Source of the DNA: Acidihalobacter aeolianus
Lineage (GTDB): Bacteria > Pseudomonadota > Gammaproteobacteria > DSM-5130 > Acidihalobacteraceae
Direction of reading: 5' to 3'
Length of the DNA stretch: 64,000 bases
Assembly (NCBI RefSeq): GCF_001753165.1
Contig: NZ_CP017448.1
Location: 762,462-826,461, forward strand
The notes beneath the pieces are model-generated. The model was not told the DNA's origin, did not search any database, and worked only from the letters and a program-made list of their open reading frames with translations. This document shows, in pieces, positions 1 through 64,000 of the stretch (the stretch's first letter is position 1; the number at the start of each line of letters is the position of its first letter). Made by a program: the position numbers and the translations under genes.

Positions 1-842
<842 letters not shown>

Positions 843-1676
843 TTAGACGGCGATGGGCCACACCGGTGTGGGTCGGATGGGATCATGCGGTTCGTGGTTG
901 TCGCTCTGTGCGAGCAGGTAGTCGAGCATGATTCCGGCCAGGCGTTCGTGTTGTCCCGCCAGCCCGCGATGGCCGAACAGGCGGTTGAATTCGAACACGT
1001 AAGGGTGTCCGCCAACCATGGCGATGTCGAAGCCGGCATGGTCGATGCCGAGCGTGTGAGAGAGGTTGAGAGCCAGTGCGAGGGCCGCTTCGGGTACCGG
1101 TGCGCTGCCGACCGAGCCGCCGCATGCGAGGTTGTTGTGGAAGCCATCGGGCGACTGCAGTCGCCAGAACGCGGTCACGACCTGGCCGGCCACGACCACC
1201 ACGCGCAGATCGCGGTCGATCGGCAGGTGTTCCTGCACGTAGAGTGTCGGGGTCAGGTCGAGGTAGTCCTCCCAGTCCTGGCGGGTGGAGACGAGAAACA
1301 CGCCCTGGCCCATGCTGCTGCGCGGAATCTTGGCGACGAAGGGGCGCGGCAGGGCCTCCCACAGGCATTCGGCTTCCTCGCGGGTGTTGGCTGCGATGCG
1401 GGTGTCGGGAACATGTTGCGGCGCCACCCCGAGAAAGGCGCGCGTCATCTCGATTTTGTCGTGGCCGAGCAGGTAACTCGCCAGGCTGGGGAAGATGCGC
1501 TTGCGCAGGCCAAAGACGAGCGTGCCGAGCTGCCAGTATTCCGGGAACAGCAGCCAGTCGGCGGCCTCTACCGTTTCACGTTCGCGCAGGAAATGCTCGG
1601 GCTTGACGTAACGTGCGTCGGGGAGCCGAAGGGTGCGGAAGGCATCGAAGGTGACGAGCCGCATGGAACGCTGCAT
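843..1676 (-). CDS. ATP-grasp domain protein (RimK/glutathione-synthetase-like fold)
   Basis: A 277-residue protein with ATP-grasp features: a lysine-containing strand (RPFVAKIPRS) followed by a glycine-containing loop (SSMGQGVF) near residues 111-125, the nucleotide-binding YVQEHLP stretch near 145, the DLRVVVV strand, and the metal-binding end FEFNRLFG near 230. ATP-grasp enzymes form carboxylate-amine or carboxylate-thiol bonds through acyl phosphates; the substrate here cannot be read from sequence. The ATG at 1676 is preceded by no clear ribosome binding site; an ATG four codons later is an alternative. A TATAAT hexamer lies 16 bp upstream. The next gene on that side, a diguanylate cyclase, is divergent, so this appears to be a single-gene unit. 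Confidence 0.75.
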   Translation of the reverse strand: MQRSMRLVTFDAFRTLRLPDARYVKPEHFLRERETVEAADWLLFPEYWQLGTLVFGLRKRIFPSLASYLLGHDKIEMTRAFLGVAPQHVPDTRIAANTREEAECLWEALPRPFVAKIPRSSMGQGVFLVSTRQDWEDYLDLTPTLYVQEHLPIDRDLRVVVVAGQVVTAFWRLQSPDGFHNNLACGGSVGSAPVPEAALALALNLSHTLGIDHAGFDIAMVGGHPYVFEFNRLFGHRGLAGQHERLAGIMLDYLLAQSDNHEPHDPIRPTPVWPIAV

Positions 1677-1691
1677 GGGTGAAGGTGCGCG

Positions 1692-1697
1692 ATTATA
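1692..1697 (-). promoter_or_regulatory. -10 hexamer TATAAT for the ATP-grasp gene
   Basis: On the minus strand TATAAT ends 16 nt before the ATG at 1676. The matching -35 region is poor (TTCCAA at 18 bp). It would give a very short leader. Confidence 0.45.
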
Positions 1698-1826
1698 CTT
1701 GGCGCTCGGGTGGGATTGGAATGGTGGCCAGAGACCAATCTCGCGGACTTAAGTCTACAGGCCTGAGCGCGCATGCCGCTTGCGATGTCGCTTGCTGGAA
1801 GCTCGGAAGGTGTGCTGAGGAACCGA

Positions 1827-2927
1827 ATGACCCGGAACTCGATTCACGACTTGGCGCGTGAACTGAACGAGAGCGACGAGTTCGTCAGAACCAAGATCCG
1901 CTTCATCACCATCGCCACTGTCATTGGCGTGGTTGTGGCGTTGCTCATGAGTTATCTCGAACTGCAGCACGGTGCCTGGTTCCGCGCCCTGCCGGCCGCC
2001 TTGTTCCCGTTGTTTGCGCCTCCGTTGGTGTTTCATATGTATCACGGAAGGCGCGCCTACCAGCAGGGGCTGGTCGGTTTTGCGGTGCTGGTGGCGATAC
2101 AGCAGATCCTGGGGGCGGCGGTCACGCTGAACGACGTCGAGGCATTGATCTGGTTTCCGATCTTTCCGCTGACCTACGTCCTGCTGCTCGGTCACGAACG
2201 GGCGCTGCGCTGGAATGCCGTGATTATGGTGTTCCTGTGCCTGGGCTATGCGCTGTTTCCCCAAATCAATCACGGACTCAATCCACTGCCGTTGCCGCTG
2301 TTCGGCTCGGCCCTGCTGGCCTACGCCATGTCGATGCTGCTGTCGTGGCAGTCGCATCGGGAGTTGAGTTACTACCATCGGCGGCTGTACGCGCAGGCGA
2401 GCTATGACGCGTTGACCGGGGCGATGATGCGCGAGCCTGGCCTGGAGGTGTTGGGACGGCAGATGGCGCAGGTGGATCGGCGTCCTGAATCCGGGTTGTG
2501 CGTGGCGCTGCTGGACCTGGATGACTTCAAGCGGATCAACGACGAGGACGGACACCTGGCGGGTGACCGGGTGTTGGTCGAGGTGGCTGCTGCACTGCGT
2601 GGGCAGATTCGTCAGGGCGACTATCTGGTGCGCTTGGGCGGGGAGGAGTTCCTGCTGCTGTTTCCGGGCATGGGCACGGATGGCGCGCACGGCATGTCGG
2701 AGCAGCTGCGCGCGCGTATCCCAGAGGTGACGACGGGCCTGAGCGCACGTCCGGTGACGGCGAGTATCGGGCTGACACGCTATCGCCCGGGCGAGAGCGT
2801 GGGGCAGCTGCTGGGGCGTGCGGACGAGTTGATGTATGCGGCCAAAACCACCGGCAAGAACCGGATCTGCTGTGAGGATGCGGGCGGTGCAGAAGTCGGG
2901 TTCGCGCTGCCAGGGCAGACCGGATGA
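1827..2927 (+). CDS. Membrane diguanylate cyclase (GGDEF), first of a tandem pair
   Basis: Makes cyclic di-GMP from two GTP. The N-terminal part (residues about 25-180) is a run of hydrophobic segments, about six membrane spans with short loops and no recognised ligand-binding domain. The C-terminal part is a GGDEF domain with an intact GGEEF signature at residues 271-275 and an RxxD inhibitory site (RQGD) five residues before it, so product inhibition is expected. The ATG at 1827 is chosen because GAGG lies 6 nt upstream; an in-frame ATG at 1773 lacks such a site. The stop overlaps the next start (ATGA), so the two cyclases are translationally coupled. Its catalytic domain is identical at DNA level to most of that of the next gene. 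Confidence 0.9.
   Translation: MTRNSIHDLARELNESDEFVRTKIRFITIATVIGVVVALLMSYLELQHGAWFRALPAALFPLFAPPLVFHMYHGRRAYQQGLVGFAVLVAIQQILGAAVTLNDVEALIWFPIFPLTYVLLLGHERALRWNAVIMVFLCLGYALFPQINHGLNPLPLPLFGSALLAYAMSMLLSWQSHRELSYYHRRLYAQASYDALTGAMMREPGLEVLGRQMAQVDRRPESGLCVALLDLDDFKRINDEDGHLAGDRVLVEVAAALRGQIRQGDYLVRLGGEEFLLLFPGMGTDGAHGMSEQLRARIPEVTTGLSARPVTASIGLTRYRPGESVGQLLGRADELMYAAKTTGKNRICCEDAGGAEVGFALPGQTG
2392..2818 (+). repeat. 427-bp direct repeat, copy 1 (GGDEF domain)
   Basis: By eye every base matches the copy at 3495-3921 (offset 1,103 bp), including third codon positions. Just outside, the two genes differ in sequence at both ends: 2819 onwards has scattered silent changes, and before 2392 the codons are unrelated. 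Confidence 0.95.
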
Positions 2928-4006
2928 CATTGCCGGAGAAGGGTGGCAGGCACAGCCCAGCTGAGGCCGCTGAGGATAGTGAATATTCCGCTGCCAGAAT
3001 GCGTTTTCTGTATGTCGGCGTGACCCTGGGTACGATCGCCTCGCTGATCATGTTCTACGTGGATTTGCGCCATGGTCAACACGACTGGGCGCTGAGCAGT
3101 CTTCTGTTCCCTGCCTGCGCGCCGCCCTTGCTCTATTGGATGCGCCGTGGCTCGGTTGCTGCAGGAAAGGCGCAGAGCGGGATGGCGCTGCTGATCGCCA
3201 TAGCCTTGGTGGGCGGTGCTCTGGCGTCGCTGAATACGGAAATCCTGTTGGTCTGGATCCCCGTGCTCCCGTTGGCCTTCGTGTTCCTGCTCGGGCACGC
3301 ACGCGCCATGGGTTGGGTCGTCTGGACCCTGATGGGCGTGATCGTGGCCTATACGTTGTTCCCCTTGTTCCATCGAGGCGAGGCGCCGGTTTCCCTGCTG
3401 TTGTTCGTCATCTCGCTGCTGGCCGCCGGCGTTTCCATCCTGCTGTCGTGGCAGCACCATCGCGAACTCGGGGTGTATCAACGCTATCTGCGCACGCAGG
3501 CGAGCTATGACGCGTTGACCGGGGCGATGATGCGCGAGCCTGGCCTGGAGGTGTTGGGACGGCAGATGGCGCAGGTGGATCGGCGTCCTGAATCCGGGTT
3601 GTGCGTGGCGCTGCTGGACCTGGATGACTTCAAGCGGATCAACGACGAGGACGGACACCTGGCGGGTGACCGGGTGTTGGTCGAGGTGGCTGCTGCACTG
3701 CGTGGGCAGATTCGTCAGGGCGACTATCTGGTGCGCTTGGGCGGGGAGGAGTTCCTGCTGCTGTTTCCGGGCATGGGCACGGATGGCGCGCACGGCATGT
3801 CGGAGCAGCTGCGCGCGCGTATCCCAGAGGTGACGACGGGCCTGAGCGCACGTCCGGTGACGGCGAGTATCGGGCTGACACGCTATCGCCCGGGCGAGAG
3901 CGTGGGGCAGCTGCTGGGGCGGGCAGACGAGCTGATGTACGCGGCCAAAACCACCGGCAAGAACCGGATCTGCCATGATGGTGACGTCCCGCCTGACGCC
4001 GATTAG
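2924..4006 (+). CDS. Membrane diguanylate cyclase (GGDEF), second of a tandem pair
   Basis: A 360-residue paralogue of the preceding gene. It has about six hydrophobic N-terminal segments (residues about 27-180) that resemble the partner only distantly, followed by a GGDEF domain with GGEEF and the upstream RQGD inhibitory site. The start is the ATG at 2924, inside the ATGA overlap with the previous stop codon. Sensor halves differ while enzymatic halves are the same, so the two probably answer different membrane signals with the same output. After its stop comes a promoter-like TATAAT and the separated 5' end of the LOV-GGDEF-EAL gene. Confidence 0.9.
   Translation: MTLPEKGGRHSPAEAAEDSEYSAARMRFLYVGVTLGTIASLIMFYVDLRHGQHDWALSSLLFPACAPPLLYWMRRGSVAAGKAQSGMALLIAIALVGGALASLNTEILLVWIPVLPLAFVFLLGHARAMGWVVWTLMGVIVAYTLFPLFHRGEAPVSLLLFVISLLAAGVSILLSWQHHRELGVYQRYLRTQASYDALTGAMMREPGLEVLGRQMAQVDRRPESGLCVALLDLDDFKRINDEDGHLAGDRVLVEVAAALRGQIRQGDYLVRLGGEEFLLLFPGMGTDGAHGMSEQLRARIPEVTTGLSARPVTASIGLTRYRPGESVGQLLGRADELMYAAKTTGKNRICHDGDVPPDAD
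3495..3921 (+). repeat. 427-bp direct repeat, copy 2 (GGDEF domain)
   Basis: Partner of 2392-2818. The repeat ends at 3921; at 3922-3943 a few silent differences appear before identity resumes for the last codons of the domain. Confidence 0.95.
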
Positions 4007-4037
4007 CGGCATACTGATCCATATTCCCGCTGAGGTT

Positions 4038-4043
4038 TATAAT
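4038..4043 (+). promoter_or_regulatory. Orphaned -10 hexamer TATAAT of the split LOV-GGDEF-EAL gene
   Basis: A perfect TATAAT lies about 97 bp before the ancestral ATG at 4140; the -35 region (CTGATC, 18-bp spacing) is weak. After the nested insertions this promoter lies 9 kb from the body of its gene. Confidence 0.4.
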
Positions 4044-4071
4044 GCCCCTGGAATCCGGGCGAGTTCAGGGG

Positions 4072-4083
4072 GGGGCGCGCCCC
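4072..4083. terminator. GC-only palindrome GGGGCGCGCCCC followed by T-rich bases
   Basis: A 12-bp perfect palindrome, followed a few bases later by a short T run at 4089-4092. It could end the cyclase operon or act in the leader of the disrupted gene. The short loop makes a classical terminator uncertain. Confidence 0.3.
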
Positions 4084-4139
4084 GCAGATTTTGGGAAACG
4101 CGGGCGAACACAAGGCGAGCGTACGGGCGAAATTTACGC

Positions 4140-4164
4140 ATGAGCGACGGTTCGAGTGATCTAG
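4140..4164 (+). pseudogene. Detached first eight codons of the LOV-GGDEF-EAL gene
   Basis: ATG at 4140 encodes MSDGSSDL and then meets the CTAG where the IS5-family element begins. Joining 4140-4164 to 13176 onwards, keeping one CTAG copy, reads MSDGSSDLGGLIRSLEP without a break and in the frame of the large downstream gene. This is therefore the original start of that gene. Confidence 0.85.
4161..4164. repeat. Target site duplication CTAG, left copy (IS5-family)
   Basis: CTAG directly abuts the left inverted repeat; the other copy is at 13172-13175. It fits the YTAR target preference known for IS5-type elements. Confidence 0.85.
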
Positions 4165-4198
4165 GGCCTGTTCACATTAATTTTGATATAATTGCTGC

Positions 4199-4268
4199 AT
4201 GGAAATTACCTTGCAGCAGTACAAAATCATCGAGCCCTTGTTGCCGCTTCCGCGAGGCAATATAAAAA
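4199..4268 (+). pseudogene. IS5-family transposase, 5' piece
   Basis: The ATG at 4199, 34 bp inside the left end, opens MEITLQQY and continues through PLLPLPRGNIK, the usual N-terminus of IS5 transposases. The frame is then cut by the ISL3-type transposon at 4269. The continuation is at 12470. Confidence 0.85.
4261..4268. repeat. 8-bp target site duplication TATAAAAA, left copy
   Basis: Identical to 12462-12469 on the far side of the transposon. Eight base pairs is the duplication length typical of the ISL3 family. Confidence 0.92.
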
Positions 4269-4283
4269 GGCTATTTGCATTCT
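4269..4283. repeat. Left terminal inverted repeat of the ISL3-type transposon
   Basis: GGCTATTTGCATTCT, the exact reverse complement of 12447-12461. It starts with GG as ISL3 ends usually do. Confidence 0.93.
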
Positions 4284-4415
4284 AGGGTTGGAATCCAACC
4301 GTTCTGACCCTGGATTATTGGTCAGGTCAAATGCAGCCTCTGGTTGGATTTCTCTGTTTTCACTGCCTCACCAGAATCTAACATTGGTTGGATTCTCTGA
4401 CGCAACTCTCTCGCG
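4284..4415. other. Left subterminal region with three GGTTGGA(A/T)T copies
   Basis: Noncoding end between the inverted repeat and the transposase stop. GGTTGGAAT at 4286-4294 forms a palindrome with the following bases (GGTTGGAATCCAACC). GGTTGGATT recurs at 4342-4350 and 4386-4394, each followed by a TCTCTG-like motif. These may be transposase binding sites; that is inference from position and repetition. Confidence 0.5.
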
Positions 4416-5684
4416 CTAATCCAGCTCACCACTCTCTGCCTGTTTCAACAACGTCGGAATGTGCGGCCCATATTCCACCTTGCCGTGACCTGCTCGAATA
4501 CCACTGCCGACCTTGCGGGCTTCTTTGGAGTACAACGTCTTTGCCCGAATGATGGGGTAGCTATAACCCCGACCTAACCGGTTGGACATCTTGATCAGAC
4601 CGTTGAGCCCTTCGGTGTAACCATTAGTGATCGGGAATGGTGCATCCCAGTAGGCAAAGATGTCGTCGTAATGGTTGTGAACCGTTTTGGCCAGCTTCTT
4701 GAATGCCACTAGCCCTTGGTCTGGCAAGCTGTTCTCCCAGGCTTCAAAGGCATTCTGAGCATTCTGCTTGTCGAGTTCATCGTAGATGCAGAAGAAGGCT
4801 TCCTTGAAATCATAGGCTACGGCAAGCTCAGGGATCGCCTGCTTCACGACTTCCAGCGCCTTTTGTTCTGCGGGCGTCAGGTTACCGGGCCGCTTCAGGG
4901 TGAGCCAGCGAATGGATTTTTTGACGTAAATCCGGTCTTCTTTGCTTAACTGAGCCTGATAGTTCTTGCGCTCAACTTCCAGCGCTTCGGAGGCCATTTT
5001 AACGACATGGAACTTGTCGATCACCAGTTTGGCGTTGGGCAGGTATTGAGCAAAAGAACGCTTGAAGGGCCGCCACATATCAGTACAGACCCATTCCACC
5101 TTGTCAGCGTCCGGCAGCGCCTTGAAGAATGGCTTCAGATGCTCCTGGGTCCGGTGCTCTAACATATCGAAGACGTTGTTGGTTGCCAGGTTGGTGATTA
5201 CACAGCGATACCCACCGGCGAGGTTCACTTCGTCGATACCCATAATAACGGGGGTTTCGTAGCGAACGGTTTGCGATAGTTCGTTTATCAGGTCGTGGGC
5301 AATATTCTTGACAGTATTCACCGCCACGCCAGTTTGCTCGGCTAAAGCATGGAAGGTGGTTCCCAGGCACTGTTGCCGAATGACATCGACCAGCCGCTTG
5401 GTGGCTCTCCGTTTGTCATCCAGAAAACTCAATTCGGGCATCGACATTTTGCCGCACGACTCACAGCGAAAGCGCGGGCGCTGAACTTCAAGACGGACAG
5501 GCTGCATGTACAACGGCGTGTCCATGAACTTGTTTTTGCGCGTGCCGTGTTTGTGCATAGGGATGTTGCAGTCCCCGCATAGCGGTACCTCGACCGTTTC
5601 CGGCTTGGCAACGATCACAAGGCCCTTGCTCTCATGGCGCATATCCACCGGTTTTATGCCGGGCAGATTCAGCAGGTCAAGCAT
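4416..5684 (-). CDS. ISL3-family transposase
   Basis: A 422-residue DDE transposase. The N-terminal zinc-finger part has the pairs CGDC near residue 36 and CESC near residue 76, followed by a helix-turn-helix around 110-150. The catalytic part shows the first Asp in GIDEVNLAGG, the second in CTDMWRPF and the Glu in GYTEGLNGLIK, followed by the usual C-terminal NRLGRGYSY stretch. The start is the ATG at 5684, whose next codons (LDLLNLPG) match family N-termini. Upstream codons in the same frame only shadow the end of hsdR. It begins 4 nt after the hsdR stop and has no visible promoter of its own, so it should be co-transcribed with the restriction operon. Confidence 0.93.
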   Translation of the reverse strand: MLDLLNLPGIKPVDMRHESKGLVIVAKPETVEVPLCGDCNIPMHKHGTRKNKFMDTPLYMQPVRLEVQRPRFRCESCGKMSMPELSFLDDKRRATKRLVDVIRQQCLGTTFHALAEQTGVAVNTVKNIAHDLINELSQTVRYETPVIMGIDEVNLAGGYRCVITNLATNNVFDMLEHRTQEHLKPFFKALPDADKVEWVCTDMWRPFKRSFAQYLPNAKLVIDKFHVVKMASEALEVERKNYQAQLSKEDRIYVKKSIRWLTLKRPGNLTPAEQKALEVVKQAIPELAVAYDFKEAFFCIYDELDKQNAQNAFEAWENSLPDQGLVAFKKLAKTVHNHYDDIFAYWDAPFPITNGYTEGLNGLIKMSNRLGRGYSYPIIRAKTLYSKEARKVGSGIRAGHGKVEYGPHIPTLLKQAESGELD

Positions 5685-5688
5685 CGGC

Positions 5689-8600
5689 TTAATCCATATC
5701 CAGGTCGATGTCTTGGCCTTCGCGCAGCAGGTCATACACCACGTCAACCAATGCGGCCATGCCCTGACGATCAGACTTGAGCACCTGGGTGGCTAGCTTC
5801 TGGTGGCTGGACAAAGCACGTACGACCGCTTGCTGAACAGCGCCGGGCAAGTTGCCTTTCATGGCCTGTTCGCGGGTGTTACTTTCCACCTGAGCCATCA
5901 CCACATCGCTTTCACCGGCGATTGAAAAGATCTGATTCACGAAGGCCACCTGATCCTGAATCGGCGTTGCCTCACCAAACAGGCTGTTGAGCCGCTCAAT
6001 AATCTCTTTGACGAATTTCGGCTTGTCGCCTGCCACACCACCACCGCCTGCACCTACCGGTTGCAGTACCGGGGTTTCGCCTTCGTCCTCCGCGTTATCT
6101 GAACGAGCATTGATGTCGAAACCGGTGAGCACCAGGCCGGTCAAGTCCACGGTTTCAGGTGCTTCGTGCAATAGACGCTTTTGCAATAGCTTGGCGAAGG
6201 CGGCGAAGTTCTCCAGCTCCGGGTCGCCAAAATCAATCAGTTGGGCGATATAGGAGTAGGTACGACAAAAACGCCCCAAATCCGACTTGAAGCCAATCAG
6301 TGCCTTGATTTGCTCGGCGTACTCATCCTGATGGTGGTCAGCAGACTTCATGCCCGCCTCATCACCCTTGGCGCGGGCCTTCTCAAAAGCCGCCTCCCAG
6401 GTCGCCATGCCATCGCGCAGCATCTTCATCTTGTCGTTATACAAGGCCGTCGCTCCAGCAGTGGCGGCATACAGCGCCTTGTGCTGTGGCGATTTGGTAT
6501 GGGTGATATCGCGGATGGTCTTGAAGCGTGCTTCCTTGAACGCAGCCAAGTCCTTCTCGTCATACAGGCCGTGCTCGTCCAAGCGCTCCTTGATCTCGTA
6601 GACCACATTGAGGTCTTGCACTTCGTCGATGTGAGCGCCCTTGTCATAGGTGGTAAAGGCCTGACGCACGTTCTCCGGGTCGTTCACAAAGTCGATGATA
6701 AAGACCTCATCCTTACCGGGCGCCGTCCGGTTGAGACGGGAGAAGGTCTGCACAATCTCCACATGGTTGGCGATTTTCTTGTCTACATACATGGCGACCA
6801 GTTTGGGCTGGTCAAAGCCGGTCTGGAACTTGTCGGCCACCAACATCACCCGGTATTCAGGGCGGTCAAAGGCAAAGCGCAAATCCTGCCCTTGGACATC
6901 CGGGTTCATGCTCTGCTCAGTGAACTCTTCGTTCTCATCGACGATAAACACATCGTCCTTATACTCACCGTCATCCTGGTGCATCACCTGCTTACCGGTC
7001 ATCTTGCCGGAGAAGGCCACCAGTGAATGAATAAAGCCGTACTCGCTGTGCTGCTCGATATAGCGGTCAAACGCCTTCTTGTAGCGAATGGCGGCGGCAC
7101 GGGAGCTGGTGACCACCATGGCCTTGGCCTTGCCATCCAGCCGGTGGGCGACGTTCTTGGTGAAGTGCTCAACGATAAACTGCACCTTTTGGGTCACATT
7201 GGTGGGGTGCAGGGACATCCACTGTGCCAAGGCGCGTTTGGCGGCCTTCCCGCTCACCCGCTTGCTGTCTTCAATCTGCTTGGAAAGGTTGAAGGCCGTT
7301 TTGTAGGGCACATAGCCTTTCAGCACATCGAGAATGAACTTCTCCTCGATGGCCTGGCGCATGGTGTACAGGTGGAAGGCTTGCGGCGGGTTATCGTCCG
7401 AGGCCGGTTGGCTTGGATCGGTCGGGCGACCGAACAGCATCAACGTGGAGTGCTTGGGCGTACCGGTAAAGGCGAAGTAGCTGATATTCTTTGGTCGGGC
7501 GCGGGACTTTTGCAGTTGTTCCAGCAACTCATCCACCGTCATGGTGGACATCTTGCCTTGCCCGCTCATTCCCAGTGCGGCTTGCAGCTTGGCGGCGGTA
7601 GCGCCGGTCTGCGAGTTATGCGCCTCATCAATGATCACCGCAAAGTTTTTCCCTTTCAGGGCTTTGTCAGTGATGATGGCTTCCATTGCATAGGGAAAGG
7701 TCTGGATCGTTACCACCACAATCGGCGTACCAGACAACAGGGCTTCCGAGAGCTGCTTGCTCTTGGACTTGGATGACTTTTGCCGGTCAATGGCGGCGAT
7801 CACGCCAAACTGGTGGTCAATCTGCTTCACCGCATCCTGGAGCTGGCTGTCCAGCACATTGCGGTCGGTGACGATGATCACGCTGTTAAATACCGCATCG
7901 CCGTTATCTTCGCGCAGTTTCACCAAGTCATGGGCCGTCCAAGATATTGTGCTGGTCTTGCCGGAACCGGCGCTGTGGTCACACAGGTAGGTCATGCCTG
8001 CACCGTTTACGCGGGCATCGGCCAGCATCTGGTTCACTGCCGTCCATTGGTGGAAACGTGGGAAAATCAGGGTTTCTTTCTTTGACCAGTTACCCTGAAT
8101 ATCCACCACGTCCTTTTTCTCGATGTAGACAAAACTATGAAAGATACGTAGCCAGGCATCCGGTTGGCAGACTTCCTCCCAAAAGTAGGCTACTGGGTAC
8201 TCCTGGGTGCCATCGGGCTTGACCTCACCGGGCGGGTTGCCCGCATGTACCGTACCGCTTTCGTCCTTGCGACCCTTGTTGAACGGCAGGAAGAACGTAT
8301 TTTCCCCTTCCAGCTTGGTTGCCATCATGATTTCGGAATCGGACATGGCAAAGTGCACCACCGCCCCGCGCTTGAATGTCAGTAGCGGTTCTCTGCGCTT
8401 GGTCTTGGGATCGTAGGGCAAACGGTCATTTCGGTATTGATCCATCGCCGCTTCAGCCGACTGGGTGAAGTCGGTTTTAAGCTCCACCGTCGCCACGGGT
8501 AGGCCGTTGATAAACAGCACCAGATCAATGGCAAATTCACGGGCTGGGTGATACTTCAGCTCCGGCACCACGCGCAGGATATTGGCCTGGTAGCGCTCAA

Positions 8601-8946
8601 TGACTGCTGCATTGCGCTTGTCTTCCGGTGCGGCCTCGGTCATCTCGATCAGGCCACAACCGGCAATGGAAAAGCCCTGGCGCAACACCTGCATGGTGCC
8701 TTGTTTCTCCAGCGCTTTATCCAGCCGCGCCATCAGCACCTCAAGGGTCTTAGCCCCGTTAAGCCGTTCCAGCTTGTCCCACTTTTCCTGCTGGCCGCTG
8801 CTCTTGATCCAGCTTTCCAGGTCTTCGGGGTATACCGCCCGCTCGGTGTCGTAGTGCTGAGTGTCGCCTAGTTTCCAGCCCTGCTCTACCAGCCGGTCGA
8901 TGATGTATTGCTGGAAGTGTTTTTCCTGATGGGCGGATGCCTGCAT
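5689..8946 (-). CDS. hsdR: Type I restriction enzyme subunit R (HsdR)
   Basis: A 1,085-residue motor and nuclease subunit. The N-terminal PD-(D/E)xK nuclease shows Asp141 in FAIDLVL and Glu155/Lys157 in VELKTDF. The superfamily 2 translocase follows, with Walker A (AGSGKT, 326-331), DEAH at 440-443, TGTP at 494-497 and downstream motifs including FDRPEYRVMLVADKFQTGFD. The C-terminal region (about 760-1085) is the assembly part. The length fits the family. The ATG at 8946 overlaps the hsdS stop by one base. The enzyme would cleave DNA lacking the methylation set by HsdM-HsdS. No frameshift or missing key motif is seen, so it looks functional. Confidence 0.95.
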   Translation of the reverse strand: MQASAHQEKHFQQYIIDRLVEQGWKLGDTQHYDTERAVYPEDLESWIKSSGQQEKWDKLERLNGAKTLEVLMARLDKALEKQGTMQVLRQGFSIAGCGLIEMTEAAPEDKRNAAVIERYQANILRVVPELKYHPAREFAIDLVLFINGLPVATVELKTDFTQSAEAAMDQYRNDRLPYDPKTKRREPLLTFKRGAVVHFAMSDSEIMMATKLEGENTFFLPFNKGRKDESGTVHAGNPPGEVKPDGTQEYPVAYFWEEVCQPDAWLRIFHSFVYIEKKDVVDIQGNWSKKETLIFPRFHQWTAVNQMLADARVNGAGMTYLCDHSAGSGKTSTISWTAHDLVKLREDNGDAVFNSVIIVTDRNVLDSQLQDAVKQIDHQFGVIAAIDRQKSSKSKSKQLSEALLSGTPIVVVTIQTFPYAMEAIITDKALKGKNFAVIIDEAHNSQTGATAAKLQAALGMSGQGKMSTMTVDELLEQLQKSRARPKNISYFAFTGTPKHSTLMLFGRPTDPSQPASDDNPPQAFHLYTMRQAIEEKFILDVLKGYVPYKTAFNLSKQIEDSKRVSGKAAKRALAQWMSLHPTNVTQKVQFIVEHFTKNVAHRLDGKAKAMVVTSSRAAAIRYKKAFDRYIEQHSEYGFIHSLVAFSGKMTGKQVMHQDDGEYKDDVFIVDENEEFTEQSMNPDVQGQDLRFAFDRPEYRVMLVADKFQTGFDQPKLVAMYVDKKIANHVEIVQTFSRLNRTAPGKDEVFIIDFVNDPENVRQAFTTYDKGAHIDEVQDLNVVYEIKERLDEHGLYDEKDLAAFKEARFKTIRDITHTKSPQHKALYAATAGATALYNDKMKMLRDGMATWEAAFEKARAKGDEAGMKSADHHQDEYAEQIKALIGFKSDLGRFCRTYSYIAQLIDFGDPELENFAAFAKLLQKRLLHEAPETVDLTGLVLTGFDINARSDNAEDEGETPVLQPVGAGGGGVAGDKPKFVKEIIERLNSLFGEATPIQDQVAFVNQIFSIAGESDVVMAQVESNTREQAMKGNLPGAVQQAVVRALSSHQKLATQVLKSDRQGMAALVDVVYDLLREGQDIDLDMD

Positions 8947-10304
8947 TATTGTTCTCCTCGCAAATCAATCTGGCCGGTAACAGCGGCGGTGATAAAGGCC
9001 GAGCGGCGCTCTTTGAGTAGGGTAATACTTTGCTCTGCCTTGCCAATCAACGCATCAATGCGGGCGGTTTCGCGGTCGAGGGCGGCGGCGATGGTGGCTT
9101 GTTCGTCAAGAGAAGGAGCAGCGACACCCTCATCAAGATATTGCTCAGAATCCAGATTTTGAATCCCTGTAGATTGCTTAATGGAACGTAGATTTATCTT
9201 GAGCGCATACATAGATGCCATTAGATAATTTAGCCATGCGGACTCGGCCTTTTTCGACGGCTTTATAACTGCTACAAAGTTGGAGCAAACGGCAGGCTCT
9301 TCTCCCAGATAGCGCACATTTGCACCCACTAATGTTTGTGCGCCGCCTCCTGATTTCTCAAGGAGAATGTCTCCTTTGGAAACTAACCGGCTATCTTGGT
9401 GTTCCTTGGTAATCTGCCGATACGTTGAGGGGTTACAAATGACAACGTTGTTATCCCTATCGAAATCTGCAACCCGAATACATAATGTATCCGAGCCATC
9501 TTCCAGTGGGTCATCACCCCAAACGCCATTCTGGCATTGGGATATTAAGTGCTTCAGCCTTTTTACCTCCCAATGCTCCGGCACCTGCCCAATCCACTCA
9601 ACGCCGGAATCCTTCATCTTCACGTTGGGGTCTAGCCCCTTGGTGACCGCATGGGTAATCAGCGCCTGACGCTTTTCCTTCAGCAGATCGATAAAGCGGG
9701 TTTTCTTCTGGATTAGCGAATCAATACGGGCGGTTTCGCGGTCGAGGGCGGCTGCGATGGTGACTTGTTCTTCTGGTGGAGGGAGCGCTACTGGGGCATT
9801 ACCAATAGTATTTTGATTCAGGCCATATCGGGTTATTCCTGGCGACTCAACAAAGAAGTAAGCTTTTGTATGATCCGACTGGATCGAACGATGGATATAG
9901 CTCCCATGGTTATCATTTAAGGCACGAATCATAGTGAGATGATAGCCACAAACCACTCCAGGCATATCATGTGGAACAAAGGCAGGAACCCCTATGTCGG
10001 AAGGGTCTTCCGAATCCTTCGTGATAATGACATCACCTTTTTTCAGAGTGAACTGCTCAATCTCGTGGGCGCTGGCAGTAGCCTGCATGAAAGGCATATC
10101 ATTACTGATGAATTCGTTGTAATAGACGTCCGTGTAGTTACAAAGCTTAACTGTCTGCTGGTCTTCATAGCTCTTCTTGTCTACTCCACTATTAGAGTAA
10201 CGCCCGATATGACGTAGCCTTTTCACCTCCCAATGCTCCGGCACCTGCCCAATCCACTCAACGCCGGAATCCTTGTACGCGGGATACGCTTTGTACTGGC
10301 TCAT
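8946..10304 (-). CDS. hsdS: Type I restriction-modification specificity subunit S (HsdS)
   Basis: A 452-residue subunit with the classical two-half architecture. Each half opens with the same motif (KDSGVEWIGQVPEHW at residues 11-25 and 231-245, exactly 220 residues apart), then a variable target recognition domain, then a conserved helical spacer (AALDRETARID with KR-rich helix). The two recognition domains differ, so a bipartite asymmetric target is expected; it cannot be read from sequence. The ATG overlaps the hsdM stop (ATGA). The repeated DNA at the start of each half could support domain exchange by recombination. Confidence 0.95.
   Translation of the reverse strand: MSQYKAYPAYKDSGVEWIGQVPEHWEVKRLRHIGRYSNSGVDKKSYEDQQTVKLCNYTDVYYNEFISNDMPFMQATASAHEIEQFTLKKGDVIITKDSEDPSDIGVPAFVPHDMPGVVCGYHLTMIRALNDNHGSYIHRSIQSDHTKAYFFVESPGITRYGLNQNTIGNAPVALPPPEEQVTIAAALDRETARIDSLIQKKTRFIDLLKEKRQALITHAVTKGLDPNVKMKDSGVEWIGQVPEHWEVKRLKHLISQCQNGVWGDDPLEDGSDTLCIRVADFDRDNNVVICNPSTYRQITKEHQDSRLVSKGDILLEKSGGGAQTLVGANVRYLGEEPAVCSNFVAVIKPSKKAESAWLNYLMASMYALKINLRSIKQSTGIQNLDSEQYLDEGVAAPSLDEQATIAAALDRETARIDALIGKAEQSITLLKERRSAFITAAVTGQIDLRGEQ
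9556..9614. repeat. 59-bp direct repeat in hsdS, copy for the second recognition domain
   Basis: Matches 10216-10274 with one mismatch (position 9564 versus 10224), spaced by exactly 660 bp. It encodes the conserved opening of each half of HsdS. Confidence 0.93.
10216..10274. repeat. 59-bp direct repeat in hsdS, copy for the first recognition domain
   Basis: Partner of 9556-9614. Recombination between the two would delete or swap 660 bp, one recognition domain, without changing the reading frame. Confidence 0.93.
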
Positions 10305-12328
10305 TCGCTGGCCACCTCTGCCAGTAGCGCGGCAATCTCGGCTTCCACCTGCTTCAGGTCTTCATCAATATCATGCAGCTTGCGCGGCGGCTGGTACTGA
10401 TAGAAGAAGCGGTTGAAGTTGATCTCATAGCCGACGCGGCCCAGCTTGCCATCCTTCGCATCGGTAAAGCTCTCGTCCAGATAGGCATCCGGGACATGGG
10501 GCAGCACTTCGCGGGCGAAGTAGTCTTCAATGTCCTCCAGGTAAGGAACATTTTCGTAATCGGTCAGATCAGTATCCGGCACCAGGTTGCCGTTGGCATC
10601 TGTGACGGGCTCGGCTTCCGGGTCTTTGTGACCAAAGGCGTTGATCAGCGCGGTGATAAAGGTCTTGTTGGCCTTGACCTTGAGCTTCTTGGCTTCGTCG
10701 GACTTGATCGCGCCCTTGGCAAAGGTTTCTGCCCAGCCATAGGTCTGCGTTTGCCCGATCAGCGGCTTGAGGGCGTCGCGCCAGAATGCCTGATGCGCGT
10801 CAGAGAGCTTTTCCCAAGTGGGGTCAGCTTCCAGGCGCTCCATGCCCGCCTTATCCAGTTCTAGGATCATGCGCAGCGGGCGCAGTACCTTGATACGGCG
10901 GTAGCCAAAGGTGCGGTAGTCGAGCATCCGGGAAAGCGCATCGGTTTCCCCAGCGGCGTAGATGTCCAAAATCTGGCGGCGCTGATCATCGCTGACAATA
11001 CGGCGCTTGTTGCCCTCGTTGCGGATTGAAGTCCACAGATCGGTGGCGTTGATCAACTGCACCTTGCCTTTGCGCTCCTGCGGCTTCTTATTGGACAGAA
11101 TCCACAGGTAGGTGGCGATATTGGTGCGGAAGAACAGATCCGTTGGCAGGGCCACAATGGCTTCAATCAGGTCGTTTTCCAGCAACCAGCGGCGGATTTC
11201 CGATTCGCCAGACGCGGCACCACCGTTGAATAGTGGCGAACCGGACAGCACGATAGCGGCGCGGCCACCGCCGTTGATCGGCAGTTCCAGTTTGCTGGCA
11301 AGGTGCATCAAAAACAGCATGGAGCCATCGCTGATTTTCGGCAGGCCCGGCCCAAAGCGGCCCAATTCGCCTTTTTTGTGTTCCGCTTCGACGGCGTTTT
11401 TGTCCTTCTCCCATTTCTTCCCAAACGGGGGATTGGACAGACAGTAGTGGAAACGCTCACCGGCAAACTGGTCGTTGGACAGCGTACTGCCCTGACGAAT
11501 GTTCTTCGACAGATCGCGGCCAGGGTCGGATTCCAGACGGCGGATCAGCATACCGGCCACACAAACCGCATGGGTTTCTGGTTCCAGCTCCTGCCCGTGC
11601 GGCACCAGAACCGGCGGTACCTTGTCGCGGCCACCGTAATCGCCCACATGGTTCATGGCATCAGTGAGGAACCCACCCGTGCCGCAGGTCGGGTCATACA
11701 GGGTACGAATCAAACCGGGGTTGGCCTCAAACAGGGCGTCATCCGGGTCAAGCAAAAGTGCGGTTGCCAGGTGAACGATGTCACGCGGCGTCATGAAGTC
11801 CTCGGCCCCTTCGTTGACCTCAGCACCAAAGCGGCGAATCAGGTGTTCGTAGATATTGCTCATCACCCGATCCGGCACCACCTCAGGGTGCAGGTCGATC
11901 TTGGCGAAGTTCTGGCAAATCTTGTACAGCAAGCCAGCCTTCTCCAGCCGGATCACGGTATTGCCGAACTCGAACTCCTCGAAGATAGCGCGGGCGTTAT
12001 CCGAAAACAGGGCGATGTAGTCTTCCAGATTGCGGCGCGTCTTGGTGCTACCGAGGGTGCCAAGGGAGTATTCTGAGGTGTTGTAGAAGGGGTATTCAGC
12101 GGTTGAGCGCAGAATGGTGTCCAGCTCAACATCGGCATCCTTGAAAGCGGCGTATGCCTCTCTCACCGCCTCGCGGGTCGGCTCCAACGCACACTCCAGG
12201 CGGCGCAGCAAGGTAAACGGCAAGATGATCTTGCCAAAGTCCGTATGTTTGAAGTCCCCCCACAGGTCTTCCGCGTTCTTCCAAATAAAGTCAGCCTGTG
12301 AAGCTGCCGATCCCGTAAATTCGTTCAT
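10301..12328 (-). CDS. hsdM: Type I restriction-modification DNA methyltransferase subunit M (HsdM)
   Basis: A 675-residue N6-adenine methyltransferase. Residues about 1-150 form the HsdM N-terminal helical domain. S-adenosylmethionine-binding motif I is DPTCGTGGF (about 212-220), and the catalytic motif IV is NPPF (about 299-302). A C-terminal extension of about 250 residues makes it longer than the EcoKI type. The ATG at 12328 is preferred because GGAGG sits 5 nt before it; the in-frame TTG at 12340 would overlap that site. It is the first gene of an hsdM-hsdS-hsdR-transposase unit with 4-bp, 1-bp and 4-nt junctions. Confidence 0.95.
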   Translation of the reverse strand: MNEFTGSAASQADFIWKNAEDLWGDFKHTDFGKIILPFTLLRRLECALEPTREAVREAYAAFKDADVELDTILRSTAEYPFYNTSEYSLGTLGSTKTRRNLEDYIALFSDNARAIFEEFEFGNTVIRLEKAGLLYKICQNFAKIDLHPEVVPDRVMSNIYEHLIRRFGAEVNEGAEDFMTPRDIVHLATALLLDPDDALFEANPGLIRTLYDPTCGTGGFLTDAMNHVGDYGGRDKVPPVLVPHGQELEPETHAVCVAGMLIRRLESDPGRDLSKNIRQGSTLSNDQFAGERFHYCLSNPPFGKKWEKDKNAVEAEHKKGELGRFGPGLPKISDGSMLFLMHLASKLELPINGGGRAAIVLSGSPLFNGGAASGESEIRRWLLENDLIEAIVALPTDLFFRTNIATYLWILSNKKPQERKGKVQLINATDLWTSIRNEGNKRRIVSDDQRRQILDIYAAGETDALSRMLDYRTFGYRRIKVLRPLRMILELDKAGMERLEADPTWEKLSDAHQAFWRDALKPLIGQTQTYGWAETFAKGAIKSDEAKKLKVKANKTFITALINAFGHKDPEAEPVTDANGNLVPDTDLTDYENVPYLEDIEDYFAREVLPHVPDAYLDESFTDAKDGKLGRVGYEINFNRFFYQYQPPRKLHDIDEDLKQVEAEIAALLAEVASE

Positions 12329-12446
12329 CCTGGCCTCCAACCACCTTTTGCACGAAACGCTATCATGATCAGCTGATGATTATCAACCATATTTTGCACA
12401 AAAGGGACTGGATTCCATTTCCGGGCTAAATCTGCGATCCTACCTC
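12329..12446 (-). promoter_or_regulatory. Leader and promoter region of the hsd-transposase operon
   Basis: All expression signals of the operon must lie in these roughly 120 bp next to the right end. GGAGG is at 12333-12337. A GATAAT hexamer (minus strand, around 12377-12384) is the best -10 candidate, with no clear -35. A palindrome ATCAGCTGAT at 12368-12377, within a longer imperfect one, is a candidate operator. No controller protein gene is present. Confidence 0.4.
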
Positions 12447-12461
12447 AGAATGCAAATAGCC
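12447..12461. repeat. Right terminal inverted repeat of the ISL3-type transposon
   Basis: AGAATGCAAATAGCC, exact reverse complement of the left end at 4269-4283. Confidence 0.93.
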
Positions 12462-12469
12462 TATAAAAA
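12462..12469. repeat. 8-bp target site duplication TATAAAAA, right copy
   Basis: Second copy of the duplication at 4261-4268. The perfect match argues for recent insertion. Confidence 0.92.
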
Positions 12470-13175
12470 TATCCAACCTACAGGTGCTTAACGCGATCCT
12501 GTACGTGGCCGAGCATGGCTGCAAGTGGCGTGGCTTACCGGTCCGTTTCGGTCGCTGGCACAGCATCTATATGCGCGCCAATCGCTGGGCCAAACAGGGC
12601 GTGCTGGATCGAGTCTTCCTGGCGCTGCAGGAAAACGACGTGATTAATATCCAAGTCGATCATGTCTCGCTCGATTCCACAGCCGTCAAGGTTCATCCAG
12701 ACGGAACCGGTGCTTTAAAAAAAACGGTCCTCAATCTATCGGCAAATCCCGCGCCGGATGGACAACCAAGATTCATCTGGTCGCCGCCGGAGCCAATCGA
12801 GCCGTAGCCTTTCGACTTTCCCCGGGACAGGCCGGAGATGCACCAGAAGGCAGAAAACTGCTCAAAAGCCTGGAGCACTGCGGCTGGGAAGGCACCTCGG
12901 TCATCATGGACCGCGCCTATGAGGGTGACGAGACGCGCCAGCTCGCGCTGGATCTGGGTATGACCCCAGTGGTGCCGCCCAAGCGCAATCGGCTCACGCC
13001 TTGGGAATACGATCTTGAACTTTACAAGAAGCGCAATGAAGTCGAGCGACTATTCCGAAGACTCAAAGGATTTCGGCGCATCTTCTCACGCTTCGATAAG
13101 CTCGATGTCGTCTTCACCTTCTTCATCCACTTCGCTCTCATCGTCGATACACTTATTAGTGTGAACAGGCCCTAG
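12470..13175 (+). pseudogene. IS5-family transposase, 3' piece with -1 frameshift site
   Basis: Continues the 5' piece at 4199 in frame (ISNLQVLNAILYVAEHGC). The first frame ends at 12807. The second frame, entered at the A run near 12717-12725 (TTTAAAAAAAAC) by a -1 shift, reads on through GKSRAGWTTKIHLVAAG to the stop at 13173-13175. DDE residues are visible as the Asp in VSLDSTAVK, the Asp in VIMDRAYEG and the Glu in RNEVERLFRR. Two frames joined by slippage on a run of A is known from IS5-family subgroups. The final TAG lies in the flanking CTAG, so the stop codon is borrowed from the target. It is non-functional because it is split. Confidence 0.88.
13172..13175. repeat. Target site duplication CTAG, right copy (IS5-family)
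   Basis: Abuts the right inverted repeat, pairs with 4161-4164 and marks the rejoining point of the disrupted gene. Confidence 0.85.
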
Positions 13176-13180
13176 GTGGG

Positions 13181-16100
13181 TTGATACGTAGTCTGGAACC
13201 CTTGCTGCTGACCGAGGTCGACGAATCCGCTCTGTTACGTGATGTGCTGGAAAGGATGGGCGGCTTTCCGGGCATTGATGCCGTCTGGTACGGGTACATG
13301 GATGGCGAGGGTGGCACGCGACCGGCGCTGGTGCGAGATAACGGATTGGATTCGTCACCGCCGATGCCCGGATTCAATGGGGAACTCGCCATTACGAGCG
13401 ACTGGTCGACTGACCCTGACGCTCAGTTGTGGCGCGAGAGCGGCCCCGGCTGGTCCTCATCCGTGATATTGCCGCTACCGAACGATTCGGGGCCGCAGGG
13501 CATTGTCGCGTTATACAGCCGGGACACAGGTAGGTTCTCCAGCCGCGATCAAGCCGAGTGGGCGCATTTCGCCCGCCTGCTCGGGCTGGCTTTGCAGCGC
13601 TGTCGCGGGCGGGCCTCGGAGCAGGCCTATGCGCGCCTGCTCGACGCCATCGTCCGTACGCACGAGAGCTTCGATCCGGATGCCGATGAAGCCGCGATCG
13701 CGGACAGTTTCGTCGGTATCTTGCACGATTCCTCCCTGTTTCCCATCGTCTGGGTTGGCCGGCAGCAGCCAGGCGGGGAGCTTGAGGTGCTTGCCAGCCG
13801 CGGCGTGAGCGCGGATATCAAAGCGGCCTATCTCGAAGCGCATCGCGCGGCCCAGGCGGCCGGCGCGCCGCTGCTGTTCGATCAAGTGATGGAGAGCGGC
13901 GAATCGCGCTGGCGCGAGGACTACCAGCAGGAAGCGATCCTCGATAACCCGGTGATGCAGGGCTGGCGCGAACAGGTGGATGTTTCCGGACTGCGCCTGG
14001 TAGCGATGAGTCCGATTCCGCTCGGCGGCGATGTCTGGGGTGTGCTGACGGCGAACAGCTTTGCCAGAGTGGTCGATTTCGAGCGATTGTTACCGGTGCT
14101 CGAGCGAGGCGCGCGTACCTTGGGGCTTGCCATCGAACGCCGCTCCCGTGAGCGTGAGCTACGCGATGCGCTGGCCGAGCTGGACCTGGAGTCCCGCGCG
14201 ATTGCCGCCGCGCAGCAGGGCATTTCCATCGCGGACATGCGTCAGCCCGAGCAGCCACTGATCTTCGTCAACCCAGCTTTTACGCGAATCACGGGCTACG
14301 CTCCGGCCGACGTCCTGGGCTGCAACTGCCGCGTTCTGCAGGATGAGACGACGGATCCAGCGGCGCGCAATCAGCTGCGTGACGCAATCGAAGCGCGGCA
14401 ACCGGTGACCGTGGTGTTACAGAACCGGCGCAAGGATGGCGGCCATTTCTGGAACGAGGTATCGCTCTCGCCAGTGATCGCCGAGGACGGCCAGCTCACG
14501 CATTACATTGGGTTGCAAACCGACGTCACCGATCGAGTGCATGAGGAAATCTACCGCCGGCAGATGGCAACTGTGGTCGAAAACATGCAGGAAGGTGTCG
14601 TGTTTACCGATGCTGATCTGCACATCCTGAGCGTGAATGAGGCGTTTACGCGGATTACCGGCTATACACGCGACGAGGTCATCGGCGAAAAGCCCGCAAT
14701 ACTTCGCTCAGATCGCCACGACAACCAGTTCTACGAGCAGCGTGAAGCGATTCTGCGTGAACGGGGATTCTGGCAGGGCGAGGTTTGGAATCGGGACAGC
14801 GACGGGGTTACATACCCGGCCATGCTTAGCATCAGCGCCGTCCACGATGCCAAGGGCGAGGTCCGGCATTATGTCGGCGTCTTCACGGACATCAGTACGC
14901 TCAAGGAGCGCGAACAGGCGCTGCAGCAGGCGGCCACGCGCGACTTTCTGACCGGGCTGCCCAATCGCTACGCCCTCGATCAGCGTATGGAGACGTGCCT
15001 GCCGCGTGCCATCAAGCAGCAAACCCTGCTGGCCATCGGACTGCTCGACCTCGATGGTTTCAAGGGTGTCAACGACACTTATGGGCACGAAACCGGCGAT
15101 CAGTTGTTGACCCTGCTCGCTGAACGTCTGCGCAAGACGCTGCGCAGCTCGGATTTTCTGGCGCGACTCGGGGGTGACGAGTTTGTGCTGCTGATGGAGG
15201 ACATTCGTCGCTGGAGCGACGTCGAAATACTGCTCGAACGCCTGGGTGCTGTGTTCGACGAAAACTTCCTCGTCGGAGATCTGGAACTCAGGCTCGGTGC
15301 GAGTCTGGGTCTGACCCTGTACCCCATCGACGAAGCCCGGCCGCGTGATTTGCTGAGGCATGCCGACCACGCGTTGTATGTGGCCAAGGGACACGACCGT
15401 AAACCCGGTCTCAGTCATGCCCTGTATGCATACAACCCGGCGGAGCACGAGTCCGCGGCGTCCGCGCCGGGGACCTCAGAGCCTACATTTGCGCGGGCCA
15501 GGGAGTTGGTGCCGCAGAACATCGAGGTTTATTACCAGCCCGTCTTCGATCTGCCCGCCCAGAAGATGTGTGAGGTCGAAGCCCTGGCGCGCCTGCGCTA
15601 TCTGGATGGAACCTGGGGTGCCGACGATTTTCTCGATAAGTTGCCTCCCATGGACGTGCGCCGTACCAGCTTTGTCGTGCTCGACCAAGCGCTCGCCCAG
15701 GCTCGGCGCTGGGCTGCAGACGGCATGGAATTGGGTGTATCGGTCAATTTCGAGCCGCTGGATCTGCTGGCACCGGGCACGGCGCTGGCGATCGAGTCAC
15801 GGCTTGAGGCCCATCGGATCGATCCGGCGAAACTGACCCTCGAAATCGTCGACAGCGGCCGTATTCTGACCAATCCGGTCATGGCGGAGCACCTGCTGGC
15901 ATTAAAGAAACTAGGGATCGGACTGGCGCTCGATGACCTCGGCAGTACCTACGCGAGCCTCGAGCGACTGCGCAGCCTGCCCTTCGATACGCTCAAGCTC
16001 GACCGTGCCTTCGGCATGCGTCTCGACCGGAGTCCTGTGGATCTGCGTTTTCTGCTGAGCCTTGTGGATCTGGCACAGAGCCTGGCGGTCGATCTGGTGG

Positions 16101-16531
16101 TCGAGGGTGTCGATTCGGCGGAAACCCTGGCGGCCGTGCAGGCGCTCGGCGTCACCCGGGTGCAGGGTTATCTTCTGGCCCCGCCGTTGACCGGTGGGCA
16201 GGTGCTCAGGCATGTCGTTACAACGCCAGTGGCGCAGCAGGATGCGCCGTTGCCAGCCTATGCGCGCCATCTGATCTGGGCACGTGGCGTACGCAGCCGC
16301 CTGCTCGACACCGCCTCAGGCGCGCTCGATGCCGGAGAGTCGCCCCTGCACCAAGCCGCGCTGCGCTTTCCCGGCTTGTCTGGCATGCTCGAGCGCTATA
16401 CCTCGATCCTTCATGATACGGTCGCGGGACAGCTTACCCGCGAGGTTGCGGTGCTGCTGATCGATACCGTGGAACGTGAAATCATGCAGTTGCTCGACGC
16501 TCGGTACCGGCAGCCTGCGGACGGCGACTGA
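13181..16531 (+). CDS. LOV/PAS-GGDEF-EAL cyclic-di-GMP signalling protein, 5' end removed by insertion
   Basis: A 1,116-residue cytosolic protein as written from the TTG at 13181. The native first 11 codons (MSDGSSDLGGL) are interrupted; eight are at 4140, and a TAG at 13157 closes the frame upstream. Other possible starts are few (ATG at 13256). Domains: two GAF-like regions (about 1-145 and 150-320), a LOV-type PAS (about 330-440), a second PAS (about 450-570), GGDEF (about 575-740) and EAL (about 770-1010), plus a helical C-terminal tail of about 100 residues. The LOV part has GCNCRVLQ with the flavin-adduct cysteine at 383 and NRRKDGGHFWN. GGDEF is intact (ARLGGDEF, with RSSD as inhibitory site). 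The EAL part keeps EAL, SVN, DDLG and QGY but is somewhat divergent. Expression after insertion is uncertain. Confidence 0.85.
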   Translation: MIRSLEPLLLTEVDESALLRDVLERMGGFPGIDAVWYGYMDGEGGTRPALVRDNGLDSSPPMPGFNGELAITSDWSTDPDAQLWRESGPGWSSSVILPLPNDSGPQGIVALYSRDTGRFSSRDQAEWAHFARLLGLALQRCRGRASEQAYARLLDAIVRTHESFDPDADEAAIADSFVGILHDSSLFPIVWVGRQQPGGELEVLASRGVSADIKAAYLEAHRAAQAAGAPLLFDQVMESGESRWREDYQQEAILDNPVMQGWREQVDVSGLRLVAMSPIPLGGDVWGVLTANSFARVVDFERLLPVLERGARTLGLAIERRSRERELRDALAELDLESRAIAAAQQGISIADMRQPEQPLIFVNPAFTRITGYAPADVLGCNCRVLQDETTDPAARNQLRDAIEARQPVTVVLQNRRKDGGHFWNEVSLSPVIAEDGQLTHYIGLQTDVTDRVHEEIYRRQMATVVENMQEGVVFTDADLHILSVNEAFTRITGYTRDEVIGEKPAILRSDRHDNQFYEQREAILRERGFWQGEVWNRDSDGVTYPAMLSISAVHDAKGEVRHYVGVFTDISTLKEREQALQQAATRDFLTGLPNRYALDQRMETCLPRAIKQQTLLAIGLLDLDGFKGVNDTYGHETGDQLLTLLAERLRKTLRSSDFLARLGGDEFVLLMEDIRRWSDVEILLERLGAVFDENFLVGDLELRLGASLGLTLYPIDEARPRDLLRHADHALYVAKGHDRKPGLSHALYAYNPAEHESAASAPGTSEPTFARARELVPQNIEVYYQPVFDLPAQKMCEVEALARLRYLDGTWGADDFLDKLPPMDVRRTSFVVLDQALAQARRWAADGMELGVSVNFEPLDLLAPGTALAIESRLEAHRIDPAKLTLEIVDSGRILTNPVMAEHLLALKKLGIGLALDDLGSTYASLERLRSLPFDTLKLDRAFGMRLDRSPVDLRFLLSLVDLAQSLAVDLVVEGVDSAETLAAVQALGVTRVQGYLLAPPLTGGQVLRHVVTTPVAQQDAPLPAYARHLIWARGVRSRLLDTASGALDAGESPLHQAALRFPGLSGMLERYTSILHDTVAGQLTREVAVLLIDTVEREIMQLLDARYRQPADGD

Positions 16532-16564
16532 GCCGCGGCAGGGTTTCTTCCGGAGTGGTGGTAG

Positions 16565-17791
16565 GTGGCGTATGCTGCTGCCCCCGGCGTCAGCAAGGAC
16601 TCCTGCTTGAGGCAATCCCGCGATACCGTTGCTGCAACTGCGGGCATCAGCCCGGCGCTGGTGCTGACCATGGCCGTCGCCACCGGGATGACGGTGGCCA
16701 ACATCTACTATGCGCAGCCGCTGCTCGATACCCTGGCCAAGGCCTTCGGCGTACCGGTACACACTGCCGGCCTGATCGTCACGGTCACCCAGCTCGGTTA
16801 TGCGGCCGGGTTGATGTTCCTGGTGCCACTCGGCGACCTGCTCGAACGTCGGCGGCTCGTCGTGACGGTGACCGTACTGACCAGCGGCGCGCTGGTGTTC
16901 GCTGCGATGGCGCCGGATATCGGCCTTTTCTTCGCCGCGTCTCTCGCGATCGGCGTCACGTCCGTGGTGGTGCAGATTCTGGTACCGTTCGCCGCGCATC
17001 TGGCGGCCGATCATGCGCGCGGGCGGGTGGTCGGGCGGGTGATGAGCGGGTTGCTGCTCGGCATCCTGCTGGCGCGCACGGTGTCCGGCCTGATGGCCGA
17101 CGCCTTCGGCTGGCGCAGCATCTTCTGGCTGGCCGCCGGCGTCATGCTGATCCAGGCGCTGGTGCTCGCCCGGGTGCTGCCGGCCGATCCCGGCAAGGCT
17201 CGCGTACCTTATCCTGAGCTGTTGCGTTCGGTGCTCCACCTGCTGCGCGACGAGCCCGTGCTGCGCCGACGGATCGTCTACGGGGTGTGCGTGTTCGCGA
17301 GCTTCAGCGCGCTGTGGACCGCATTGCCGTTTCTGCTCGCCTCCCCGCCCTATGGCTACAGCCTGGCCGACATCGGCGCGTTCGGCTTGCTCGGGGTGGC
17401 CGGCGCGATGGCCGCCTCCGTGGCCGGCCATCTGCACGACCGCGGACATGCGCGCATCGCCACCGGGGGCGCGCTCGCCCTGGTGATGCTGGCCTTCGCG
17501 CTGATGGGGGTCTTCCCGCATGCGCTGGCCGCCCTGGTGGTCGGCATCGTGGTGCTGGATCTGGGGGTACAGGGTACGCAGATCCTGAATCAGAGTGCGA
17601 TCTACCAGCTACGTCCCGAGGCGCGCAGCCGTCTGACCACCGCGTACATGACCTGCTACTTCGCCGGCGGCGCGGCCGGTTCGGCCGGGGCGGCCTACGC
17701 CTACAGCCTGGCGGGCTGGACGGGTGTTGCCGCCGTCGGCACGGCGGCGCCGCTGCTGGCGCTGCTCTACTGGCTGAGCGATCGGATCTGA
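16565..17791 (+). CDS. Major facilitator superfamily transporter
   Basis: A 408-residue inner-membrane protein with about 12 hydrophobic segments. The cytoplasmic loop between segments 2 and 3 (PLGDLLERRRLV) is the MFS motif A, and the region around VANIYYAQPLLDTLA is typical of the drug/sugar-efflux type MFS proteins resembling YgaY/NepI. The substrate is unknown. The start is the GTG at 16565 after a GGAG-containing stretch; a TTG at 16610 with AAGGA before it is an alternative. It sits 33 bp after the LOV protein and 37 bp before a LysE-type exporter on the same strand, so an efflux operon is possible. Confidence 0.85.
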   Translation: MAYAAAPGVSKDSCLRQSRDTVAATAGISPALVLTMAVATGMTVANIYYAQPLLDTLAKAFGVPVHTAGLIVTVTQLGYAAGLMFLVPLGDLLERRRLVVTVTVLTSGALVFAAMAPDIGLFFAASLAIGVTSVVVQILVPFAAHLAADHARGRVVGRVMSGLLLGILLARTVSGLMADAFGWRSIFWLAAGVMLIQALVLARVLPADPGKARVPYPELLRSVLHLLRDEPVLRRRIVYGVCVFASFSALWTALPFLLASPPYGYSLADIGAFGLLGVAGAMAASVAGHLHDRGHARIATGGALALVMLAFALMGVFPHALAALVVGIVVLDLGVQGTQILNQSAIYQLRPEARSRLTTAYMTCYFAGGAAGSAGAAYAYSLAGWTGVAAVGTAAPLLALLYWLSDRI

Positions 17792-17828
17792 GGTATCGCA
17801 TGCGCGCGCCGCGTCTGGAGCAGACGAG

Positions 17829-18467
17829 ATGATGAACCTGCAGCTATGGCTGGTCTTCGCGCTGACGGTGTTCGTGCTGAGCATGATCCCAGGCCCGTGC
17901 ATGCTGCTCGCCGCCACGCACGGCATGCATCACGGCAGCCGGCGGACCCTGGTCACCACCGCGGGCGCGCTGTCGGCGCTGGTGTTGATGATGCTGGCAT
18001 CGGCGGCCGGGCTGGGCGCACTGTTTGCGGCCTCGGCACCGGCCTTCGCGGCGGTGAAGTGGGCGGGAGCCGCCTATCTCGTGTATCTCGGCGTGCGCAC
18101 CTGGCGCTCCGGCGGGCAGGAGGGCGTCGGCCTGCGGTTGGCGGGCGAGGAGGGTGTGCGGCGATCCGCCTGGCAGCGCTACCGGCAGGGCTTTGCCGTC
18201 GCCGCGAGCAATCCCAAGGCGATCGTGTTCTTCGGCGCGCTGTTCCCCCAGTTCATCGACCCGACGCGGCCGCAGGCGGTGCAGTACGCGTTGCTGTGCG
18301 CCACCTTCGTGAGCATCGAGACGGCCTGGCAGATGGCCTATGCCTTCGGCGGCATGCGTCTCGCCGCATGGTTCGGCGATCCCGGGCGGTTGCGCACGTT
18401 CAATCGCCTGAGCGGCGGGATGTTCGTGGGTCTCGGCGTGCTGCTGTCGACGGTGCACCGCAGCTGA
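17829..18467 (+). CDS. LysE/RhtB-family amino acid exporter
   Basis: A 212-residue inner-membrane protein with the LysE fold: about six hydrophobic segments, the N-terminal SMIPGPCMLL motif that carries the family Pro-Gly-Pro, the central AAYLVYLGVRTWR segment and ASNPKAIVFFGALFPQF. The family exports amino acids or derivatives; the substrate is not predictable. GGAG lies 8 nt before the ATG. Its stop is 4 nt from the stop of the convergent aldehyde dehydrogenase. Confidence 0.92.
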   Translation: MMNLQLWLVFALTVFVLSMIPGPCMLLAATHGMHHGSRRTLVTTAGALSALVLMMLASAAGLGALFAASAPAFAAVKWAGAAYLVYLGVRTWRSGGQEGVGLRLAGEEGVRRSAWQRYRQGFAVAASNPKAIVFFGALFPQFIDPTRPQAVQYALLCATFVSIETAWQMAYAFGGMRLAAWFGDPGRLRTFNRLSGGMFVGLGVLLSTVHRS

Positions 18468-18471
18468 GGTT

Positions 18472-19848
18472 TCAGCCCGGTCCCTCGACCCACACCGAGT
18501 GGACGTTGACGAACTCGCGGATGCCGTGAATCGACAGTTCGCGTCCGTAACCCGAATGGCGGATGCCGCCGAAGGGCATGCGCGGATCGGACTTCGACAT
18601 CGTGTTGACGAAGGCCGCGCCCGATTCGATGCCCTCGGCCGCGATGCGCTCGCCGCGGACGAGGTCGCGTGTCCACACCGCACCCGACAGGCCGAATTCG
18701 GTGCCGTTGGCCACGCGCAGCGCCTCGGCCTCGTCGCGCACGCGGATCAGCGTGGCGACCGGGCCGAACAGTTCCTCGGACCAGGCGGCCATGCCCGGTT
18801 CCACATCGGTCAGCACCGTCGGGGGGTAATAGGCGCCGGGACCCGCCGGGACCTCGCCGCCGACCAGGATGCGTGCGCCGGTGATCGCGCTGCGCCGCAC
18901 CTGGTCGGCGAGTTCGTCGCGCAGGTCGATGCGCGCCATCGGGCCGACCTGGGTATCGGGGTTGCGGGGATCGCCCATGCGCAGTCTGCCGACCGCCTCG
19001 ACGAACTTGCGCTCGAAGGCGTCGTAGACCTCGTCCACCACGATGAAGCGCTTGGCGGCGATGCAACTCTGCCCGCCGTTCTGAAAACGGGCAATAACTC
19101 CAACCTCGACGGCACGTTCGAGATCGGCGTCCTCGAGCACGATGTAGGGGTCCGATCCGCCGAGTTCGAGCACGCATTTCTTCAGCGCCCGCCCCGCCTC
19201 GGAGGCCACTGCGCGGCCGGCACGCACGCTGGAGGTGATGCTGACCGCGGCGATGCGCGGGTCGTGGATTGCCGCGGTCGTTTCCGGAATATCGACCAGC
19301 AGGCTGCGGAACAGGTGCTTGGGGAATCCGGCCTCGCGGAATGTACGCTCCAGCGCCAGGCTGCAGCCGAACACGTTGGGCGCGTGCTTGAGCACGGCGC
19401 CGTTGCCCGCCATCATCGCCGGCGCGGCGAAGCGCAGTACCTGCCAGAAGGGGTAGTTCCAGGGCATGATCGCCAGCACCACGCCGAGCGGCCGGAAGTT
19501 CACGTAACTGCGATAGGCCTCGGTCTTGACCGGCTCCGGACGCAGGAATGCCTCGGCATGGTCGGCGTAGAAGCGGCAGACCCAGGCGCACTTTTCCACC
19601 TCGGCGACACCCTGGGCGTGCAGCTTGCCCATCTCGTGGCTCATCAGCGTGGCGAATTCGTCCTTGGCTTCGACCAGCCGGTCGGCCAGCGCGTGGAAAC
19701 GCGCGGCGCGTTCGGCAAAGTCGGTGGCAGCCCATTCACGCTGTGCCGCCACGGCCCGGTTCAGTGTGTCGTTGATTTGGTCGGCGCTCATCGCGTCGTA
19801 GGTGGTGACCGTTTCGCCGGTGGCGGGATCGATGCTCCGGAATGACAT
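18472..19848 (-). CDS. NAD(P)-dependent aldehyde dehydrogenase, succinate-semialdehyde dehydrogenase type
   Basis: A 458-residue soluble enzyme that oxidises an aldehyde to the acid. It shows PWNYPFWQ (cofactor-site strand), VLELGGSDP containing the general-base Glu, and QNGGQSCIAAKR containing the catalytic Cys, then EELFGPVA and the C-terminal FGGIRHSGYGREL. Overall it resembles the GabD/Sad subgroup, but the substrate is not fixed by sequence. The ATG at 19848 has AGGAG 8 nt upstream; an in-frame start at 19887 lacks a binding site. It is followed at the 3' side by a convergent LysE gene and preceded by a 306-bp gap. Confidence 0.9.
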   Translation of the reverse strand: MSFRSIDPATGETVTTYDAMSADQINDTLNRAVAAQREWAATDFAERAARFHALADRLVEAKDEFATLMSHEMGKLHAQGVAEVEKCAWVCRFYADHAEAFLRPEPVKTEAYRSYVNFRPLGVVLAIMPWNYPFWQVLRFAAPAMMAGNGAVLKHAPNVFGCSLALERTFREAGFPKHLFRSLLVDIPETTAAIHDPRIAAVSITSSVRAGRAVASEAGRALKKCVLELGGSDPYIVLEDADLERAVEVGVIARFQNGGQSCIAAKRFIVVDEVYDAFERKFVEAVGRLRMGDPRNPDTQVGPMARIDLRDELADQVRRSAITGARILVGGEVPAGPGAYYPPTVLTDVEPGMAAWSEELFGPVATLIRVRDEAEALRVANGTEFGLSGAVWTRDLVRGERIAAEGIESGAAFVNTMSKSDPRMPFGGIRHSGYGRELSIHGIREFVNVHSVWVEGPG

Positions 19849-20154
19849 GCAGACTCCTCTTTGTATTATTTTTTTGCCGCTTTGCACAGCGGTCCTGGCG
19901 GTTCATGCGTCGCTCGTCCGTACACGCGTGCTTGCTATGCACACGGCTATACGATAGCCCGACCTGGCTCAATAGGGCAGTACACCATGGCGGTGCCATC
20001 GGACACTGAATCGCAAGGACCAAGTTTAGCGTAACCGTGCCGGATTCTTAGAGAGTTGCCGATTGCACGTGTGCAGTCCGGATTGGCACCCGGTACTCGC
20101 GAAGATTCTCCAGCGCTGGAGGCGAAGGAGGGGGCAGATAACCGCGGGTAAGAA
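19849..20154. other. Intergenic region upstream of the aldehyde dehydrogenase
   Basis: 306 bp between two minus-strand genes, expected to hold the dehydrogenase promoter. Small inverted repeats are present: ATGGC-GGT-GCCAT around 19987-19998 and TGCAC-GT-GTGCA at 20064-20075. No gene is supported. Confidence 0.4.
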
Positions 20155-21636
20155 TCAGATCAGGCGTTCGGCCAGCGGGACGATCTGCGGGTGACCCCCG
20201 ACCAGCAGGCAATGCTGTCGGGTCAGTGCGCGTGGGTGGGCGGCGCCGCAGCTATGCGCAATCGTTTCCAGGCCGTGCCGCATTTCCGCCACGTAATTGG
20301 CGACACGCACCGATTTTTCCCGCGGGTCGAGACCGCGCTGTAGGCGAGCGTTGTGCGTGGTGATGCCCGTCGGGCAGGTATTGCGGTTGCAGCGCAGGGC
20401 CTGGATGCAGCCGAGCGCGAACATGAAGCCGCGTGCGCTGACCACGAAGTCGGCGCCGGCGCAGAAGGCCCAGGCCATTTCCACCGGGGTCACCAGCTTG
20501 CCCGAGGCGACGATGCGCACGCGCTCGCGCAGGCCATGTCGTTCGAGCGCATCGACGACCGCCGGCAGGGCGTGGCGCAGCGGCAGGCCGACGGCGTCGA
20601 TCAGCGCGAGCGGTGCCGCACCGGTGCCGCCCTCGGCCCCGTCCACGGTGATGAAGTCGGGGGCGGACTCGATGCCGCGCTGTCGGATCGCCTCGCCCAG
20701 TTCGTCCAGCCAGGCCGGGTTGCCCAGCACGAACTTGATCCCGGTCGGCTTGCCGGTGACGGCGCGCACGTGGGCAATGAATTCCAGCAGTTCGCCGCTG
20801 TCGCCGATCTCGGGATGGCGGTTGGGTGAGAGGGAGTCGGTGCCGGGCTCGATGCCGCGGATACGCGCGATCTCGGGCGTGACCTTGGCGGCGGGGAGGA
20901 TGCCGCCCTTGCCCGGCTTGGCGCCCTGGCTGAGCTTGATCTCGAACATGCGCACCTGGGGGTGGTCCGCGATTTCGCGCAGCCGTGTCTCGCTCAGGCG
21001 GCCGTCGGTCTCGCGAACGCCGTACTTGGCTGTGCCGATCTGGAAGACCAGATCGCAGCCGCCTTCCAGGTGATAGGGCGAGAGGCCGCCTTCGCCAGTG
21101 TTCATCCAGCATCCGGCCAGTGCCGCGCCCTGCGACAGCGCCCGTACTGCAGGGGCTGAAATCGCACCGTAGCTCATGCCCGAAATATTGATCAGCGACG
21201 GAGCGGCGTAGGGCTGCGGGCAGCCCGCGCCGATGAGCAGCGGCGGGGATGGATGGGCGTCGCGCTCCAGCACGGGATAGGGCGAATTGACGAACAGTAC
21301 GGTGCCTGACTGCAGCAGCGGCTGGGTCGAGCCGAAGGCGACCGTATTGTTGCCGCCGCGTGCAGAACGATAGATCCATTCGCGTTCAGCGCGGTTGAAG
21401 GGCAGTTCCTCGCGATCGAGTGCGAAGAAATACTGACGGAAGAACTCGCCGAGCTTGGTGAACAGGCCGCGGAAGCGGCCGAGCACGGGGAAGTTGTGGC
21501 GGATCGCGTTACTCGTCTGGGCGAGATCGACGGCGAACAGCACTACGATGCCCAGTGCGACAAGTCCGACGACGAGGATGAAACTGGTGGCGAGGATGTC
21601 CGGCGTACGCCGGACGATATCCATGATGGGATCCAT
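20155..21636 (-). CDS. Glutamate-synthase-like FMN-binding protein with N-terminal membrane anchor
   Basis: A 493-residue protein. Residues about 13-38 form one strongly hydrophobic segment, followed by the FMN-binding central domain of glutamate synthase large subunits: NISGMSYGAIS, NTGEGGLSPYH, KLSQGAKPGKGG, ITVDGAEGGTGAAP and a CNRNTCPTG cluster-type motif near 425. It lacks the amidotransferase and C-terminal domains of true GltB, so it should not act alone as glutamate synthase. Stand-alone members are widespread and their reaction is not established. It is surrounded by unrelated minus-strand genes, so context gives no substrate. Confidence 0.88.
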   Translation of the reverse strand: MDPIMDIVRRTPDILATSFILVVGLVALGIVVLFAVDLAQTSNAIRHNFPVLGRFRGLFTKLGEFFRQYFFALDREELPFNRAEREWIYRSARGGNNTVAFGSTQPLLQSGTVLFVNSPYPVLERDAHPSPPLLIGAGCPQPYAAPSLINISGMSYGAISAPAVRALSQGAALAGCWMNTGEGGLSPYHLEGGCDLVFQIGTAKYGVRETDGRLSETRLREIADHPQVRMFEIKLSQGAKPGKGGILPAAKVTPEIARIRGIEPGTDSLSPNRHPEIGDSGELLEFIAHVRAVTGKPTGIKFVLGNPAWLDELGEAIRQRGIESAPDFITVDGAEGGTGAAPLALIDAVGLPLRHALPAVVDALERHGLRERVRIVASGKLVTPVEMAWAFCAGADFVVSARGFMFALGCIQALRCNRNTCPTGITTHNARLQRGLDPREKSVRVANYVAEMRHGLETIAHSCGAAHPRALTRQHCLLVGGHPQIVPLAERLI

Positions 21637-21728
21637 GCGGTCGAAATCCGAGGGTGGTAGAGAGTGTCGCCCTGGTGGCGGCAGGATACACTGATTGAAA
21701 TATCTTATTTATTGATATTTCTATTCTA

Positions 21729-24419
21729 TTAGATGGCGGGCGGGGCGTTTGGTTCGCCCGCCGCATCCTGTAGGTCTTTGAATCTGATCTGATCGGCGGG
21801 AAGAGGGCGGCTGAAATAATAGCCCTGGTATTGGTCGCAGTCTTGAGCGCGCAGGAAGTCGAGCTGATCGAATGTTTCGACACCTTCGGCAACCACTCGG
21901 ATCTTCAGGCTGTGCGCCATGGCGATGATGGCCTTCACCAGTGCGGCGTCATCGCGATCGTTCACCAGATCGCGGATGAACGACTGATCGATCTTGAGTT
22001 TGTCGATCGGGAATCGCTTGAGATAGCTGAGACTGGAATAGCCGGTGCCGAAGTCGTCCAGGGAGAACTCAACGCCCATCTCCTTGAGAGACTGGAGCAT
22101 GCGGATCGATGTGTCCAGGTTTTCCATGATCACGCTTTCGGTAATTTCCATGCCGAGGCGTTGCGGGTTGGCGCCGGTGCGTTCGATGGTGTTCGCGAAC
22201 TGTTTGACCATGTCGCTTTGGCGGAACTGTCGCGGTGACAGGTTGACTACCACCCTGCCAGAGAACAGGCCATCGTTATCCCATTTCTGTATCTGCTTGC
22301 AGGCTGTTTCGAGCACCCATTCGCCGATCGGCAGGATCAGCGAGGATTCTTCGGCAACTGGGATGAATTGCGCGGGCGAGATAGGACCCATCTTCGTATG
22401 CGTCCAGCGCAACAGGGCTTCGAGAGCCACAATTCGGTGGTTTTTGACGTCAACGATGGGTTGATAGAAAAGAGCCAGTTCCTCATGTTCAAGCGCATGC
22501 CGCAGGTTGTTCTCCAGCATCAGCCGATGGGCCGCTTTGGCATCCATGTCCGGTGAATAGAACCGGCAGTTGTTGCGCCCCGAAGCCTTTGCCTGATACA
22601 TCGCCGTATCGCTGTTCTTCAGCAGGGCAGTGACGTCCTCCCCGTCCTCTGGATAGATCGCGATGCCGAGGCTCGCGCCGCTGTGCAGCTCGTGTCCATC
22701 AATGTGATACGGCTGGGTGAGCGCTTCGATGATTTTATGTACAGCAATGCTCGCATCGTCGGGTTCTTGGATACGCGAAAGGATGACAATGAATTCGTCG
22801 CCACCCTGGCGGGCTACGGTATCGTCTTCCCGTAGGCATGCTTGTAGACGCAGGGCCACGGCACGCAACATGTCGTCCCCAACATTGTGCCCAAGGGAAT
22901 CGTTGATCGTCTTGAAGTCATTGAGATCGATGTAGACAACCGCAAAACGCTCGCGGTAGCGATGGTTGGCGTGGATGGCTTGCTTGATGCGGTCTTCGAG
23001 GAGTGTGCGGTTGGGCAGACCGGTTAGCGGGTCGTGTGAGGCGATGTGCAGGATGCGCGCCTCCGCCTCCTTGCGGTGGGTGATGTCCTGCAGGGCGAGG
23101 ATAAACTTGCGTTGGCCGCCTAGCACCATTTCACTGAGTCTGGCCTCGACAGGGAATGTGTCGCCATCGCGACGCAGGGCCTGGATTTCGAAGCTTTCAT
23201 GCGCAGTGTTCAGATTGTCTCGCGAAATGTAGTTGGTGAAATGCTGCTCGAATTCGGGATGGCTTGCAGGTGGCAGCAAGTCGCGCACGCCAGCGCCCAG
23301 CAGTTCGCCGGCTGGGTAGCGGAATAACCTTTCGGCGACCGGGTTGACTGATTCTATGGTGCCTCCATCGGACAATGTGACGAGGCCCTCGTCGATATTG
23401 TCGAGGATGGTGCGAGTGCGCGTCTCGCTATCGCGCAAGCGCTCGCTGGCCTGGAGGGCCTCGCTTTCGGAGAGTGCCAGTTTCCTGACCAACGGGGTCA
23501 CCAACCAGTAGAGCAGGAGAATGCCGGCAGCCAGGAAAAACAGCAGCATGATGCTGACCTCGCGGACCTGCCGGTAGATGGGTGCATAGAGTTCGTTGCT
23601 GTCGACCTTGAGCACCATGCCCAGGCCGAGGTTTTCGAGCGGCGCGCAGGCAGCGACGACCTCTCGCCCACGATAATCGCTCGTGGTGACTGTGCCGGAG
23701 CGTCCTTCGAAGGTGTAGGCCATGGGTAGCTTTCGCCCGTTGGCCAGAGGGGGTACGTCGCGATAGACGCGTCCGCTAAGCACGGTTGGGAAGCACTGCA
23801 TGCCTTGTCGTGTGTTGCCGCAAACCACGAGTTCACCCGTCCTGCCGAGGGTTTGCGTCTCATAGAGCATTTGAGTGGCATCGGGCAACGGCGACTCGGC
23901 CTGGACGTAGCCTATCAGTCGATGACTGGCATCTAACATTGGGCTTTCTTGGGCAAGGATGAATCCTGCATCGTTCCACATCAGTTGCGAGGGTGTTGCT
24001 GTCTTCAGTAGTACGCTCAGCTGCGACTGAACAATCCTGTTTCCGGCAGAGGCCACCACGCGACGGTCGGGCATCAGAAAACGCACCATGGAAAAATCGT
24101 TGGGCAGGAAGGTGTCTGCCGCGAGCTGAATGGACCGCTGCGCTGCGGGGTTGGTGGGATCGATATCGAGCCGTTTGAGTTGGGTGATGATATACGGGCG
24201 TGTTGCGATCAACTTGAGTGTTCTGGTGCGCTGCTGAATCTTGGCGCTGAACAGCCGCATTCGGGTTTCCAGAGACAACAGCAGGCTGCGGTTGACGATG
24301 TTCTCCGCCTGATCCTCCATGACCAGAAAAATAGAAATGCTCGCCACCAGCGTAAGAGTGACGAGGATCAGACCCGCGATAATGCTGATGCGACGCTCGC
24401 GACGCTTTCGGGAGGCCAT
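21729..24419 (-). CDS. Cache-PAS-GGDEF-EAL dual-domain cyclic-di-GMP protein
   Basis: An 896-residue inner-membrane sensor. A basic N-terminus leads to membrane span 1 (about 12-33), a periplasmic Cache-like sensor (about 40-280), span 2 (about 288-310), a PAS domain (about 335-450), GGDEF (about 455-625) and EAL (about 640-885). The cyclase half has RQGGDEFIV and the upstream REDD inhibitory site. The phosphodiesterase half has VALEALLRW, NLSPRQF, EITES, SLDDFGTGYSSL, KIDQSF, AEGVET and QGYYFSRPL, all intact. It may therefore make or break cyclic di-GMP depending on periplasmic signal. It is transcribed alone; the upstream neighbour gap is 99 bp. Confidence 0.93.
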   Translation of the reverse strand: MASRKRRERRISIIAGLILVTLTLVASISIFLVMEDQAENIVNRSLLLSLETRMRLFSAKIQQRTRTLKLIATRPYIITQLKRLDIDPTNPAAQRSIQLAADTFLPNDFSMVRFLMPDRRVVASAGNRIVQSQLSVLLKTATPSQLMWNDAGFILAQESPMLDASHRLIGYVQAESPLPDATQMLYETQTLGRTGELVVCGNTRQGMQCFPTVLSGRVYRDVPPLANGRKLPMAYTFEGRSGTVTTSDYRGREVVAACAPLENLGLGMVLKVDSNELYAPIYRQVREVSIMLLFFLAAGILLLYWLVTPLVRKLALSESEALQASERLRDSETRTRTILDNIDEGLVTLSDGGTIESVNPVAERLFRYPAGELLGAGVRDLLPPASHPEFEQHFTNYISRDNLNTAHESFEIQALRRDGDTFPVEARLSEMVLGGQRKFILALQDITHRKEAEARILHIASHDPLTGLPNRTLLEDRIKQAIHANHRYRERFAVVYIDLNDFKTINDSLGHNVGDDMLRAVALRLQACLREDDTVARQGGDEFIVILSRIQEPDDASIAVHKIIEALTQPYHIDGHELHSGASLGIAIYPEDGEDVTALLKNSDTAMYQAKASGRNNCRFYSPDMDAKAAHRLMLENNLRHALEHEELALFYQPIVDVKNHRIVALEALLRWTHTKMGPISPAQFIPVAEESSLILPIGEWVLETACKQIQKWDNDGLFSGRVVVNLSPRQFRQSDMVKQFANTIERTGANPQRLGMEITESVIMENLDTSIRMLQSLKEMGVEFSLDDFGTGYSSLSYLKRFPIDKLKIDQSFIRDLVNDRDDAALVKAIIAMAHSLKIRVVAEGVETFDQLDFLRAQDCDQYQGYYFSRPLPADQIRFKDLQDAAGEPNAPPAI

Positions 24420-24518
24420 CCGAGGTTGTGCCTCATGGTGAACCGGTTGCCTGGTATATCTCTTATGAGTTGACTATAGCAGCCGGCTGAACGAAAGCGA
24501 CGCGAGTTGTTTGCGAAC

Positions 24519-25364
24519 TCAGGGCGTGGCCAGGCGACCGCTTTGGTAATCCTCGAACGCCTGCCGGATCTCAGTCTGCGTATTCATCACGAAGGGTCCG
24601 TAGCGGACGATAGGCTCGTCGAGCGGGGCGCCAGCGGCGTAGAGGAAGCGGGCGCCTTCTACGCCGGCCTGTAGGGAGAGCTTCCCCTCGCCGGAAACGA
24701 CGGCGAGTTGGCCGCGCCGGACCGAGGTCCCGGCGGTGTCGTGCAGGTCGCCTTCGAGCAATATCAGGAAGCCGGCATATCCGCTCGGTTCGGCGCGCGT
24801 GAAGCGCCCTTCCGGTCCGAGTTCGACGTCGAGGTAAACGATGTCGGTGAGCGTTTCGGCGGCACCGTCGGTGTCTGCATGACGCCCGGCGATCACGCGT
24901 ACCCGAGCGTCCCCATCCTCGATCGCCGGGATACGTTCGGGTGCGATGTCCTGGTAGCGGGGCGGGTGCATCTTGAGCCGTGCGGGCAGGTTGACCCATA
25001 GCTGGTAGCCCCACATCAGCCCGGACTCCATTTCCGGCATCTCGCTGTGGATGATGCCGCGGCCGGCGGTCATCCACTGCACGGCGCCCGGCGTCAGCAA
25101 ACCTTCCATGCCGGTCGAGTCGCGGTGACGCATGCGCCCGTGGACCATGTAGGTCACGGTCTCGAATCCGCGGTGCGGGTGAGGCGGGAAGCCGGCGATG
25201 TAGTCGTCGGCGCGCTCGGTGCGGAATTCGTCCAGCAGCAGGAATGGGTCGATGTCCTCCAGCCCGGGCCGGGCGATATAGCGCTTGAGGCGTACGCCGG
25301 CACCGTCGCTGGCGTCCATGCCCTCGACGATGCGGCCGATATGGCGGGTTGAGGTGTCGGTCAT
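24519..25364 (-). CDS. Pirin family protein
   Basis: A 281-residue bicupin. The N-terminal cupin shows the metal-binding set: HPHRGFETVTY (two His), the later HSEM, and acidic residues of the pirin family; the C-terminal cupin is degenerate. Some bacterial pirins have quercetin 2,3-dioxygenase activity; the role here is unknown. AGGAGG stands 8 nt before the ATG. It follows the old yellow enzyme gene by 55 bp on the same strand. This suggests one unit with the ArsR regulator for reactive electrophiles or aromatic compounds. Confidence 0.92.
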   Translation of the reverse strand: MTDTSTRHIGRIVEGMDASDGAGVRLKRYIARPGLEDIDPFLLLDEFRTERADDYIAGFPPHPHRGFETVTYMVHGRMRHRDSTGMEGLLTPGAVQWMTAGRGIIHSEMPEMESGLMWGYQLWVNLPARLKMHPPRYQDIAPERIPAIEDGDARVRVIAGRHADTDGAAETLTDIVYLDVELGPEGRFTRAEPSGYAGFLILLEGDLHDTAGTSVRRGQLAVVSGEGKLSLQAGVEGARFLYAAGAPLDEPIVRYGPFVMNTQTEIRQAFEDYQSGRLATP

Positions 25365-25419
25365 GTCCGTATCCTCCTGTGGCGGCCGGGCGTACCCGGC
25401 CGCCGCGGTTTCGGTTCGA

Positions 25420-26514
25420 TCAGGCGGCGCTGTAGGCCGGATAGTCGATATAGCCCTTCTCGCCGCCCACGTAGAAGGTGTTCTGGTCGTATTCAGCCAG
25501 CGGTGCCCCTGCGGCGAAGCGTGCCGGCAGGTCGGGATTGCTGATGAAGGGTTTGCCGAAGGCCACCATGTCGGCGAGGCCCTGCGCGATCGCTGCGTCG
25601 CCGCGTGCCTGGTCGAAGCCGTTGTTGATGATCAACGTGCCGCGGTAACGCGGGCGGTAGTGTTCGGCCACGTGCGGGATCATGTTGGGAATCTCGTCCA
25701 CGGGGGCGAAGGGTTCCATCAGGTGCAGATAGGCCAGCGCATGATCGTTGAGCCGGTCGATCACGTAGTCGAACTGGCTGCGGTTGTCGCTGCCGGCACC
25801 GATGTTGAAAAGCCCGCTCGGCGACAGACGGATGCCCACGCGATCCGCACCCCATACACCGGCGACGGCCTCCACGACCTCGAACACGATGCGTGCGCGC
25901 TTTTCGACGCTGCCGCCGTATTCGTCGGTGCGCTGATTGCTGGTGTCGATCAGGAACTGATTCAGCAGATAGCCGTTGGCGGCGTGGATTTCGACGCCGT
26001 CGAATCCGGCTTCGAGGGCGCTGCGGGCGGCATGTGTGTAGTCGTCGAGCGTGGAACGGATTTCGGCGAGGCTCAGCGCATGTGGCGTGACCGTCGGCTT
26101 CTGGCTGCCGTCGGGCGCGTAAAGCGTGGTTTCCGGGTTCACCGCGGACGGTGCCACCGGCGGTTTGCCGTCATGGAAATCGGGCAGGGAGATACGGCCG
26201 ACGTGCCACAGCTGGCAGAAAATGCGCCCTCCCGCCGCGTGTACGGCGTCGGTCACCTGCTTCCAGCCGGCAACCTGGGCCGGCGAATACACGCCCGGTG
26301 TGTTGGGATAGCCGACGGCCTGTGGGGATATCTGGCTGCCTTCGCTGATCAGGAGTCCGGCCCCCGCACGCTGTGTGTAATAGGTCGCCTGGATCGAGCC
26401 CGCCGCAAATTCGGGGTTGGTCGCGCGATTGCGGGTCATCGGCGCCATGGCGATACGGTTGGGGAGTTCATAAGGTCCCAGTTTGATCGGACTCAGCAGG
26501 TTCTTGTCTGACAT
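25420..26514 (-). CDS. nemA: Old yellow enzyme family alkene reductase
   Basis: A 364-residue FMN- and NAD(P)H-dependent enzyme that reduces activated alkenes, quinones or nitro compounds. It shows the N-terminal NRIAMAPMTRNR strand, GLLISEGSQIS, FCQLWHVGR, the substrate-contact EIHAANGYLLNQF, NQRTDEYGGSVEKR and the phosphate-binding end FISNPDLPARF. Length and motifs match NemA and xenobiotic reductases. ATG 26514 is chosen because AAGGAG precedes it by 8 nt; a GTG three codons earlier overlaps that site. An inverted repeat that may bind the upstream ArsR regulator lies 71-90 bp before the start. Confidence 0.93.
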   Translation of the reverse strand: MSDKNLLSPIKLGPYELPNRIAMAPMTRNRATNPEFAAGSIQATYYTQRAGAGLLISEGSQISPQAVGYPNTPGVYSPAQVAGWKQVTDAVHAAGGRIFCQLWHVGRISLPDFHDGKPPVAPSAVNPETTLYAPDGSQKPTVTPHALSLAEIRSTLDDYTHAARSALEAGFDGVEIHAANGYLLNQFLIDTSNQRTDEYGGSVEKRARIVFEVVEAVAGVWGADRVGIRLSPSGLFNIGAGSDNRSQFDYVIDRLNDHALAYLHLMEPFAPVDEIPNMIPHVAEHYRPRYRGTLIINNGFDQARGDAAIAQGLADMVAFGKPFISNPDLPARFAAGAPLAEYDQNTFYVGGEKGYIDYPAYSAA

Positions 26515-26584
26515 TGTGTCCACTCCTTGACGTTGGCGATGCTGCGCACGGTGCGCCAGCGATGATGGGTTAGCTTAAATCGTA

Positions 26585-26604
26585 ATATCTAGGAACATAG
26601 ATAT
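26585..26604. promoter_or_regulatory. Inverted repeat ATATCTA-N6-TAGATAT, likely ArsR-type operator
   Basis: The 7-bp arms are exactly complementary. The site lies between the ArsR-family gene and the old yellow enzyme gene. AT-rich dyads of this size are typical targets of ArsR/SmtB regulators. The assignment is inference from position. Confidence 0.6.
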
Positions 26605-26643
26605 GCGTGGTGAGTTCCTCGCATTTCGTTTTCATCCACTCGG

Positions 26644-26949
26644 CTAGAGTTGGGCAGCGAAATAGTTGCTGAGTGCGTGCAGAGTCTTTTCGTTGCGGCG
26701 GTAGTAGGTCCAGGGACCGACCCGGGTGGCGTCGACGAGGCCTGCGCGTTGCAGCAGGCTGAGGTAGCTGGAGACGGTGGATTGCGAGAGACCGAGCTTT
26801 TCCTGGATCGCGCCGACGCAGACGCCGCATTCGTGCACCCGGCTGAGCACCCCATGATCGGAGAAATGGCGTTCCGGGTCCCGGAGCAGTTCGAGAATCT
26901 GCAGCCGGGATGCATTGGAAAGCGCCTTGAAGACGGTGACGTGATCCAT
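26644..26949 (-). CDS. ArsR-family transcriptional regulator
   Basis: A 101-residue winged-helix dimeric repressor: VFKALSNASRLQILELL helix pair, then IQEKLGLSQSTVSSYLSLLQRAGLV as recognition helix region, then the wing VGPWTYYRRNE. Two cysteines in ECGVCVG lie just before the recognition helix region; they could sense metals or thiol-reactive compounds. The ATG at 26949 is used because TATACT stands only about 10 bp upstream; a start at 26991 would be upstream of that promoter. Downstream on the same strand are an old yellow enzyme and pirin, the probable targets. Confidence 0.88.
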   Translation of the reverse strand: MDHVTVFKALSNASRLQILELLRDPERHFSDHGVLSRVHECGVCVGAIQEKLGLSQSTVSSYLSLLQRAGLVDATRVGPWTYYRRNEKTLHALSNYFAAQL

Positions 26950-27069
26950 GCCGCGAGTATAAGGGATACCCTGCGTTGGTCCGAAATACACGGATAAGAT
27001 CGAGGTGCGGGTTTGCTACCGTTCCGCCCGTGGCGGATCATCGGGCGCTGGCGGATATGGCAGGGATGC

Positions 27070-27720
27070 ATGAGCGAGGCGATTCTGGTCTTGGCTGGGC
27101 TGCTGACCCTGGGCGGTCTGGCTTCACTCTGGCGCGCATGGCGCCATTGGATCCGCGGCTGGAGATGGCGCGCAGGCGGGCACGGCGGGGTCGGTGTGGC
27201 GCTGAGCGCACTGGCCGTGCTGGCTGGTCTGGCGGCGGTCGATCTGGCCGGCTACCAGCGCCTGGCCATGGAAGCGCCGGTGGCAACCATTCGTTTCCAG
27301 TCGGTAGGTCCGGATACCTATATTGCAGACCTGACTACGCAGGCCGGCAGCGTCCGTGGTTATCGCCTGCGTGGACAGGATTGGCGGCTCGATGCGCGGG
27401 TGCTCAAGTGGCGGACCTGGGCGGCCCTGCTTGGCTTCGAGCCGCTCTATCAGCTCAGGCGGTTGTCCGGGCGTTATGCCACCGTGGCGGATGCGCGCAG
27501 CCAGACGCATACCGTCTACGCCCTGGGGCGGGATCGCGGGGTCGATGTGTGGCTATGGGCGCGGCGTCTGAGGCTGCCCTTTGTCGATGCCCTCTACGGC
27601 AGCTCCGTCTACCTGCCGATGGCGAACGGTGCCGAATACCGCGTCAGCATCGGGATCGACGGACTGATCGCGAGACCCGCGAACGCAGCGGCCCGGCAGG
27701 CCGTGGACGGCTGGCACTGA
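27070..27720 (+). CDS. Inner-membrane protein of unknown function
   Basis: A 216-residue protein. Two hydrophobic segments (about 4-22 and 44-63) separated by a basic Arg/Trp-rich loop are followed by a soluble domain of about 150 residues with many aromatic and arginine residues (YRLRGQDWRLDARVLKW, FEPLYQLRRLSGRY). No catalytic motif is recognised. The ATG at 27070 has AGGG 5 nt upstream; an in-frame start at 27013 has none. It is divergent from the ArsR gene and converges with the 2OG-Fe(II) oxygenase, from which it is separated by only 4 nt. Confidence 0.7.
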   Translation: MSEAILVLAGLLTLGGLASLWRAWRHWIRGWRWRAGGHGGVGVALSALAVLAGLAAVDLAGYQRLAMEAPVATIRFQSVGPDTYIADLTTQAGSVRGYRLRGQDWRLDARVLKWRTWAALLGFEPLYQLRRLSGRYATVADARSQTHTVYALGRDRGVDVWLWARRLRLPFVDALYGSSVYLPMANGAEYRVSIGIDGLIARPANAAARQAVDGWH

Positions 27721-27724
27721 GGGT

Positions 27725-28528
27725 TCATATCCACAGCGCCCGCGGACCGAAATAGGCCATGTCCTTGGCGCGCCGTGCGAGGTCCGCAATCAGGCTGGCG
27801 GAGGGATCGGTGCAGAAGGTCATGCTGATCAGCACCCGTCGTTCACCCTCTGACAGCGCCGTGGCCCGATGCAGCACGCGCTGACCCTCGAAGATCACCA
27901 GGGCATTCGGTGGTGTGGGGTAGCTCGTGTCGTCGCTGCCTTTGCGGCGGACTTCCAGTCTCGCCGACGACAGGCCGTCGGCACCGTGGCCGTGGTTTTC
28001 CACCGACAGCAATACGGTGAAGTGGCGGCCACGGTAGAAGTCGTAGTCGTAATGCCAGCCGATATGATCGCCGGGGCGCTCGTACAGCAGCACCGAACAG
28101 GCGCTCTGGTCGCCGACCGGCACCGGCACCAGCGGTTCGCCGACGATGTTCGAGCACAGGGCATGGAGTGACGGCGAGAGATAGAAGGCGATGATCTCCG
28201 GCGCCACGGCGAGCAGCGTGTCATAGGAGAGCGTGCTGCCGCGCTTGTGGCCAGGGATCAGGCTGCGGTCGGCGGCATGTCCTGCCAGTGCGGCCTCGCG
28301 CAGCGCGATCAGGGTATCCTGCGGCAGGCAGTCCGTCAGGCGTGCGATCCGTGCCGAGAAGTCTACCGATTCCTTTGTCAGTTTGGTCAGCGGATGCGCA
28401 GCCTGCCACGTGCGGATCACCGGCAGGGCATGCGCAAGTCGGCTCAGCCGGCGCTGCTGACGTGTGAACCGCAGGCCCGCGTAGAGCAGACCGAGCGTGG
28501 ACAGGACAAAGCCGAGGGCGAGAAACAT
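27725..28528 (-). CDS. 2-oxoglutarate/Fe(II)-dependent oxygenase domain protein, membrane-anchored
   Basis: A 267-residue protein. Residues 3-22 form a hydrophobic segment that may anchor it, followed by a helical part. A double-stranded beta-helix holds the iron ligands His and Asp in HIGWHYDYDFYRGRHF, the distal His in VLHRATAL and the 2-oxoglutarate Arg in GERRVLISM. The family hydroxylates proteins or small molecules; the substrate is unknown. The ATG at 28528 opens the membrane segment; codons upstream in the same frame are only a shadow of the divergent flavoprotein gene. Confidence 0.82.
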   Translation of the reverse strand: MFLALGFVLSTLGLLYAGLRFTRQQRRLSRLAHALPVIRTWQAAHPLTKLTKESVDFSARIARLTDCLPQDTLIALREAALAGHAADRSLIPGHKRGSTLSYDTLLAVAPEIIAFYLSPSLHALCSNIVGEPLVPVPVGDQSACSVLLYERPGDHIGWHYDYDFYRGRHFTVLLSVENHGHGADGLSSARLEVRRKGSDDTSYPTPPNALVIFEGQRVLHRATALSEGERRVLISMTFCTDPSASLIADLARRAKDMAYFGPRALWI

Positions 28529-28618
28529 GGCATACTCCGGCGCCGTTGATCGGGGCGAATAGAAAATGTCCACACTACCCGAGATGTTTGACAGACAGAT
28601 AAACGTGTACCGGGCCGT

Positions 28619-29824
28619 ATGCGCTTCGATGTGATCGTGATCGGCGCCGGCGCGGCCGGCATGCTGTGCGCCGCGGAGGCCGGTCTGCGCGGCCGGCATG
28701 TGCTGCTGGTCGATCACGCCGAGAAGATCGGCGAACGCATCCGCATTTCCGGCGGTGGTCGCTGCAATTTCACCAACCGCGAGACGGGGCCCGCCAACTA
28801 CCTCTCGCGCAATCCGCATTTCTGCCGTTCCGCGCTGGCGCGCTTCACGCCCGCGGACTTCGTCGCGCGTGTGGAGCGGCACGGGATCGCCTACCACGAA
28901 CGCGACCACGGCCAGCTGTTCTGCGACGATTCGGCACAGACCATCATCGACATGTTGCGGCGCGATTGCGAAGCAGCCGGCGTGCGCTGGGCGCAGCCCT
29001 GCGCGGTGGAGGCGGTGCGCCGACTCGATGCTGACGGCGACGGGCGTTTCGAACTCGACACCCGGAGCGGCGTGTTTCGCGCGCAGTCGCTGGTGGTCGC
29101 CAGCGGCGGGCTCGCCGTACCCAAGCTGGGCGCCACGCCCTTCGGTTACCGTCTGGCCGAGCAGTTCGGCCTGCCCGTGGTGCCGCCGATGCCGGCACTG
29201 GTCCCGCTGGCTCTGCCGCCGGATGCGCTGGCGCGGCTCAAGCCGCTGTCCGGTGTGTCGGTGGCGGCCGCGGCCAGCGCGCCGCCTGATTCGCCCGTGT
29301 TCAGCGAGAACGTGCTGCTGACCCATCGCGGGCTTTCCGGCCCTGCGATCCTGCAGGTTTCCAGCTACTGGCAACTGCAGGCCGCAGTCGGCCAGCGCGG
29401 CGGCGTGCTGGTGGATCTCCTGCCGGGCGTCGATGCGGCGGCCTGGCTGGCGGAGCGCCAGCGTTCGCGGACGCTGCTCTCCAATGCGTTGGCCGAACGC
29501 CTGCCAAAGCGCTTCGCGCAGGCCTGGTGCGCGCTTGAGGGCAGCGACCGCCCGCTGGACACCTATCCGCTGCGGAGCCTGCGCGCGCTGGGCGAACGGC
29601 TCAACGCATGGCCGCTGATGCCGTCGGGAACCTTGGGCTATGCCAAGGCCGAGGTGACGCTCGGCGGGGTCGACACCGACGCTCTGTCGTCCAAGACGAT
29701 GGAGGCGAGGTCGGTGCCGGGACTTTACTTCGTCGGTGAGGTGGTGGATGTGACCGGCTGGCTGGGAGGCTACAATTTCCAGTGGGCGTGGTCATCCGGC
29801 TGGGTAGCAGGGCAGTTCGCCTGA
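28619..29824 (+). CDS. BaiN/YhiN-type NAD(P)/FAD-dependent oxidoreductase
   Basis: A 401-residue flavoprotein of the HI0933 family. It has the dinucleotide-binding start VIVIGAGAAGMLCA (residues 5-18), IRISGGGRCNFTN near 45-57 (family signature), SGGLAVPKLGATPFGY near 162-177 and the C-terminal FAD-contact GGYNFQWAWSSG. Members have been linked to reductive steps in bile acid metabolism in gut bacteria, but in Proteobacteria the role is not established. The start at 28619 follows without a strong ribosome binding site. The next gene, deaD, begins 115 bp downstream. Confidence 0.9.
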   Translation: MRFDVIVIGAGAAGMLCAAEAGLRGRHVLLVDHAEKIGERIRISGGGRCNFTNRETGPANYLSRNPHFCRSALARFTPADFVARVERHGIAYHERDHGQLFCDDSAQTIIDMLRRDCEAAGVRWAQPCAVEAVRRLDADGDGRFELDTRSGVFRAQSLVVASGGLAVPKLGATPFGYRLAEQFGLPVVPPMPALVPLALPPDALARLKPLSGVSVAAAASAPPDSPVFSENVLLTHRGLSGPAILQVSSYWQLQAAVGQRGGVLVDLLPGVDAAAWLAERQRSRTLLSNALAERLPKRFAQAWCALEGSDRPLDTYPLRSLRALGERLNAWPLMPSGTLGYAKAEVTLGGVDTDALSSKTMEARSVPGLYFVGEVVDVTGWLGGYNFQWAWSSGWVAGQFA

Positions 29825-29939
29825 TCTGGCCTGACCCGCGTTGTGAAATAAACCGCGTACCGGCTCGCGCGTTCGGCTACAATGCGCGCCCTTGTTTTCA
29901 TCGGCCCGTTTCGCATGGGCCATCGCCAGCAGGTTCACG

Positions 29940-31775
29940 ATGTCTTCAGACGCTCCCCCGCGCTTTGCCGATTTGGCGCTTGCGCCTGCCGTCCTCCAGG
30001 CCGTGGAGGAAATCGGTTACGAAAGCCCTTCGCCGATCCAGGCGCAAAGTATTCCCCCGCTCCTCGAAGGGCGCGACCTGCTCGGCATGGCGCAGACCGG
30101 CACCGGCAAGACCGCGGCCTTCGCGTTGCCGTTGCTCAGCCGTCTGGACCTGAAACGGGCGGAGCCGCAGGTGCTGGTGCTGACGCCCACCCGCGAGCTT
30201 GCCCTGCAGGTGGCCGAGGCGATGCAGACCTATGCACGCCATCTCAAGGGATTCCACGTGCTGCCGGTATACGGCGGTCAGGGCATGGATACGCAGTTGC
30301 GCCAGTTGCGTCGCGGCGCGCACGTGATCGTGGGTACGCCGGGTCGGGTACAGGACCATCTGCGCCGACGCACGCTGTCGCTCGCCGGGCTGTCCGCGTT
30401 GGTACTCGACGAGGCCGACGAAATGCTGCGCATGGGTTTCATCGACGACGTCGAGGCGATCCTGTCCCACACCCCGCCCACCCGCCAGGTGGCACTGTTC
30501 TCGGCGACGATGCCGGAGGCGATCCGACGCGTGGCGCGGACGCATCTGCGCGATCCGATCGAGATCCGCATCCAGTCGAAGACAACCACAGTGGCCACCA
30601 TCAACCAGCGCTACTGGCTGGTCAGCGGGGCGCACAAGCTCGATGCGCTGACCCGCATGCTGGAGGTGGAGGAGGCGGACGCGCTGATCATCTTCGTGCG
30701 CACCAAGACGGCCACGGTGGAGCTGGCTGAGAAGCTGGAGGCCCGCGGCTATGCCTGTGCCGCGCTCAATGGCGACATGAATCAGGCGCAGCGCGAAAAG
30801 GCGGTCGAGCGTCTCAAGAACGGCAGCCTGGACATCGTGGTGGCCACCGATGTGGCGGCGCGCGGCTTGGACGTGGCGCGCATCAGCCACGTCATCAATT
30901 ACGACATCCCCAACGACACCGAGGCCTACGTGCATCGCATCGGCCGTACCGGGCGTGCCGGACGCAAGGGCGAGGCGATCCTGTTCGTGTCGCCGCGCGA
31001 ACGGCGCATGCTGCGTGCGATCGAGATCGCGACCGGGCAGTCGATCAGCCGTATGCATCTGCCAACCCAGGAGGACGTCGCCGACCGTCGCGTGGCGCAG
31101 TTCAAGGAGCGCGTCGGCGAGGTACTCGAAGCCCAGGAACTCGCGCCCTTCGAGGCCTTGATCGAGTCCTTTGTGTCGGAGCGCGGTATCGATCCTACCG
31201 AAATCGCTGCCGCGCTGGCCTACCTGGTGCAGCGTGAGCGTCCGCTTTTCCCGCCTGCGCCGCCGCCCATCGAGGAGTTACGGGCTCCGATGGCAAAACC
31301 GACTTCGGCAGCGGTCGACGAAGCTGGGACCGGAAAACGGCGCGGCAAGGGCGAGCAGCCGCCCATGGTGCGTTATCGCATCGAGGTCGGCCGCGAGCAC
31401 GGCGTGCAGCCCAAGAACATCGTCGGCGCGATCGCCAACGAGGCGGGAGTAGAAAGTCGCTACATCGGACAGATCAAGCTCTATGCCGATTACAGTACGG
31501 TTGACCTGCCCGAGGGCATGCCCAAAGATATTTTCCGACATCTGCAGAAGGTATGGGTTTGCGGCCGACCTTTGCAGATTAGTCAATTCGAGGGCGACGA
31601 AGGTCCCGCCGAGTCCAGGGGCTCGGCAAGCCAACGCAAGACGGCAAAGCCTGCGGCGCCTAGGCGTGCGGCACCGTCTACAGGCAAACGTCGCGAGGCT
31701 TCCGGGAAACGCTCAAAGCCGGGGGCAGGCAATTCGGCCAAACGGCCTGAGAAGCGGCGCCCGAAAAAACAATGA
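29940..31775 (+). CDS. deaD: ATP-dependent RNA helicase DeaD/CsdA
   Basis: A 611-residue DEAD-box helicase. The core has Q motif, [20 protein letters not shown] (VLDEADEM), SAT (FSATMP), ARGLDV and [10 protein letters not shown]. Residues about 455-535 form a DbpA-type RNA-binding domain (RYRIEVGREHGVQPKN). The tail is a basic low-complexity stretch rich in Lys, Arg, Pro and Ala. DeaD unwinds structured RNA in ribosome assembly and mRNA turnover, especially in the cold. The ATG at 29940 is preferred over 29892, because the extra residues do not match the family. It converges with a cold-shock protein gene. Confidence 0.93.
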   Translation: MSSDAPPRFADLALAPAVLQAVEEIGYESPSPIQAQSIPPLLEGRDLLGMAQTGTGKTAAFALPLLSRLDLKRAEPQVLVLTPTRELALQVAEAMQTYARHLKGFHVLPVYGGQGMDTQLRQLRRGAHVIVGTPGRVQDHLRRRTLSLAGLSALVLDEADEMLRMGFIDDVEAILSHTPPTRQVALFSATMPEAIRRVARTHLRDPIEIRIQSKTTTVATINQRYWLVSGAHKLDALTRMLEVEEADALIIFVRTKTATVELAEKLEARGYACAALNGDMNQAQREKAVERLKNGSLDIVVATDVAARGLDVARISHVINYDIPNDTEAYVHRIGRTGRAGRKGEAILFVSPRERRMLRAIEIATGQSISRMHLPTQEDVADRRVAQFKERVGEVLEAQELAPFEALIESFVSERGIDPTEIAAALAYLVQRERPLFPPAPPPIEELRAPMAKPTSAAVDEAGTGKRRGKGEQPPMVRYRIEVGREHGVQPKNIVGAIANEAGVESRYIGQIKLYADYSTVDLPEGMPKDIFRHLQKVWVCGRPLQISQFEGDEGPAESRGSASQRKTAKPAAPRRAAPSTGKRREASGKRSKPGAGNSAKRPEKRRPKKQ

Positions 31776-31844
31776 ACTGCTCGCTCGGCCGCGAGAAAAC
31801 CAGGAAAAGCGAAATCCGGCGGTCGTCGGTTCGCAAGGAAAACT

Positions 31845-31873
31845 ACGGAACCCTGCTGGCCGCAGGGCTCCGT
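31845..31873 (-). terminator. Hairpin terminator between deaD and the cold-shock gene
   Basis: Stem ACGGA..CCCTGC / GCAGGG..TCCGT with a 5-nt loop. Read on the minus strand it is followed by AGTTTTCCTT, a modest T-tract, so it best ends the cold-shock transcript. It may also block read-through from deaD. Confidence 0.6.
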
Positions 31874-31897
31874 CATAATCCGGGTTAGGAACCCTGA

Positions 31898-32101
31898 TTA
31901 TTGAGCGACGACGTTCGCCGCTTGGGGTCCCTTCGGGCCCTGCTGGAGGTCGAAAGTCACCTTCTGACCTTCCGCCAGGGTCTTGAAGCCCTGGGACTGG
32001 ATCGCGCTGAAATGCACGAATACATCATCACCGCCGTTGTCCTGGGCAATGAAACCAAAACCCTTGGACTCGTTGAACCACTTCACAGTACCTGTAGCCA
32101 T
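31898..32101 (-). CDS. CspA-family cold shock protein
   Basis: A 67-residue single OB-fold nucleic-acid chaperone. RNP1 (KGFGFI) and RNP2 (VFVHF) are intact and the length is exactly that of the family. These proteins melt mRNA structure. The region upstream (about 150 bp without a gene) suggests a long 5' leader, a hallmark of cold-inducible csp genes. Whether this copy is cold-induced cannot be read from sequence. Confidence 0.96.
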
Positions 32102-32254
32102 TTGATATCTACCTGGTGTTGCCGAAATAAAGGGTGTTGTTGGCTGCAGCGACGCAAAGGGGTTAAGGGTGGTACCGAAGGGACGACCAAAACGACTCAG
32201 CTTGAACTGCAGCGACTACAGTCTAGCCCATGGTTGTTGCGAATGCTAATGGTT

Positions 32255-32260
32255 TGTATA
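32255..32260 (-). promoter_or_regulatory. Possible -10 (TATACA) for the cold-shock gene
   Basis: On the minus strand TATACA would place the transcript start about 147 nt before the ATG, giving a leader of csp-like length. The -35 is weak. Confidence 0.3.
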
Positions 32261-32286
32261 GGCTTTGTAAGTATTTGCAGTGAGCG

Positions 32287-32315
32287 CTGACGCGGTCTGC
32301 AGGCCATTGTATGAT
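32287..32315 (+). promoter_or_regulatory. Promoter CTGACG-17-TATGAT for the DedA gene
   Basis: Both hexamers resemble the housekeeping consensus with 17-bp spacing. The promoter lies inside the longest possible reading frame, which favours the later start at 32337. Confidence 0.45.
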
Positions 32316-32336
32316 GTCCGTTTGCCTCATTCCGTG

Positions 32337-33059
32337 ATGTCTCTCGAATGCCCGCCCGCGGCCGGTAAATGCGGTGCGGATGTCGATCTCTCGCCGAGTC
32401 TTGCCGTGACCGCCCAGTACATCCAGCAATACATCACCACGCATCAGGCATTCTTCCATACCTATGGTTATGCTGCGGCCTTTTTTCTGGTTCTGCTGGA
32501 GGATTTCGCCGTGCCCTCGCCGGGCGAACTTGTACTGATCGGGACCTCGCTGGTCGCTTCCCAGGGGGGGCTGCACATCCTTCCGCTACTGCTGCTTGCC
32601 TGGGCCGGTGCGGTGATCGGCGATAACATCGGTTTCGCCATCGGACATTTCGGCGGCATGCGGCTGCTGTTGCGTTATGGGCGACGCTTGGGGCTGACCC
32701 ACGAACGTCTTGATCGGGTGCATCGGTTTTTCGATCGCTTTGGCGGCGAGGTGGTGCTGGTTGCCCGGTTTGTTCAGGGTGCCAGGCAGCTCAATGGTAT
32801 CGTGGCCGGCAGCGCCGGCATGTCATGGCGGCGATTCTTTATATATAACGCGATCGGCGCTGCGCTCTGGGTCGGTGCCTGGGGTTATGGTGTCTATGCC
32901 CTGGGAAAACGATTCTTCAACTATCTGCCGCTCATCGAACGTTCCGCGCTGTATCTGGCCGTGGCAGCCACGGTATTGTCGGTGGCGGCCGTAACGTGGT
33001 GGTGGTGGCGCCGTCGCGTACGGGCCCGTAGCGGGTCCGGCTGGGAAGCGGATGACTGA
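32337..33059 (+). CDS. DedA-family membrane protein
   Basis: A 240-residue inner-membrane protein. The family signature is visible: [24 protein letters not shown] in the N-terminal half and a reentrant motif with [14 protein letters not shown] and MSWRRFF in the C-terminal half, plus about five hydrophobic segments. DedA proteins are lipid flippases or scramblases tied to undecaprenyl-phosphate or phosphatidylethanolamine recycling and to proton-motive-force maintenance. An upstream GTG at 32280 is possible but precedes the promoter. It overlaps recQ by 8 bp. Confidence 0.9.
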
Positions 33060-35196
33060 GCTTCATCCGGATCGCGCGGAGCACATTCTGCGTGAGGTCT
33101 TCGGTTATGAACGCTTCCGCGGGCAACAGGGGGAGATTGTCAGACACGTGTCCGCCGGCGGCGATGCCCTTGTGCTCATGCCCACGGGCGGGGGCAAATC
33201 ACTGTGCTATCAGATTCCTGCGCTAGAGCGCGATGGCGTGGGGGTGGTGGTTTCGCCGCTGATCGCATTGATGCAGGATCAAGTGGAGGCGCTGCGTCAG
33301 AACGGAGTACGCGCTGCTTATCTCAACTCGACCCTGAGTACCGAGGCTGGCCGTGAAGTTGAATCGAGGCTCGCTTCCGGTGATCTCGATCTGCTGTACG
33401 TGGCGCCCGAACGCCTGCTGCTGCCCCGCATGCTGGAGCGCTTGGCGAATGCACGCATTGCGCTATTCGCCATCGACGAGGCCCACTGCGTTTCCCAGTG
33501 GGGTCACGATTTCCGGCCCGAGTACATCCGGCTTTCGGTATTGCACGAACGCTTTCCTGCAGTACCGCGTATCGCGCTGACCGCGACCGCGGACGAGGAC
33601 ACGCGCCAGGAGATCGTCGAGCGCCTGGGCTTGGAGGGCGCGCGGGTGTTCGTCAGCGGTTTCGATCGACCCAATATCCGCTACCGCATCGCCGAGGCCG
33701 GCGGAGACGCTCGTCGCCGGCTGCTCGATTTCATCCGCGAGGAACACCCCGGCGAGGCCGGTATCGTCTATTGCCTCTCGCGCAAACGCGTCGAGGCGGT
33801 GGCCGAGTGGCTGTGTGAACACGGGCTCAATGCGTTGCCCTACCATGCTGGGTTGTCTGCCGAACTGCGTCAGACGCACCAGGCACGATTCCTGCGCGAG
33901 GAGGGGCTGATCATGGTCGCCACCATTGCCTTCGGCATGGGTATCGACAAGCCGGATGTGCGCTTCGTCGCGCATCTCAACCTGCCGCGCAGCGTGGAGG
34001 CATATTACCAGGAGACGGGGCGCGCTGGTCGCGATGGTCTCCCTGCCGATGCCTGGATGAGCTATGGCCTGCAGGACGTGATTACCCTGCGTCAGATGCA
34101 GGCAGCCTCGGAAGCCGACGAGGCGCGCAAGCGCCTGGAGCGCCATAAGCTCGACGCGATGCTGGCGCTGTGCGAAACGACGGCCTGTCGCCGAGGCGTG
34201 TTGTTGCGCTACTTCGGCGACCCTTTCGAAGCGCCATGCGGCAATTGCGACAACTGTCTGTCGCCACCCGAAACTTGGGATGCCACCACGGCAGCGCAAA
34301 AGGCCTTGTCCTGCGTGCATCGTACCGGCCAGCGATTCGGCGTGGGCCATGTGGTCGACGTGCTGCTGGGTCGTGAGGGCGAACGCGTGCGTGCGCTCGG
34401 ACATGATCGCTTGAGTACCTACGGGATCGGCGGGGAACTCGATGAGGCCGGCTGGCGCGGCCTTTTTCGCCAGCTCATCGCGCATGGTCTCCTGGCCGTC
34501 GACCTGGAGGGGCATGGCGGTCTGCGTCTCACCGAGGCCAGCCGTCCGGTGCTGCGCGGCGAGGCGCATCTGCATCTGCGCACGCAGAGCAGGCCGCCCG
34601 CCCGCCGTGCTCGTGCGCGCAGTGAGGCGAACGCATTTTCCGATGTGGCCGAACGAGCCCTGTGGGCGGCGTTGCGCGCCCTGCGTCAGCGGCTCGCAGA
34701 GGCTCAAGGCGTGCCAGCCTACGTTATCTTCCACGATGCCACCCTACGCGAGATGGTCGAGGCGCGGCCCGATACCCTTGCTGAGCTCGGTAAGGTCGGG
34801 GGCGTGGGGGCGCGCAAGCTCGAAGCCTATGGCGCCGATTTTCTCGACGTCATCCGCGACCATGAGGATGCTGGCGACGGCGACCGGGAGGTGTCCTCGG
34901 CCGAAGAGACCCTGGTGCTGTTTCGTGCCGGGATGGCGGCGCCCGCCATCGCCGAGCGGCGTGGCCTGAGCCTGGGTACGATCTACGCGCATCTTGCCGG
35001 CGCCGTGGCGCAGGGCAAAATCCCGCTCGGCGAGGCGGTGGGACTGGATGAGAGTAGTCTTGTGCAGATCCGCGAGGCTATCGCCGCACAAGGGGGTGAG
35101 CGCATGAAACCCGTCTACGAGGCGCTGGGCGGTCGCTACGACTATGGGGTGCTGCGTTGCGTGCGTGCGCAAATGACTTCGGTCAAGCGCGCCTGA
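33052..35196 (+). CDS. recQ: ATP-dependent DNA helicase RecQ
   Basis: A 714-residue 3'-5' DNA helicase, somewhat longer than E. coli RecQ. Core motifs are FRGQQ (motif 0), [10 protein letters not shown] (Walker A), [22 protein letters not shown] and the [10 protein letters not shown] motif VI. A zinc site is formed by the cysteines in CETTACRRG and PCGNCDNC. The winged helix follows, then an HRDC domain (about 525-600) and an additional helical C-terminal domain with a helix-turn-helix look ([20 protein letters not shown]). Start ATG 33052 lies within the 3' end of the DedA gene, so translation is probably coupled. Confidence 0.96.
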
Positions 35197-35270
35197 GACC
35201 CAAGGGGAACACCTGTTCCCGGTAACCGTCAGACTCAGTGAATGCCGAAACGGCTTACTGGGAGGAGATC

Positions 35271-35876
35271 ATGGCGGAAAAGTTGGAATGGGATGGCATC
35301 ACGCGGGGGCTGCATTGGGGCTTGACTCTATGCATTACCTTCCAGTTGTTCAGCGGGCTCCTGATCTCGACGCCCGGTACGCTGGTGTATTTCCACTTGC
35401 ATGAATACGTCGGCCTGGCCGCTGCGGCCGTGATTCTGGTGCATTGGATGTGGAGCTTCACCCATCAGGACCTAGGCCTGCTCTTTCCCTGGCACAGCGC
35501 GGGTTTTGCTCGTGTTCGCGATGAGTTTACGGGTATGTTGCGCGGTCGCCTGCCCATGGCCGGGCCGCAGATCGGGCTGTCCAGCTTTATCCATGGCTTG
35601 GGGCTGCTTGCGATTACCGTCATGGGATTCACTGGGGTACTACTGTTCATGGTGATACCCGCGAGCGACGGTGGCATGGCTTCCTCGGCGTATCCGGTTG
35701 CGATCACCTCACTCTCATTGATACATCGCTATATGTCCTACATGGTGTGGATTTACTGGCTGGGACACGTCGGATTCGCGCTGTTGCATCAGCTCAGGGG
35801 CGGTGGCGTGTTCGGTGCGATCTTCCTGGGACGCCCGGAGCGAAATCCGGAAGTCGCCAAGTCGAATCGGGCCTGA
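35271..35876 (+). CDS. Cytochrome b561-family membrane protein
   Basis: A 201-residue inner-membrane protein with four main hydrophobic segments and histidines placed like heme ligands: TRGLHWGL near 12, HEYVG near 46, SFIHGLG near 107 and LIHRYMSYMVW near 152. This is the cytochrome b561 or hydrogenase-type b fold that moves electrons across or along the membrane. A partner gene is not evident. GGGAGGAG immediately precedes ATC-ATG at 35271, fixing that start rather than the ATG at 35238 or nearby. Confidence 0.82.
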   Translation: MAEKLEWDGITRGLHWGLTLCITFQLFSGLLISTPGTLVYFHLHEYVGLAAAAVILVHWMWSFTHQDLGLLFPWHSAGFARVRDEFTGMLRGRLPMAGPQIGLSSFIHGLGLLAITVMGFTGVLLFMVIPASDGGMASSAYPVAITSLSLIHRYMSYMVWIYWLGHVGFALLHQLRGGGVFGAIFLGRPERNPEVAKSNRA

Positions 35877-35889
35877 CGCCATAAAGAAC

Positions 35890-35920
35890 GCGCCCTGCGT
35901 GCCTGTGTGGCGAAGGGCGC
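35890..35920 (+). terminator. Hairpin after the cytochrome gene
   Basis: GCGCCCT at 35890-35896 pairs with AGGGCGC at 35914-35920 across a 17-nt loop, followed by TCGTTGTT. It looks like an intrinsic terminator with a weak T-tract. Confidence 0.5.
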
Positions 35921-36173
35921 TCGTTGTTGGGGGTATGTACTGCAGAATCTCGGCAGTGGGGTAATTGTGGTATCATTCGACCCTGTTTGTTGAAGCGCGG
36001 AGCATTTAACTGCGCTATTACGTACCTGCGATCACATCCTTCAGTGACTTTGGCCGGTACCTTCAAACCGGTCGCGGTCTGCCTTCGCCAGGGCCATTCC
36101 CCGATAGCTTCGATCAGAGCCGACGCATCTGCGCGGCCGTGCCTTGGCGATTTTTATTCTTGAGGAGTACTTG
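35921..36173 (+). other. Leader region upstream of rhlE
   Basis: About 250 bp without a gene. A TATCAT hexamer at 35971-35976 could be a -10 and would leave a leader of roughly 190 nt before the helicase start. Long structured leaders are common for cold-responsive helicase genes. No recognised riboswitch is seen. Confidence 0.35.
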
Positions 36174-37487
36174 ATGTCATTTTCCGATCTCGGCCTGTCG
36201 GCCGACGTGCTGCGTGCCGTTACCGAGCAGGGTTACGAAACCCCGACTCCCATCCAGGCGCAGGCCATTCCTGCGGTATTGCGCGGCAAGGACCTGATGG
36301 CCGGCGCGCAGACAGGTACCGGCAAGACGGCCGCTTTTACGCTGCCATTGCTTGACCGCCTGGCGAGCACCGCGCAGGGTGGTCAACGGAGAGTGCGGGC
36401 GTTGATTCTGGCACCCACCCGCGAGTTGGCAGCTCAGGTGCAGGACAGCGTTCGCGTGTATGGTGCCCACTTGCAGTTGCGCAGTCTCGCCGTATTCGGT
36501 GGTGTCGGCATCCAGCCGCAGATCACTGCCTTGCGTCGTGGGGTCGATATTCTGGTGGCAACGCCGGGGCGGCTGCAGGATCACCTGGACCGGGGCAGTG
36601 TCGATCTGTCCAAGGTTGAGATCTTGGTGCTCGACGAGGCTGACCGTATGCTGGACATGGGTTTTTTGCCGGCCATCGAGCGTATCCTGCGCAGTGTGCC
36701 CGCGCGACGCCAGACACTGCTGTTTTCCGCGACCTTCGCCGGCCCGATACGCCAGCTCGCCGGACGTTTTCTGAGCGAGCCCGAGGTTATCGAAGTGGCG
36801 CGCGCCAATGCGACCACCGAGTCGGTGAGTCAGTCGGTGTATCTGGTGGACCACGCGCGCAAGCGCGAGTTGCTGTCCTATTTGATCGGTGCGCGTAATT
36901 GGCGGCAGGTGCTGGTGTTCACACGTACCAAGCGCGGTGCTGACCGTTTAGCTGCCAGCCTGGAAAAGGATGGTCTGACGGCGGCTTCGATTCACGGGGA
37001 CAAGAGTCAGGGTGCCCGTACTCGTGCGCTCAAGGACTTTAAGCGGCAATCTGTACGTGTGCTCGTCGCGACTGACGTAGCTGCACGTGGGTTGGATATT
37101 GACCGGTTGCCTCACGTGGTCAACTACGAACTGCCGGACACCCCGGAGGACTATGTGCATCGCATTGGCCGTACCGGGCGTGGCGGCGAGCGTGGCGAAG
37201 CGATGTCGCTGGTATGTGCCGACGAGTCGGGCCAGTTTCGTGCAATCCAGAGCCTGATCAAGATACCGTTACCGGTGTCCACCGTAGAAGGTTTCGAACC
37301 TGCTGCGCCGTTCGATCCCAATCGCGCTGTAGGCAAACCGCCGATCAGACGCGGTGCAGGTAGCGGTAAGTCTGCCGCCAGCAGCAGACGTCGTCCGGCC
37401 CCCCAAGCATCTCATCCGCGCGGCGATCGTGGGCGCCCGCAGGGGGCGGGTAAACCGGGGTCACGGGCTCGGCAGCGTCGGGCCTAG
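36174..37487 (+). CDS. rhlE: RhlE-type DEAD-box RNA helicase
   Basis: A 437-residue helicase with the phenylalanine of the Q motif (FSDLGLS), [38 protein letters not shown] (characteristic of RhlE), FSATF, ARGLDID and [12 protein letters not shown] basic Gly/Ser/Arg/Pro-rich tail follows from about residue 375. It assists ribosome assembly and RNA decay. GAGGAG precedes ATG 36174 by 6 nt; the earlier start at 36144 has no binding site. Confidence 0.93.
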
Positions 37488-37545
37488 GCAGACGGAACTG
37501 TCTGCGGCAGCATTAGCGCACCGGTCCATGTTTGGGACGGTGCGC
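37488..37545 (+). terminator. Two hairpins after rhlE
   Basis: GCAGAC-GGAACT-GTCTGC begins at the stop codon (37488-37505). A larger hairpin with GCGCACCG / CGGTGCGC arms follows at 37516-37545. Neither has a T-tract, so they may be transcript-stabilising or Rho-linked rather than intrinsic terminators. Confidence 0.4.
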
Positions 37546-37562
37546 ACGCAGGCGGAATGGCC

Positions 37563-38636
37563 ATGAGAACGTTTAGATGTAGTTGCGGAAACCAGCTCTA
37601 TTTCGAAAATACCCGCTGCCTTGTCTGCGGGAAAAAACTTGGTTTTCTGCCCAATCTCGGCCTGATGTCAGCGCTGGCGCCCGCTACCGAGAATCTCTGG
37701 AAACCCGAATGCACTGAAGACGCTCGGCTGCGCTACAGGATGTGCCGGAATTATTCGGTCGAGACCGTGTGTAATTGGATGGTTCCGGCCGGTGACCCCG
37801 ATCCGTACTGCCATGCGTGTCGGCTCAACCAGGCTATCCCGAATCTGGCGAAGCCGAACAACCGTCAGGCTTGGCTGCGCATCGAGAAGGCCAAGCGCCG
37901 CCTGATCTATACCTTGGATCGTCTGCATCTCCCGGTGATCGGCAAGTCACAAGATCCCCAGAAAGGGCTGGCATTTGCCTTTCTGGAGGACAGTGACGAC
38001 AGCCTTGAATTCAACGATGAGGGCGGCAGCGGACGCGTGTTCACCGGGCACCTCGAAGGCACGATCACAATCAACCTGGCTGAGGCCGATCCCAGCACCC
38101 GCGAGCGGGTGCGCGAGGCGATGAACGAGCAGTATCGGACCCTGTTGGGGCATTTCCGCCATGAAAGCGGTCACTATTACTGGTATCGGTTGATCGATCG
38201 CAGCCCCTGGGTCGACGAATTCCGCGCCCTATTCGGCGACGAGCGTGCCGATTATGCGGCTTCGCTGGCGAAATACTATGCCGCCGGGCCGCCATTGAAC
38301 TGGTCAAGCCGGCACGTGAGCGCGTATGCAGGTGCGCACCCCTGGGAGGACTGGGCGGAAACCTGGGCGCATTATCTGCATCTGGTCGACACGCTGGAAA
38401 TGGCTGGAGATTATGAGCTGGCGGTACATGGCCGGCCCATGCGTACTCTGGATGCTGCGCGTGAGGAAACGGCCGATCTGGATGGCCTGCTGGCGGACTG
38501 GCACCATCTGACCCAGGCGCTCAATTCCCTCAACCGCTGCATGGGGCAGCCGGATGCCTATCCCTTCGCGCTGACCGGGCTTGCGGTGGAGAAAATCCGT
38601 CTGGTGCATCGGGTCATCATGGCCTCGGTAGTCTAG
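37563..38636 (+). CDS. Putative zinc-binding metallopeptidase with N-terminal zinc ribbon
   Basis: A 357-residue protein. The N-terminal zinc ribbon has CSCGN and CLVCGKK, with further cysteine pairs near 60-95 (CRN, CHAC). The C-terminal domain carries HESGH at about residues 200-204 within FRHESGHYYW, and EDWAETWAHYLH about 80 residues later, as in the family of predicted HExxH-type peptidases COG4307. The ATG at 37563 has AGGCGG 7 nt upstream and gives the family-like MRTF start; ATG 37557 is an alternative. Its stop shares the palindrome CTAG with the stop of the convergent Anbu gene, placing it at the edge of the proteolysis island. Confidence 0.85.
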   Translation: MRTFRCSCGNQLYFENTRCLVCGKKLGFLPNLGLMSALAPATENLWKPECTEDARLRYRMCRNYSVETVCNWMVPAGDPDPYCHACRLNQAIPNLAKPNNRQAWLRIEKAKRRLIYTLDRLHLPVIGKSQDPQKGLAFAFLEDSDDSLEFNDEGGSGRVFTGHLEGTITINLAEADPSTRERVREAMNEQYRTLLGHFRHESGHYYWYRLIDRSPWVDEFRALFGDERADYAASLAKYYAAGPPLNWSSRHVSAYAGAHPWEDWAETWAHYLHLVDTLEMAGDYELAVHGRPMRTLDAAREETADLDGLLADWHHLTQALNSLNRCMGQPDAYPFALTGLAVEKIRLVHRVIMASVV

Positions 38637-39379
38637 TGGTGATGCAGCTCGGTTTCCCAGTCGAACTGGGGCAGGGCGTTAATGCCGTCCATCAAAGTCT
38701 TGTTCCATATCTGTTGTACGTCCACGTATAGCGGGTCGTCCACGTCGAGCAGCATGCGGTGCTCCAGATGGAGGCTGCCAGTCTCGTAGATCGCAAGCTC
38801 GAAGGGTGCGCCCACGGAGACGTTGCTGCGCATGGTCGAGTCCAGCGAGACCAGCGAACAGCGCGCGGCATCGCCTAGCGACGTTTCCGGGCGCACCACG
38901 CGGTCGAGGATCGGTTTGCCGTATTTGATCTCGCCGATCTGAAGATAGGGTTTGGAGGGCGGGGCTGAAATGTAGTTGCCTTCCGGATAGATCAGCAGCA
39001 GTTCGTGTGCCTGGGTGCCGATCTGGCCGCCAAGAATGAACGTGGTTTCCAGGTTCACTCCACTGCGCTGGCCGGCGCCGGAATGATGCCGTTGTACCTC
39101 GCAGTTCAGATTCCCGATATAGTCGGCGGCCTCGAAGAGATGTGTTACGGTGTTGAGGCTGAGCTTTGCCTTGCGCTCGATATCGCGCTCGATCAGGTTG
39201 ATCACAGCCTGCGTGGTCGCCAGGTTGCCGGCGCTCAGCAAGACGAAACACCGCTCGCCTGGCATGTCGAATGCATACATTTTGGAATAGGTGTTGATGT
39301 GGTCCATGCCGGCGTTGGTGCGGCTGTCCGACGCGAAAACCATTCCGGAGTTGACCTTGATCGCGAGACAGTACGTCAT
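38633..39379 (-). CDS. Anbu-type proteasome-related peptidase
   Basis: A 248-residue N-terminal-nucleophile hydrolase of the Anbu group, related to HslV and proteasome beta subunits. After removal of the initiator Met the N-terminal Thr becomes the nucleophile (MTYCLAIKV). The supporting Asp (position 18) and Lys (position 33) are present. No propeptide is expected from the chosen start, which is an ATG preceded by AGGA; the longer upstream frame has no family match. Anbu proteins form ring-like assemblies. Genes divergent from it (ATP-grasp, alpha-E, transglutaminase-DUF2126) are its usual partners. Confidence 0.93.
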   Translation of the reverse strand: MTYCLAIKVNSGMVFASDSRTNAGMDHINTYSKMYAFDMPGERCFVLLSAGNLATTQAVINLIERDIERKAKLSLNTVTHLFEAADYIGNLNCEVQRHHSGAGQRSGVNLETTFILGGQIGTQAHELLLIYPEGNYISAPPSKPYLQIGEIKYGKPILDRVVRPETSLGDAARCSLVSLDSTMRSNVSVGAPFELAIYETGSLHLEHRMLLDVDDPLYVDVQQIWNKTLMDGINALPQFDWETELHHH

Positions 39380-39572
39380 GGTTGGATATCCTTCGACAGG
39401 CACGGGCGATGCGTCATTCGCGACCGACTCAGCTACATCTCCGCCCGCGCACTTTTTTGGTGCAATTGTGGCCGCAGCGTCGTGACGCCCGGTCCCGTGG
39501 CCAAGGACGGATTTGGCCAAAAGGGATGGCGGGGAGTGGTCACCGACGCATCATCTCACAGGGAGGGCGTGC

Positions 39573-41027
39573 ATGGCGATTGATTGGCGGCAGTATCAGG
39601 CAGAGGGTTTTTTCGACGAACTGATCGCCTCTCCAGGTAAGCCTCGGCATGCAGCGGGTGAACTCTGCCGCTTCCTGGGCGCACTGAATGACCAGGAGCT
39701 CGCTCACTACCGCAGTGCGGCTGAACTGGCTATCCGCACGATGGGGATCACCTTTACAGTCTACTCGGAAGGCGACGGTTCGATCGATCGGGCCTGGCCC
39801 TTCGATGTCGTGCCGCGCATCATCGCGCGTTCGGAATGGGAGCAGATCGAACGCGGCCTGAAGCAGCGTGTGCAGGCGCTCAATCTGTTCATCGACGACC
39901 TGTATCATCGCCAACGCATCCTCAAGGACGGCGTGGTACCGCGCGAGCTGATTGCCAACTCACGCGATTTCCGCGAGCAGTGCATGGGGATCAACCCGCC
40001 ACATGGCATCTGGGCCCACATCTGCGGCTCCGACCTCGTGCGCGACAAGGACGGCACGGTCTACGTGCTGGAAGACAACCTGCGCGTCCCCTCCGGCGTG
40101 TCCTACATGCTCGAGAACCGGCAGGTGATGAAGCGCGTGTTTCCGGATCTGTTCGAGAACTACAGCATCCTGCCGGTGGACGACTATCCGGCGCAGCTGT
40201 TCGACTGCCTGAGTGCATTGTCGCGGCGGCGCTCCAAGCGCCCTGAGGTGGTGGTGCTGACACCCGGCATCTACAACTCGGCCTACTTCGAGCATGCCTA
40301 TCTGGCACAACAGATGGGGGCCGAGCTGGTCGAGGGCTCGGACCTCGTCGTCGGCGACGACGACTGTGTGTACATGCGTACGATCGAGGGACTGTCCCGG
40401 GTCGACGTGATCTACCGCCGCATCGATGACCTGTTCCTGGACCCGGAGGTCTTCCGCGAGGACTCGCAACTGGGTGTTCCGGGGTTGATGCGCGCCTGGC
40501 GCAAGGGCAACGTGGCACTGGCCAACGCACCGGGCTCCGGGGTCGCGGACGACAAGGTGATCTACACCTACGTCCCCAAGATCATCCGGTATTACCTGGA
40601 TCAGGATCCGATTCTGCCCAACGTCCCGTCATATCTATGTGTGAACAAGGACGAGCGCGAATACGTGCTGGCGAATCTAGACAAACTGGTGGTCAAACCG
40701 GCCAACGAATCCGGTGGCTACGGCATGCTGATCGGCCCTGCCGCCAGTCGCAAGGAACGCGAAGCCTTCGCCGACCTGATCCGTCGTCAGCCCCGCAACT
40801 ACATGGCCCAGCCGATGCTCAGCCTGTCGACCGCGCCGACCTTGATCGACAGTCATGCCGAGCCTCGCCATCTCGATTTGCGGCCGTTCATCCTGTCCGG
40901 GAAAAAGACCTATGTGACGACCGGTGGTTTGACCCGTGTGGCCTTGCGCAAGGGCTCCACCGTAGTGAACTCGTCTCAGGGCGGGGGCAGCAAGGACACC
41001 TGGATCGTCGACGTGGAGGGCAATTGA
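39573..41027 (+). CDS. Circularly permuted ATP-grasp protein (COG2308)
   Basis: A 484-residue protein of the circularly permuted ATP-grasp type, with DUF404/DUF407-like regions. Recognisable parts are FIDDLYHRQRILKDG, NSRDFREQCMGI, VLEDNLRVPSGVSYMLENR and, towards the end, KPANESGGYGML and HLDLRPF. The family is predicted to ligate amino acids or peptides. GGGAGGG precedes ATG 39573; codons upstream to 39513 lie in the divergent Anbu leader. It is followed after 3 nt by the alpha-E gene. Confidence 0.92.
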   Translation: MAIDWRQYQAEGFFDELIASPGKPRHAAGELCRFLGALNDQELAHYRSAAELAIRTMGITFTVYSEGDGSIDRAWPFDVVPRIIARSEWEQIERGLKQRVQALNLFIDDLYHRQRILKDGVVPRELIANSRDFREQCMGINPPHGIWAHICGSDLVRDKDGTVYVLEDNLRVPSGVSYMLENRQVMKRVFPDLFENYSILPVDDYPAQLFDCLSALSRRRSKRPEVVVLTPGIYNSAYFEHAYLAQQMGAELVEGSDLVVGDDDCVYMRTIEGLSRVDVIYRRIDDLFLDPEVFREDSQLGVPGLMRAWRKGNVALANAPGSGVADDKVIYTYVPKIIRYYLDQDPILPNVPSYLCVNKDEREYVLANLDKLVVKPANESGGYGMLIGPAASRKEREAFADLIRRQPRNYMAQPMLSLSTAPTLIDSHAEPRHLDLRPFILSGKKTYVTTGGLTRVALRKGSTVVNSSQGGGSKDTWIVDVEGN

Positions 41028-41030
41028 GCC

Positions 41031-42026
41031 ATGCTGTCGCGGGTTGCTGAACGGATTTACTGGATGGGGCGCTATCTCGAGCGGGCCGAGAACACGGCAC
41101 GTCTGATCAACGTCAACACGTTGTTGTTGCTGGATCTACCAAAGGGTGTGTCCTTGGGCTGGCAGCCATTGGTCGATATTATGGGGAGTACCGAGCAGTT
41201 TGCCGAGCATTTCACCGAGGCTTCCGAACGCAACGTAGTGCGTTTTCTGATTGCCGACGAGAAAAACCCGGCCTCCTTGCTGAGCTCGCTCAAGTTCGCG
41301 CGCGAAAATGCGAGGACCGTTCGCGATACGTTGCCGGGAGAGGGCTGGGAGCGGATCAACGACCTGTTTCTCAAGGCCAAGGCCGATTTGCCTTCCGGGT
41401 TGGCGCGCGGGCGGCGTTACGACAACCTGGTCGAGGCGATCGCAGCCTGCCAGCAGATCACCGGCATGCTGGCCGGCACCATGCTGCACAATGAGGGCTA
41501 CGATTTTCTGCGCATTGGTCGCAACTTGGAGCGCGCCGACATGACTACCCGCATCATCGACGTGCGCACGGCCTATGTCGGCACCAGCGTACCTGGGGTG
41601 GAGCTGGAGCCATTCCTGCACGCGCAATGGCTTTCGCTGCTACGCTCGATTTCCGCCTACCAAGCCTATTGGCTCAAGGTTCAGGCGCCGGTACGCCGCC
41701 AGGAAGTACTCGAATTCCTGTTCAAGGAACGCCAGTTTCCACGCTCGGTGCTGCATTGCATCGGCGAGGTTGCCGGTGCCATTGAACGGTTGCCGCGTAA
41801 TGTGGTGCCGCTCACCACTGCCGGGAAGCTGGCCGCTCATCTCGACAAACGCAGGGTGAGTCGCATGGACGACGCGGCGGTACATGCTTTTGTTGATCGT
41901 CTGCAGCTCAAACTGAGTCAATTGCACGAATCCATCGCCGCCACCTATTTCCAATTTGCGACGATGGATGCACGGCTGCGCAGTGGACGCAAGCGTAAAT
42001 CTGCAGCTGCCACTGCAGGAAACTGA
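41031..42026 (+). CDS. Alpha-E domain protein (COG2307)
   Basis: A 331-residue all-helical protein. It opens with LSRVAERIYWMGRYLERAENTARL, the family hallmark, and repeats a similar pattern (FLRIGRNLERADMTTRI) near residue 160, as expected for the duplicated helical fold. No enzyme motif is visible; the family always travels with COG2308 ATP-grasp proteins and probably serves as partner. GGAGGG lies upstream of the ATG, overlapping the end of the preceding gene. Confidence 0.92.
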   Translation: MLSRVAERIYWMGRYLERAENTARLINVNTLLLLDLPKGVSLGWQPLVDIMGSTEQFAEHFTEASERNVVRFLIADEKNPASLLSSLKFARENARTVRDTLPGEGWERINDLFLKAKADLPSGLARGRRYDNLVEAIAACQQITGMLAGTMLHNEGYDFLRIGRNLERADMTTRIIDVRTAYVGTSVPGVELEPFLHAQWLSLLRSISAYQAYWLKVQAPVRRQEVLEFLFKERQFPRSVLHCIGEVAGAIERLPRNVVPLTTAGKLAAHLDKRRVSRMDDAAVHAFVDRLQLKLSQLHESIAATYFQFATMDARLRSGRKRKSAAATAGN

Positions 42027-42086
42027 AACCTCAACGGCGGCACCTGTCCGCGCCCGCGTACCTGACCTCTCTAGGAGCTTCGCCCG

Positions 42087-45000
42087 ATGGCTATTCGCGT
42101 AGCGATCCACCATCACACGGAATATCTCTACGATCGCCCGGTTGCGCTGACCCCGCATCTGGTCCGCCTGCGCCCGGCGACCCATACGCGCACTCCGGTC
42201 TTGAGCTATTCCCTCAAGGTCGATCCTCCCGATCATTTCATCAATTGGCAACAGGATCCCTTCGGCAATTTCCAGGCTCGTCTGGTGTTCCCGCACAAGA
42301 CGCGGCGTTTGGCGGTGACGGTCGAACTGGTCGCCGAGATGACTGTGATCAATCCCTTCGATTTCTTTCTGGAATCCTATGCCGAACACTGGCCGTTCGA
42401 TTACGCGCCGGACCTCGACAAGGCGCTCGCGCCTTACTGCGAGTGCGATGAAACGGGCCCTCTGCTGCAGGAGTGGCTGGCACAGGTGCCGCGTGAGAAA
42501 GCGCGCACCGTGGATTTCCTGGTCGCCCTGAATCAGCGGTTGCAGGGGGACATCGAATATCTGGTACGTATGGAGCCGGGCGTGCAGACCTGCGAGGAGA
42601 CCCTCGAAAGGCGCAGTGGATCGTGTCGCGATTCGGCCTGGTTGCTGGTGCAGATCCTGCGTCATCTGGGTCTTGCTGCGCGCTTCGTGTCCGGTTATCT
42701 GGTGCAGCTGACCGCGGACGTCAAGCCCCTGGATGGGCCTGCCGGACCGACGGAGGACTTCACCGATCTGCACGCCTGGGCCGAAGTCTACGTGCCCGGC
42801 GCCGGTTGGGTAGGCCTCGATCCCACCTCCGGACTGTTCGCGGGCGAAGGCCACATCCCGCTCGCATGTACGCCGTCGCCGGCGGATGCCGCGCCGTTGA
42901 CCGGGGCCAGCGATCCCTGCGAGGTCGAATTCGGCTACCGCAACGAGGTGGTGCGCATCCACGAAGACCCGCGGGTGACGTTGCCCTATACCGATGCCCA
43001 GTGGGCGGAGGTGATGGCGCTCGGTCATGCGGTCGATGAGGATCTGACCCAGGGCGATGTCAGGCTGACCCTGGGCGGAGAGCCGACCTTCGTGTCGGTG
43101 GACGACATGGACGACGCGCAGTGGAATACGGCGGCGCTGGGCGAGCAAAAACGGGATCTGGCCGATGCGCTGTTCCGCCGACTGCGCGCACGCTTCGCGC
43201 CCGGCGGTTTGCTGCATCGGGGGCAGGGCAAGTGGTACCCGGGCGAGCCGCTGCCGCGCTGGGCGCTGACCTGCGTCTGGCGTCGCGATGGTCAGGCTCT
43301 GTGGCGGGATGCCCGCTGGCTGGCCGACGAGGATGCACCGGGCGAGGCCGATGCGGCTACGGCCGAGCGTTTTGCCGAACGTCTGGCCCACCGTCTCGGC
43401 CTGGGTACGGAGTATCTGATCGCCGGATACGAGGATGCCTATCACTACCTGCACGCGGAACAGCAGCTGCCGGATAATCTCGATCCGTTGGCGGCCGATC
43501 TCGATGATCCGCTCGAGCGCCGCCGCCTGGCTGCGATCCTGTCTCGCGGTCTTGGCACTCCGGCAGGTTATGCGCTGCCCTTGCGCTGGGCGGAGTCCGA
43601 CGGGCACTGGCGCTCGTCGCGCTGGCGCTTCCGTGGCGAAACGATGTACCTGCTACCCGGCGATTCGCCGATGGGGTATCGCCTGCCTCTCAACGCCTTG
43701 CCTTGGGTCGAGCCGACGCGACGGGCCCTGCCGCCGACCCGCGATCCTTTCGCCCCGGAGACGGGTTTCGGGCAAAGCATGGGCGAAGTGGCGAGGCGTT
43801 ACGATCTGGAAGGCGAACACGTTCCTCCGATAGCTGCCGAGCCATCATTCGCGGATGTGGACGAGTGGGCTGCAGGTGGCGGTCCCGTGGCCCACACGGC
43901 ACTGTGCGTCGAGGCCCGCGATGGCCGCGTTTATCTCTTCCTGCCCCCGTTGAGTCATGCGGAGCACTTCCTCGATTTGATCGCCGCGGTCGAAGACGTG
44001 GCCGCTGAACTCCAGCAGCCGGTGATCCTGGAAGGTTACGAGCCACCTGAAGACTCCCGTCTTCAGCGGTTCAAGCTCACTCCCGATCCCGGTGTTATCG
44101 AGGTCAATATCCATCCGGCTGCTAGCTGGGATGAGCTGGTGGAGATGACCACGGCACTTTACGAGGAGGCGTTTCGAACCCGCCTGGGTACCGAAAAATT
44201 CATGCTCGACGGACGTCACACGGGTACCGGGGGCGGCAACCACGTGACCCTGGGCGGCCCCGCACCCGCAGACAGTCCGTTGCTGCGCCGCCCGCAATTG
44301 CTGAGCAGCCTGCTGATCTATTGGCAGCATCACCCGGCGCTGTCGTATCTCTTCTCAGGGATGTTCATCGGCCCGACCAGCCAGGCGCCGCGTGTCGACG
44401 AGGCGCGCGACGACGCGCTCTACGAACTCGAGATCGCGTTGCAGCAAATGCCGCCCGGCGAAACGCCTGCGCCTTGGCTGGTCGATCGGTTGCTGCGCAA
44501 TCTGTTGACCGACGTGACCGGCAACACGCATCGCTCGGAGTTCTGCATCGACAAGCTATATTCGCCCTCCGGTACGGCCGGCCGTCTGGGACTGCTCGAA
44601 TTTCGCGGTTTCGAGATGCCCCCGCATTCGCGCATGAGTCTGGTGCAGATGCTGCTGCTAAGGGCCCTGGTCGCGCGGTTCTGGGAACACCCCTACCTGC
44701 ATCGACCGCAGCGCTGGGGCACGGCATTGCACGACCGATTCATGTTGCCGCATTTCGTCTGGGCCGATCTCAAGCAGGTGATCGAGGATCTGCGGAGCTG
44801 GGGCTATACCTTCGATTTGCAGTGGTTTGCGCCGTTTCTGGAATTCCGCTTCCCGCACTACGGCACGGTGCACTGGAACGGTATCGGAATGGAACTGCGC
44901 AGCGCGCTGGAACCGTGGCACGTGTTGGGTGAGGAAGTGACCGCGACGGGTACGGCGCGCTATGTGGATTCGTCGGTCGAGCGTGTGCAGATTCGGGTGA

Positions 45001-45395
45001 CAGGGTTGCCCGACACGCGCTATCGGGTTGCCTGCAATGGCCGGCAGGTGCCGCTGACCCCGACCGGGGTGCCTGGCGAATATGTCGCAGGGGTGCGCTT
45101 CAAGGCCTGGCAGCCGCCTTCAGGGCTGCATCCGACGATACCGCGACAGGTGCCTCTGGTGTTCGATCTCGTCGACGATTACAACGCGCATGCGGTGGCC
45201 GGATGCACCTACCACGTGGCTCATCCCGGCGGCCGCAACTACGATCGCTATCCGGTCAATGCCAACGAAGCAGAGGCACGCCGCATGGCCCGATTCCGCG
45301 CGGAGGGTCACACCCCCGGAGGGAGCGTCCTATCACGCGAAGAACCTAATCCGTATTTTCCCACGACGCTGGATTTGCGTTACGCCCCCGATTGA
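42087..45395 (+). CDS. Transglutaminase-like domain fused to DUF2126 predicted amidoligase
   Basis: A 1,102-residue two-enzyme fusion. Residues 1-80 are a bacterial transglutaminase N-terminal domain. Residues about 150-260 form the papain-like transglutaminase core with Cys180 (RSGSCRDSAW), His229 (DLHAWAEVYV) and Asp245 (GLDPTSG). From about 290 to 1100 is DUF2126, a predicted glutamine-synthetase-like carboxylate-amine ligase, with LGGEPTFVS, GQGKWYPGE, DGRHTGTGGGNHVTLG and NTHRSEFCIDK. One protein can thus be predicted to both hydrolyse and form amide bonds. AGGAG lies 9 nt before ATG. It is the third gene in the unit beginning at 39573. Confidence 0.92.
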   Translation: MAIRVAIHHHTEYLYDRPVALTPHLVRLRPATHTRTPVLSYSLKVDPPDHFINWQQDPFGNFQARLVFPHKTRRLAVTVELVAEMTVINPFDFFLESYAEHWPFDYAPDLDKALAPYCECDETGPLLQEWLAQVPREKARTVDFLVALNQRLQGDIEYLVRMEPGVQTCEETLERRSGSCRDSAWLLVQILRHLGLAARFVSGYLVQLTADVKPLDGPAGPTEDFTDLHAWAEVYVPGAGWVGLDPTSGLFAGEGHIPLACTPSPADAAPLTGASDPCEVEFGYRNEVVRIHEDPRVTLPYTDAQWAEVMALGHAVDEDLTQGDVRLTLGGEPTFVSVDDMDDAQWNTAALGEQKRDLADALFRRLRARFAPGGLLHRGQGKWYPGEPLPRWALTCVWRRDGQALWRDARWLADEDAPGEADAATAERFAERLAHRLGLGTEYLIAGYEDAYHYLHAEQQLPDNLDPLAADLDDPLERRRLAAILSRGLGTPAGYALPLRWAESDGHWRSSRWRFRGETMYLLPGDSPMGYRLPLNALPWVEPTRRALPPTRDPFAPETGFGQSMGEVARRYDLEGEHVPPIAAEPSFADVDEWAAGGGPVAHTALCVEARDGRVYLFLPPLSHAEHFLDLIAAVEDVAAELQQPVILEGYEPPEDSRLQRFKLTPDPGVIEVNIHPAASWDELVEMTTALYEEAFRTRLGTEKFMLDGRHTGTGGGNHVTLGGPAPADSPLLRRPQLLSSLLIYWQHHPALSYLFSGMFIGPTSQAPRVDEARDDALYELEIALQQMPPGETPAPWLVDRLLRNLLTDVTGNTHRSEFCIDKLYSPSGTAGRLGLLEFRGFEMPPHSRMSLVQMLLLRALVARFWEHPYLHRPQRWGTALHDRFMLPHFVWADLKQVIEDLRSWGYTFDLQWFAPFLEFRFPHYGTVHWNGIGMELRSALEPWHVLGEEVTATGTARYVDSSVERVQIRVTGLPDTRYRVACNGRQVPLTPTGVPGEYVAGVRFKAWQPPSGLHPTIPRQVPLVFDLVDDYNAHAVAGCTYHVAHPGGRNYDRYPVNANEAEARRMARFRAEGHTPGGSVLSREEPNPYFPTTLDLRYAPD

Positions 45396-45412
45396 ATCGC
45401 GCTGGCTGGTTT

Positions 45413-45829
45413 TCAGTCTTCGTCTTCGTCCCAGTCGTCGTCTGTGTCATCTTCGTCGTCTGAGTCGATGTCCGCATCGGCGCTACTGGTTAACAACTCG
45501 TCCAGCAGTTCTTCTGGTTCGTCGGAAGAAGATTGCGACGTTGCAAACCCGCGTTCCGCAACCGTCTGGGCGCGGCTGACGCGTGGGCGAAACTCCTTGC
45601 GCGCGTTGTTGAACGCGGACTTCAGTGTCCCGAGGTCGGCCTCGCCGTCCTGCAGTTCGCGCAGCTTCGCATCTACGATCTCGCGCTTATACTCAAGGAA
45701 GCTATTGCGCGCCAGATTGAACAGGTACATGGTATCCGGCTTGCCTGTATTCAGACGTTGATCCAGTACTACGGGTGTGCTCTTGGCGCCCGCTTCCAAG
45801 TAGCCGAACCATATTGGATTTTCGCTCAT
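45413..45829 (-). CDS. Small acidic protein of unknown function
   Basis: A 138-residue protein. Residues 1-90 look folded and partly helical (IVDAKLRELQDGEADLGTLK) with many charged residues. From about 100 onwards the tail is almost only Asp, Glu and Ser (SDDEDDTDDDWDEDED). No membrane segment, signal peptide or known motif is seen. Codon use matches its neighbours and the frame ends 17 nt from the convergent transglutaminase gene, so it is likely real. A role in binding cations or basic proteins is conceivable but unsupported. Confidence 0.65.
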   Translation of the reverse strand: MSENPIWFGYLEAGAKSTPVVLDQRLNTGKPDTMYLFNLARNSFLEYKREIVDAKLRELQDGEADLGTLKSAFNNARKEFRPRVSRAQTVAERGFATSQSSSDEPEELLDELLTSSADADIDSDDEDDTDDDWDEDED

Positions 45830-46171
45830 GAGTAGTGACAGCCTGCCGGTTGACCGCTGAGGTGGTAGGTTCTGGTTATGGGTGACAAGGGTGCAAGCTC
45901 GGTGAGATTCCGATCTGGCAGCCCGCCTTTCAATCCATAGGATGAGTCTCGCGCCGAATGATAATCATTGCAGCGTCGCTGTCCATATTTTTGTGCATCG
46001 ATAAGACTTATAGGGCGGTTTGTCAGCGTGACCGTGTCGCGTGTCTTATGCTCTAGTCTGATGGGGGTGCCGAGCGATCCCCCCGCGAGCGCCCTTAAAT
46101 ACACATATAAGAGAGCTTTCTTAAGTTTATGGTTTGCGCTCCGGTAGATATCACCGATTCGAGGAAATCAC
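45830..46171. other. Divergent intergenic region with Fur-like site
   Basis: 342 bp between the acidic protein and a diguanylate cyclase. It contains AATGATAATCATT at 45957-45969, several TATA-like hexamers (for example ACATATAAG near 46105) and a GC-rich segment at 45880-45950 that could fold. No gene or known riboswitch is identified. Confidence 0.45.
45957..45969. promoter_or_regulatory. Fur-box-like palindrome AATGATAATCATT
   Basis: Matches the core of the Fur consensus (palindrome around one central A). It could control the cyclase, the acidic protein, or both. The sequence shows the motif; the regulation is inferred. Confidence 0.5.
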
Positions 46172-47740
46172 GTGGTTGAGGTGGACGCACAGTACACAGT
46201 TACCGGATGTTTTGCCGACAGTCATATGGAGGCCGCTTTCCGGCGTGCCCACCTAGGATGGATCACCGGGCGTTTGATCGTCGGGGGGCTGGTGGGCGGG
46301 GCCCTTTACTGGAGCGTGTTGTTCCACGACCACGTGGTACAGGAAGTCAATCACTCGCATCTGCAGATGCTGGGCCGCTTGGCTGTTTTGCTCGCAGGAA
46401 TATGGCTGGCGTACCGTGCATATGTCAGCAACCGTAAGGGAAGCGACCCGCCACTGATCAGTTTGCTCATTTTTGAATTGATCTTGGCTGGCAGCTTCCT
46501 GTTTATGGTTTCTCTGCACAATGCCAATGTCGAGTTTCATGCGATGAGCATGCTCGTTATCGTTGCCTTGCTGTACATGTTTCTGCCCAGCCTTTGGCCA
46601 ATTGAAATGCTGTTGCCCTGGCTATTCAGCCTGGCGTTTCTGGCACTGTCTGGATTTGATCAGGCCGATACCGTTGCTGATCGTCTCGTTCTTGTCTTTC
46701 TGGTCCTGGTTGTTAACGCACTGGGTACTTATTTTGTGCGCGTGATCAATCGTGGTCAGCGCTCGGAATACCTGACCGTGCAGGCCTTGCAGTCGATGAA
46801 TAATGAACTTGGCCAGAAGGTGATTGACTACCGGCAAGTGGAGGAGCGTTTACGAGCGAGCGAGGATAATCTTCAGCATCTGTTTGACGCCGCACCCGTG
46901 CCATTGGTGCTCACGCGTGATCGAGACGGCGCCCTGTTACGAATCAACCGAGCAGCTTCCGCATTGTTAGGTATTGAAAGCGATCACAATCTCAGTTCCT
47001 TATTCACCCCGGGTTTCTACGAGGATTTGCGTGAGCGTGAATGGATTGTAGGCAGGCTGCGTTCAGTGGGTGTGGTGGATGGTATCGATATTCATCTACG
47101 TACCATCAAAGGCAAGCCAGTCGAAGCTATTTTGACCGCGGTTCGTACTGAATATGATGGAGAGACCGTATACTTTGTTGCACTCGTGGATATCAGCGAG
47201 CGCAAGCGTATCGAGCGCGAGCTGCAGAGGCTTGCAAGTACGGATACCTTGACCGGGCTGCACAATCGTCGCAGTTTTTTCGCCCTCGCGGAAACGGAGA
47301 TCAAGCGCGCCAAGCGCAAAAATGGTCCTTTGAGCCTGCTTTTGCTCGATGTGGATAATTTCAAGAATATTAATGACCGTTTCGGGCATTCGGTCGGGGA
47401 TGCTGCGCTGGGTGCGATCGTCGATGCAGTGACGCAGTGTCTAAGGGATTATGATATTGCTGCCCGAATCGGGGGTGAGGAGTTTGCCGTTTTGTTGCCA
47501 GATGTACCGCAAACAGGGGCGATGGAAGTCGCGGAACGGGTTCGTGAGGCTATCGAGCACGCGCGGTTCACTACGCCTGCAGGTCCGTTCAGTCTGACGG
47601 TCAGTATTGGTGTCGCGCCCGTCAGTACGGATGCGGCTACGATCGATCGTGCACTCAGCCTGGCAGATGATGCCTTGTATGTGGCCAAGCGCGCCGGGCG
47701 CAATCGCGTTTCGCTGGCGGCAAATTCCGGTGCGGCATAG
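46172..47740 (+). CDS. Membrane PAS-GGDEF diguanylate cyclase
   Basis: A 522-residue protein. Residues about 28-205 hold about six hydrophobic segments, then a short coiled coil (about 215-240), a PAS domain (about 240-350) and a GGDEF domain (about 355-515). The active site reads RIGGEEF with RDYD five residues upstream, so an inhibitory site is present. The N-terminal membrane module is not one of the sensor types I can name. The GTG start at 46172 is supported by GAGGA 6 nt before it. It is followed after 34 bp by the kinase-HDOD-GAF gene. A Fur-like site lies about 200 bp upstream. Confidence 0.92.
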   Translation: MVEVDAQYTVTGCFADSHMEAAFRRAHLGWITGRLIVGGLVGGALYWSVLFHDHVVQEVNHSHLQMLGRLAVLLAGIWLAYRAYVSNRKGSDPPLISLLIFELILAGSFLFMVSLHNANVEFHAMSMLVIVALLYMFLPSLWPIEMLLPWLFSLAFLALSGFDQADTVADRLVLVFLVLVVNALGTYFVRVINRGQRSEYLTVQALQSMNNELGQKVIDYRQVEERLRASEDNLQHLFDAAPVPLVLTRDRDGALLRINRAASALLGIESDHNLSSLFTPGFYEDLREREWIVGRLRSVGVVDGIDIHLRTIKGKPVEAILTAVRTEYDGETVYFVALVDISERKRIERELQRLASTDTLTGLHNRRSFFALAETEIKRAKRKNGPLSLLLLDVDNFKNINDRFGHSVGDAALGAIVDAVTQCLRDYDIAARIGGEEFAVLLPDVPQTGAMEVAERVREAIEHARFTTPAGPFSLTVSIGVAPVSTDAATIDRALSLADDALYVAKRAGRNRVSLAANSGAA

Positions 47741-47774
47741 AGATGCGTCAGGAGTGGTATGAGATGGAGTTTGT

Positions 47775-50093
47775 GTGGGTTCGGTGAGGGTGCCTTCAAA
47801 TATAGACCGGTTTGAGGTGCGAGGCGTGCTGGGCAGCGGTACCCAGGGTGCCGTCTATCAGGCTTACGATCCGCGCCTTGAGCGGCTGGTGGCGATCAAG
47901 ACCGTGCTGGCCGATGCCCTCGGCGACGCGAGCGCTGGCGAGTGGCTGATGCGCGAGGCGCGTATCGTCGGGGGACTCAAGCATCCGAATATCGTGCCAT
48001 TGTATGAAGCTGGCACCTATCCCGAAGGTGTTTACCTGATTTTCGAATACGTGGATGGCTGTTCCCTGGCCGAACGTCTGCGGGCTCCCGAGTGGAACGG
48101 AGGTGACGCGGGCGGTGTTATGCTTGATGTGCTTGCAGGCGTTGAAGCGGCGCATTTGGCCGGCATCCTCCACCGCGACATTAAACCCTCGAACGTGCTG
48201 ATGGGCACGGACGGACGGGCTCGGGTCACCGATTTCGGGATTGCCATGCCGGTCTCCGCTGTGAGCGAACATAACCGCGAATGGGGTTCCTTGCCGTACC
48301 TGTCGCCGGAACAGATTACGGGTGGCCAGGTTGATGCGCGTTCGGATGTATTCACCCTGGGAGTGCTTTTTCACGAATTACTGACGGGGAAATGCGCCTT
48401 CACCGGCGATTCGCCAGCGGCGATCCGTCAGGCGATCGTGCAGCGCCGCCTGGAGGCACCGTCACGCGTGAAGGGCGGCGGTGACCCGCGCATGGATCAG
48501 ATCGTGCTGCGCGCCACAGCTCCTGCCCCCGAGGATCGTTATGCCGATGCCGGAGCGTTTCGTGAGGCCTTGGCGGCACTGGGCGACGTAGGCCTGGATG
48601 CCGGCCGCGGTAATGGCCTGGATTTCATGCTTCGCAGAATCAAGCGCAAACCGGATTTTCCCGGTTTCTCTCGCGCCATCCAGGAAATCAATCGCATGTC
48701 TGCCGAGGCGAGCAACCGCAGCGTGGGGCAGCTCGCCAACGTCGTTTTGCAGGATTACGCGACCACACAGAAACTTCTGCGTCTGGCCAATTCCTCGTAT
48801 TACGGGCAGTTTGGGGGTGATATCCGCACCATCAGCCGAGCCATCATGATTCTCGGCTTCAATCAGGTCCGCATGGCGGCGCTCAGCCTGATCCTGTTTG
48901 AGAACCTAAAGCATACGGATGCCGACAAACAGCTGGTGGACGGCCTCGTAGCATCGCTGCAGAGCGCGCTGATGGCCAAGCTCGTGGCCGCCAAGAGCGG
49001 TGGAGTGGATCCTGAGCAGGCCTTTATCTGCGCCTTGATGCACGATGTCGGTCGCCTGCTAGTGATCTACTACTTTCCTGAGGAATATGGTGACATTCGG
49101 CTCGCCGCCGAGCACCGGCGCGTGTCGGAGACCAGCGCCACACGCGAAGTGCTCGGAGTCGATTACGCGCAAATCGGCAAGGCGGTGCTCAAGGAATGGA
49201 ATTTCCCGTCAGCGATGATCGAAACGCTGGCGCCGTTGCCTGATGGCGTGGTGCCGAAGGCGACGGAAGAGCATGCCCGTCTGCACATCGCGTGTGTATT
49301 CGCCAATGAGCTTTCCCGCGAGCTGACGTCGAAAGACGGGGTGAATCCCGGTCGTATAGAACGTTTGGCGGGTCGTTACCATAATGCACTGGGATATACC
49401 CGCAATCAGATCAACGAACTGGTTGAGTCATCGCGGCGTGAATTGCGCGCTTTCGTCGCAGGGACGGGTATCCATCTGCCGCATTGGGCGCAGGCGGGCG
49501 TGACGCTGCCCGCCGAGACTGCGCCGGCGGGTAGCGAAGACGTTGATTTAGAGGCGCCCACCGCCTTGCAGATGAGCGACGAGCAACGTCTGGCGATCCT
49601 GCTCTCAGGCGTCAACGAGATCTCCACAACCTTGGTGGGTAGTTTTCGCTTGGCCGAGTTGTTGCAATCGATTCTCGAGACCATGTATCGCGGCGTGGGC
49701 GCAGAGCATGCGGTTCTGTTCATCATCGATGCCGGTGGGAGCCACGTCACCGCTCGGGTCACGTTGGGTGATCGTGCCGATGACGTATTCGGTCTTCGCT
49801 TGCCACGCACGGCCGACCGACGCGACGTGATCGCACTGGGATTGTCGCAAGACAAGGATATTGTGGTGCAAACCCAGCCTGGCACGCATGCGACGACTCG
49901 TTACTTGCCCGCTGAACTCGATGGTTATCTGCGCGGGGAGCGTTTTGTCGTCATGCCAGTGGTTGCTGCCGGGCGCAGCCTCGGGTTGTTTTATCTCGAT
50001 TTGCCGCCGCAGGTGCATCTGGGTGAAACCGTACTGACCGCCCTCAAAACGCTGCGCAATCAGGCAGTGATGGCACTGCGTCAAGGTGGTTGA
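47775..50093 (+). CDS. Ser/Thr protein kinase-HDOD-GAF fusion protein
   Basis: A 772-residue cytosolic protein. The kinase domain (about 10-270) has the glycine-rich loop LGSGTQGAVY, Lys42 in VAIKTV, HRDIKPSN with Asp135, DFG at 153-155 and SPE at 177-179; it looks catalytically complete. An HDOD domain follows (about 290-490: FPGFSRAIQEINRM, LRLANSSYYG, ALMHDVGRLL). The C-terminal region (about 600-770) is GAF-like. HDOD proteins are linked to cyclic-di-GMP and regulatory output. The GTG at 47775 has GGAG 5 nt upstream. It is likely co-transcribed with the cyclase 34 bp upstream. Confidence 0.93.
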   Translation: MGSVRVPSNIDRFEVRGVLGSGTQGAVYQAYDPRLERLVAIKTVLADALGDASAGEWLMREARIVGGLKHPNIVPLYEAGTYPEGVYLIFEYVDGCSLAERLRAPEWNGGDAGGVMLDVLAGVEAAHLAGILHRDIKPSNVLMGTDGRARVTDFGIAMPVSAVSEHNREWGSLPYLSPEQITGGQVDARSDVFTLGVLFHELLTGKCAFTGDSPAAIRQAIVQRRLEAPSRVKGGGDPRMDQIVLRATAPAPEDRYADAGAFREALAALGDVGLDAGRGNGLDFMLRRIKRKPDFPGFSRAIQEINRMSAEASNRSVGQLANVVLQDYATTQKLLRLANSSYYGQFGGDIRTISRAIMILGFNQVRMAALSLILFENLKHTDADKQLVDGLVASLQSALMAKLVAAKSGGVDPEQAFICALMHDVGRLLVIYYFPEEYGDIRLAAEHRRVSETSATREVLGVDYAQIGKAVLKEWNFPSAMIETLAPLPDGVVPKATEEHARLHIACVFANELSRELTSKDGVNPGRIERLAGRYHNALGYTRNQINELVESSRRELRAFVAGTGIHLPHWAQAGVTLPAETAPAGSEDVDLEAPTALQMSDEQRLAILLSGVNEISTTLVGSFRLAELLQSILETMYRGVGAEHAVLFIIDAGGSHVTARVTLGDRADDVFGLRLPRTADRRDVIALGLSQDKDIVVQTQPGTHATTRYLPAELDGYLRGERFVVMPVVAAGRSLGLFYLDLPPQVHLGETVLTALKTLRNQAVMALRQGG

Positions 50094-50214
50094 GCTGTGC
50101 GTTTCCAGGGTTTTCCTTGCGTCTGTGAGGACGGCACCGAGGCACGCGTGATCTGGTAAGCTGCGAGGCAACGGCCTTTCGGCCGATGGAATGGCAGGCA
50201 TCGAGAGGACATCC

Positions 50215-51507
50215 GTGAAGTCAGCTTCTCACACGCGTCGGCGTCGCCTGACGCCCATTGTGCTGGTGTTCGTTTTTGGTCTGGTGGCCGGTGTATTCAT
50301 TGATCGACAGTATCTGGCAGGCGTGGTGCCCGCGGCGGTCGTACCCTTGCGGGCCGTCCCCGATTTTCTGTTGATGTCACGGGCATGGAATCTGATCGAT
50401 GCCCATTATGTCGATCGCGCCTCGATTAAACCCAAGGATATGACCTATGCCGCCATCAGCGGCATGGTGGATTCCCTGGGAGACACCGGCCACAGCACTT
50501 TTCTGACCCCTGATATGGTGAAGATGGCCGACTCGGTGATCAGTGGCCATTTTGCCGGGATCGGTGCTGAGGTGAGGCTTAAAGGACGGCAGGTCATTAT
50601 CGTGACACCGCTCGATGGCACTCCTGCGCAGCGTGCACATCTGCGCCCTGGCGACATCATCCTCAAGGTCGACGGCAAGGACGTCACCGGCCAGCCTCTG
50701 GGTGAGGTGGTCGATCATATCCGCGGGCCGGTAGGAACCGAGGTTGTGCTCGAACTGATGGACCCGACGACCGGCAAAACGCGCACGGTCACCCTGGTGC
50801 GCGCCAAGATCCCAATTCATACCGTCAGCTGGCACATGCTCCCGGGTACTGCGGTTGCGGATGTGCGCATTTCCAGTTTCAGCAAGGGCACTGCGGAGGA
50901 GTTGAGCCATGCCCTCGCCGCGGCTCGCGAAGCCGGCGCACGCGGCATTCTTCTTGATCTGCGTAACGATCCGGGTGGACTGCTCACCGAGGCGATCGAC
51001 GTGGCTAGCCAGTTCGTGACGAGCGGTAATGTGATGCTCGAGCGCAACGTGCGTGGGCGTGTACGCGCGGTGCCGGTGAATCCCGACGTGCCGAAGATCC
51101 ATTTGCCGGTGGTCATTCTGGTCAATGGTGGTACTGCCAGTGCGGCCGAAATCGTTGCGGGTGCACTCAAGGACGATCTGCATGCGCCACTGATTGGCGA
51201 GAAAACCTTCGGGACCGGCACGGTGCTGCAACAGTTCATGCTGCCCGATGGTGCGGCCCTGCTGCTGGCGGTCGAGGAGTGGCTTACGCCGAATGGGCAT
51301 TCCTTCTGGCACAAGGGACTGGCGCCGACCGAGAAGGTTGCATTGCCGGCCAATGCATTGATGCTGCGTCCCGACGCGATGAAGGACCTCACCACCGAAG
51401 GCCTCCGTAAGTCGGACGATACCCAGTTGCTGGCCGGTTTGAAGATGCTTGAACAGCGCATGCAGAAGACAGCGCAGGAAACCGTGGCGGTACTCGGTAC
51501 ACATTGA
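50215..51507 (+). CDS. S41-family C-terminal-processing peptidase with atypical active site
   Basis: A 430-residue protein. A basic start and one hydrophobic segment (about 10-30) suggest inner-membrane anchoring with the rest in the periplasm. A PDZ domain (about 105-195) is followed by the S41 protease core with LDLRNDPGG and NGGTASAAEIVAG, in which Ser309 is the probable nucleophile. The usual FGKG lysine is replaced (TFGTGTV); a Lys lies just before it in GEKTFG. The GTG at 50215 is chosen because GAGAGGA stands 5 nt upstream; ATG 50191 is possible. The gene ends just before the glycine riboswitch promoter. Confidence 0.85.
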   Translation: MKSASHTRRRRLTPIVLVFVFGLVAGVFIDRQYLAGVVPAAVVPLRAVPDFLLMSRAWNLIDAHYVDRASIKPKDMTYAAISGMVDSLGDTGHSTFLTPDMVKMADSVISGHFAGIGAEVRLKGRQVIIVTPLDGTPAQRAHLRPGDIILKVDGKDVTGQPLGEVVDHIRGPVGTEVVLELMDPTTGKTRTVTLVRAKIPIHTVSWHMLPGTAVADVRISSFSKGTAEELSHALAAAREAGARGILLDLRNDPGGLLTEAIDVASQFVTSGNVMLERNVRGRVRAVPVNPDVPKIHLPVVILVNGGTASAAEIVAGALKDDLHAPLIGEKTFGTGTVLQQFMLPDGAALLLAVEEWLTPNGHSFWHKGLAPTEKVALPANALMLRPDAMKDLTTEGLRKSDDTQLLAGLKMLEQRMQKTAQETVAVLGTH

Positions 51508-51520
51508 TCGAGTGGGCGGC

Positions 51521-51549
51521 TTCAAACCCGCTCGCCGCTCGTTTATAGT
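51521..51549 (+). promoter_or_regulatory. Promoter TTCAAA-17-TATAGT of the glycine cleavage genes
   Basis: Both hexamers have acceptable matches at 17-bp spacing, and the predicted start lies just before the riboswitch. Confidence 0.5.
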
Positions 51550-51573
51550 TGGCGCTCGATTACAAAGCCCGCT

Positions 51574-51741
51574 TGGAGAGACCCCGTCGTTGATGGGGCG
51601 CCGAAGGCGCAAACCGCCCGGAAACGCTCAGGCAAAAGGACACGCGGGCCGATATCGACTCTGGAGAGCGGCGGGTATCTGCCCGCCCACCGAAGGGGAG
51701 GGTCCGCCGAGGACCTGATCTCTCAGGTCCGTGGACAGAGG
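51574..51741 (+). promoter_or_regulatory. Tandem glycine riboswitch
   Basis: Two glycine aptamers in a row. The first opens with GGAGAGACC and contains GCGCCGAAGGCGCAAAC and CGCTCAGGCAAAAGGACA. The second opens with CTCTGGAGAGCGG and contains CCACCGAAGGGG, ending in CTCTCAGGTCCGTGGACAGAG. Both conserved cores (GCCGAAG and CAGGCAAAAGGAC-like) are recognisable. The element precedes gcvT by 60 nt. In known cases glycine binding raises expression of the glycine cleavage genes. No obvious terminator hairpin follows, so translational control at gcvT is possible. Confidence 0.93.
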
Positions 51742-51800
51742 GGCGGCCGCCGGCAGCCATGTGGCATGCCGCTTGCCGCCTTTTGCACAGGACTCGAGCG

Positions 51801-52895
51801 ATGACCCGACAAACAGCCCTGCACGCCGAACACCTCGCCGCCGGCGCCAAGATGGTCGATTTTGCAGGCTGGGACATGCCGCTGCATTACGGCTCGCAGC
51901 TCGACGAGCACCGCCGGGTGCGCGAAGCCGCCGGCGTCTTCGACGTCTCCCACATGACCGTCCTCGATCTCGCCGGGCCTGGCGCCCGCGATTTTCTGCG
52001 TCATCTGCTGGCCAACGACGTCGACCGCTTGAAGCAACGCGGCAAGGCCCTGTACAGCTGCATGCTGCGCGAGGACGGCGGTGTGATCGACGACCTGATC
52101 ACCTACTACCTCGACGACGGGCGTTACCGTACCGTGGTCAACGCGGCCACGCGCGATAAGGATCTCGCCTGGATTCGCAAGCAGGCCGAGGGCTTCGAAC
52201 TCGATATTGCCGTGCGCGACGATCTATCGATGTTGGCCGTGCAGGGGGCGCGGGCCCGCGAACTGGCCGCCGGTGTGCTCGGCGGCGAGGATGGCGCGGG
52301 TGCGCTCGATCTGGGCGTGTTTCACGCCGCCGAACTGGGTGAGCGTTTTGTGGCGCGCACCGGCTACACCGGCGAAGACGGCTTCGAGATCATGCTGCCC
52401 AACGAGCAGGCTGCGTCCTTCTGGCGCGCGCTGTTGGCGGCCGGCGTGGCGCCCATCGGCCTCGGTGCGCGCGACACCCTGCGCCTCGAGGCCGGGATGA
52501 ATCTCTATGGCACCGACATGGACGAGTCCATCAGTCCGCTGGAATGCGGTCTGGCCTGGACCGTGGCCTGGGAGCCAGCCGAACGCGATTTCATCGGCCG
52601 CGAAGCGCTCGAGCGCCAGCGAACGGCGGGCGGGCTGCGCCGTTTCGTCGGCCTGGTGCTGGAGGAGCGCGGCGTGCTACGTGGTCACCAGCCGGTGATC
52701 GTCGAGGGCATCGGCGAGGGTGAGACCACCAGCGGCACCTTCTCGCCGACCCTGGGCGTCGCCATCGCGCTGGCGCGCGTGCCGGCGGGTACGGGGGAGC
52801 GCTGCGAGGTCGAAATCCGCGGCAAGCACCTCCCGGCGCGCGTCGTCAGGCCGCCTTTCGTGCGCCACGGCCGCAGCTGCCTCGACGGGCAATAA
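51801..52895 (+). CDS. gcvT: Aminomethyltransferase, glycine cleavage T protein
   Basis: A 364-residue enzyme that transfers the methylene group of the lipoyl-bound aminomethyl to tetrahydrofolate. It shows [34 protein letters not shown], the folate-site region [12 protein letters not shown] and [18 protein letters not shown]. Length is normal. The start at 51801 (MTRQTAL) fits family N-termini; the longer frame back to 51759 runs into the riboswitch 3' flank. It is the first gene in the glycine cleavage unit. Confidence 0.96.
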
Positions 52896-52950
52896 GACGA
52901 CGTATCAGATTGGCAACCTTCATTCAGGACTATTTCGGGAGACATGCACC

Positions 52951-53343
52951 ATGAGCCAGCAGACGGCGGATCTTAAATTCACCCAAAGCCACGAGTGGGT
53001 GCGCGACAACGGCGACGGCACCTGCACCTTGGGCATCACCGAACATGCCCAGGAGCTGTTGGGCGATCTGGTGTTCGTCGAGGCGCCGGAGGCGGGGCGC
53101 AGGGTCGCGGCCGGTGATGCCTGTGCGGTGGTGGAATCCGTCAAGGCCGCATCGGACGTGTATGCGCCCTTGGCCGGCGAGATCCTGTCGGGCAACGAGG
53201 CGCTGGCCGACAGTCCAGAACTGATCAATCAGGAACCCTACGGCGACGGCTGGATCTTCAAGTTCCGACCGGACTCCATGGAGGCCCTGGGGGAGCTGAT
53301 GGACGCTGCCGCCTACGACGCCTTTGTGGAAGCCGAGGGCTGA
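52951..53343 (+). CDS. gcvH: Glycine cleavage system H protein
   Basis: A 130-residue lipoyl carrier that shuttles the aminomethyl group between P, T and L proteins. The lipoylated Lys65 stands in [14 protein letters not shown]. The N-terminal [10 protein letters not shown] and the [17 protein letters not shown] strand are typical. GGGAGA lies 9 nt before ATG 52951. The lipoamide dehydrogenase (L protein) is not in this window. Confidence 0.97.
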
Positions 53344-53366
53344 GGCCCGCCGAGGACGACGACCCC

Positions 53367-54728
53367 ATGCCGTTTATCCCGCATACCGAGACCGACGTCC
53401 GCGAAATGCTCGCGGCCATCGGCGTTGACCGCACCGAAGACCTGTTCGACGAGATTCCCGCACGACTGCGCGCGGGCGAACTCGAGGGCGTGCCGCCCGC
53501 GCTCAGCGAGATGGAAACCCTGCGCCTGATGCGCGAACGGGCCGCTCAGGATGGCGCCCTGCTCAATTTCATCGGTGCCGGCGCCTACGAGCACCATATT
53601 CCCGCGGCCGTCTGGGAGATCGCGACCCGCGGCGAGTTCTACAGCGCCTATACGCCATACCAGGCGGAGGCCTCGCAGGGCACGCTGCAGCTGATCTACG
53701 AATACCAGTCCATGATGACCGGGCTGACCGGGATGGAGGTGTCCAATGCCTCCCTGTACGACGGCGCCTCCGCACTCGCCGAGGCCGTGCTCATGGCGGT
53801 GCGGCTCAACCGCCGCGCCAAGACCCGTCGCGTGCTGGTGCCGCGCAGCCTGAACCCGGCCTGGCGTGCCACCGCGCACAATATCGTGCACAACCAGGGT
53901 ATCGAACTCGTCGACCTGCCTTATGACGCGGCGACCGGCCGTGTCGATCCGGCCGTGCTCGCCGACTACGAGGAGGAGGGCGCGGTCACCGCCCTGGTGG
54001 TGCCGCAACCCAACTTCTTCGGCGTGCTGGAAGAAGTCGATACGTTGAGCGACTGGGCGGCGCGGCACGGCGTTATCCTGATCGCGGCGGTGAACCCGTT
54101 GACGCTTGCGCTGCTCAAGCCGCCGGGCGAATGGGGCGAGACCGGCGTCGACATCGTGGTCGGCGACGGGCAGCCGCTGGGCGCGCCGCTGTCCTTCGGC
54201 GGTCCGTACTACGGTTTCATGTGCGCCCGGAAACAGCATGTCCGGCAGATGCCCGGACGTATCGTCGGCCGGGCGATCGACGCCGACGGCAAGCCCGGTT
54301 TCGTGCTGACCCTGCAGGCGCGCGAACAGCACATCCGGCGCTCCAAGGCGACCTCCAATATCTGCACCAATCAGGGTCTGGTGGTGACCGCATCGACGAT
54401 CCACATGGCGATTCTGGGCCCCGAGGGCCTGGCGCGTGTGGCAAGTGCGAGCTACGCCAATACCCACACCCTGATCGAGCGGGCGGCAACGTTCGGCGTC
54501 CGTCCAGCATTCACCGGCGACTGTTTCCACGAAGTGGCGCTGCGCTTGCCCCGCAGGGCGGGTGCCGTACTCGAGGCGATGGCCGCCGACGGCATTCTGG
54601 GCGGTTACGACCTGGGGCGCATCTCTCCCGAACTGGACGATGCGATCCTGGTTTGCGCTACGGAAACCAAGACATCCGACGATCTCGAACTTTATATCGA
54701 AAGCCTCCGGCGAGCCCTCGCAGCCTGA
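53367..54728 (+). CDS. gcvPA: Glycine dehydrogenase (decarboxylating) subunit 1
   Basis: A 453-residue alpha-type subunit of the two-subunit P protein. It has [13 protein letters not shown] at the start, [46 protein letters not shown] and ATSNICTNQ near the end. With subunit 2 it forms the pyridoxal-phosphate decarboxylase. Starting 23 bp after gcvH, it belongs to the same unit. The fused single-chain P protein of E. coli is absent from this locus. Confidence 0.96.
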
Positions 54729-54748
54729 CCACCGAAAGGAGATATCCC

Positions 54749-55249
54749 ATGGCCACGATCACCCTGCAAGGCAATACGATTCATACCCACGGCGAGCTGC
54801 CGGCAGTCGGCGGCAAGGCGCCCGATTTCCGGCTCGTCGATGCCGATCTGAACAATGTCGAACTGTCGACCTACGCCGGCAAGAAGAAGCTGCTCAACAT
54901 CGTGCCCAGCCTCGACACGCCGACCTGCGCGACCTCCACACGCAAGTTCAACGAATTTGCCAGGGACCGCAGCGACGTGGTCATGCTGGTCATCTCGGCC
55001 GATCTGCCCTTCGCGCAGAAGCGTTTCTGCGGCGACGAGGGTCTGGCCAACGTGATCCCTCTGTCGTTGATGCGCAGCCGCGCCTTCGCCAAGGACTACG
55101 GTGTGCTGATCGAGGACGGTCCCCTGGCCGGCATCACCGCGCGTGCGGTGGTCGTGCTCGACGAGAACGACCGCGTGGTCTACACCGAACTCGTCTCCGA
55201 GATCGCCGACGAGCCGGATTACGACGCTGCACTGGCGGCGCTGGCCTGA
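54749..55249 (+). CDS. tpx: Thiol peroxidase
   Basis: A 166-residue atypical 2-Cys peroxiredoxin reducing hydroperoxides with thioredoxin. The peroxidatic Cys60 stands in [13 protein letters not shown] and the resolving Cys94 in RFCGDEGL, the Tpx pattern. AAAGGAG lies 7 nt before the ATG. Position is unusual: it separates gcvPA and gcvPB, which are normally adjacent, and should be transcribed with them. Both neighbours are intact. Confidence 0.96.
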
Positions 55250-55252
55250 GCG

Positions 55253-55277
55253 GCTGCCCCGCCCCGGGCGGGGCAGC
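55253..55277 (+). terminator. Strong GC hairpin between tpx and gcvPB
   Basis: GCTGCCCCGCCC pairs perfectly with GGGCGGGGCAGC, immediately after the tpx stop. No T-tract follows. It may partially terminate, protect or process the message rather than end the operon. Confidence 0.5.
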
Positions 55278-55301
55278 GTCAATTTCACGAGAGCGCAATC
55301 C

Positions 55302-56753
55302 ATGCTGATCTTCGAACACGCACGCCATGGTCGGCGTGCCGCCGCCCAGGCCCCGCTGACGGAGCATTCCGCCGACGCCCTGCCCGAGCGCTTCCGCCGC
55401 CGCAGCGCCACCGGCCTGCCCGAGGTTTCCGAACTGCAGGCGGTAAGGCACTACACCCGGCTGTCGCAAAAGAACTTTTCCATCGACACGCATTTCTACC
55501 CGCTGGGTTCGTGCACGATGAAATACAACCCGCGCGGTTCCAATGCGGCGGCAATGCTGGACGGGTTCCTGGGTCTGCACCCGCATACCCCCGACGCCCA
55601 TGCGCAGGGCATGCTGGGCTGTTTGTTCGAACTGCAGGAGATGCTCAAGTCGGTGACCGGCATGCGTGGCGTCTCGCTGACGCCGATGGCGGGTGCGCAG
55701 GGCGAGTTCGCCGGTGTGGCGATGATCCGGGCCTATCACGATGCGCGCGGCGACAGCGCGCGCAGCGAAATCCTGGTGCCCGATGCGGCGCACGGCACCA
55801 ACCCGGCCACCGCAACGATGTGCGGCTATGCGGTTCGGGAGATTCCCACCAGCGACGACGGCGATGTCGACATGCAGGCCCTGCGCGAGGCGGTCGGGCC
55901 GCAGACCGCGGGCATCATGTTGACCAACCCCTCCACGCTGGGGGTGTTCGAGCGTCATATCCACGAGATTGCCGGGATCGTTCACGAGGCGGGCGGCCTG
56001 CTCTACTACGACGGCGCCAACCTCAACGCGATTCTGGGCAAGGTGCGTCCCGGCGACATGGGTTTCGACGTCATCCACATGAATCTGCACAAGACCTTCT
56101 CCACCCCGCACGGCGGCGGCGGTCCGGGAGCGGGCGCGGTCGGCGTCGGCGAACGTCTGCTGCCGTTCATGCCGGTGCCGGTGGTGGCGCGCGAAGAAGG
56201 GCGCTACCGCCTGCTGCTCGAAGCGGACATGCCGCAGAGCATCGGTCGCCTGTCCGCCTTCATGGGCAACGTCGGGGTGCTGCTGCGCGCTTACGCCTAC
56301 ATGCGCATGCTGGGGCGGGAGGGGATGCAGCGCGTCGCGGAGTTCGCGACCCTGAATGCCAACTACCTCGCCGTGCGCCTGCGCGACGCAGGGTTCACGC
56401 TCGCCTACGCGCAGCGTCGCGCCACCCACGAGTTCGTCGTTACGCTCAAGCGCGAGGCGAAGGAAACGGGGGTGACCGCGATGGACTACGCCAAGCGCCT
56501 ACTGGATTACGGTTTCCACGCGCCGACCACCTACTTCCCGCTGCTGGTGCCGGAGTGTCTGCTGATCGAGCCGACCGAAACCGAGGCCAAGGAGGATCTG
56601 GACGCCTTCGTGGAAGCGATGGCCGCCATCCGGCGCGAGTCGCAGGATGAGGCGGGCATGGTCAAGGGCGCGCCGTACCGCATGCCCAACCGACGTTTCG
56701 ACGAGGTGCGCGCCGCGCGCGAACTCGATCTACGCTGGCAAGCCGAGGGATAA
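55302..56753 (+). CDS. gcvPB: Glycine dehydrogenase (decarboxylating) subunit 2
   Basis: A 483-residue beta-type subunit that binds pyridoxal phosphate. Lys264 lies in [27 protein letters not shown] and [12 protein letters not shown] are also present. Length is typical. The ATG at 55302 ([11 protein letters not shown]) matches family starts. It follows the hairpin after tpx; whether its expression depends on read-through or on an internal promoter is not visible. Confidence 0.96.
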
Positions 56754-56788
56754 GCTTCCCCAACCCCGATTCATCGCCCTGAAATGTT

Positions 56789-56821
56789 CCCCCGTTAGCG
56801 TGTGTCCTCGCGCAACGGGGG
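56789..56821 (+). terminator. Hairpin between gcvPB and dgkA
   Basis: CCCCCGTT at 56789-56796 pairs with AACGGGGG at 56814-56821, and GCG/CGC inside can extend pairing. No T-tract follows and dgkA starts 12 nt later, so it could instead mask the dgkA start. Confidence 0.4.
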
Positions 56822-56832
56822 CATGCGGCTTC

Positions 56833-57192
56833 ATGGCGGCAAGCGGTCACACGGGATTCAAGCGTATCGTCAAGGCGGCCGGGTATTCCTGGCACGGCCT
56901 GTGCTCGACCTTTCGACACGAATCGGCGTTCCGCCAGGAGCTGGCGGTGAGTGCCGTGCTTGTGCCGCTGGCGCTCTGGCTAGGCGACGATGCCGCCTCG
57001 CGCGCGCTGATGATCGGCAGTGTGTTCCTGGTGCTGATCGTCGAGCTGCTCAACTCGGCGGTCGAGGCGGCGATCGATCGTTTCGGCGGCGAACGTCACC
57101 AGCTTTCCGCGCGGGCCAAGGACATGGGGTCGGCCGCGGTGCTGGTTTCCATCCTCAACGCCGCGGTCATCTGGCTGCTTCTGCTGATCTGA
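56833..57192 (+). CDS. dgkA: Diacylglycerol kinase
   Basis: A 119-residue inner-membrane enzyme with three membrane spans that phosphorylates diacylglycerol for lipid recycling. The signature ELLNSAVEAAIDR is present around residue 70, and FRHESAFRQE in the amphipathic N-terminal part. Length fits the family. No strong ribosome binding site is seen before the ATG; the hairpin just upstream may influence translation. Confidence 0.94.
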   Translation: MAASGHTGFKRIVKAAGYSWHGLCSTFRHESAFRQELAVSAVLVPLALWLGDDAASRALMIGSVFLVLIVELLNSAVEAAIDRFGGERHQLSARAKDMGSAAVLVSILNAAVIWLLLLI

Positions 57193-57278
57193 CGCTTCAT
57201 CGCACCGTCAAGCGGGTGAGATCGCGCTGTCATCTTGCGACTCCATAGTGCCGGCAACCGGGCGGATGGAGTGGGGCC

Positions 57279-58121
57279 ATGTCACATCTCGACTATCGCG
57301 CGATCTTCATTTCCGATATTCATCTGGGCACGCCGGACTGCCGTGCCGACTACCTTCTGGATTTTCTCCGCCACGCGCGCTGCGACACGCTGTATCTCGT
57401 CGGCGATGTCTTCGATCTCTGGGCCATGCGCCGTCAGGTGCACTGGCCGGCCAGCCACAGCGAAATCGTGCGTACCTTCTTCGAACTGGCTGCCAATGGC
57501 ACCCGGGTGGTCTACACCCCCGGCAACCATGACGAATCGCTGCGCCTTTGGGCCGGAACCACGTTCAAAGGGGTTGAGATTCGTCTCGATGCCGTGCACG
57601 TGACGCTCGACGGGCGTCGGCTCAGGGTCAGTCATGGCGACGAGTTCGACGCCGCCGTGCGTTGCGGCCGCGTGGCTCAGGCGGTGGGCGACGCAGCCTA
57701 CAATTTCCTGCTTTGGCTGAACCGGCTGAGCGCCCACCTGCGCGGGCGTTGGGGGCTGCCCTACTGGTCGCTGTCGGCCTGGATCAAGGGCCGGGTAGGC
57801 GGGGCCCGTCGTTACGTACAGCGTTTCATGAGTGCGGCCGCGCACGAGGCCGGACGGGGTGAGTTCGACGGCTATGTCTGCGGGCACATTCACGTCGCCG
57901 GCATCGAGCACGTGGACGGTGTGCTGTATTGCAACGACGGCGACTGGGTGGAGCATTGCACGGCTCTGGTCGAGAGCCGCGACGGGCGGCTGCAGCTCAT
58001 TCACTGGGCCGACCACAAGCGGGTCGAGCGCGAACATGCGGGCAACGAAGTCGTGGATGCCGGGAGTCCGTTGCCGGTGCCCGAGCTGGCGCCTCAGTGG
58101 GCCAGACAGCTGTCCAGGTGA
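57279..58121 (+). CDS. UDP-2,3-diacylglucosamine pyrophosphatase-like metallophosphoesterase
   Basis: A 280-residue calcineurin-like phosphoesterase. The metal-binding motifs are FISDIHLGT, GDVFDLW, PGNHDE, SHGDEFD and GHIHVAG, with the LpxH-type helical insertion (ARRYVQRFM) between. It is longer than E. coli LpxH and resembles the second LpxH-like group, expected to cleave UDP-2,3-diacylglucosamine in lipid A synthesis; activity is inferred. The last 28 bp overlap the convergent znuA. Confidence 0.85.
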   Translation: MSHLDYRAIFISDIHLGTPDCRADYLLDFLRHARCDTLYLVGDVFDLWAMRRQVHWPASHSEIVRTFFELAANGTRVVYTPGNHDESLRLWAGTTFKGVEIRLDAVHVTLDGRRLRVSHGDEFDAAVRCGRVAQAVGDAAYNFLLWLNRLSAHLRGRWGLPYWSLSAWIKGRVGGARRYVQRFMSAAAHEAGRGEFDGYVCGHIHVAGIEHVDGVLYCNDGDWVEHCTALVESRDGRLQLIHWADHKRVEREHAGNEVVDAGSPLPVPELAPQWARQLSR

Positions 58122-59047
58122 TCGGCCAGGTTGTGCATCAGTGTGAAATAAAGTTTCTCGCCGGGTTTTAGATCAGCACCCAGCGGGTCGAGCACCCCGA
58201 CCCGCACCTCGGTGCCCGCCGTGACCGTACGGATAAGCGGCGAGGCGAATTCAGGCTCCCGGAACAGGCAGCGCACCCCATATTGGCGCATCGCGGCGCG
58301 TGCCGCTACGACCCTGCGCGCGCCTGGTGGCAACGAGGGCTCCAGGGTCAGCGCGCCGATCGCGTGCAATCCGTAGCGCGCGTCGAAATAGGCGTAGGCA
58401 TCGTGGAACACCATGAAGGGGACGTTTCTCACCGGCGCTAGCTGCTGTGCGAGATTACGATCCAGGCGTTCAAGCCGGAGCACGAGGGCCTGCGCATTCG
58501 CAGCATAGCGTGCGGCGTTCCCGGGTTCGGCCGCGCTCAGCACGCGCGCGATCTCGCGCACCATCGCGATGGCGTTTTGCGGGTCCAGCCAGACGTGGGG
58601 ATTGACGTCGGCCATGTGCTCGGTCAAGGAGACGCCTTCCTGTGATTCCTCGGGTGCAACACCGAATCCGGCACGCACGGGCAGCAGACGTACCCCGGGC
58701 GCGGTGGACAGGGCCACGACGCGTGTCCCCCGCGGCAATTGTTTGAGTGGTCCCTGAAGGAAGGTTTCCAGCATCGGGCCGACCCAGAACACCACGCTTG
58801 CCGCATGCAGGGCCGCGATGTCCGACGGGCGCAGGCTGTAGGTATGCGGCGACGAGGCGCCAGGAACCAACAGATAGGGCTGTTCTCCGGTATCTGCCAT
58901 CACGCCAGCGACCAGCGATGCTATGGGCTTGATGCTGGCGACCACGCGTGGCGCGGCCTGACTCGGGACGGCAAATGCAACTGTGCACGCAAGCAACAGA
59001 TACAGGCAGGCAAGCCGGCGATACCGTGAGAAAGAAGGCATGGGCAT
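58094..59047 (-). CDS. znuA: Zinc ABC transporter periplasmic binding protein
   Basis: A 317-residue secreted protein with a signal peptide (about 1-31, ending PSQA-AP). Zinc ligand candidates are His68 (SSPHTYS), His151 (NPHVWLDP), His215 (FHDAY) and an Asp in VLDPLG. The His/Asp-rich loop usual before the second ligand is much reduced (EHMADVNPH). It feeds zinc to ZnuC-ZnuB. It is transcribed away from zur across a 66-bp gap that holds a Zur box. Confidence 0.94.
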   Translation of the reverse strand: MPMPSFSRYRRLACLYLLLACTVAFAVPSQAAPRVVASIKPIASLVAGVMADTGEQPYLLVPGASSPHTYSLRPSDIAALHAASVVFWVGPMLETFLQGPLKQLPRGTRVVALSTAPGVRLLPVRAGFGVAPEESQEGVSLTEHMADVNPHVWLDPQNAIAMVREIARVLSAAEPGNAARYAANAQALVLRLERLDRNLAQQLAPVRNVPFMVFHDAYAYFDARYGLHAIGALTLEPSLPPGARRVVAARAAMRQYGVRCLFREPEFASPLIRTVTAGTEVRVGVLDPLGADLKPGEKLYFTLMHNLADHLDSCLAH

Positions 59048-59074
59048 GATTTATCTGGTTAGCGGAAAAGAGAA

Positions 59075-59087
59075 GTTATAATATAAC
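59075..59087. promoter_or_regulatory. Zur box GTTATAATATAAC
   Basis: A perfect 13-bp palindrome in the gap between znuA and zur. It matches the core of the known gammaproteobacterial Zur operator (TGTTATAATATAACA). It should repress both directions when zinc is plentiful. Confidence 0.88.
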
Positions 59088-59113
59088 AAAATCTCGTTGC
59101 GGCATCGCAAACC

Positions 59114-59568
59114 ATGCAGACATCAGGCTCCAGTAAGGACACTCGCAAGCATCGGCTCGAGCAGGCCGAAATGCTGTGCCGCGATCGTGGCGTTCGTTTC
59201 ACGCCGCTCCGGCGTCGTGTGTTCGAGCAACTCATTGCCTACGGCGCACCGGTCGGCGCCTACGAACTGCTGGCGGACCTGCGCGCGGACGGATTCGCGG
59301 ATGCGCCGCCGACGGTCTATCGGGCGCTGGATTTTCTCCGTGCCCAGGGGCTGGCGCACCGCGTGCGCAGCACTAATGCCTTCGTTGCCTGCGATCATCC
59401 GGGCGACGCGCATGGCGGTCTGCTGCTGATCTGCCGCGACTGCGGCAGCAGCGTCGAAGTGGATTCGTCCACGCTCGGTGATGCCGTCCGGCAGCAGGCG
59501 GCGTTGCACGAATTCGAGCCCGCGACTCAACTGATCGAAGTCAGCGGGCGTTGCCGCAGGTGCCGCGA

Positions 59569-59572
<4 letters not shown>
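59114..59572 (+). CDS. zur: Zinc uptake regulator Zur (Fur family)
   Basis: A 152-residue Fur-type repressor: winged helix with [12 protein letters not shown] and [20 protein letters not shown], then a dimerisation domain with structural zinc cysteines (CRDC and CRRC). The absence of the Fur-type HHDH stretch (here [11 protein letters not shown]) and the neighbours znuA/znuC/znuB identify it as Zur. Its stop overlaps the znuC start (ATGA). Confidence 0.95.
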
Positions 59573-60331
<759 letters not shown>

Positions 60332-60339
<8 letters not shown>

Positions 60340-61144
60340 CTTCATCTGGCAGGCCTTGCTCGGCGGGCTGGGCGTGGCTCTCGTTGCGGGGCCGCTGGGT
60401 TGCTTTGTCGTGTGGCGACGGCTCGCCTATTTCGGCGATACGCTGTCCCACTCCGCATTGCTCGGCGTCGCTCTGGGGTTTCTGCTGGGCGTCGATCTGC
60501 GCATCGGGATTCTCGCGGTTTGCCTGACCGCCGGACTGTTGCTCGTGGGGCTGCAGCGTCAGCGGCACCTGGCCAGCGATACGCTGCTCGGCATTATTGC
60601 GCATACCGCCTTGTCGCTCGGCATGGTGACGATCGCCTTTCTGCCGAATCTGCGCATCGATCTCATGGGTTACCTGTTCGGAGACATCCTGGCGATCGGG
60701 CATGCGGATCTGCTGACCATCGCGCTGGGCGACATGTTGGTGCTGATGGTGCTGGCCGTGTCGTGGCGTGGTCTGCTCGCGGCCACCGTGCACGAGGATC
60801 TGGCTCGTGTCGAAGGCGTCCCGGCAAACAGGTTGAATCTCGTCTTCGTCATGTTGTTGGCATTGGTGGTCGCCGTCGCGATGAAGGTCGTGGGCATGCT
60901 GCTGATTACCGCTCTGCTGATCATCCCTGCGGCCACCGCACGCCGCTTCGCTCGCTCGCCGGAGACGATGGCGGCGATGGCGGCAGCGTTCGGCGGTCTA
61001 GCCGTCGTGGGCGGGTTGTTCGGATCGCTGCGCTGGAATACACCGGCCGGCCCGTCGATCGTCGTTGCCGCAGCGGCCTTGTTCGTCATCGTCTTTCTAC
61101 TGCCGAGGCGCCGGGTCGGTGAGGCGGCTGTTGCCGCACGATGA
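60332..61144 (+). CDS. znuB: Zinc ABC transporter permease
   Basis: A 270-residue inner-membrane permease of the ABC-3 family, with about eight hydrophobic segments. Characteristic stretches are [26 protein letters not shown] near the N-terminus and [21 protein letters not shown] near the C-terminus. GAGGGAGG precedes ATG 60332, which lies within the 3' end of znuC (8-bp overlap). Confidence 0.95.
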
Positions 61145-61150
61145 TGCGAG

Positions 61151-61194
61151 TGAGAATAATAACGGTTCTCATTTGAGAATAATCGCGATATACT
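61151..61194 (+). promoter_or_regulatory. Fur-like operator and promoter of the feo genes
   Basis: TGAGAA-N9-TTCTCA at 61151-61171, plus a further TGAGAATAAT half at 61174-61183, resemble Fur half-sites. TTCTCA at 61166-61171 can also act as a -35 to TATACT at 61189-61194 with 17-bp spacing. Bound Fur would cover the promoter. Confidence 0.6.
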
Positions 61195-61229
61195 GCACCT
61201 CAGATACGGCGACGTCCCTGGAGTGAATC

Positions 61230-61508
61230 ATGTCGGCAGGCGCGGCTCGGGAAACACGGGATTCAAGCGGGAGTTCGGAAGGCGAGTTCCCCCTGATGCT
61301 GGCTGTGGTGGGAGAACGCGTACGCGTGGTCGCGTGCAACGGTGGAGAGGCGATGGTCAAGCGACTCGCTGCCATGGGGCTCGGACTGGGAAGCGAATTG
61401 CAACTCGTACAACGCGAAGGGGCGGCGGGTGCCGTCGTCATGCAGGGGGCAAGCCGCATGGCCATCGGTCTCGGACTGCTGCACCGGATTCGGGTTGAAA
61501 AGGTTTGA
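61230..61508 (+). CDS. feoA: FeoA-domain protein (first copy)
   Basis: A 92-residue protein. After a polar N-terminal extension of about 22 residues comes an SH3-like FeoA domain with VKRLAAMGLGLGSEL as its hallmark and a closing GLGLLHRIRV. FeoA is a small cytosolic partner of the FeoB iron transporter. A second FeoA gene follows after 15 bp. Confidence 0.9.
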   Translation: MSAGAARETRDSSGSSEGEFPLMLAVVGERVRVVACNGGEAMVKRLAAMGLGLGSELQLVQREGAAGAVVMQGASRMAIGLGLLHRIRVEKV

Positions 61509-61523
61509 TGGGGGGGGTGGGCG

Positions 61524-61751
61524 ATGGTCCTAGCGGACCTTAAAGTCGGGGAGTCAGGCCGGGTGCGGGGTTTCGCACCAACCGAGGCAGCTTACCGTCG
61601 CAAGCTGATGGCGATGGGGTTGACCTTGGGGGCGGAATTTACCGTTACCCGCCTGGCTCCGCTCGGCGATCCAGTGGAAATTCGGGTACGTGGCTCAGCC
61701 CTGACGCTACGCAGGGACGAGGCATCGGCGCTGCGCGTCGAACGTACCTGA
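61524..61751 (+). CDS. feoA: FeoA-domain protein (second copy)
   Basis: A 75-residue typical FeoA: LADLKVGESGRVRGF, YRRKLMAMGLTLGAEFTV, PVEIRVRGSALTLRRDEA. It lacks the N-terminal extension of its neighbour and matches the common FeoA length better. It is followed by a Fur box and then feoB. Confidence 0.93.
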   Translation: MVLADLKVGESGRVRGFAPTEAAYRRKLMAMGLTLGAEFTVTRLAPLGDPVEIRVRGSALTLRRDEASALRVERT

Positions 61752-61772
61752 ATTTTTTTGACCGTAAATAGT

Positions 61773-61785
61773 AATGATTATCATT
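61773..61785. promoter_or_regulatory. Fur box AATGATTATCATT upstream of feoB
   Basis: Palindrome around one central base, matching the Fur consensus core and extended by T-A flanks. Lying between feoA and feoB, only 16 bp before the feoB start, it suggests separate iron control of feoB or Fur binding that blocks elongation. Confidence 0.7.
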
Positions 61786-61800
61786 TATTAAGGTGGTGTC

Positions 61801-64000
61801 GTGAAGGGCGGAATCATCGGGCTGATCGGAAACCCCAATTGCGGTAAGACGACCTTGTTCAACGCCTTGACCGGTTCGCGTCAGAAGGTCGGTAACTGGC
61901 CAGGGGTGACCGTAGAGCGCAAGGAAGGCGCCTATGAGTATGAGGGGCAGACGCTGCAGGTGGTGGATCTGCCCGGTACGTACTCCCTGGACGCCGCATC
62001 GAGTGCGTCGCTCGACGAAGCCATCGCCCGTGACTATGCGCTTTCGGGCGAAGCCGATCTGATCGTCAACATCGTCGATGCGTCGAATCTCGAGCGTAAC
62101 CTGTATCTCACCACCCAGCTGCTGGAAATGCGCGTGCCTGTCGTTCTCGCGCTCAACATGTGGGATGCGGCACGCGAGTTGGGCGTGAAGATCGATGTGC
62201 AGGGTTTGGCCGAAGGTCTGGGTTGTCCCGTGGTCAAGATGGTGGCCGCCCGTGGCGAGGGGATAGACGACCTCAAGGCCGCGATTCTCGCCCAGTTGGA
62301 TGCGGAGAAACATCGGGGTGCGGAGATCGAGTACGCACCTCTGGTCGAGAACGCGCTAAGCGACATCGAACCACTTCTGCAACCCGCAGCCGATGATCAT
62401 CGGGTGGAGGCGCGCTGGTTGGGCGTCAAGCTGCTGGAAGGCGATGTCTTGGCTCGTTCATGGGTGCCGACGATTGCCCTCGATGCGATGGAAGAGCACC
62501 AAAGGCGCATCGAGGAGCATCTTGGGGAACCTGCGGACGTATTCATTGCAGACGCTCGTTATACCTTCGTGCATACGCTGTTGGCGTCGGTCATGCGACG
62601 CGAAGGCGTGGCACGCCGCAGCACCTCCGACAGGGTCGACCGTGTGGTACTCAATCGTTATCTTGGGATTCCGGTATTTCTGCTGGTGATGTACCTCCTG
62701 TTCGTCATCAGCTTCAACGGGGGGAATATCTTTCTGGACTTCTTCGACGGCGCTTCGCATGCGATCTTTGTGGATGGTGTGGCGCGAACTCTGGAATCGC
62801 TGCACAGCCCAGGTTGGCTGGTCAGCCTGCTTGCCTACTCCTTAGGCGGTTCGATACAGCTCGTATCCACCTTCATCGCGCCGATCGGGATGACCTTCCT
62901 GTTTCTCTCGATCCTCGAGGATTCGGGCTATATGGCCCGCGCAGCCTTCGTGATGGACCGTTTCATGCGCCGCATCGGGCTGCCGGGCAAGGCCTTCGTA
63001 CCCATGATCGTGGGTTTCGGATGCAACGTGCCCGCGGTGATGGCGACACGCACCCTCGAGGAGCCACGCGAGCGTCTGGTTGCTGCCTTGATGCAGCCTT
63101 TCATGTCGTGCAGCGCGCGTCTGACGGTGTACATGGCCTTCGTCGCGGTGTTCTTCCGGGAGCATGGAGGACAGCTGGTGTTCGCGCTTTATATCCTCGG
63201 CATCGCCGTAGCCATCTTCACCGCATTCATCCTCAAGCGCACGGCCTTGCGCGGAGAGGCCAGCCCCTTCGTGATGGAGCTGCCGGCATATCGTTTGCCG
63301 ACGCTGCGCGGCATGTTGCGCAACACCTGGGACAGGTTGTCGGTATTTCTGTTGCGCGTCGGCAAGGTGATCATCATTGCATCGATGATCGTGACGGCGC
63401 TGGCCAGCATCAGCCCGCACGGCCGCGGCCTGGGCGATCATGAGGTCGGTGAATCGGTCCTTGCCGAGATCGGTCGAGGTGTGACACCGGTGTTCGCGCC
63501 CATGGGCATCAGCGAAGAAAACTGGCCGGCGACGGTCGGCTTGCTCTCGGGCGTGGTGGTCAAGGAGATCGTCATGGGTACGCTCAATGGAGTGTACGGA
63601 AAATACGATGCGGCCAACGCGGCATCTGCTGCGGGTGGGCGCCCGTATCTGTCGACCGAACTTGGCCATGCCGTGGCCACCATTCCCGCCAATGCGATGG
63701 CCTTTGCGCGCGGCTTCCTCGATCCGCTGGGTTTCGGAGGCCTACAGCGCGCTTCTGGCAGTATTGAGGCATCGGCTCAGGCTCAGGGGCTCCAGGTGAA
63801 TACGCTGACGCGCATGGGTGCGCTGTTCAGCGTGCCGGCCGCAGTGGCCTATCTAATCTTCATCCTGCTCTACATGCCATGCGTCAACACCGTGGCTGCG
63901 ATTCGCCGCGAAACCGGCAGTCGGGGATGGACCGCGTTCGCCGTGCTGTGGGGGGTGTTCTGGGCCTATGGTCTTGCGGTCGGCTATTACCAGCTGGCGA
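61801..64000 (+). CDS. feoB: Ferrous iron transporter B, C-terminus beyond window
   Basis: 733 codons are visible. The N-terminal G domain has GNPNCGKTTLFN (about 10-21), WPGVTVER, DLPGTYSL, NMWD and the helical insertion. The membrane domain shows MYLLFVISF, EDSGYMARAAFVMDR, VGFGCNVPAVMATRTL (gate with the conserved Cys) and KEIVMGTLNGVYG. The GTG at 61801 opens MKGGIIGLIG, and AAGGTGG lies before it. It imports Fe(II) across the inner membrane. The frame runs off the window end in the last membrane part. Confidence 0.96.
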   Translation, partial: MKGGIIGLIGNPNCGKTTLFNALTGSRQKVGNWPGVTVERKEGAYEYEGQTLQVVDLPGTYSLDAASSASLDEAIARDYALSGEADLIVNIVDASNLERNLYLTTQLLEMRVPVVLALNMWDAARELGVKIDVQGLAEGLGCPVVKMVAARGEGIDDLKAAILAQLDAEKHRGAEIEYAPLVENALSDIEPLLQPAADDHRVEARWLGVKLLEGDVLARSWVPTIALDAMEEHQRRIEEHLGEPADVFIADARYTFVHTLLASVMRREGVARRSTSDRVDRVVLNRYLGIPVFLLVMYLLFVISFNGGNIFLDFFDGASHAIFVDGVARTLESLHSPGWLVSLLAYSLGGSIQLVSTFIAPIGMTFLFLSILEDSGYMARAAFVMDRFMRRIGLPGKAFVPMIVGFGCNVPAVMATRTLEEPRERLVAALMQPFMSCSARLTVYMAFVAVFFREHGGQLVFALYILGIAVAIFTAFILKRTALRGEASPFVMELPAYRLPTLRGMLRNTWDRLSVFLLRVGKVIIIASMIVTALASISPHGRGLGDHEVGESVLAEIGRGVTPVFAPMGISEENWPATVGLLSGVVVKEIVMGTLNGVYGKYDAANAASAAGGRPYLSTELGHAVATIPANAMAFARGFLDPLGFGGLQRASGSIEASAQAQGLQVNTLTRMGALFSVPAAVAYLIFILLYMPCVNTVAAIRRETGSRGWTAFAVLWGVFWAYGLAVGYYQLA

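What the first reader, a model, noticed from the sequence alone, without database searches (positions are those of the whole stretch)
4269..12461. A complete type I restriction-modification system moved as cargo of an ISL3-type transposon
Perfect 15-bp inverted repeats, an exact 8-bp duplication (TATAAAAA) and one ISL3-family transposase enclose hsdM, hsdS and hsdR with almost no other DNA. The 8-bp duplication and GG-starting ends are what the ISL3 family makes. Excising it with one duplication copy restores an IS5 transposase frame exactly, so the 8.2-kb unit inserted as one piece. ISL3 elements with passenger genes are known, but I do not know of one described as a self-contained type I defence transposon. 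It would be a direct route by which such systems spread.
Basis: partly seen in the sequence, partly recalled or inferred. Interest (0 to 1): 0.88.

Follow-up and report, generated by a model that had tools for sequence, protein, structure and literature searches.

The report
ISKpn25-like transposon carrying restriction genes
A complete 8.2-kb transposon has carried a full set of DNA-restriction (phage-defence) genes into this chromosome; it is real, but it is a chromosomal cousin of a mobile element already known from hospital Klebsiella plasmids (ISKpn25).

Summary
An 8,193-bp unit (4269-12461) with 15-bp perfect ends, an 8-bp duplication (TATAAAAA), an ISL3 transposase and hsdM-hsdS-hsdR interrupts an 808-bp IS5-family element; three other copies of that IS5 in the genome are uninterrupted and match the rejoined flanks. 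The claim of novelty fails: full-length homologues (94% aligned, 92% identical) are ISKpn25, 8,154 bp, listed in ISfinder with the hsd ORFs inside, described in 2016 as an IS with hsdM as a passenger gene, and shown to jump as one piece into mgrB. I confirmed whole-unit mobility: four E. coli chromosomes hold copies identical to plasmid-borne elements, each in its own 8-bp duplication. New here: (a) hsd operon and transposase form one old, co-diversifying lineage in at least four phyla; (b) hsdS is a mosaic whose two recognition domains match different copies; (c) a TGCA-N6-GGTTGRA motif is conserved at both ends and twice in the hsdM leader, suggesting that the transposase also controls the operon; (d) deeper members carry further defence-type genes. 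Verdict: new member of a known kind.

The parts
4269..12461 (-). ISKpn25-like ISL3 transposon, 8,193 bp (genes read on - strand: hsdM-hsdS-hsdR-tnp)
   Evidence: ends, TSD, homologues
4261..4268 (.). target-site duplication copy TATAAAAA
12462..12469 (.). target-site duplication copy TATAAAAA
4269..4292 (+). terminal inverted repeat, transposase side (15 bp perfect, 21/24)
12438..12461 (-). terminal inverted repeat, hsdM side
4416..5684 (-). ISL3-family DDE transposase, 422 aa, starts 4 nt after the hsdR stop
   Evidence: Pfam PF01610, PF13542, PF14690; same start annotated in ISKpn25; junction sequence
5689..8946 (-). hsdR, 1085 aa, type I restriction subunit
   Evidence: Pfam HSDR_N, SWI2_SNF2; PADLOC REase_I
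8946..10304 (-). hsdS, 452 aa, two target-recognition domains
   Evidence: Pfam Methylase_S, two stretches; PADLOC
10301..12340 (-). hsdM, 679 aa from TTG (675 aa from the ATG at 12328, the start used in ISKpn25 annotation)
   Evidence: Pfam N6_Mtase, HsdM_N; PADLOC MTase_I 1e-251
12438..12454 (-). motif TGCA-N6-GGTWGGA, left-end site 1 (within the TIR)
12382..12398 (-). motif TGCA-N6-GGTTGA, left-end site 2
   Evidence: present in all 12 end-mapped elements
12336..12352 (-). motif TGCA-N6-GGTTGGA, left-end site 3, overlapping the start region of hsdM
4276..4292 (+). same motif in the transposase-side terminus
4164..13172 (+). 808-bp IS5-family element (DUF4096/DDE_Tnp_1) interrupted by the transposon

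Best explanation
The unit is a complete, probably functional member of the ISKpn25 lineage: an ISL3-family DDE transposon whose cargo is a full type I RM operon with the transposase as the last gene (hsdM-hsdS-hsdR-tnp). The transposase cuts or copies at the GG...CC ends and inserts the whole 8.2-kb unit into AT-rich targets with an 8-bp duplication; here it landed in a resident IS5 copy. The RM genes travel at every jump and are expected to protect the new host and replicon by methylation and to restrict incoming DNA. Between copies, recombination swaps hsdS recognition domains, so one backbone shows many specificities. Shown: structure, target duplication, empty sites, whole-unit transposition in relatives, hsdS mosaicism, co-diversification. 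Inferred: transposase and RM activity of this copy, and transposase binding to the repeated motif in the hsdM leader.
For: Ends, duplication and empty IS5 copies. Homologues with identical gene order and ends on plasmids. Seventeen sites with perfect, mutually different 8-bp duplications around the entire hsdMSR-tnp unit: this one; eight named or MAG loci (Pseudomonas marincola, Marinobacter pelagius, Pectobacterium fontis, Pantoea dispersa, Undibacterium, Acidocella, Vreelandella jeotgali, a Burkholderiales MAG); pKPN4, pECTOK-001_1, pKAZ2, pKFu015_1; and four E. coli chromosomes. The E. coli KFu015 and TOK-001 chromosomal copies have 0 differences from the plasmid copy in the same strain; the EC28 and Nord8 copies have 0 differences from the pKPN4 copy, and both strains also carry a plasmid copy. 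The talA target is intact in 5,373 of 5,426 E. coli genomes at the 80%-coverage level. Every transposase of at least 57% identity with enough upstream DNA has hsdR (35 rows); none of the 33 rows at 40% or less does, and a 100/100 branch separates the two sets apart from one very long-branched row. Transposase-HsdR identity correlation r = 0.967 over 25 elements; 0 of 5,000 permutations as high.
Against: No activity was tested. There is one copy only in this genome, so recent mobility within this host is not shown. No relative of the genus carries the element, so its source is unknown. In 13 of the loci with full gene sets at 57-88% transposase identity my scan found no perfect ends with duplication: these may be decayed, longer, or outside the search range.
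Confidence: 0.97

Rival explanations
1. A plain ISL3 element inserted first and a type I RM operon was later captured or inserted between its ends at this locus.
For: ISL3 elements without cargo are common; the transposases at 40% identity or less have no hsd genes nearby.
Against: The same gene order and ends, each with its own 8-bp duplication, occur at 17 independent sites. Transposase and Hsd proteins co-diversify. Capture happened, if so, once and long ago, before the lineage split.
Confidence: 0.02
2. A resident chromosomal or island-borne RM locus with the ISL3 insertion next to it by chance.
For: Type I loci often sit near mobile genes (background knowledge).
Against: The hsd genes lie inside the ends; intact IS5 copies match the rejoined flanks; a sister species has the neighbouring GGDEF genes with no IS5 or hsd DNA between them and the next gene.
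Confidence: 0.01
3. A decayed, non-functional fossil of an ISKpn25-like element.
For: Single copy in the genome; no expression or methylation data.
Against: All four frames are full length with complete Pfam domains; ends and duplication are perfect; transposase 99% identical to that of an independently inserted copy in P. marincola.
Confidence: 0.1

Closest known systems
ISKpn25 (ISL3 family; K. pneumoniae MGH 78578 plasmid pKPN4, NC_009650; 8,154 bp)
   Same: Same ends, 8-bp duplication, gene order hsdM-hsdS-hsdR-tnp, 4-nt hsdR-tnp spacing; transposase 94%, HsdR 97%, HsdM 95% identical
   Different: HsdS 66% overall: first recognition domain about 95% at DNA level, second about 40%; chromosomal, in a distant gammaproteobacterial host, inserted in an IS5 element
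Element on pKAZ2 (KR827391, 'ISKpn25-like')
   Same: 92% identical over 95% of the element; second HsdS recognition domain 98% identical at DNA level
   Different: First recognition domain unrelated (17-34% in the worst 200-bp bins)
Other ISL3 elements with passengers, e.g. ISPst2 (arsR-type regulator + permease)
   Same: ISL3 transposase, 8-bp duplication, cargo inside the ends (PMC6305408)
   Different: Cargo is not a defence system and is much smaller (2,985 bp)

Membership tests
ISL3 family | DDE transposase of ISL3 type with HTH and zinc ribbon | tested here: met
   PF01610, PF13542, PF14690 above cut-off
ISL3 family | Terminal inverted repeats starting GG, 8-bp target duplication | tested here: met
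   GGCTATTTGCATTCT x2, TATAAAAA x2
ISKpn25 lineage | Whole-element homology, same ends and same passenger operon | tested here: met
   92% identity over 94% of the element, full length end to end
ISKpn25 (same named element) | ISfinder's isoform rule (more than 95% DNA or 98% protein identity; from memory) | tested here: not met
   92% DNA, transposase 94% aa: a relative that would deserve its own name
Type I restriction-modification system | HsdR with nuclease/SNF2 domains, HsdM N6-MTase, HsdS with two recognition domains, in one operon | tested here: met
Type I restriction-modification system | Methylation and restriction at a bipartite site | not testable with these tools
   needs long-read methylation data or plating assay
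Active transposon | Whole unit moves to new sites | tested here: met
   Met for relatives: identical plasmid and chromosomal copies in E. coli with new duplications; published for ISKpn25 in mgrB. Not tested for this copy.

The most novel reading that the evidence does not exclude
The transposase is also the regulator of the restriction operon: it binds the TGCA-N6-GGTTGRA motif not only at the transposon ends but at two conserved sites in the hsdM leader, one overlapping the hsdM start. Being the last gene of the same operon, it would couple transposition to restriction in one feedback loop, for instance to limit hsd and transposase expression once established.
Probability: 0.35. Interest if true: 0.6.

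Novelty: new member of a known kind. Interest (0 to 1): 0.42.

Why it matters
It shows a type I RM system as the standing cargo of a small autonomous transposon, an old lineage found in at least four bacterial phyla (Pseudomonadota, Bacillota, Campylobacterota, Fidelibacterota), with specificity changed by hsdS domain exchange between copies. It ties a clinical element (ISKpn25, which causes colistin resistance by entering mgrB) to an environmental reservoir. That ISKpn25 carries a restriction system has been mentioned in the literature found, but hardly followed up there.

Tried and rejected
Later capture of the hsd genes into a bare ISL3 element: rejected because no hsd-free member of at least 57% transposase identity was found in contiguous DNA. 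Chance adjacency: rejected by the intact IS5 copies. A phage vehicle: no match in phage records. Plasmid records with only the 3' part of the transposase (43% coverage, Klebsiella) looked at first like cargo-free copies; mostly no gene is annotated there and the match starts at the same query base, so I read them as truncated remnants (not followed further). Apparent absence of hsdM in the E. coli KFu015 and TOK-001 chromosomal copies was an artefact of how the search joins pieces; the elements are complete. One E. coli plasmid copy (L112) has ends but no duplication and a broken hsdS. A literature search for type I RM transposons under other words gave nothing relevant.

Full report
OBSERVATION. 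The unit runs from 4269 to 12461 (8,193 bp). Its ends are GGCTATTTGCATTCT, perfect for 15 bp and 21/24 over 24 bp, flanked by TATAAAAA on both sides. The end sequence has exactly two perfect occurrences in the 3.5-Mb genome. Genes on the - strand in order: hsdM, hsdS, hsdR, ISL3 transposase, with complete Pfam domains. The transposase starts 4 nt after the hsdR stop, as annotated in ISKpn25. G+C is 54% in the unit and 63% in the rest of the window.

EMPTY SITE. The unit interrupts an 808-bp IS5-family element (4164-13172). Three other copies in the same genome are uninterrupted; the rejoined flanks match them at 100%, 100% and 99.9% across the junction, with one TATAAAAA. In a sister species the two neighbouring GGDEF genes and the downstream gene are present without IS5 or hsd DNA between them, and no other searched genome of the genus carries the unit.

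IDENTITY. The whole unit aligns end to end with plasmid elements: 94% of it at 92-93% identity, the gap being in hsdS. These are annotated ISKpn25 family (K. pneumoniae MGH 78578 pKPN4, 8,154 bp). ISKpn25 is listed from ISfinder with 8,154 bp and ORFs of 684, 438, 1085 and 422 aa (PMC8796155; that table's function labels for the ORFs appear permuted). [quoted passage not shown] Insertion of the full 8,154 bp into mgrB from pKpQIL-like plasmids, 100% identical, is reported (PMC8796155 citing Giordano 2018), and copy-number increase under colistin (PMC12217459). So the kind of element is already known; this copy is a relative below the identity usually required for the same name (that rule is from memory).

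MOBILITY OF THE WHOLE UNIT. Seventeen sites with the full unit have perfect and mutually different 8-bp duplications. In E. coli KFu015 and TOK-001 the chromosomal copy has 0 differences from the plasmid copy of the same strain. The chromosomal copies of Nord8 and EC28 have 0 differences from the pKPN4 element, and both strains also carry a plasmid copy. The Nord8 copy splits talA, whose rejoined sequence is found with at least 80% coverage in 5,373 of 5,426 E. coli genomes.

AN OLD LINEAGE. A scan of 84,980 species genomes with the transposase gave 77 loci. Every member of at least 57% identity with enough upstream DNA carries hsdR (35 rows including the window and three plasmids), and none of the 33 rows at 40% or less does; a branch with 100/100 support separates them, leaving aside one very long-branched archaeal row. 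Hosts span several classes of Pseudomonadota, and Bacillota, Campylobacterota and Fidelibacterota; some of these are MAG contigs, where misbinning is possible. Pairwise identities of transposase and HsdR correlate at 0.967, transposase and HsdM at 0.962, over 25 elements (0 of 5,000 permutations as high). The system is thus inherited as a unit. It is uncommon: 2 of 369 sampled genomes of the class, this one included.

SPECIFICITY EXCHANGE. Along the alignment of eight elements, identity to the window is roughly 79-100% everywhere except in the two hsdS recognition domains, where it falls to 17-68% in most pairs. The window's first domain is about 95% identical to those of M. pelagius and pKPN4, its second 98% to that of pKAZ2, while the other domain of each is unrelated. 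Conserved stretches in the two halves of hsdS are near-identical direct repeats (59 nt at 98%, 57 nt at 91%), which gives recombination its footing. hsdS domain exchange is well known for type I systems (background knowledge); here it occurs between copies of a transposon.

EXTRA CARGO. Deeper members carry genes between hsdM and hsdS or between hsdS and hsdR: RhuM family, DUF1016/YhcG nuclease, Abi_2, a RhuM-Fic fusion, DUF4357. The window element has none.

REPEATED MOTIF. TGCA-N6-GGTTGRA (at most one mismatch) lies at element positions 8, about 64 and about 110 at the left end and at the right terminus in all 12 end-mapped elements, although the DNA between the sites is poorly conserved. 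The remaining 55.7 kb of the window has no exact and one near match. Site 3 overlaps the hsdM start region. The likely reading is transposase-binding sites, some of which sit on the operon's leader, hence possible autoregulation. This is inference.

HOW IT WORKS (committed reading). Transposase made at the end of the operon pairs the ends and inserts the unit into AT-rich DNA; conjugative plasmids move it between species; after arrival HsdM/S methylates the new host's DNA and HsdR restricts foreign DNA. Shown: anatomy, insertion as one piece, mobility of relatives. Not shown: activity of this copy, and whether transposition is cut-and-paste or copy-out.

VERDICT. Observation confirmed; interpretation right in mechanism and wrong on being undescribed. 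Interest is moderate because of the lineage-wide coupling, the specificity exchange and the testable regulatory motif.

Noticed in passing
1773-2927 and 2924-4006: Two tandem, slightly overlapping GGDEF (diguanylate cyclase) genes share a 479-nt 3' part at 99.2% identity while their N-terminal sensor parts differ: recent domain duplication or gene conversion.
   Followed up: partly
4164-13172 and L085, L086, L087, L088: An 808-bp IS5-family element has at least three further intact, essentially identical copies plus one 88-89% identical copy in this genome, so it is or was recently active.
   Followed up: partly
L017, L018, L020, L021, L023, L025, L027, L028, L031, L032 (between hsdM, hsdS and hsdR): Variable accessory genes (RhuM, DUF1016/YhcG nuclease, Abi_2, RhuM-Fic fusion, DUF4357, unknowns) inserted at fixed places in the hsd operon of related transposons: a possible place to look for unrecognised defence genes.
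   Followed up: partly
12336-12398: Two internal copies of the transposon-end motif TGCA-N6-GGTTGRA in the hsdM leader, spacing conserved across elements as divergent as 64% in the transposase.
   Followed up: partly
Klebsiella plasmids, e.g. NZ_CP024572.1:16029-16570: About 1,000 Klebsiella plasmid records carry only a 542-bp 3' piece of the transposase, in the rows seen starting at the same query base: a widespread truncated ISKpn25 remnant.
   Followed up: no
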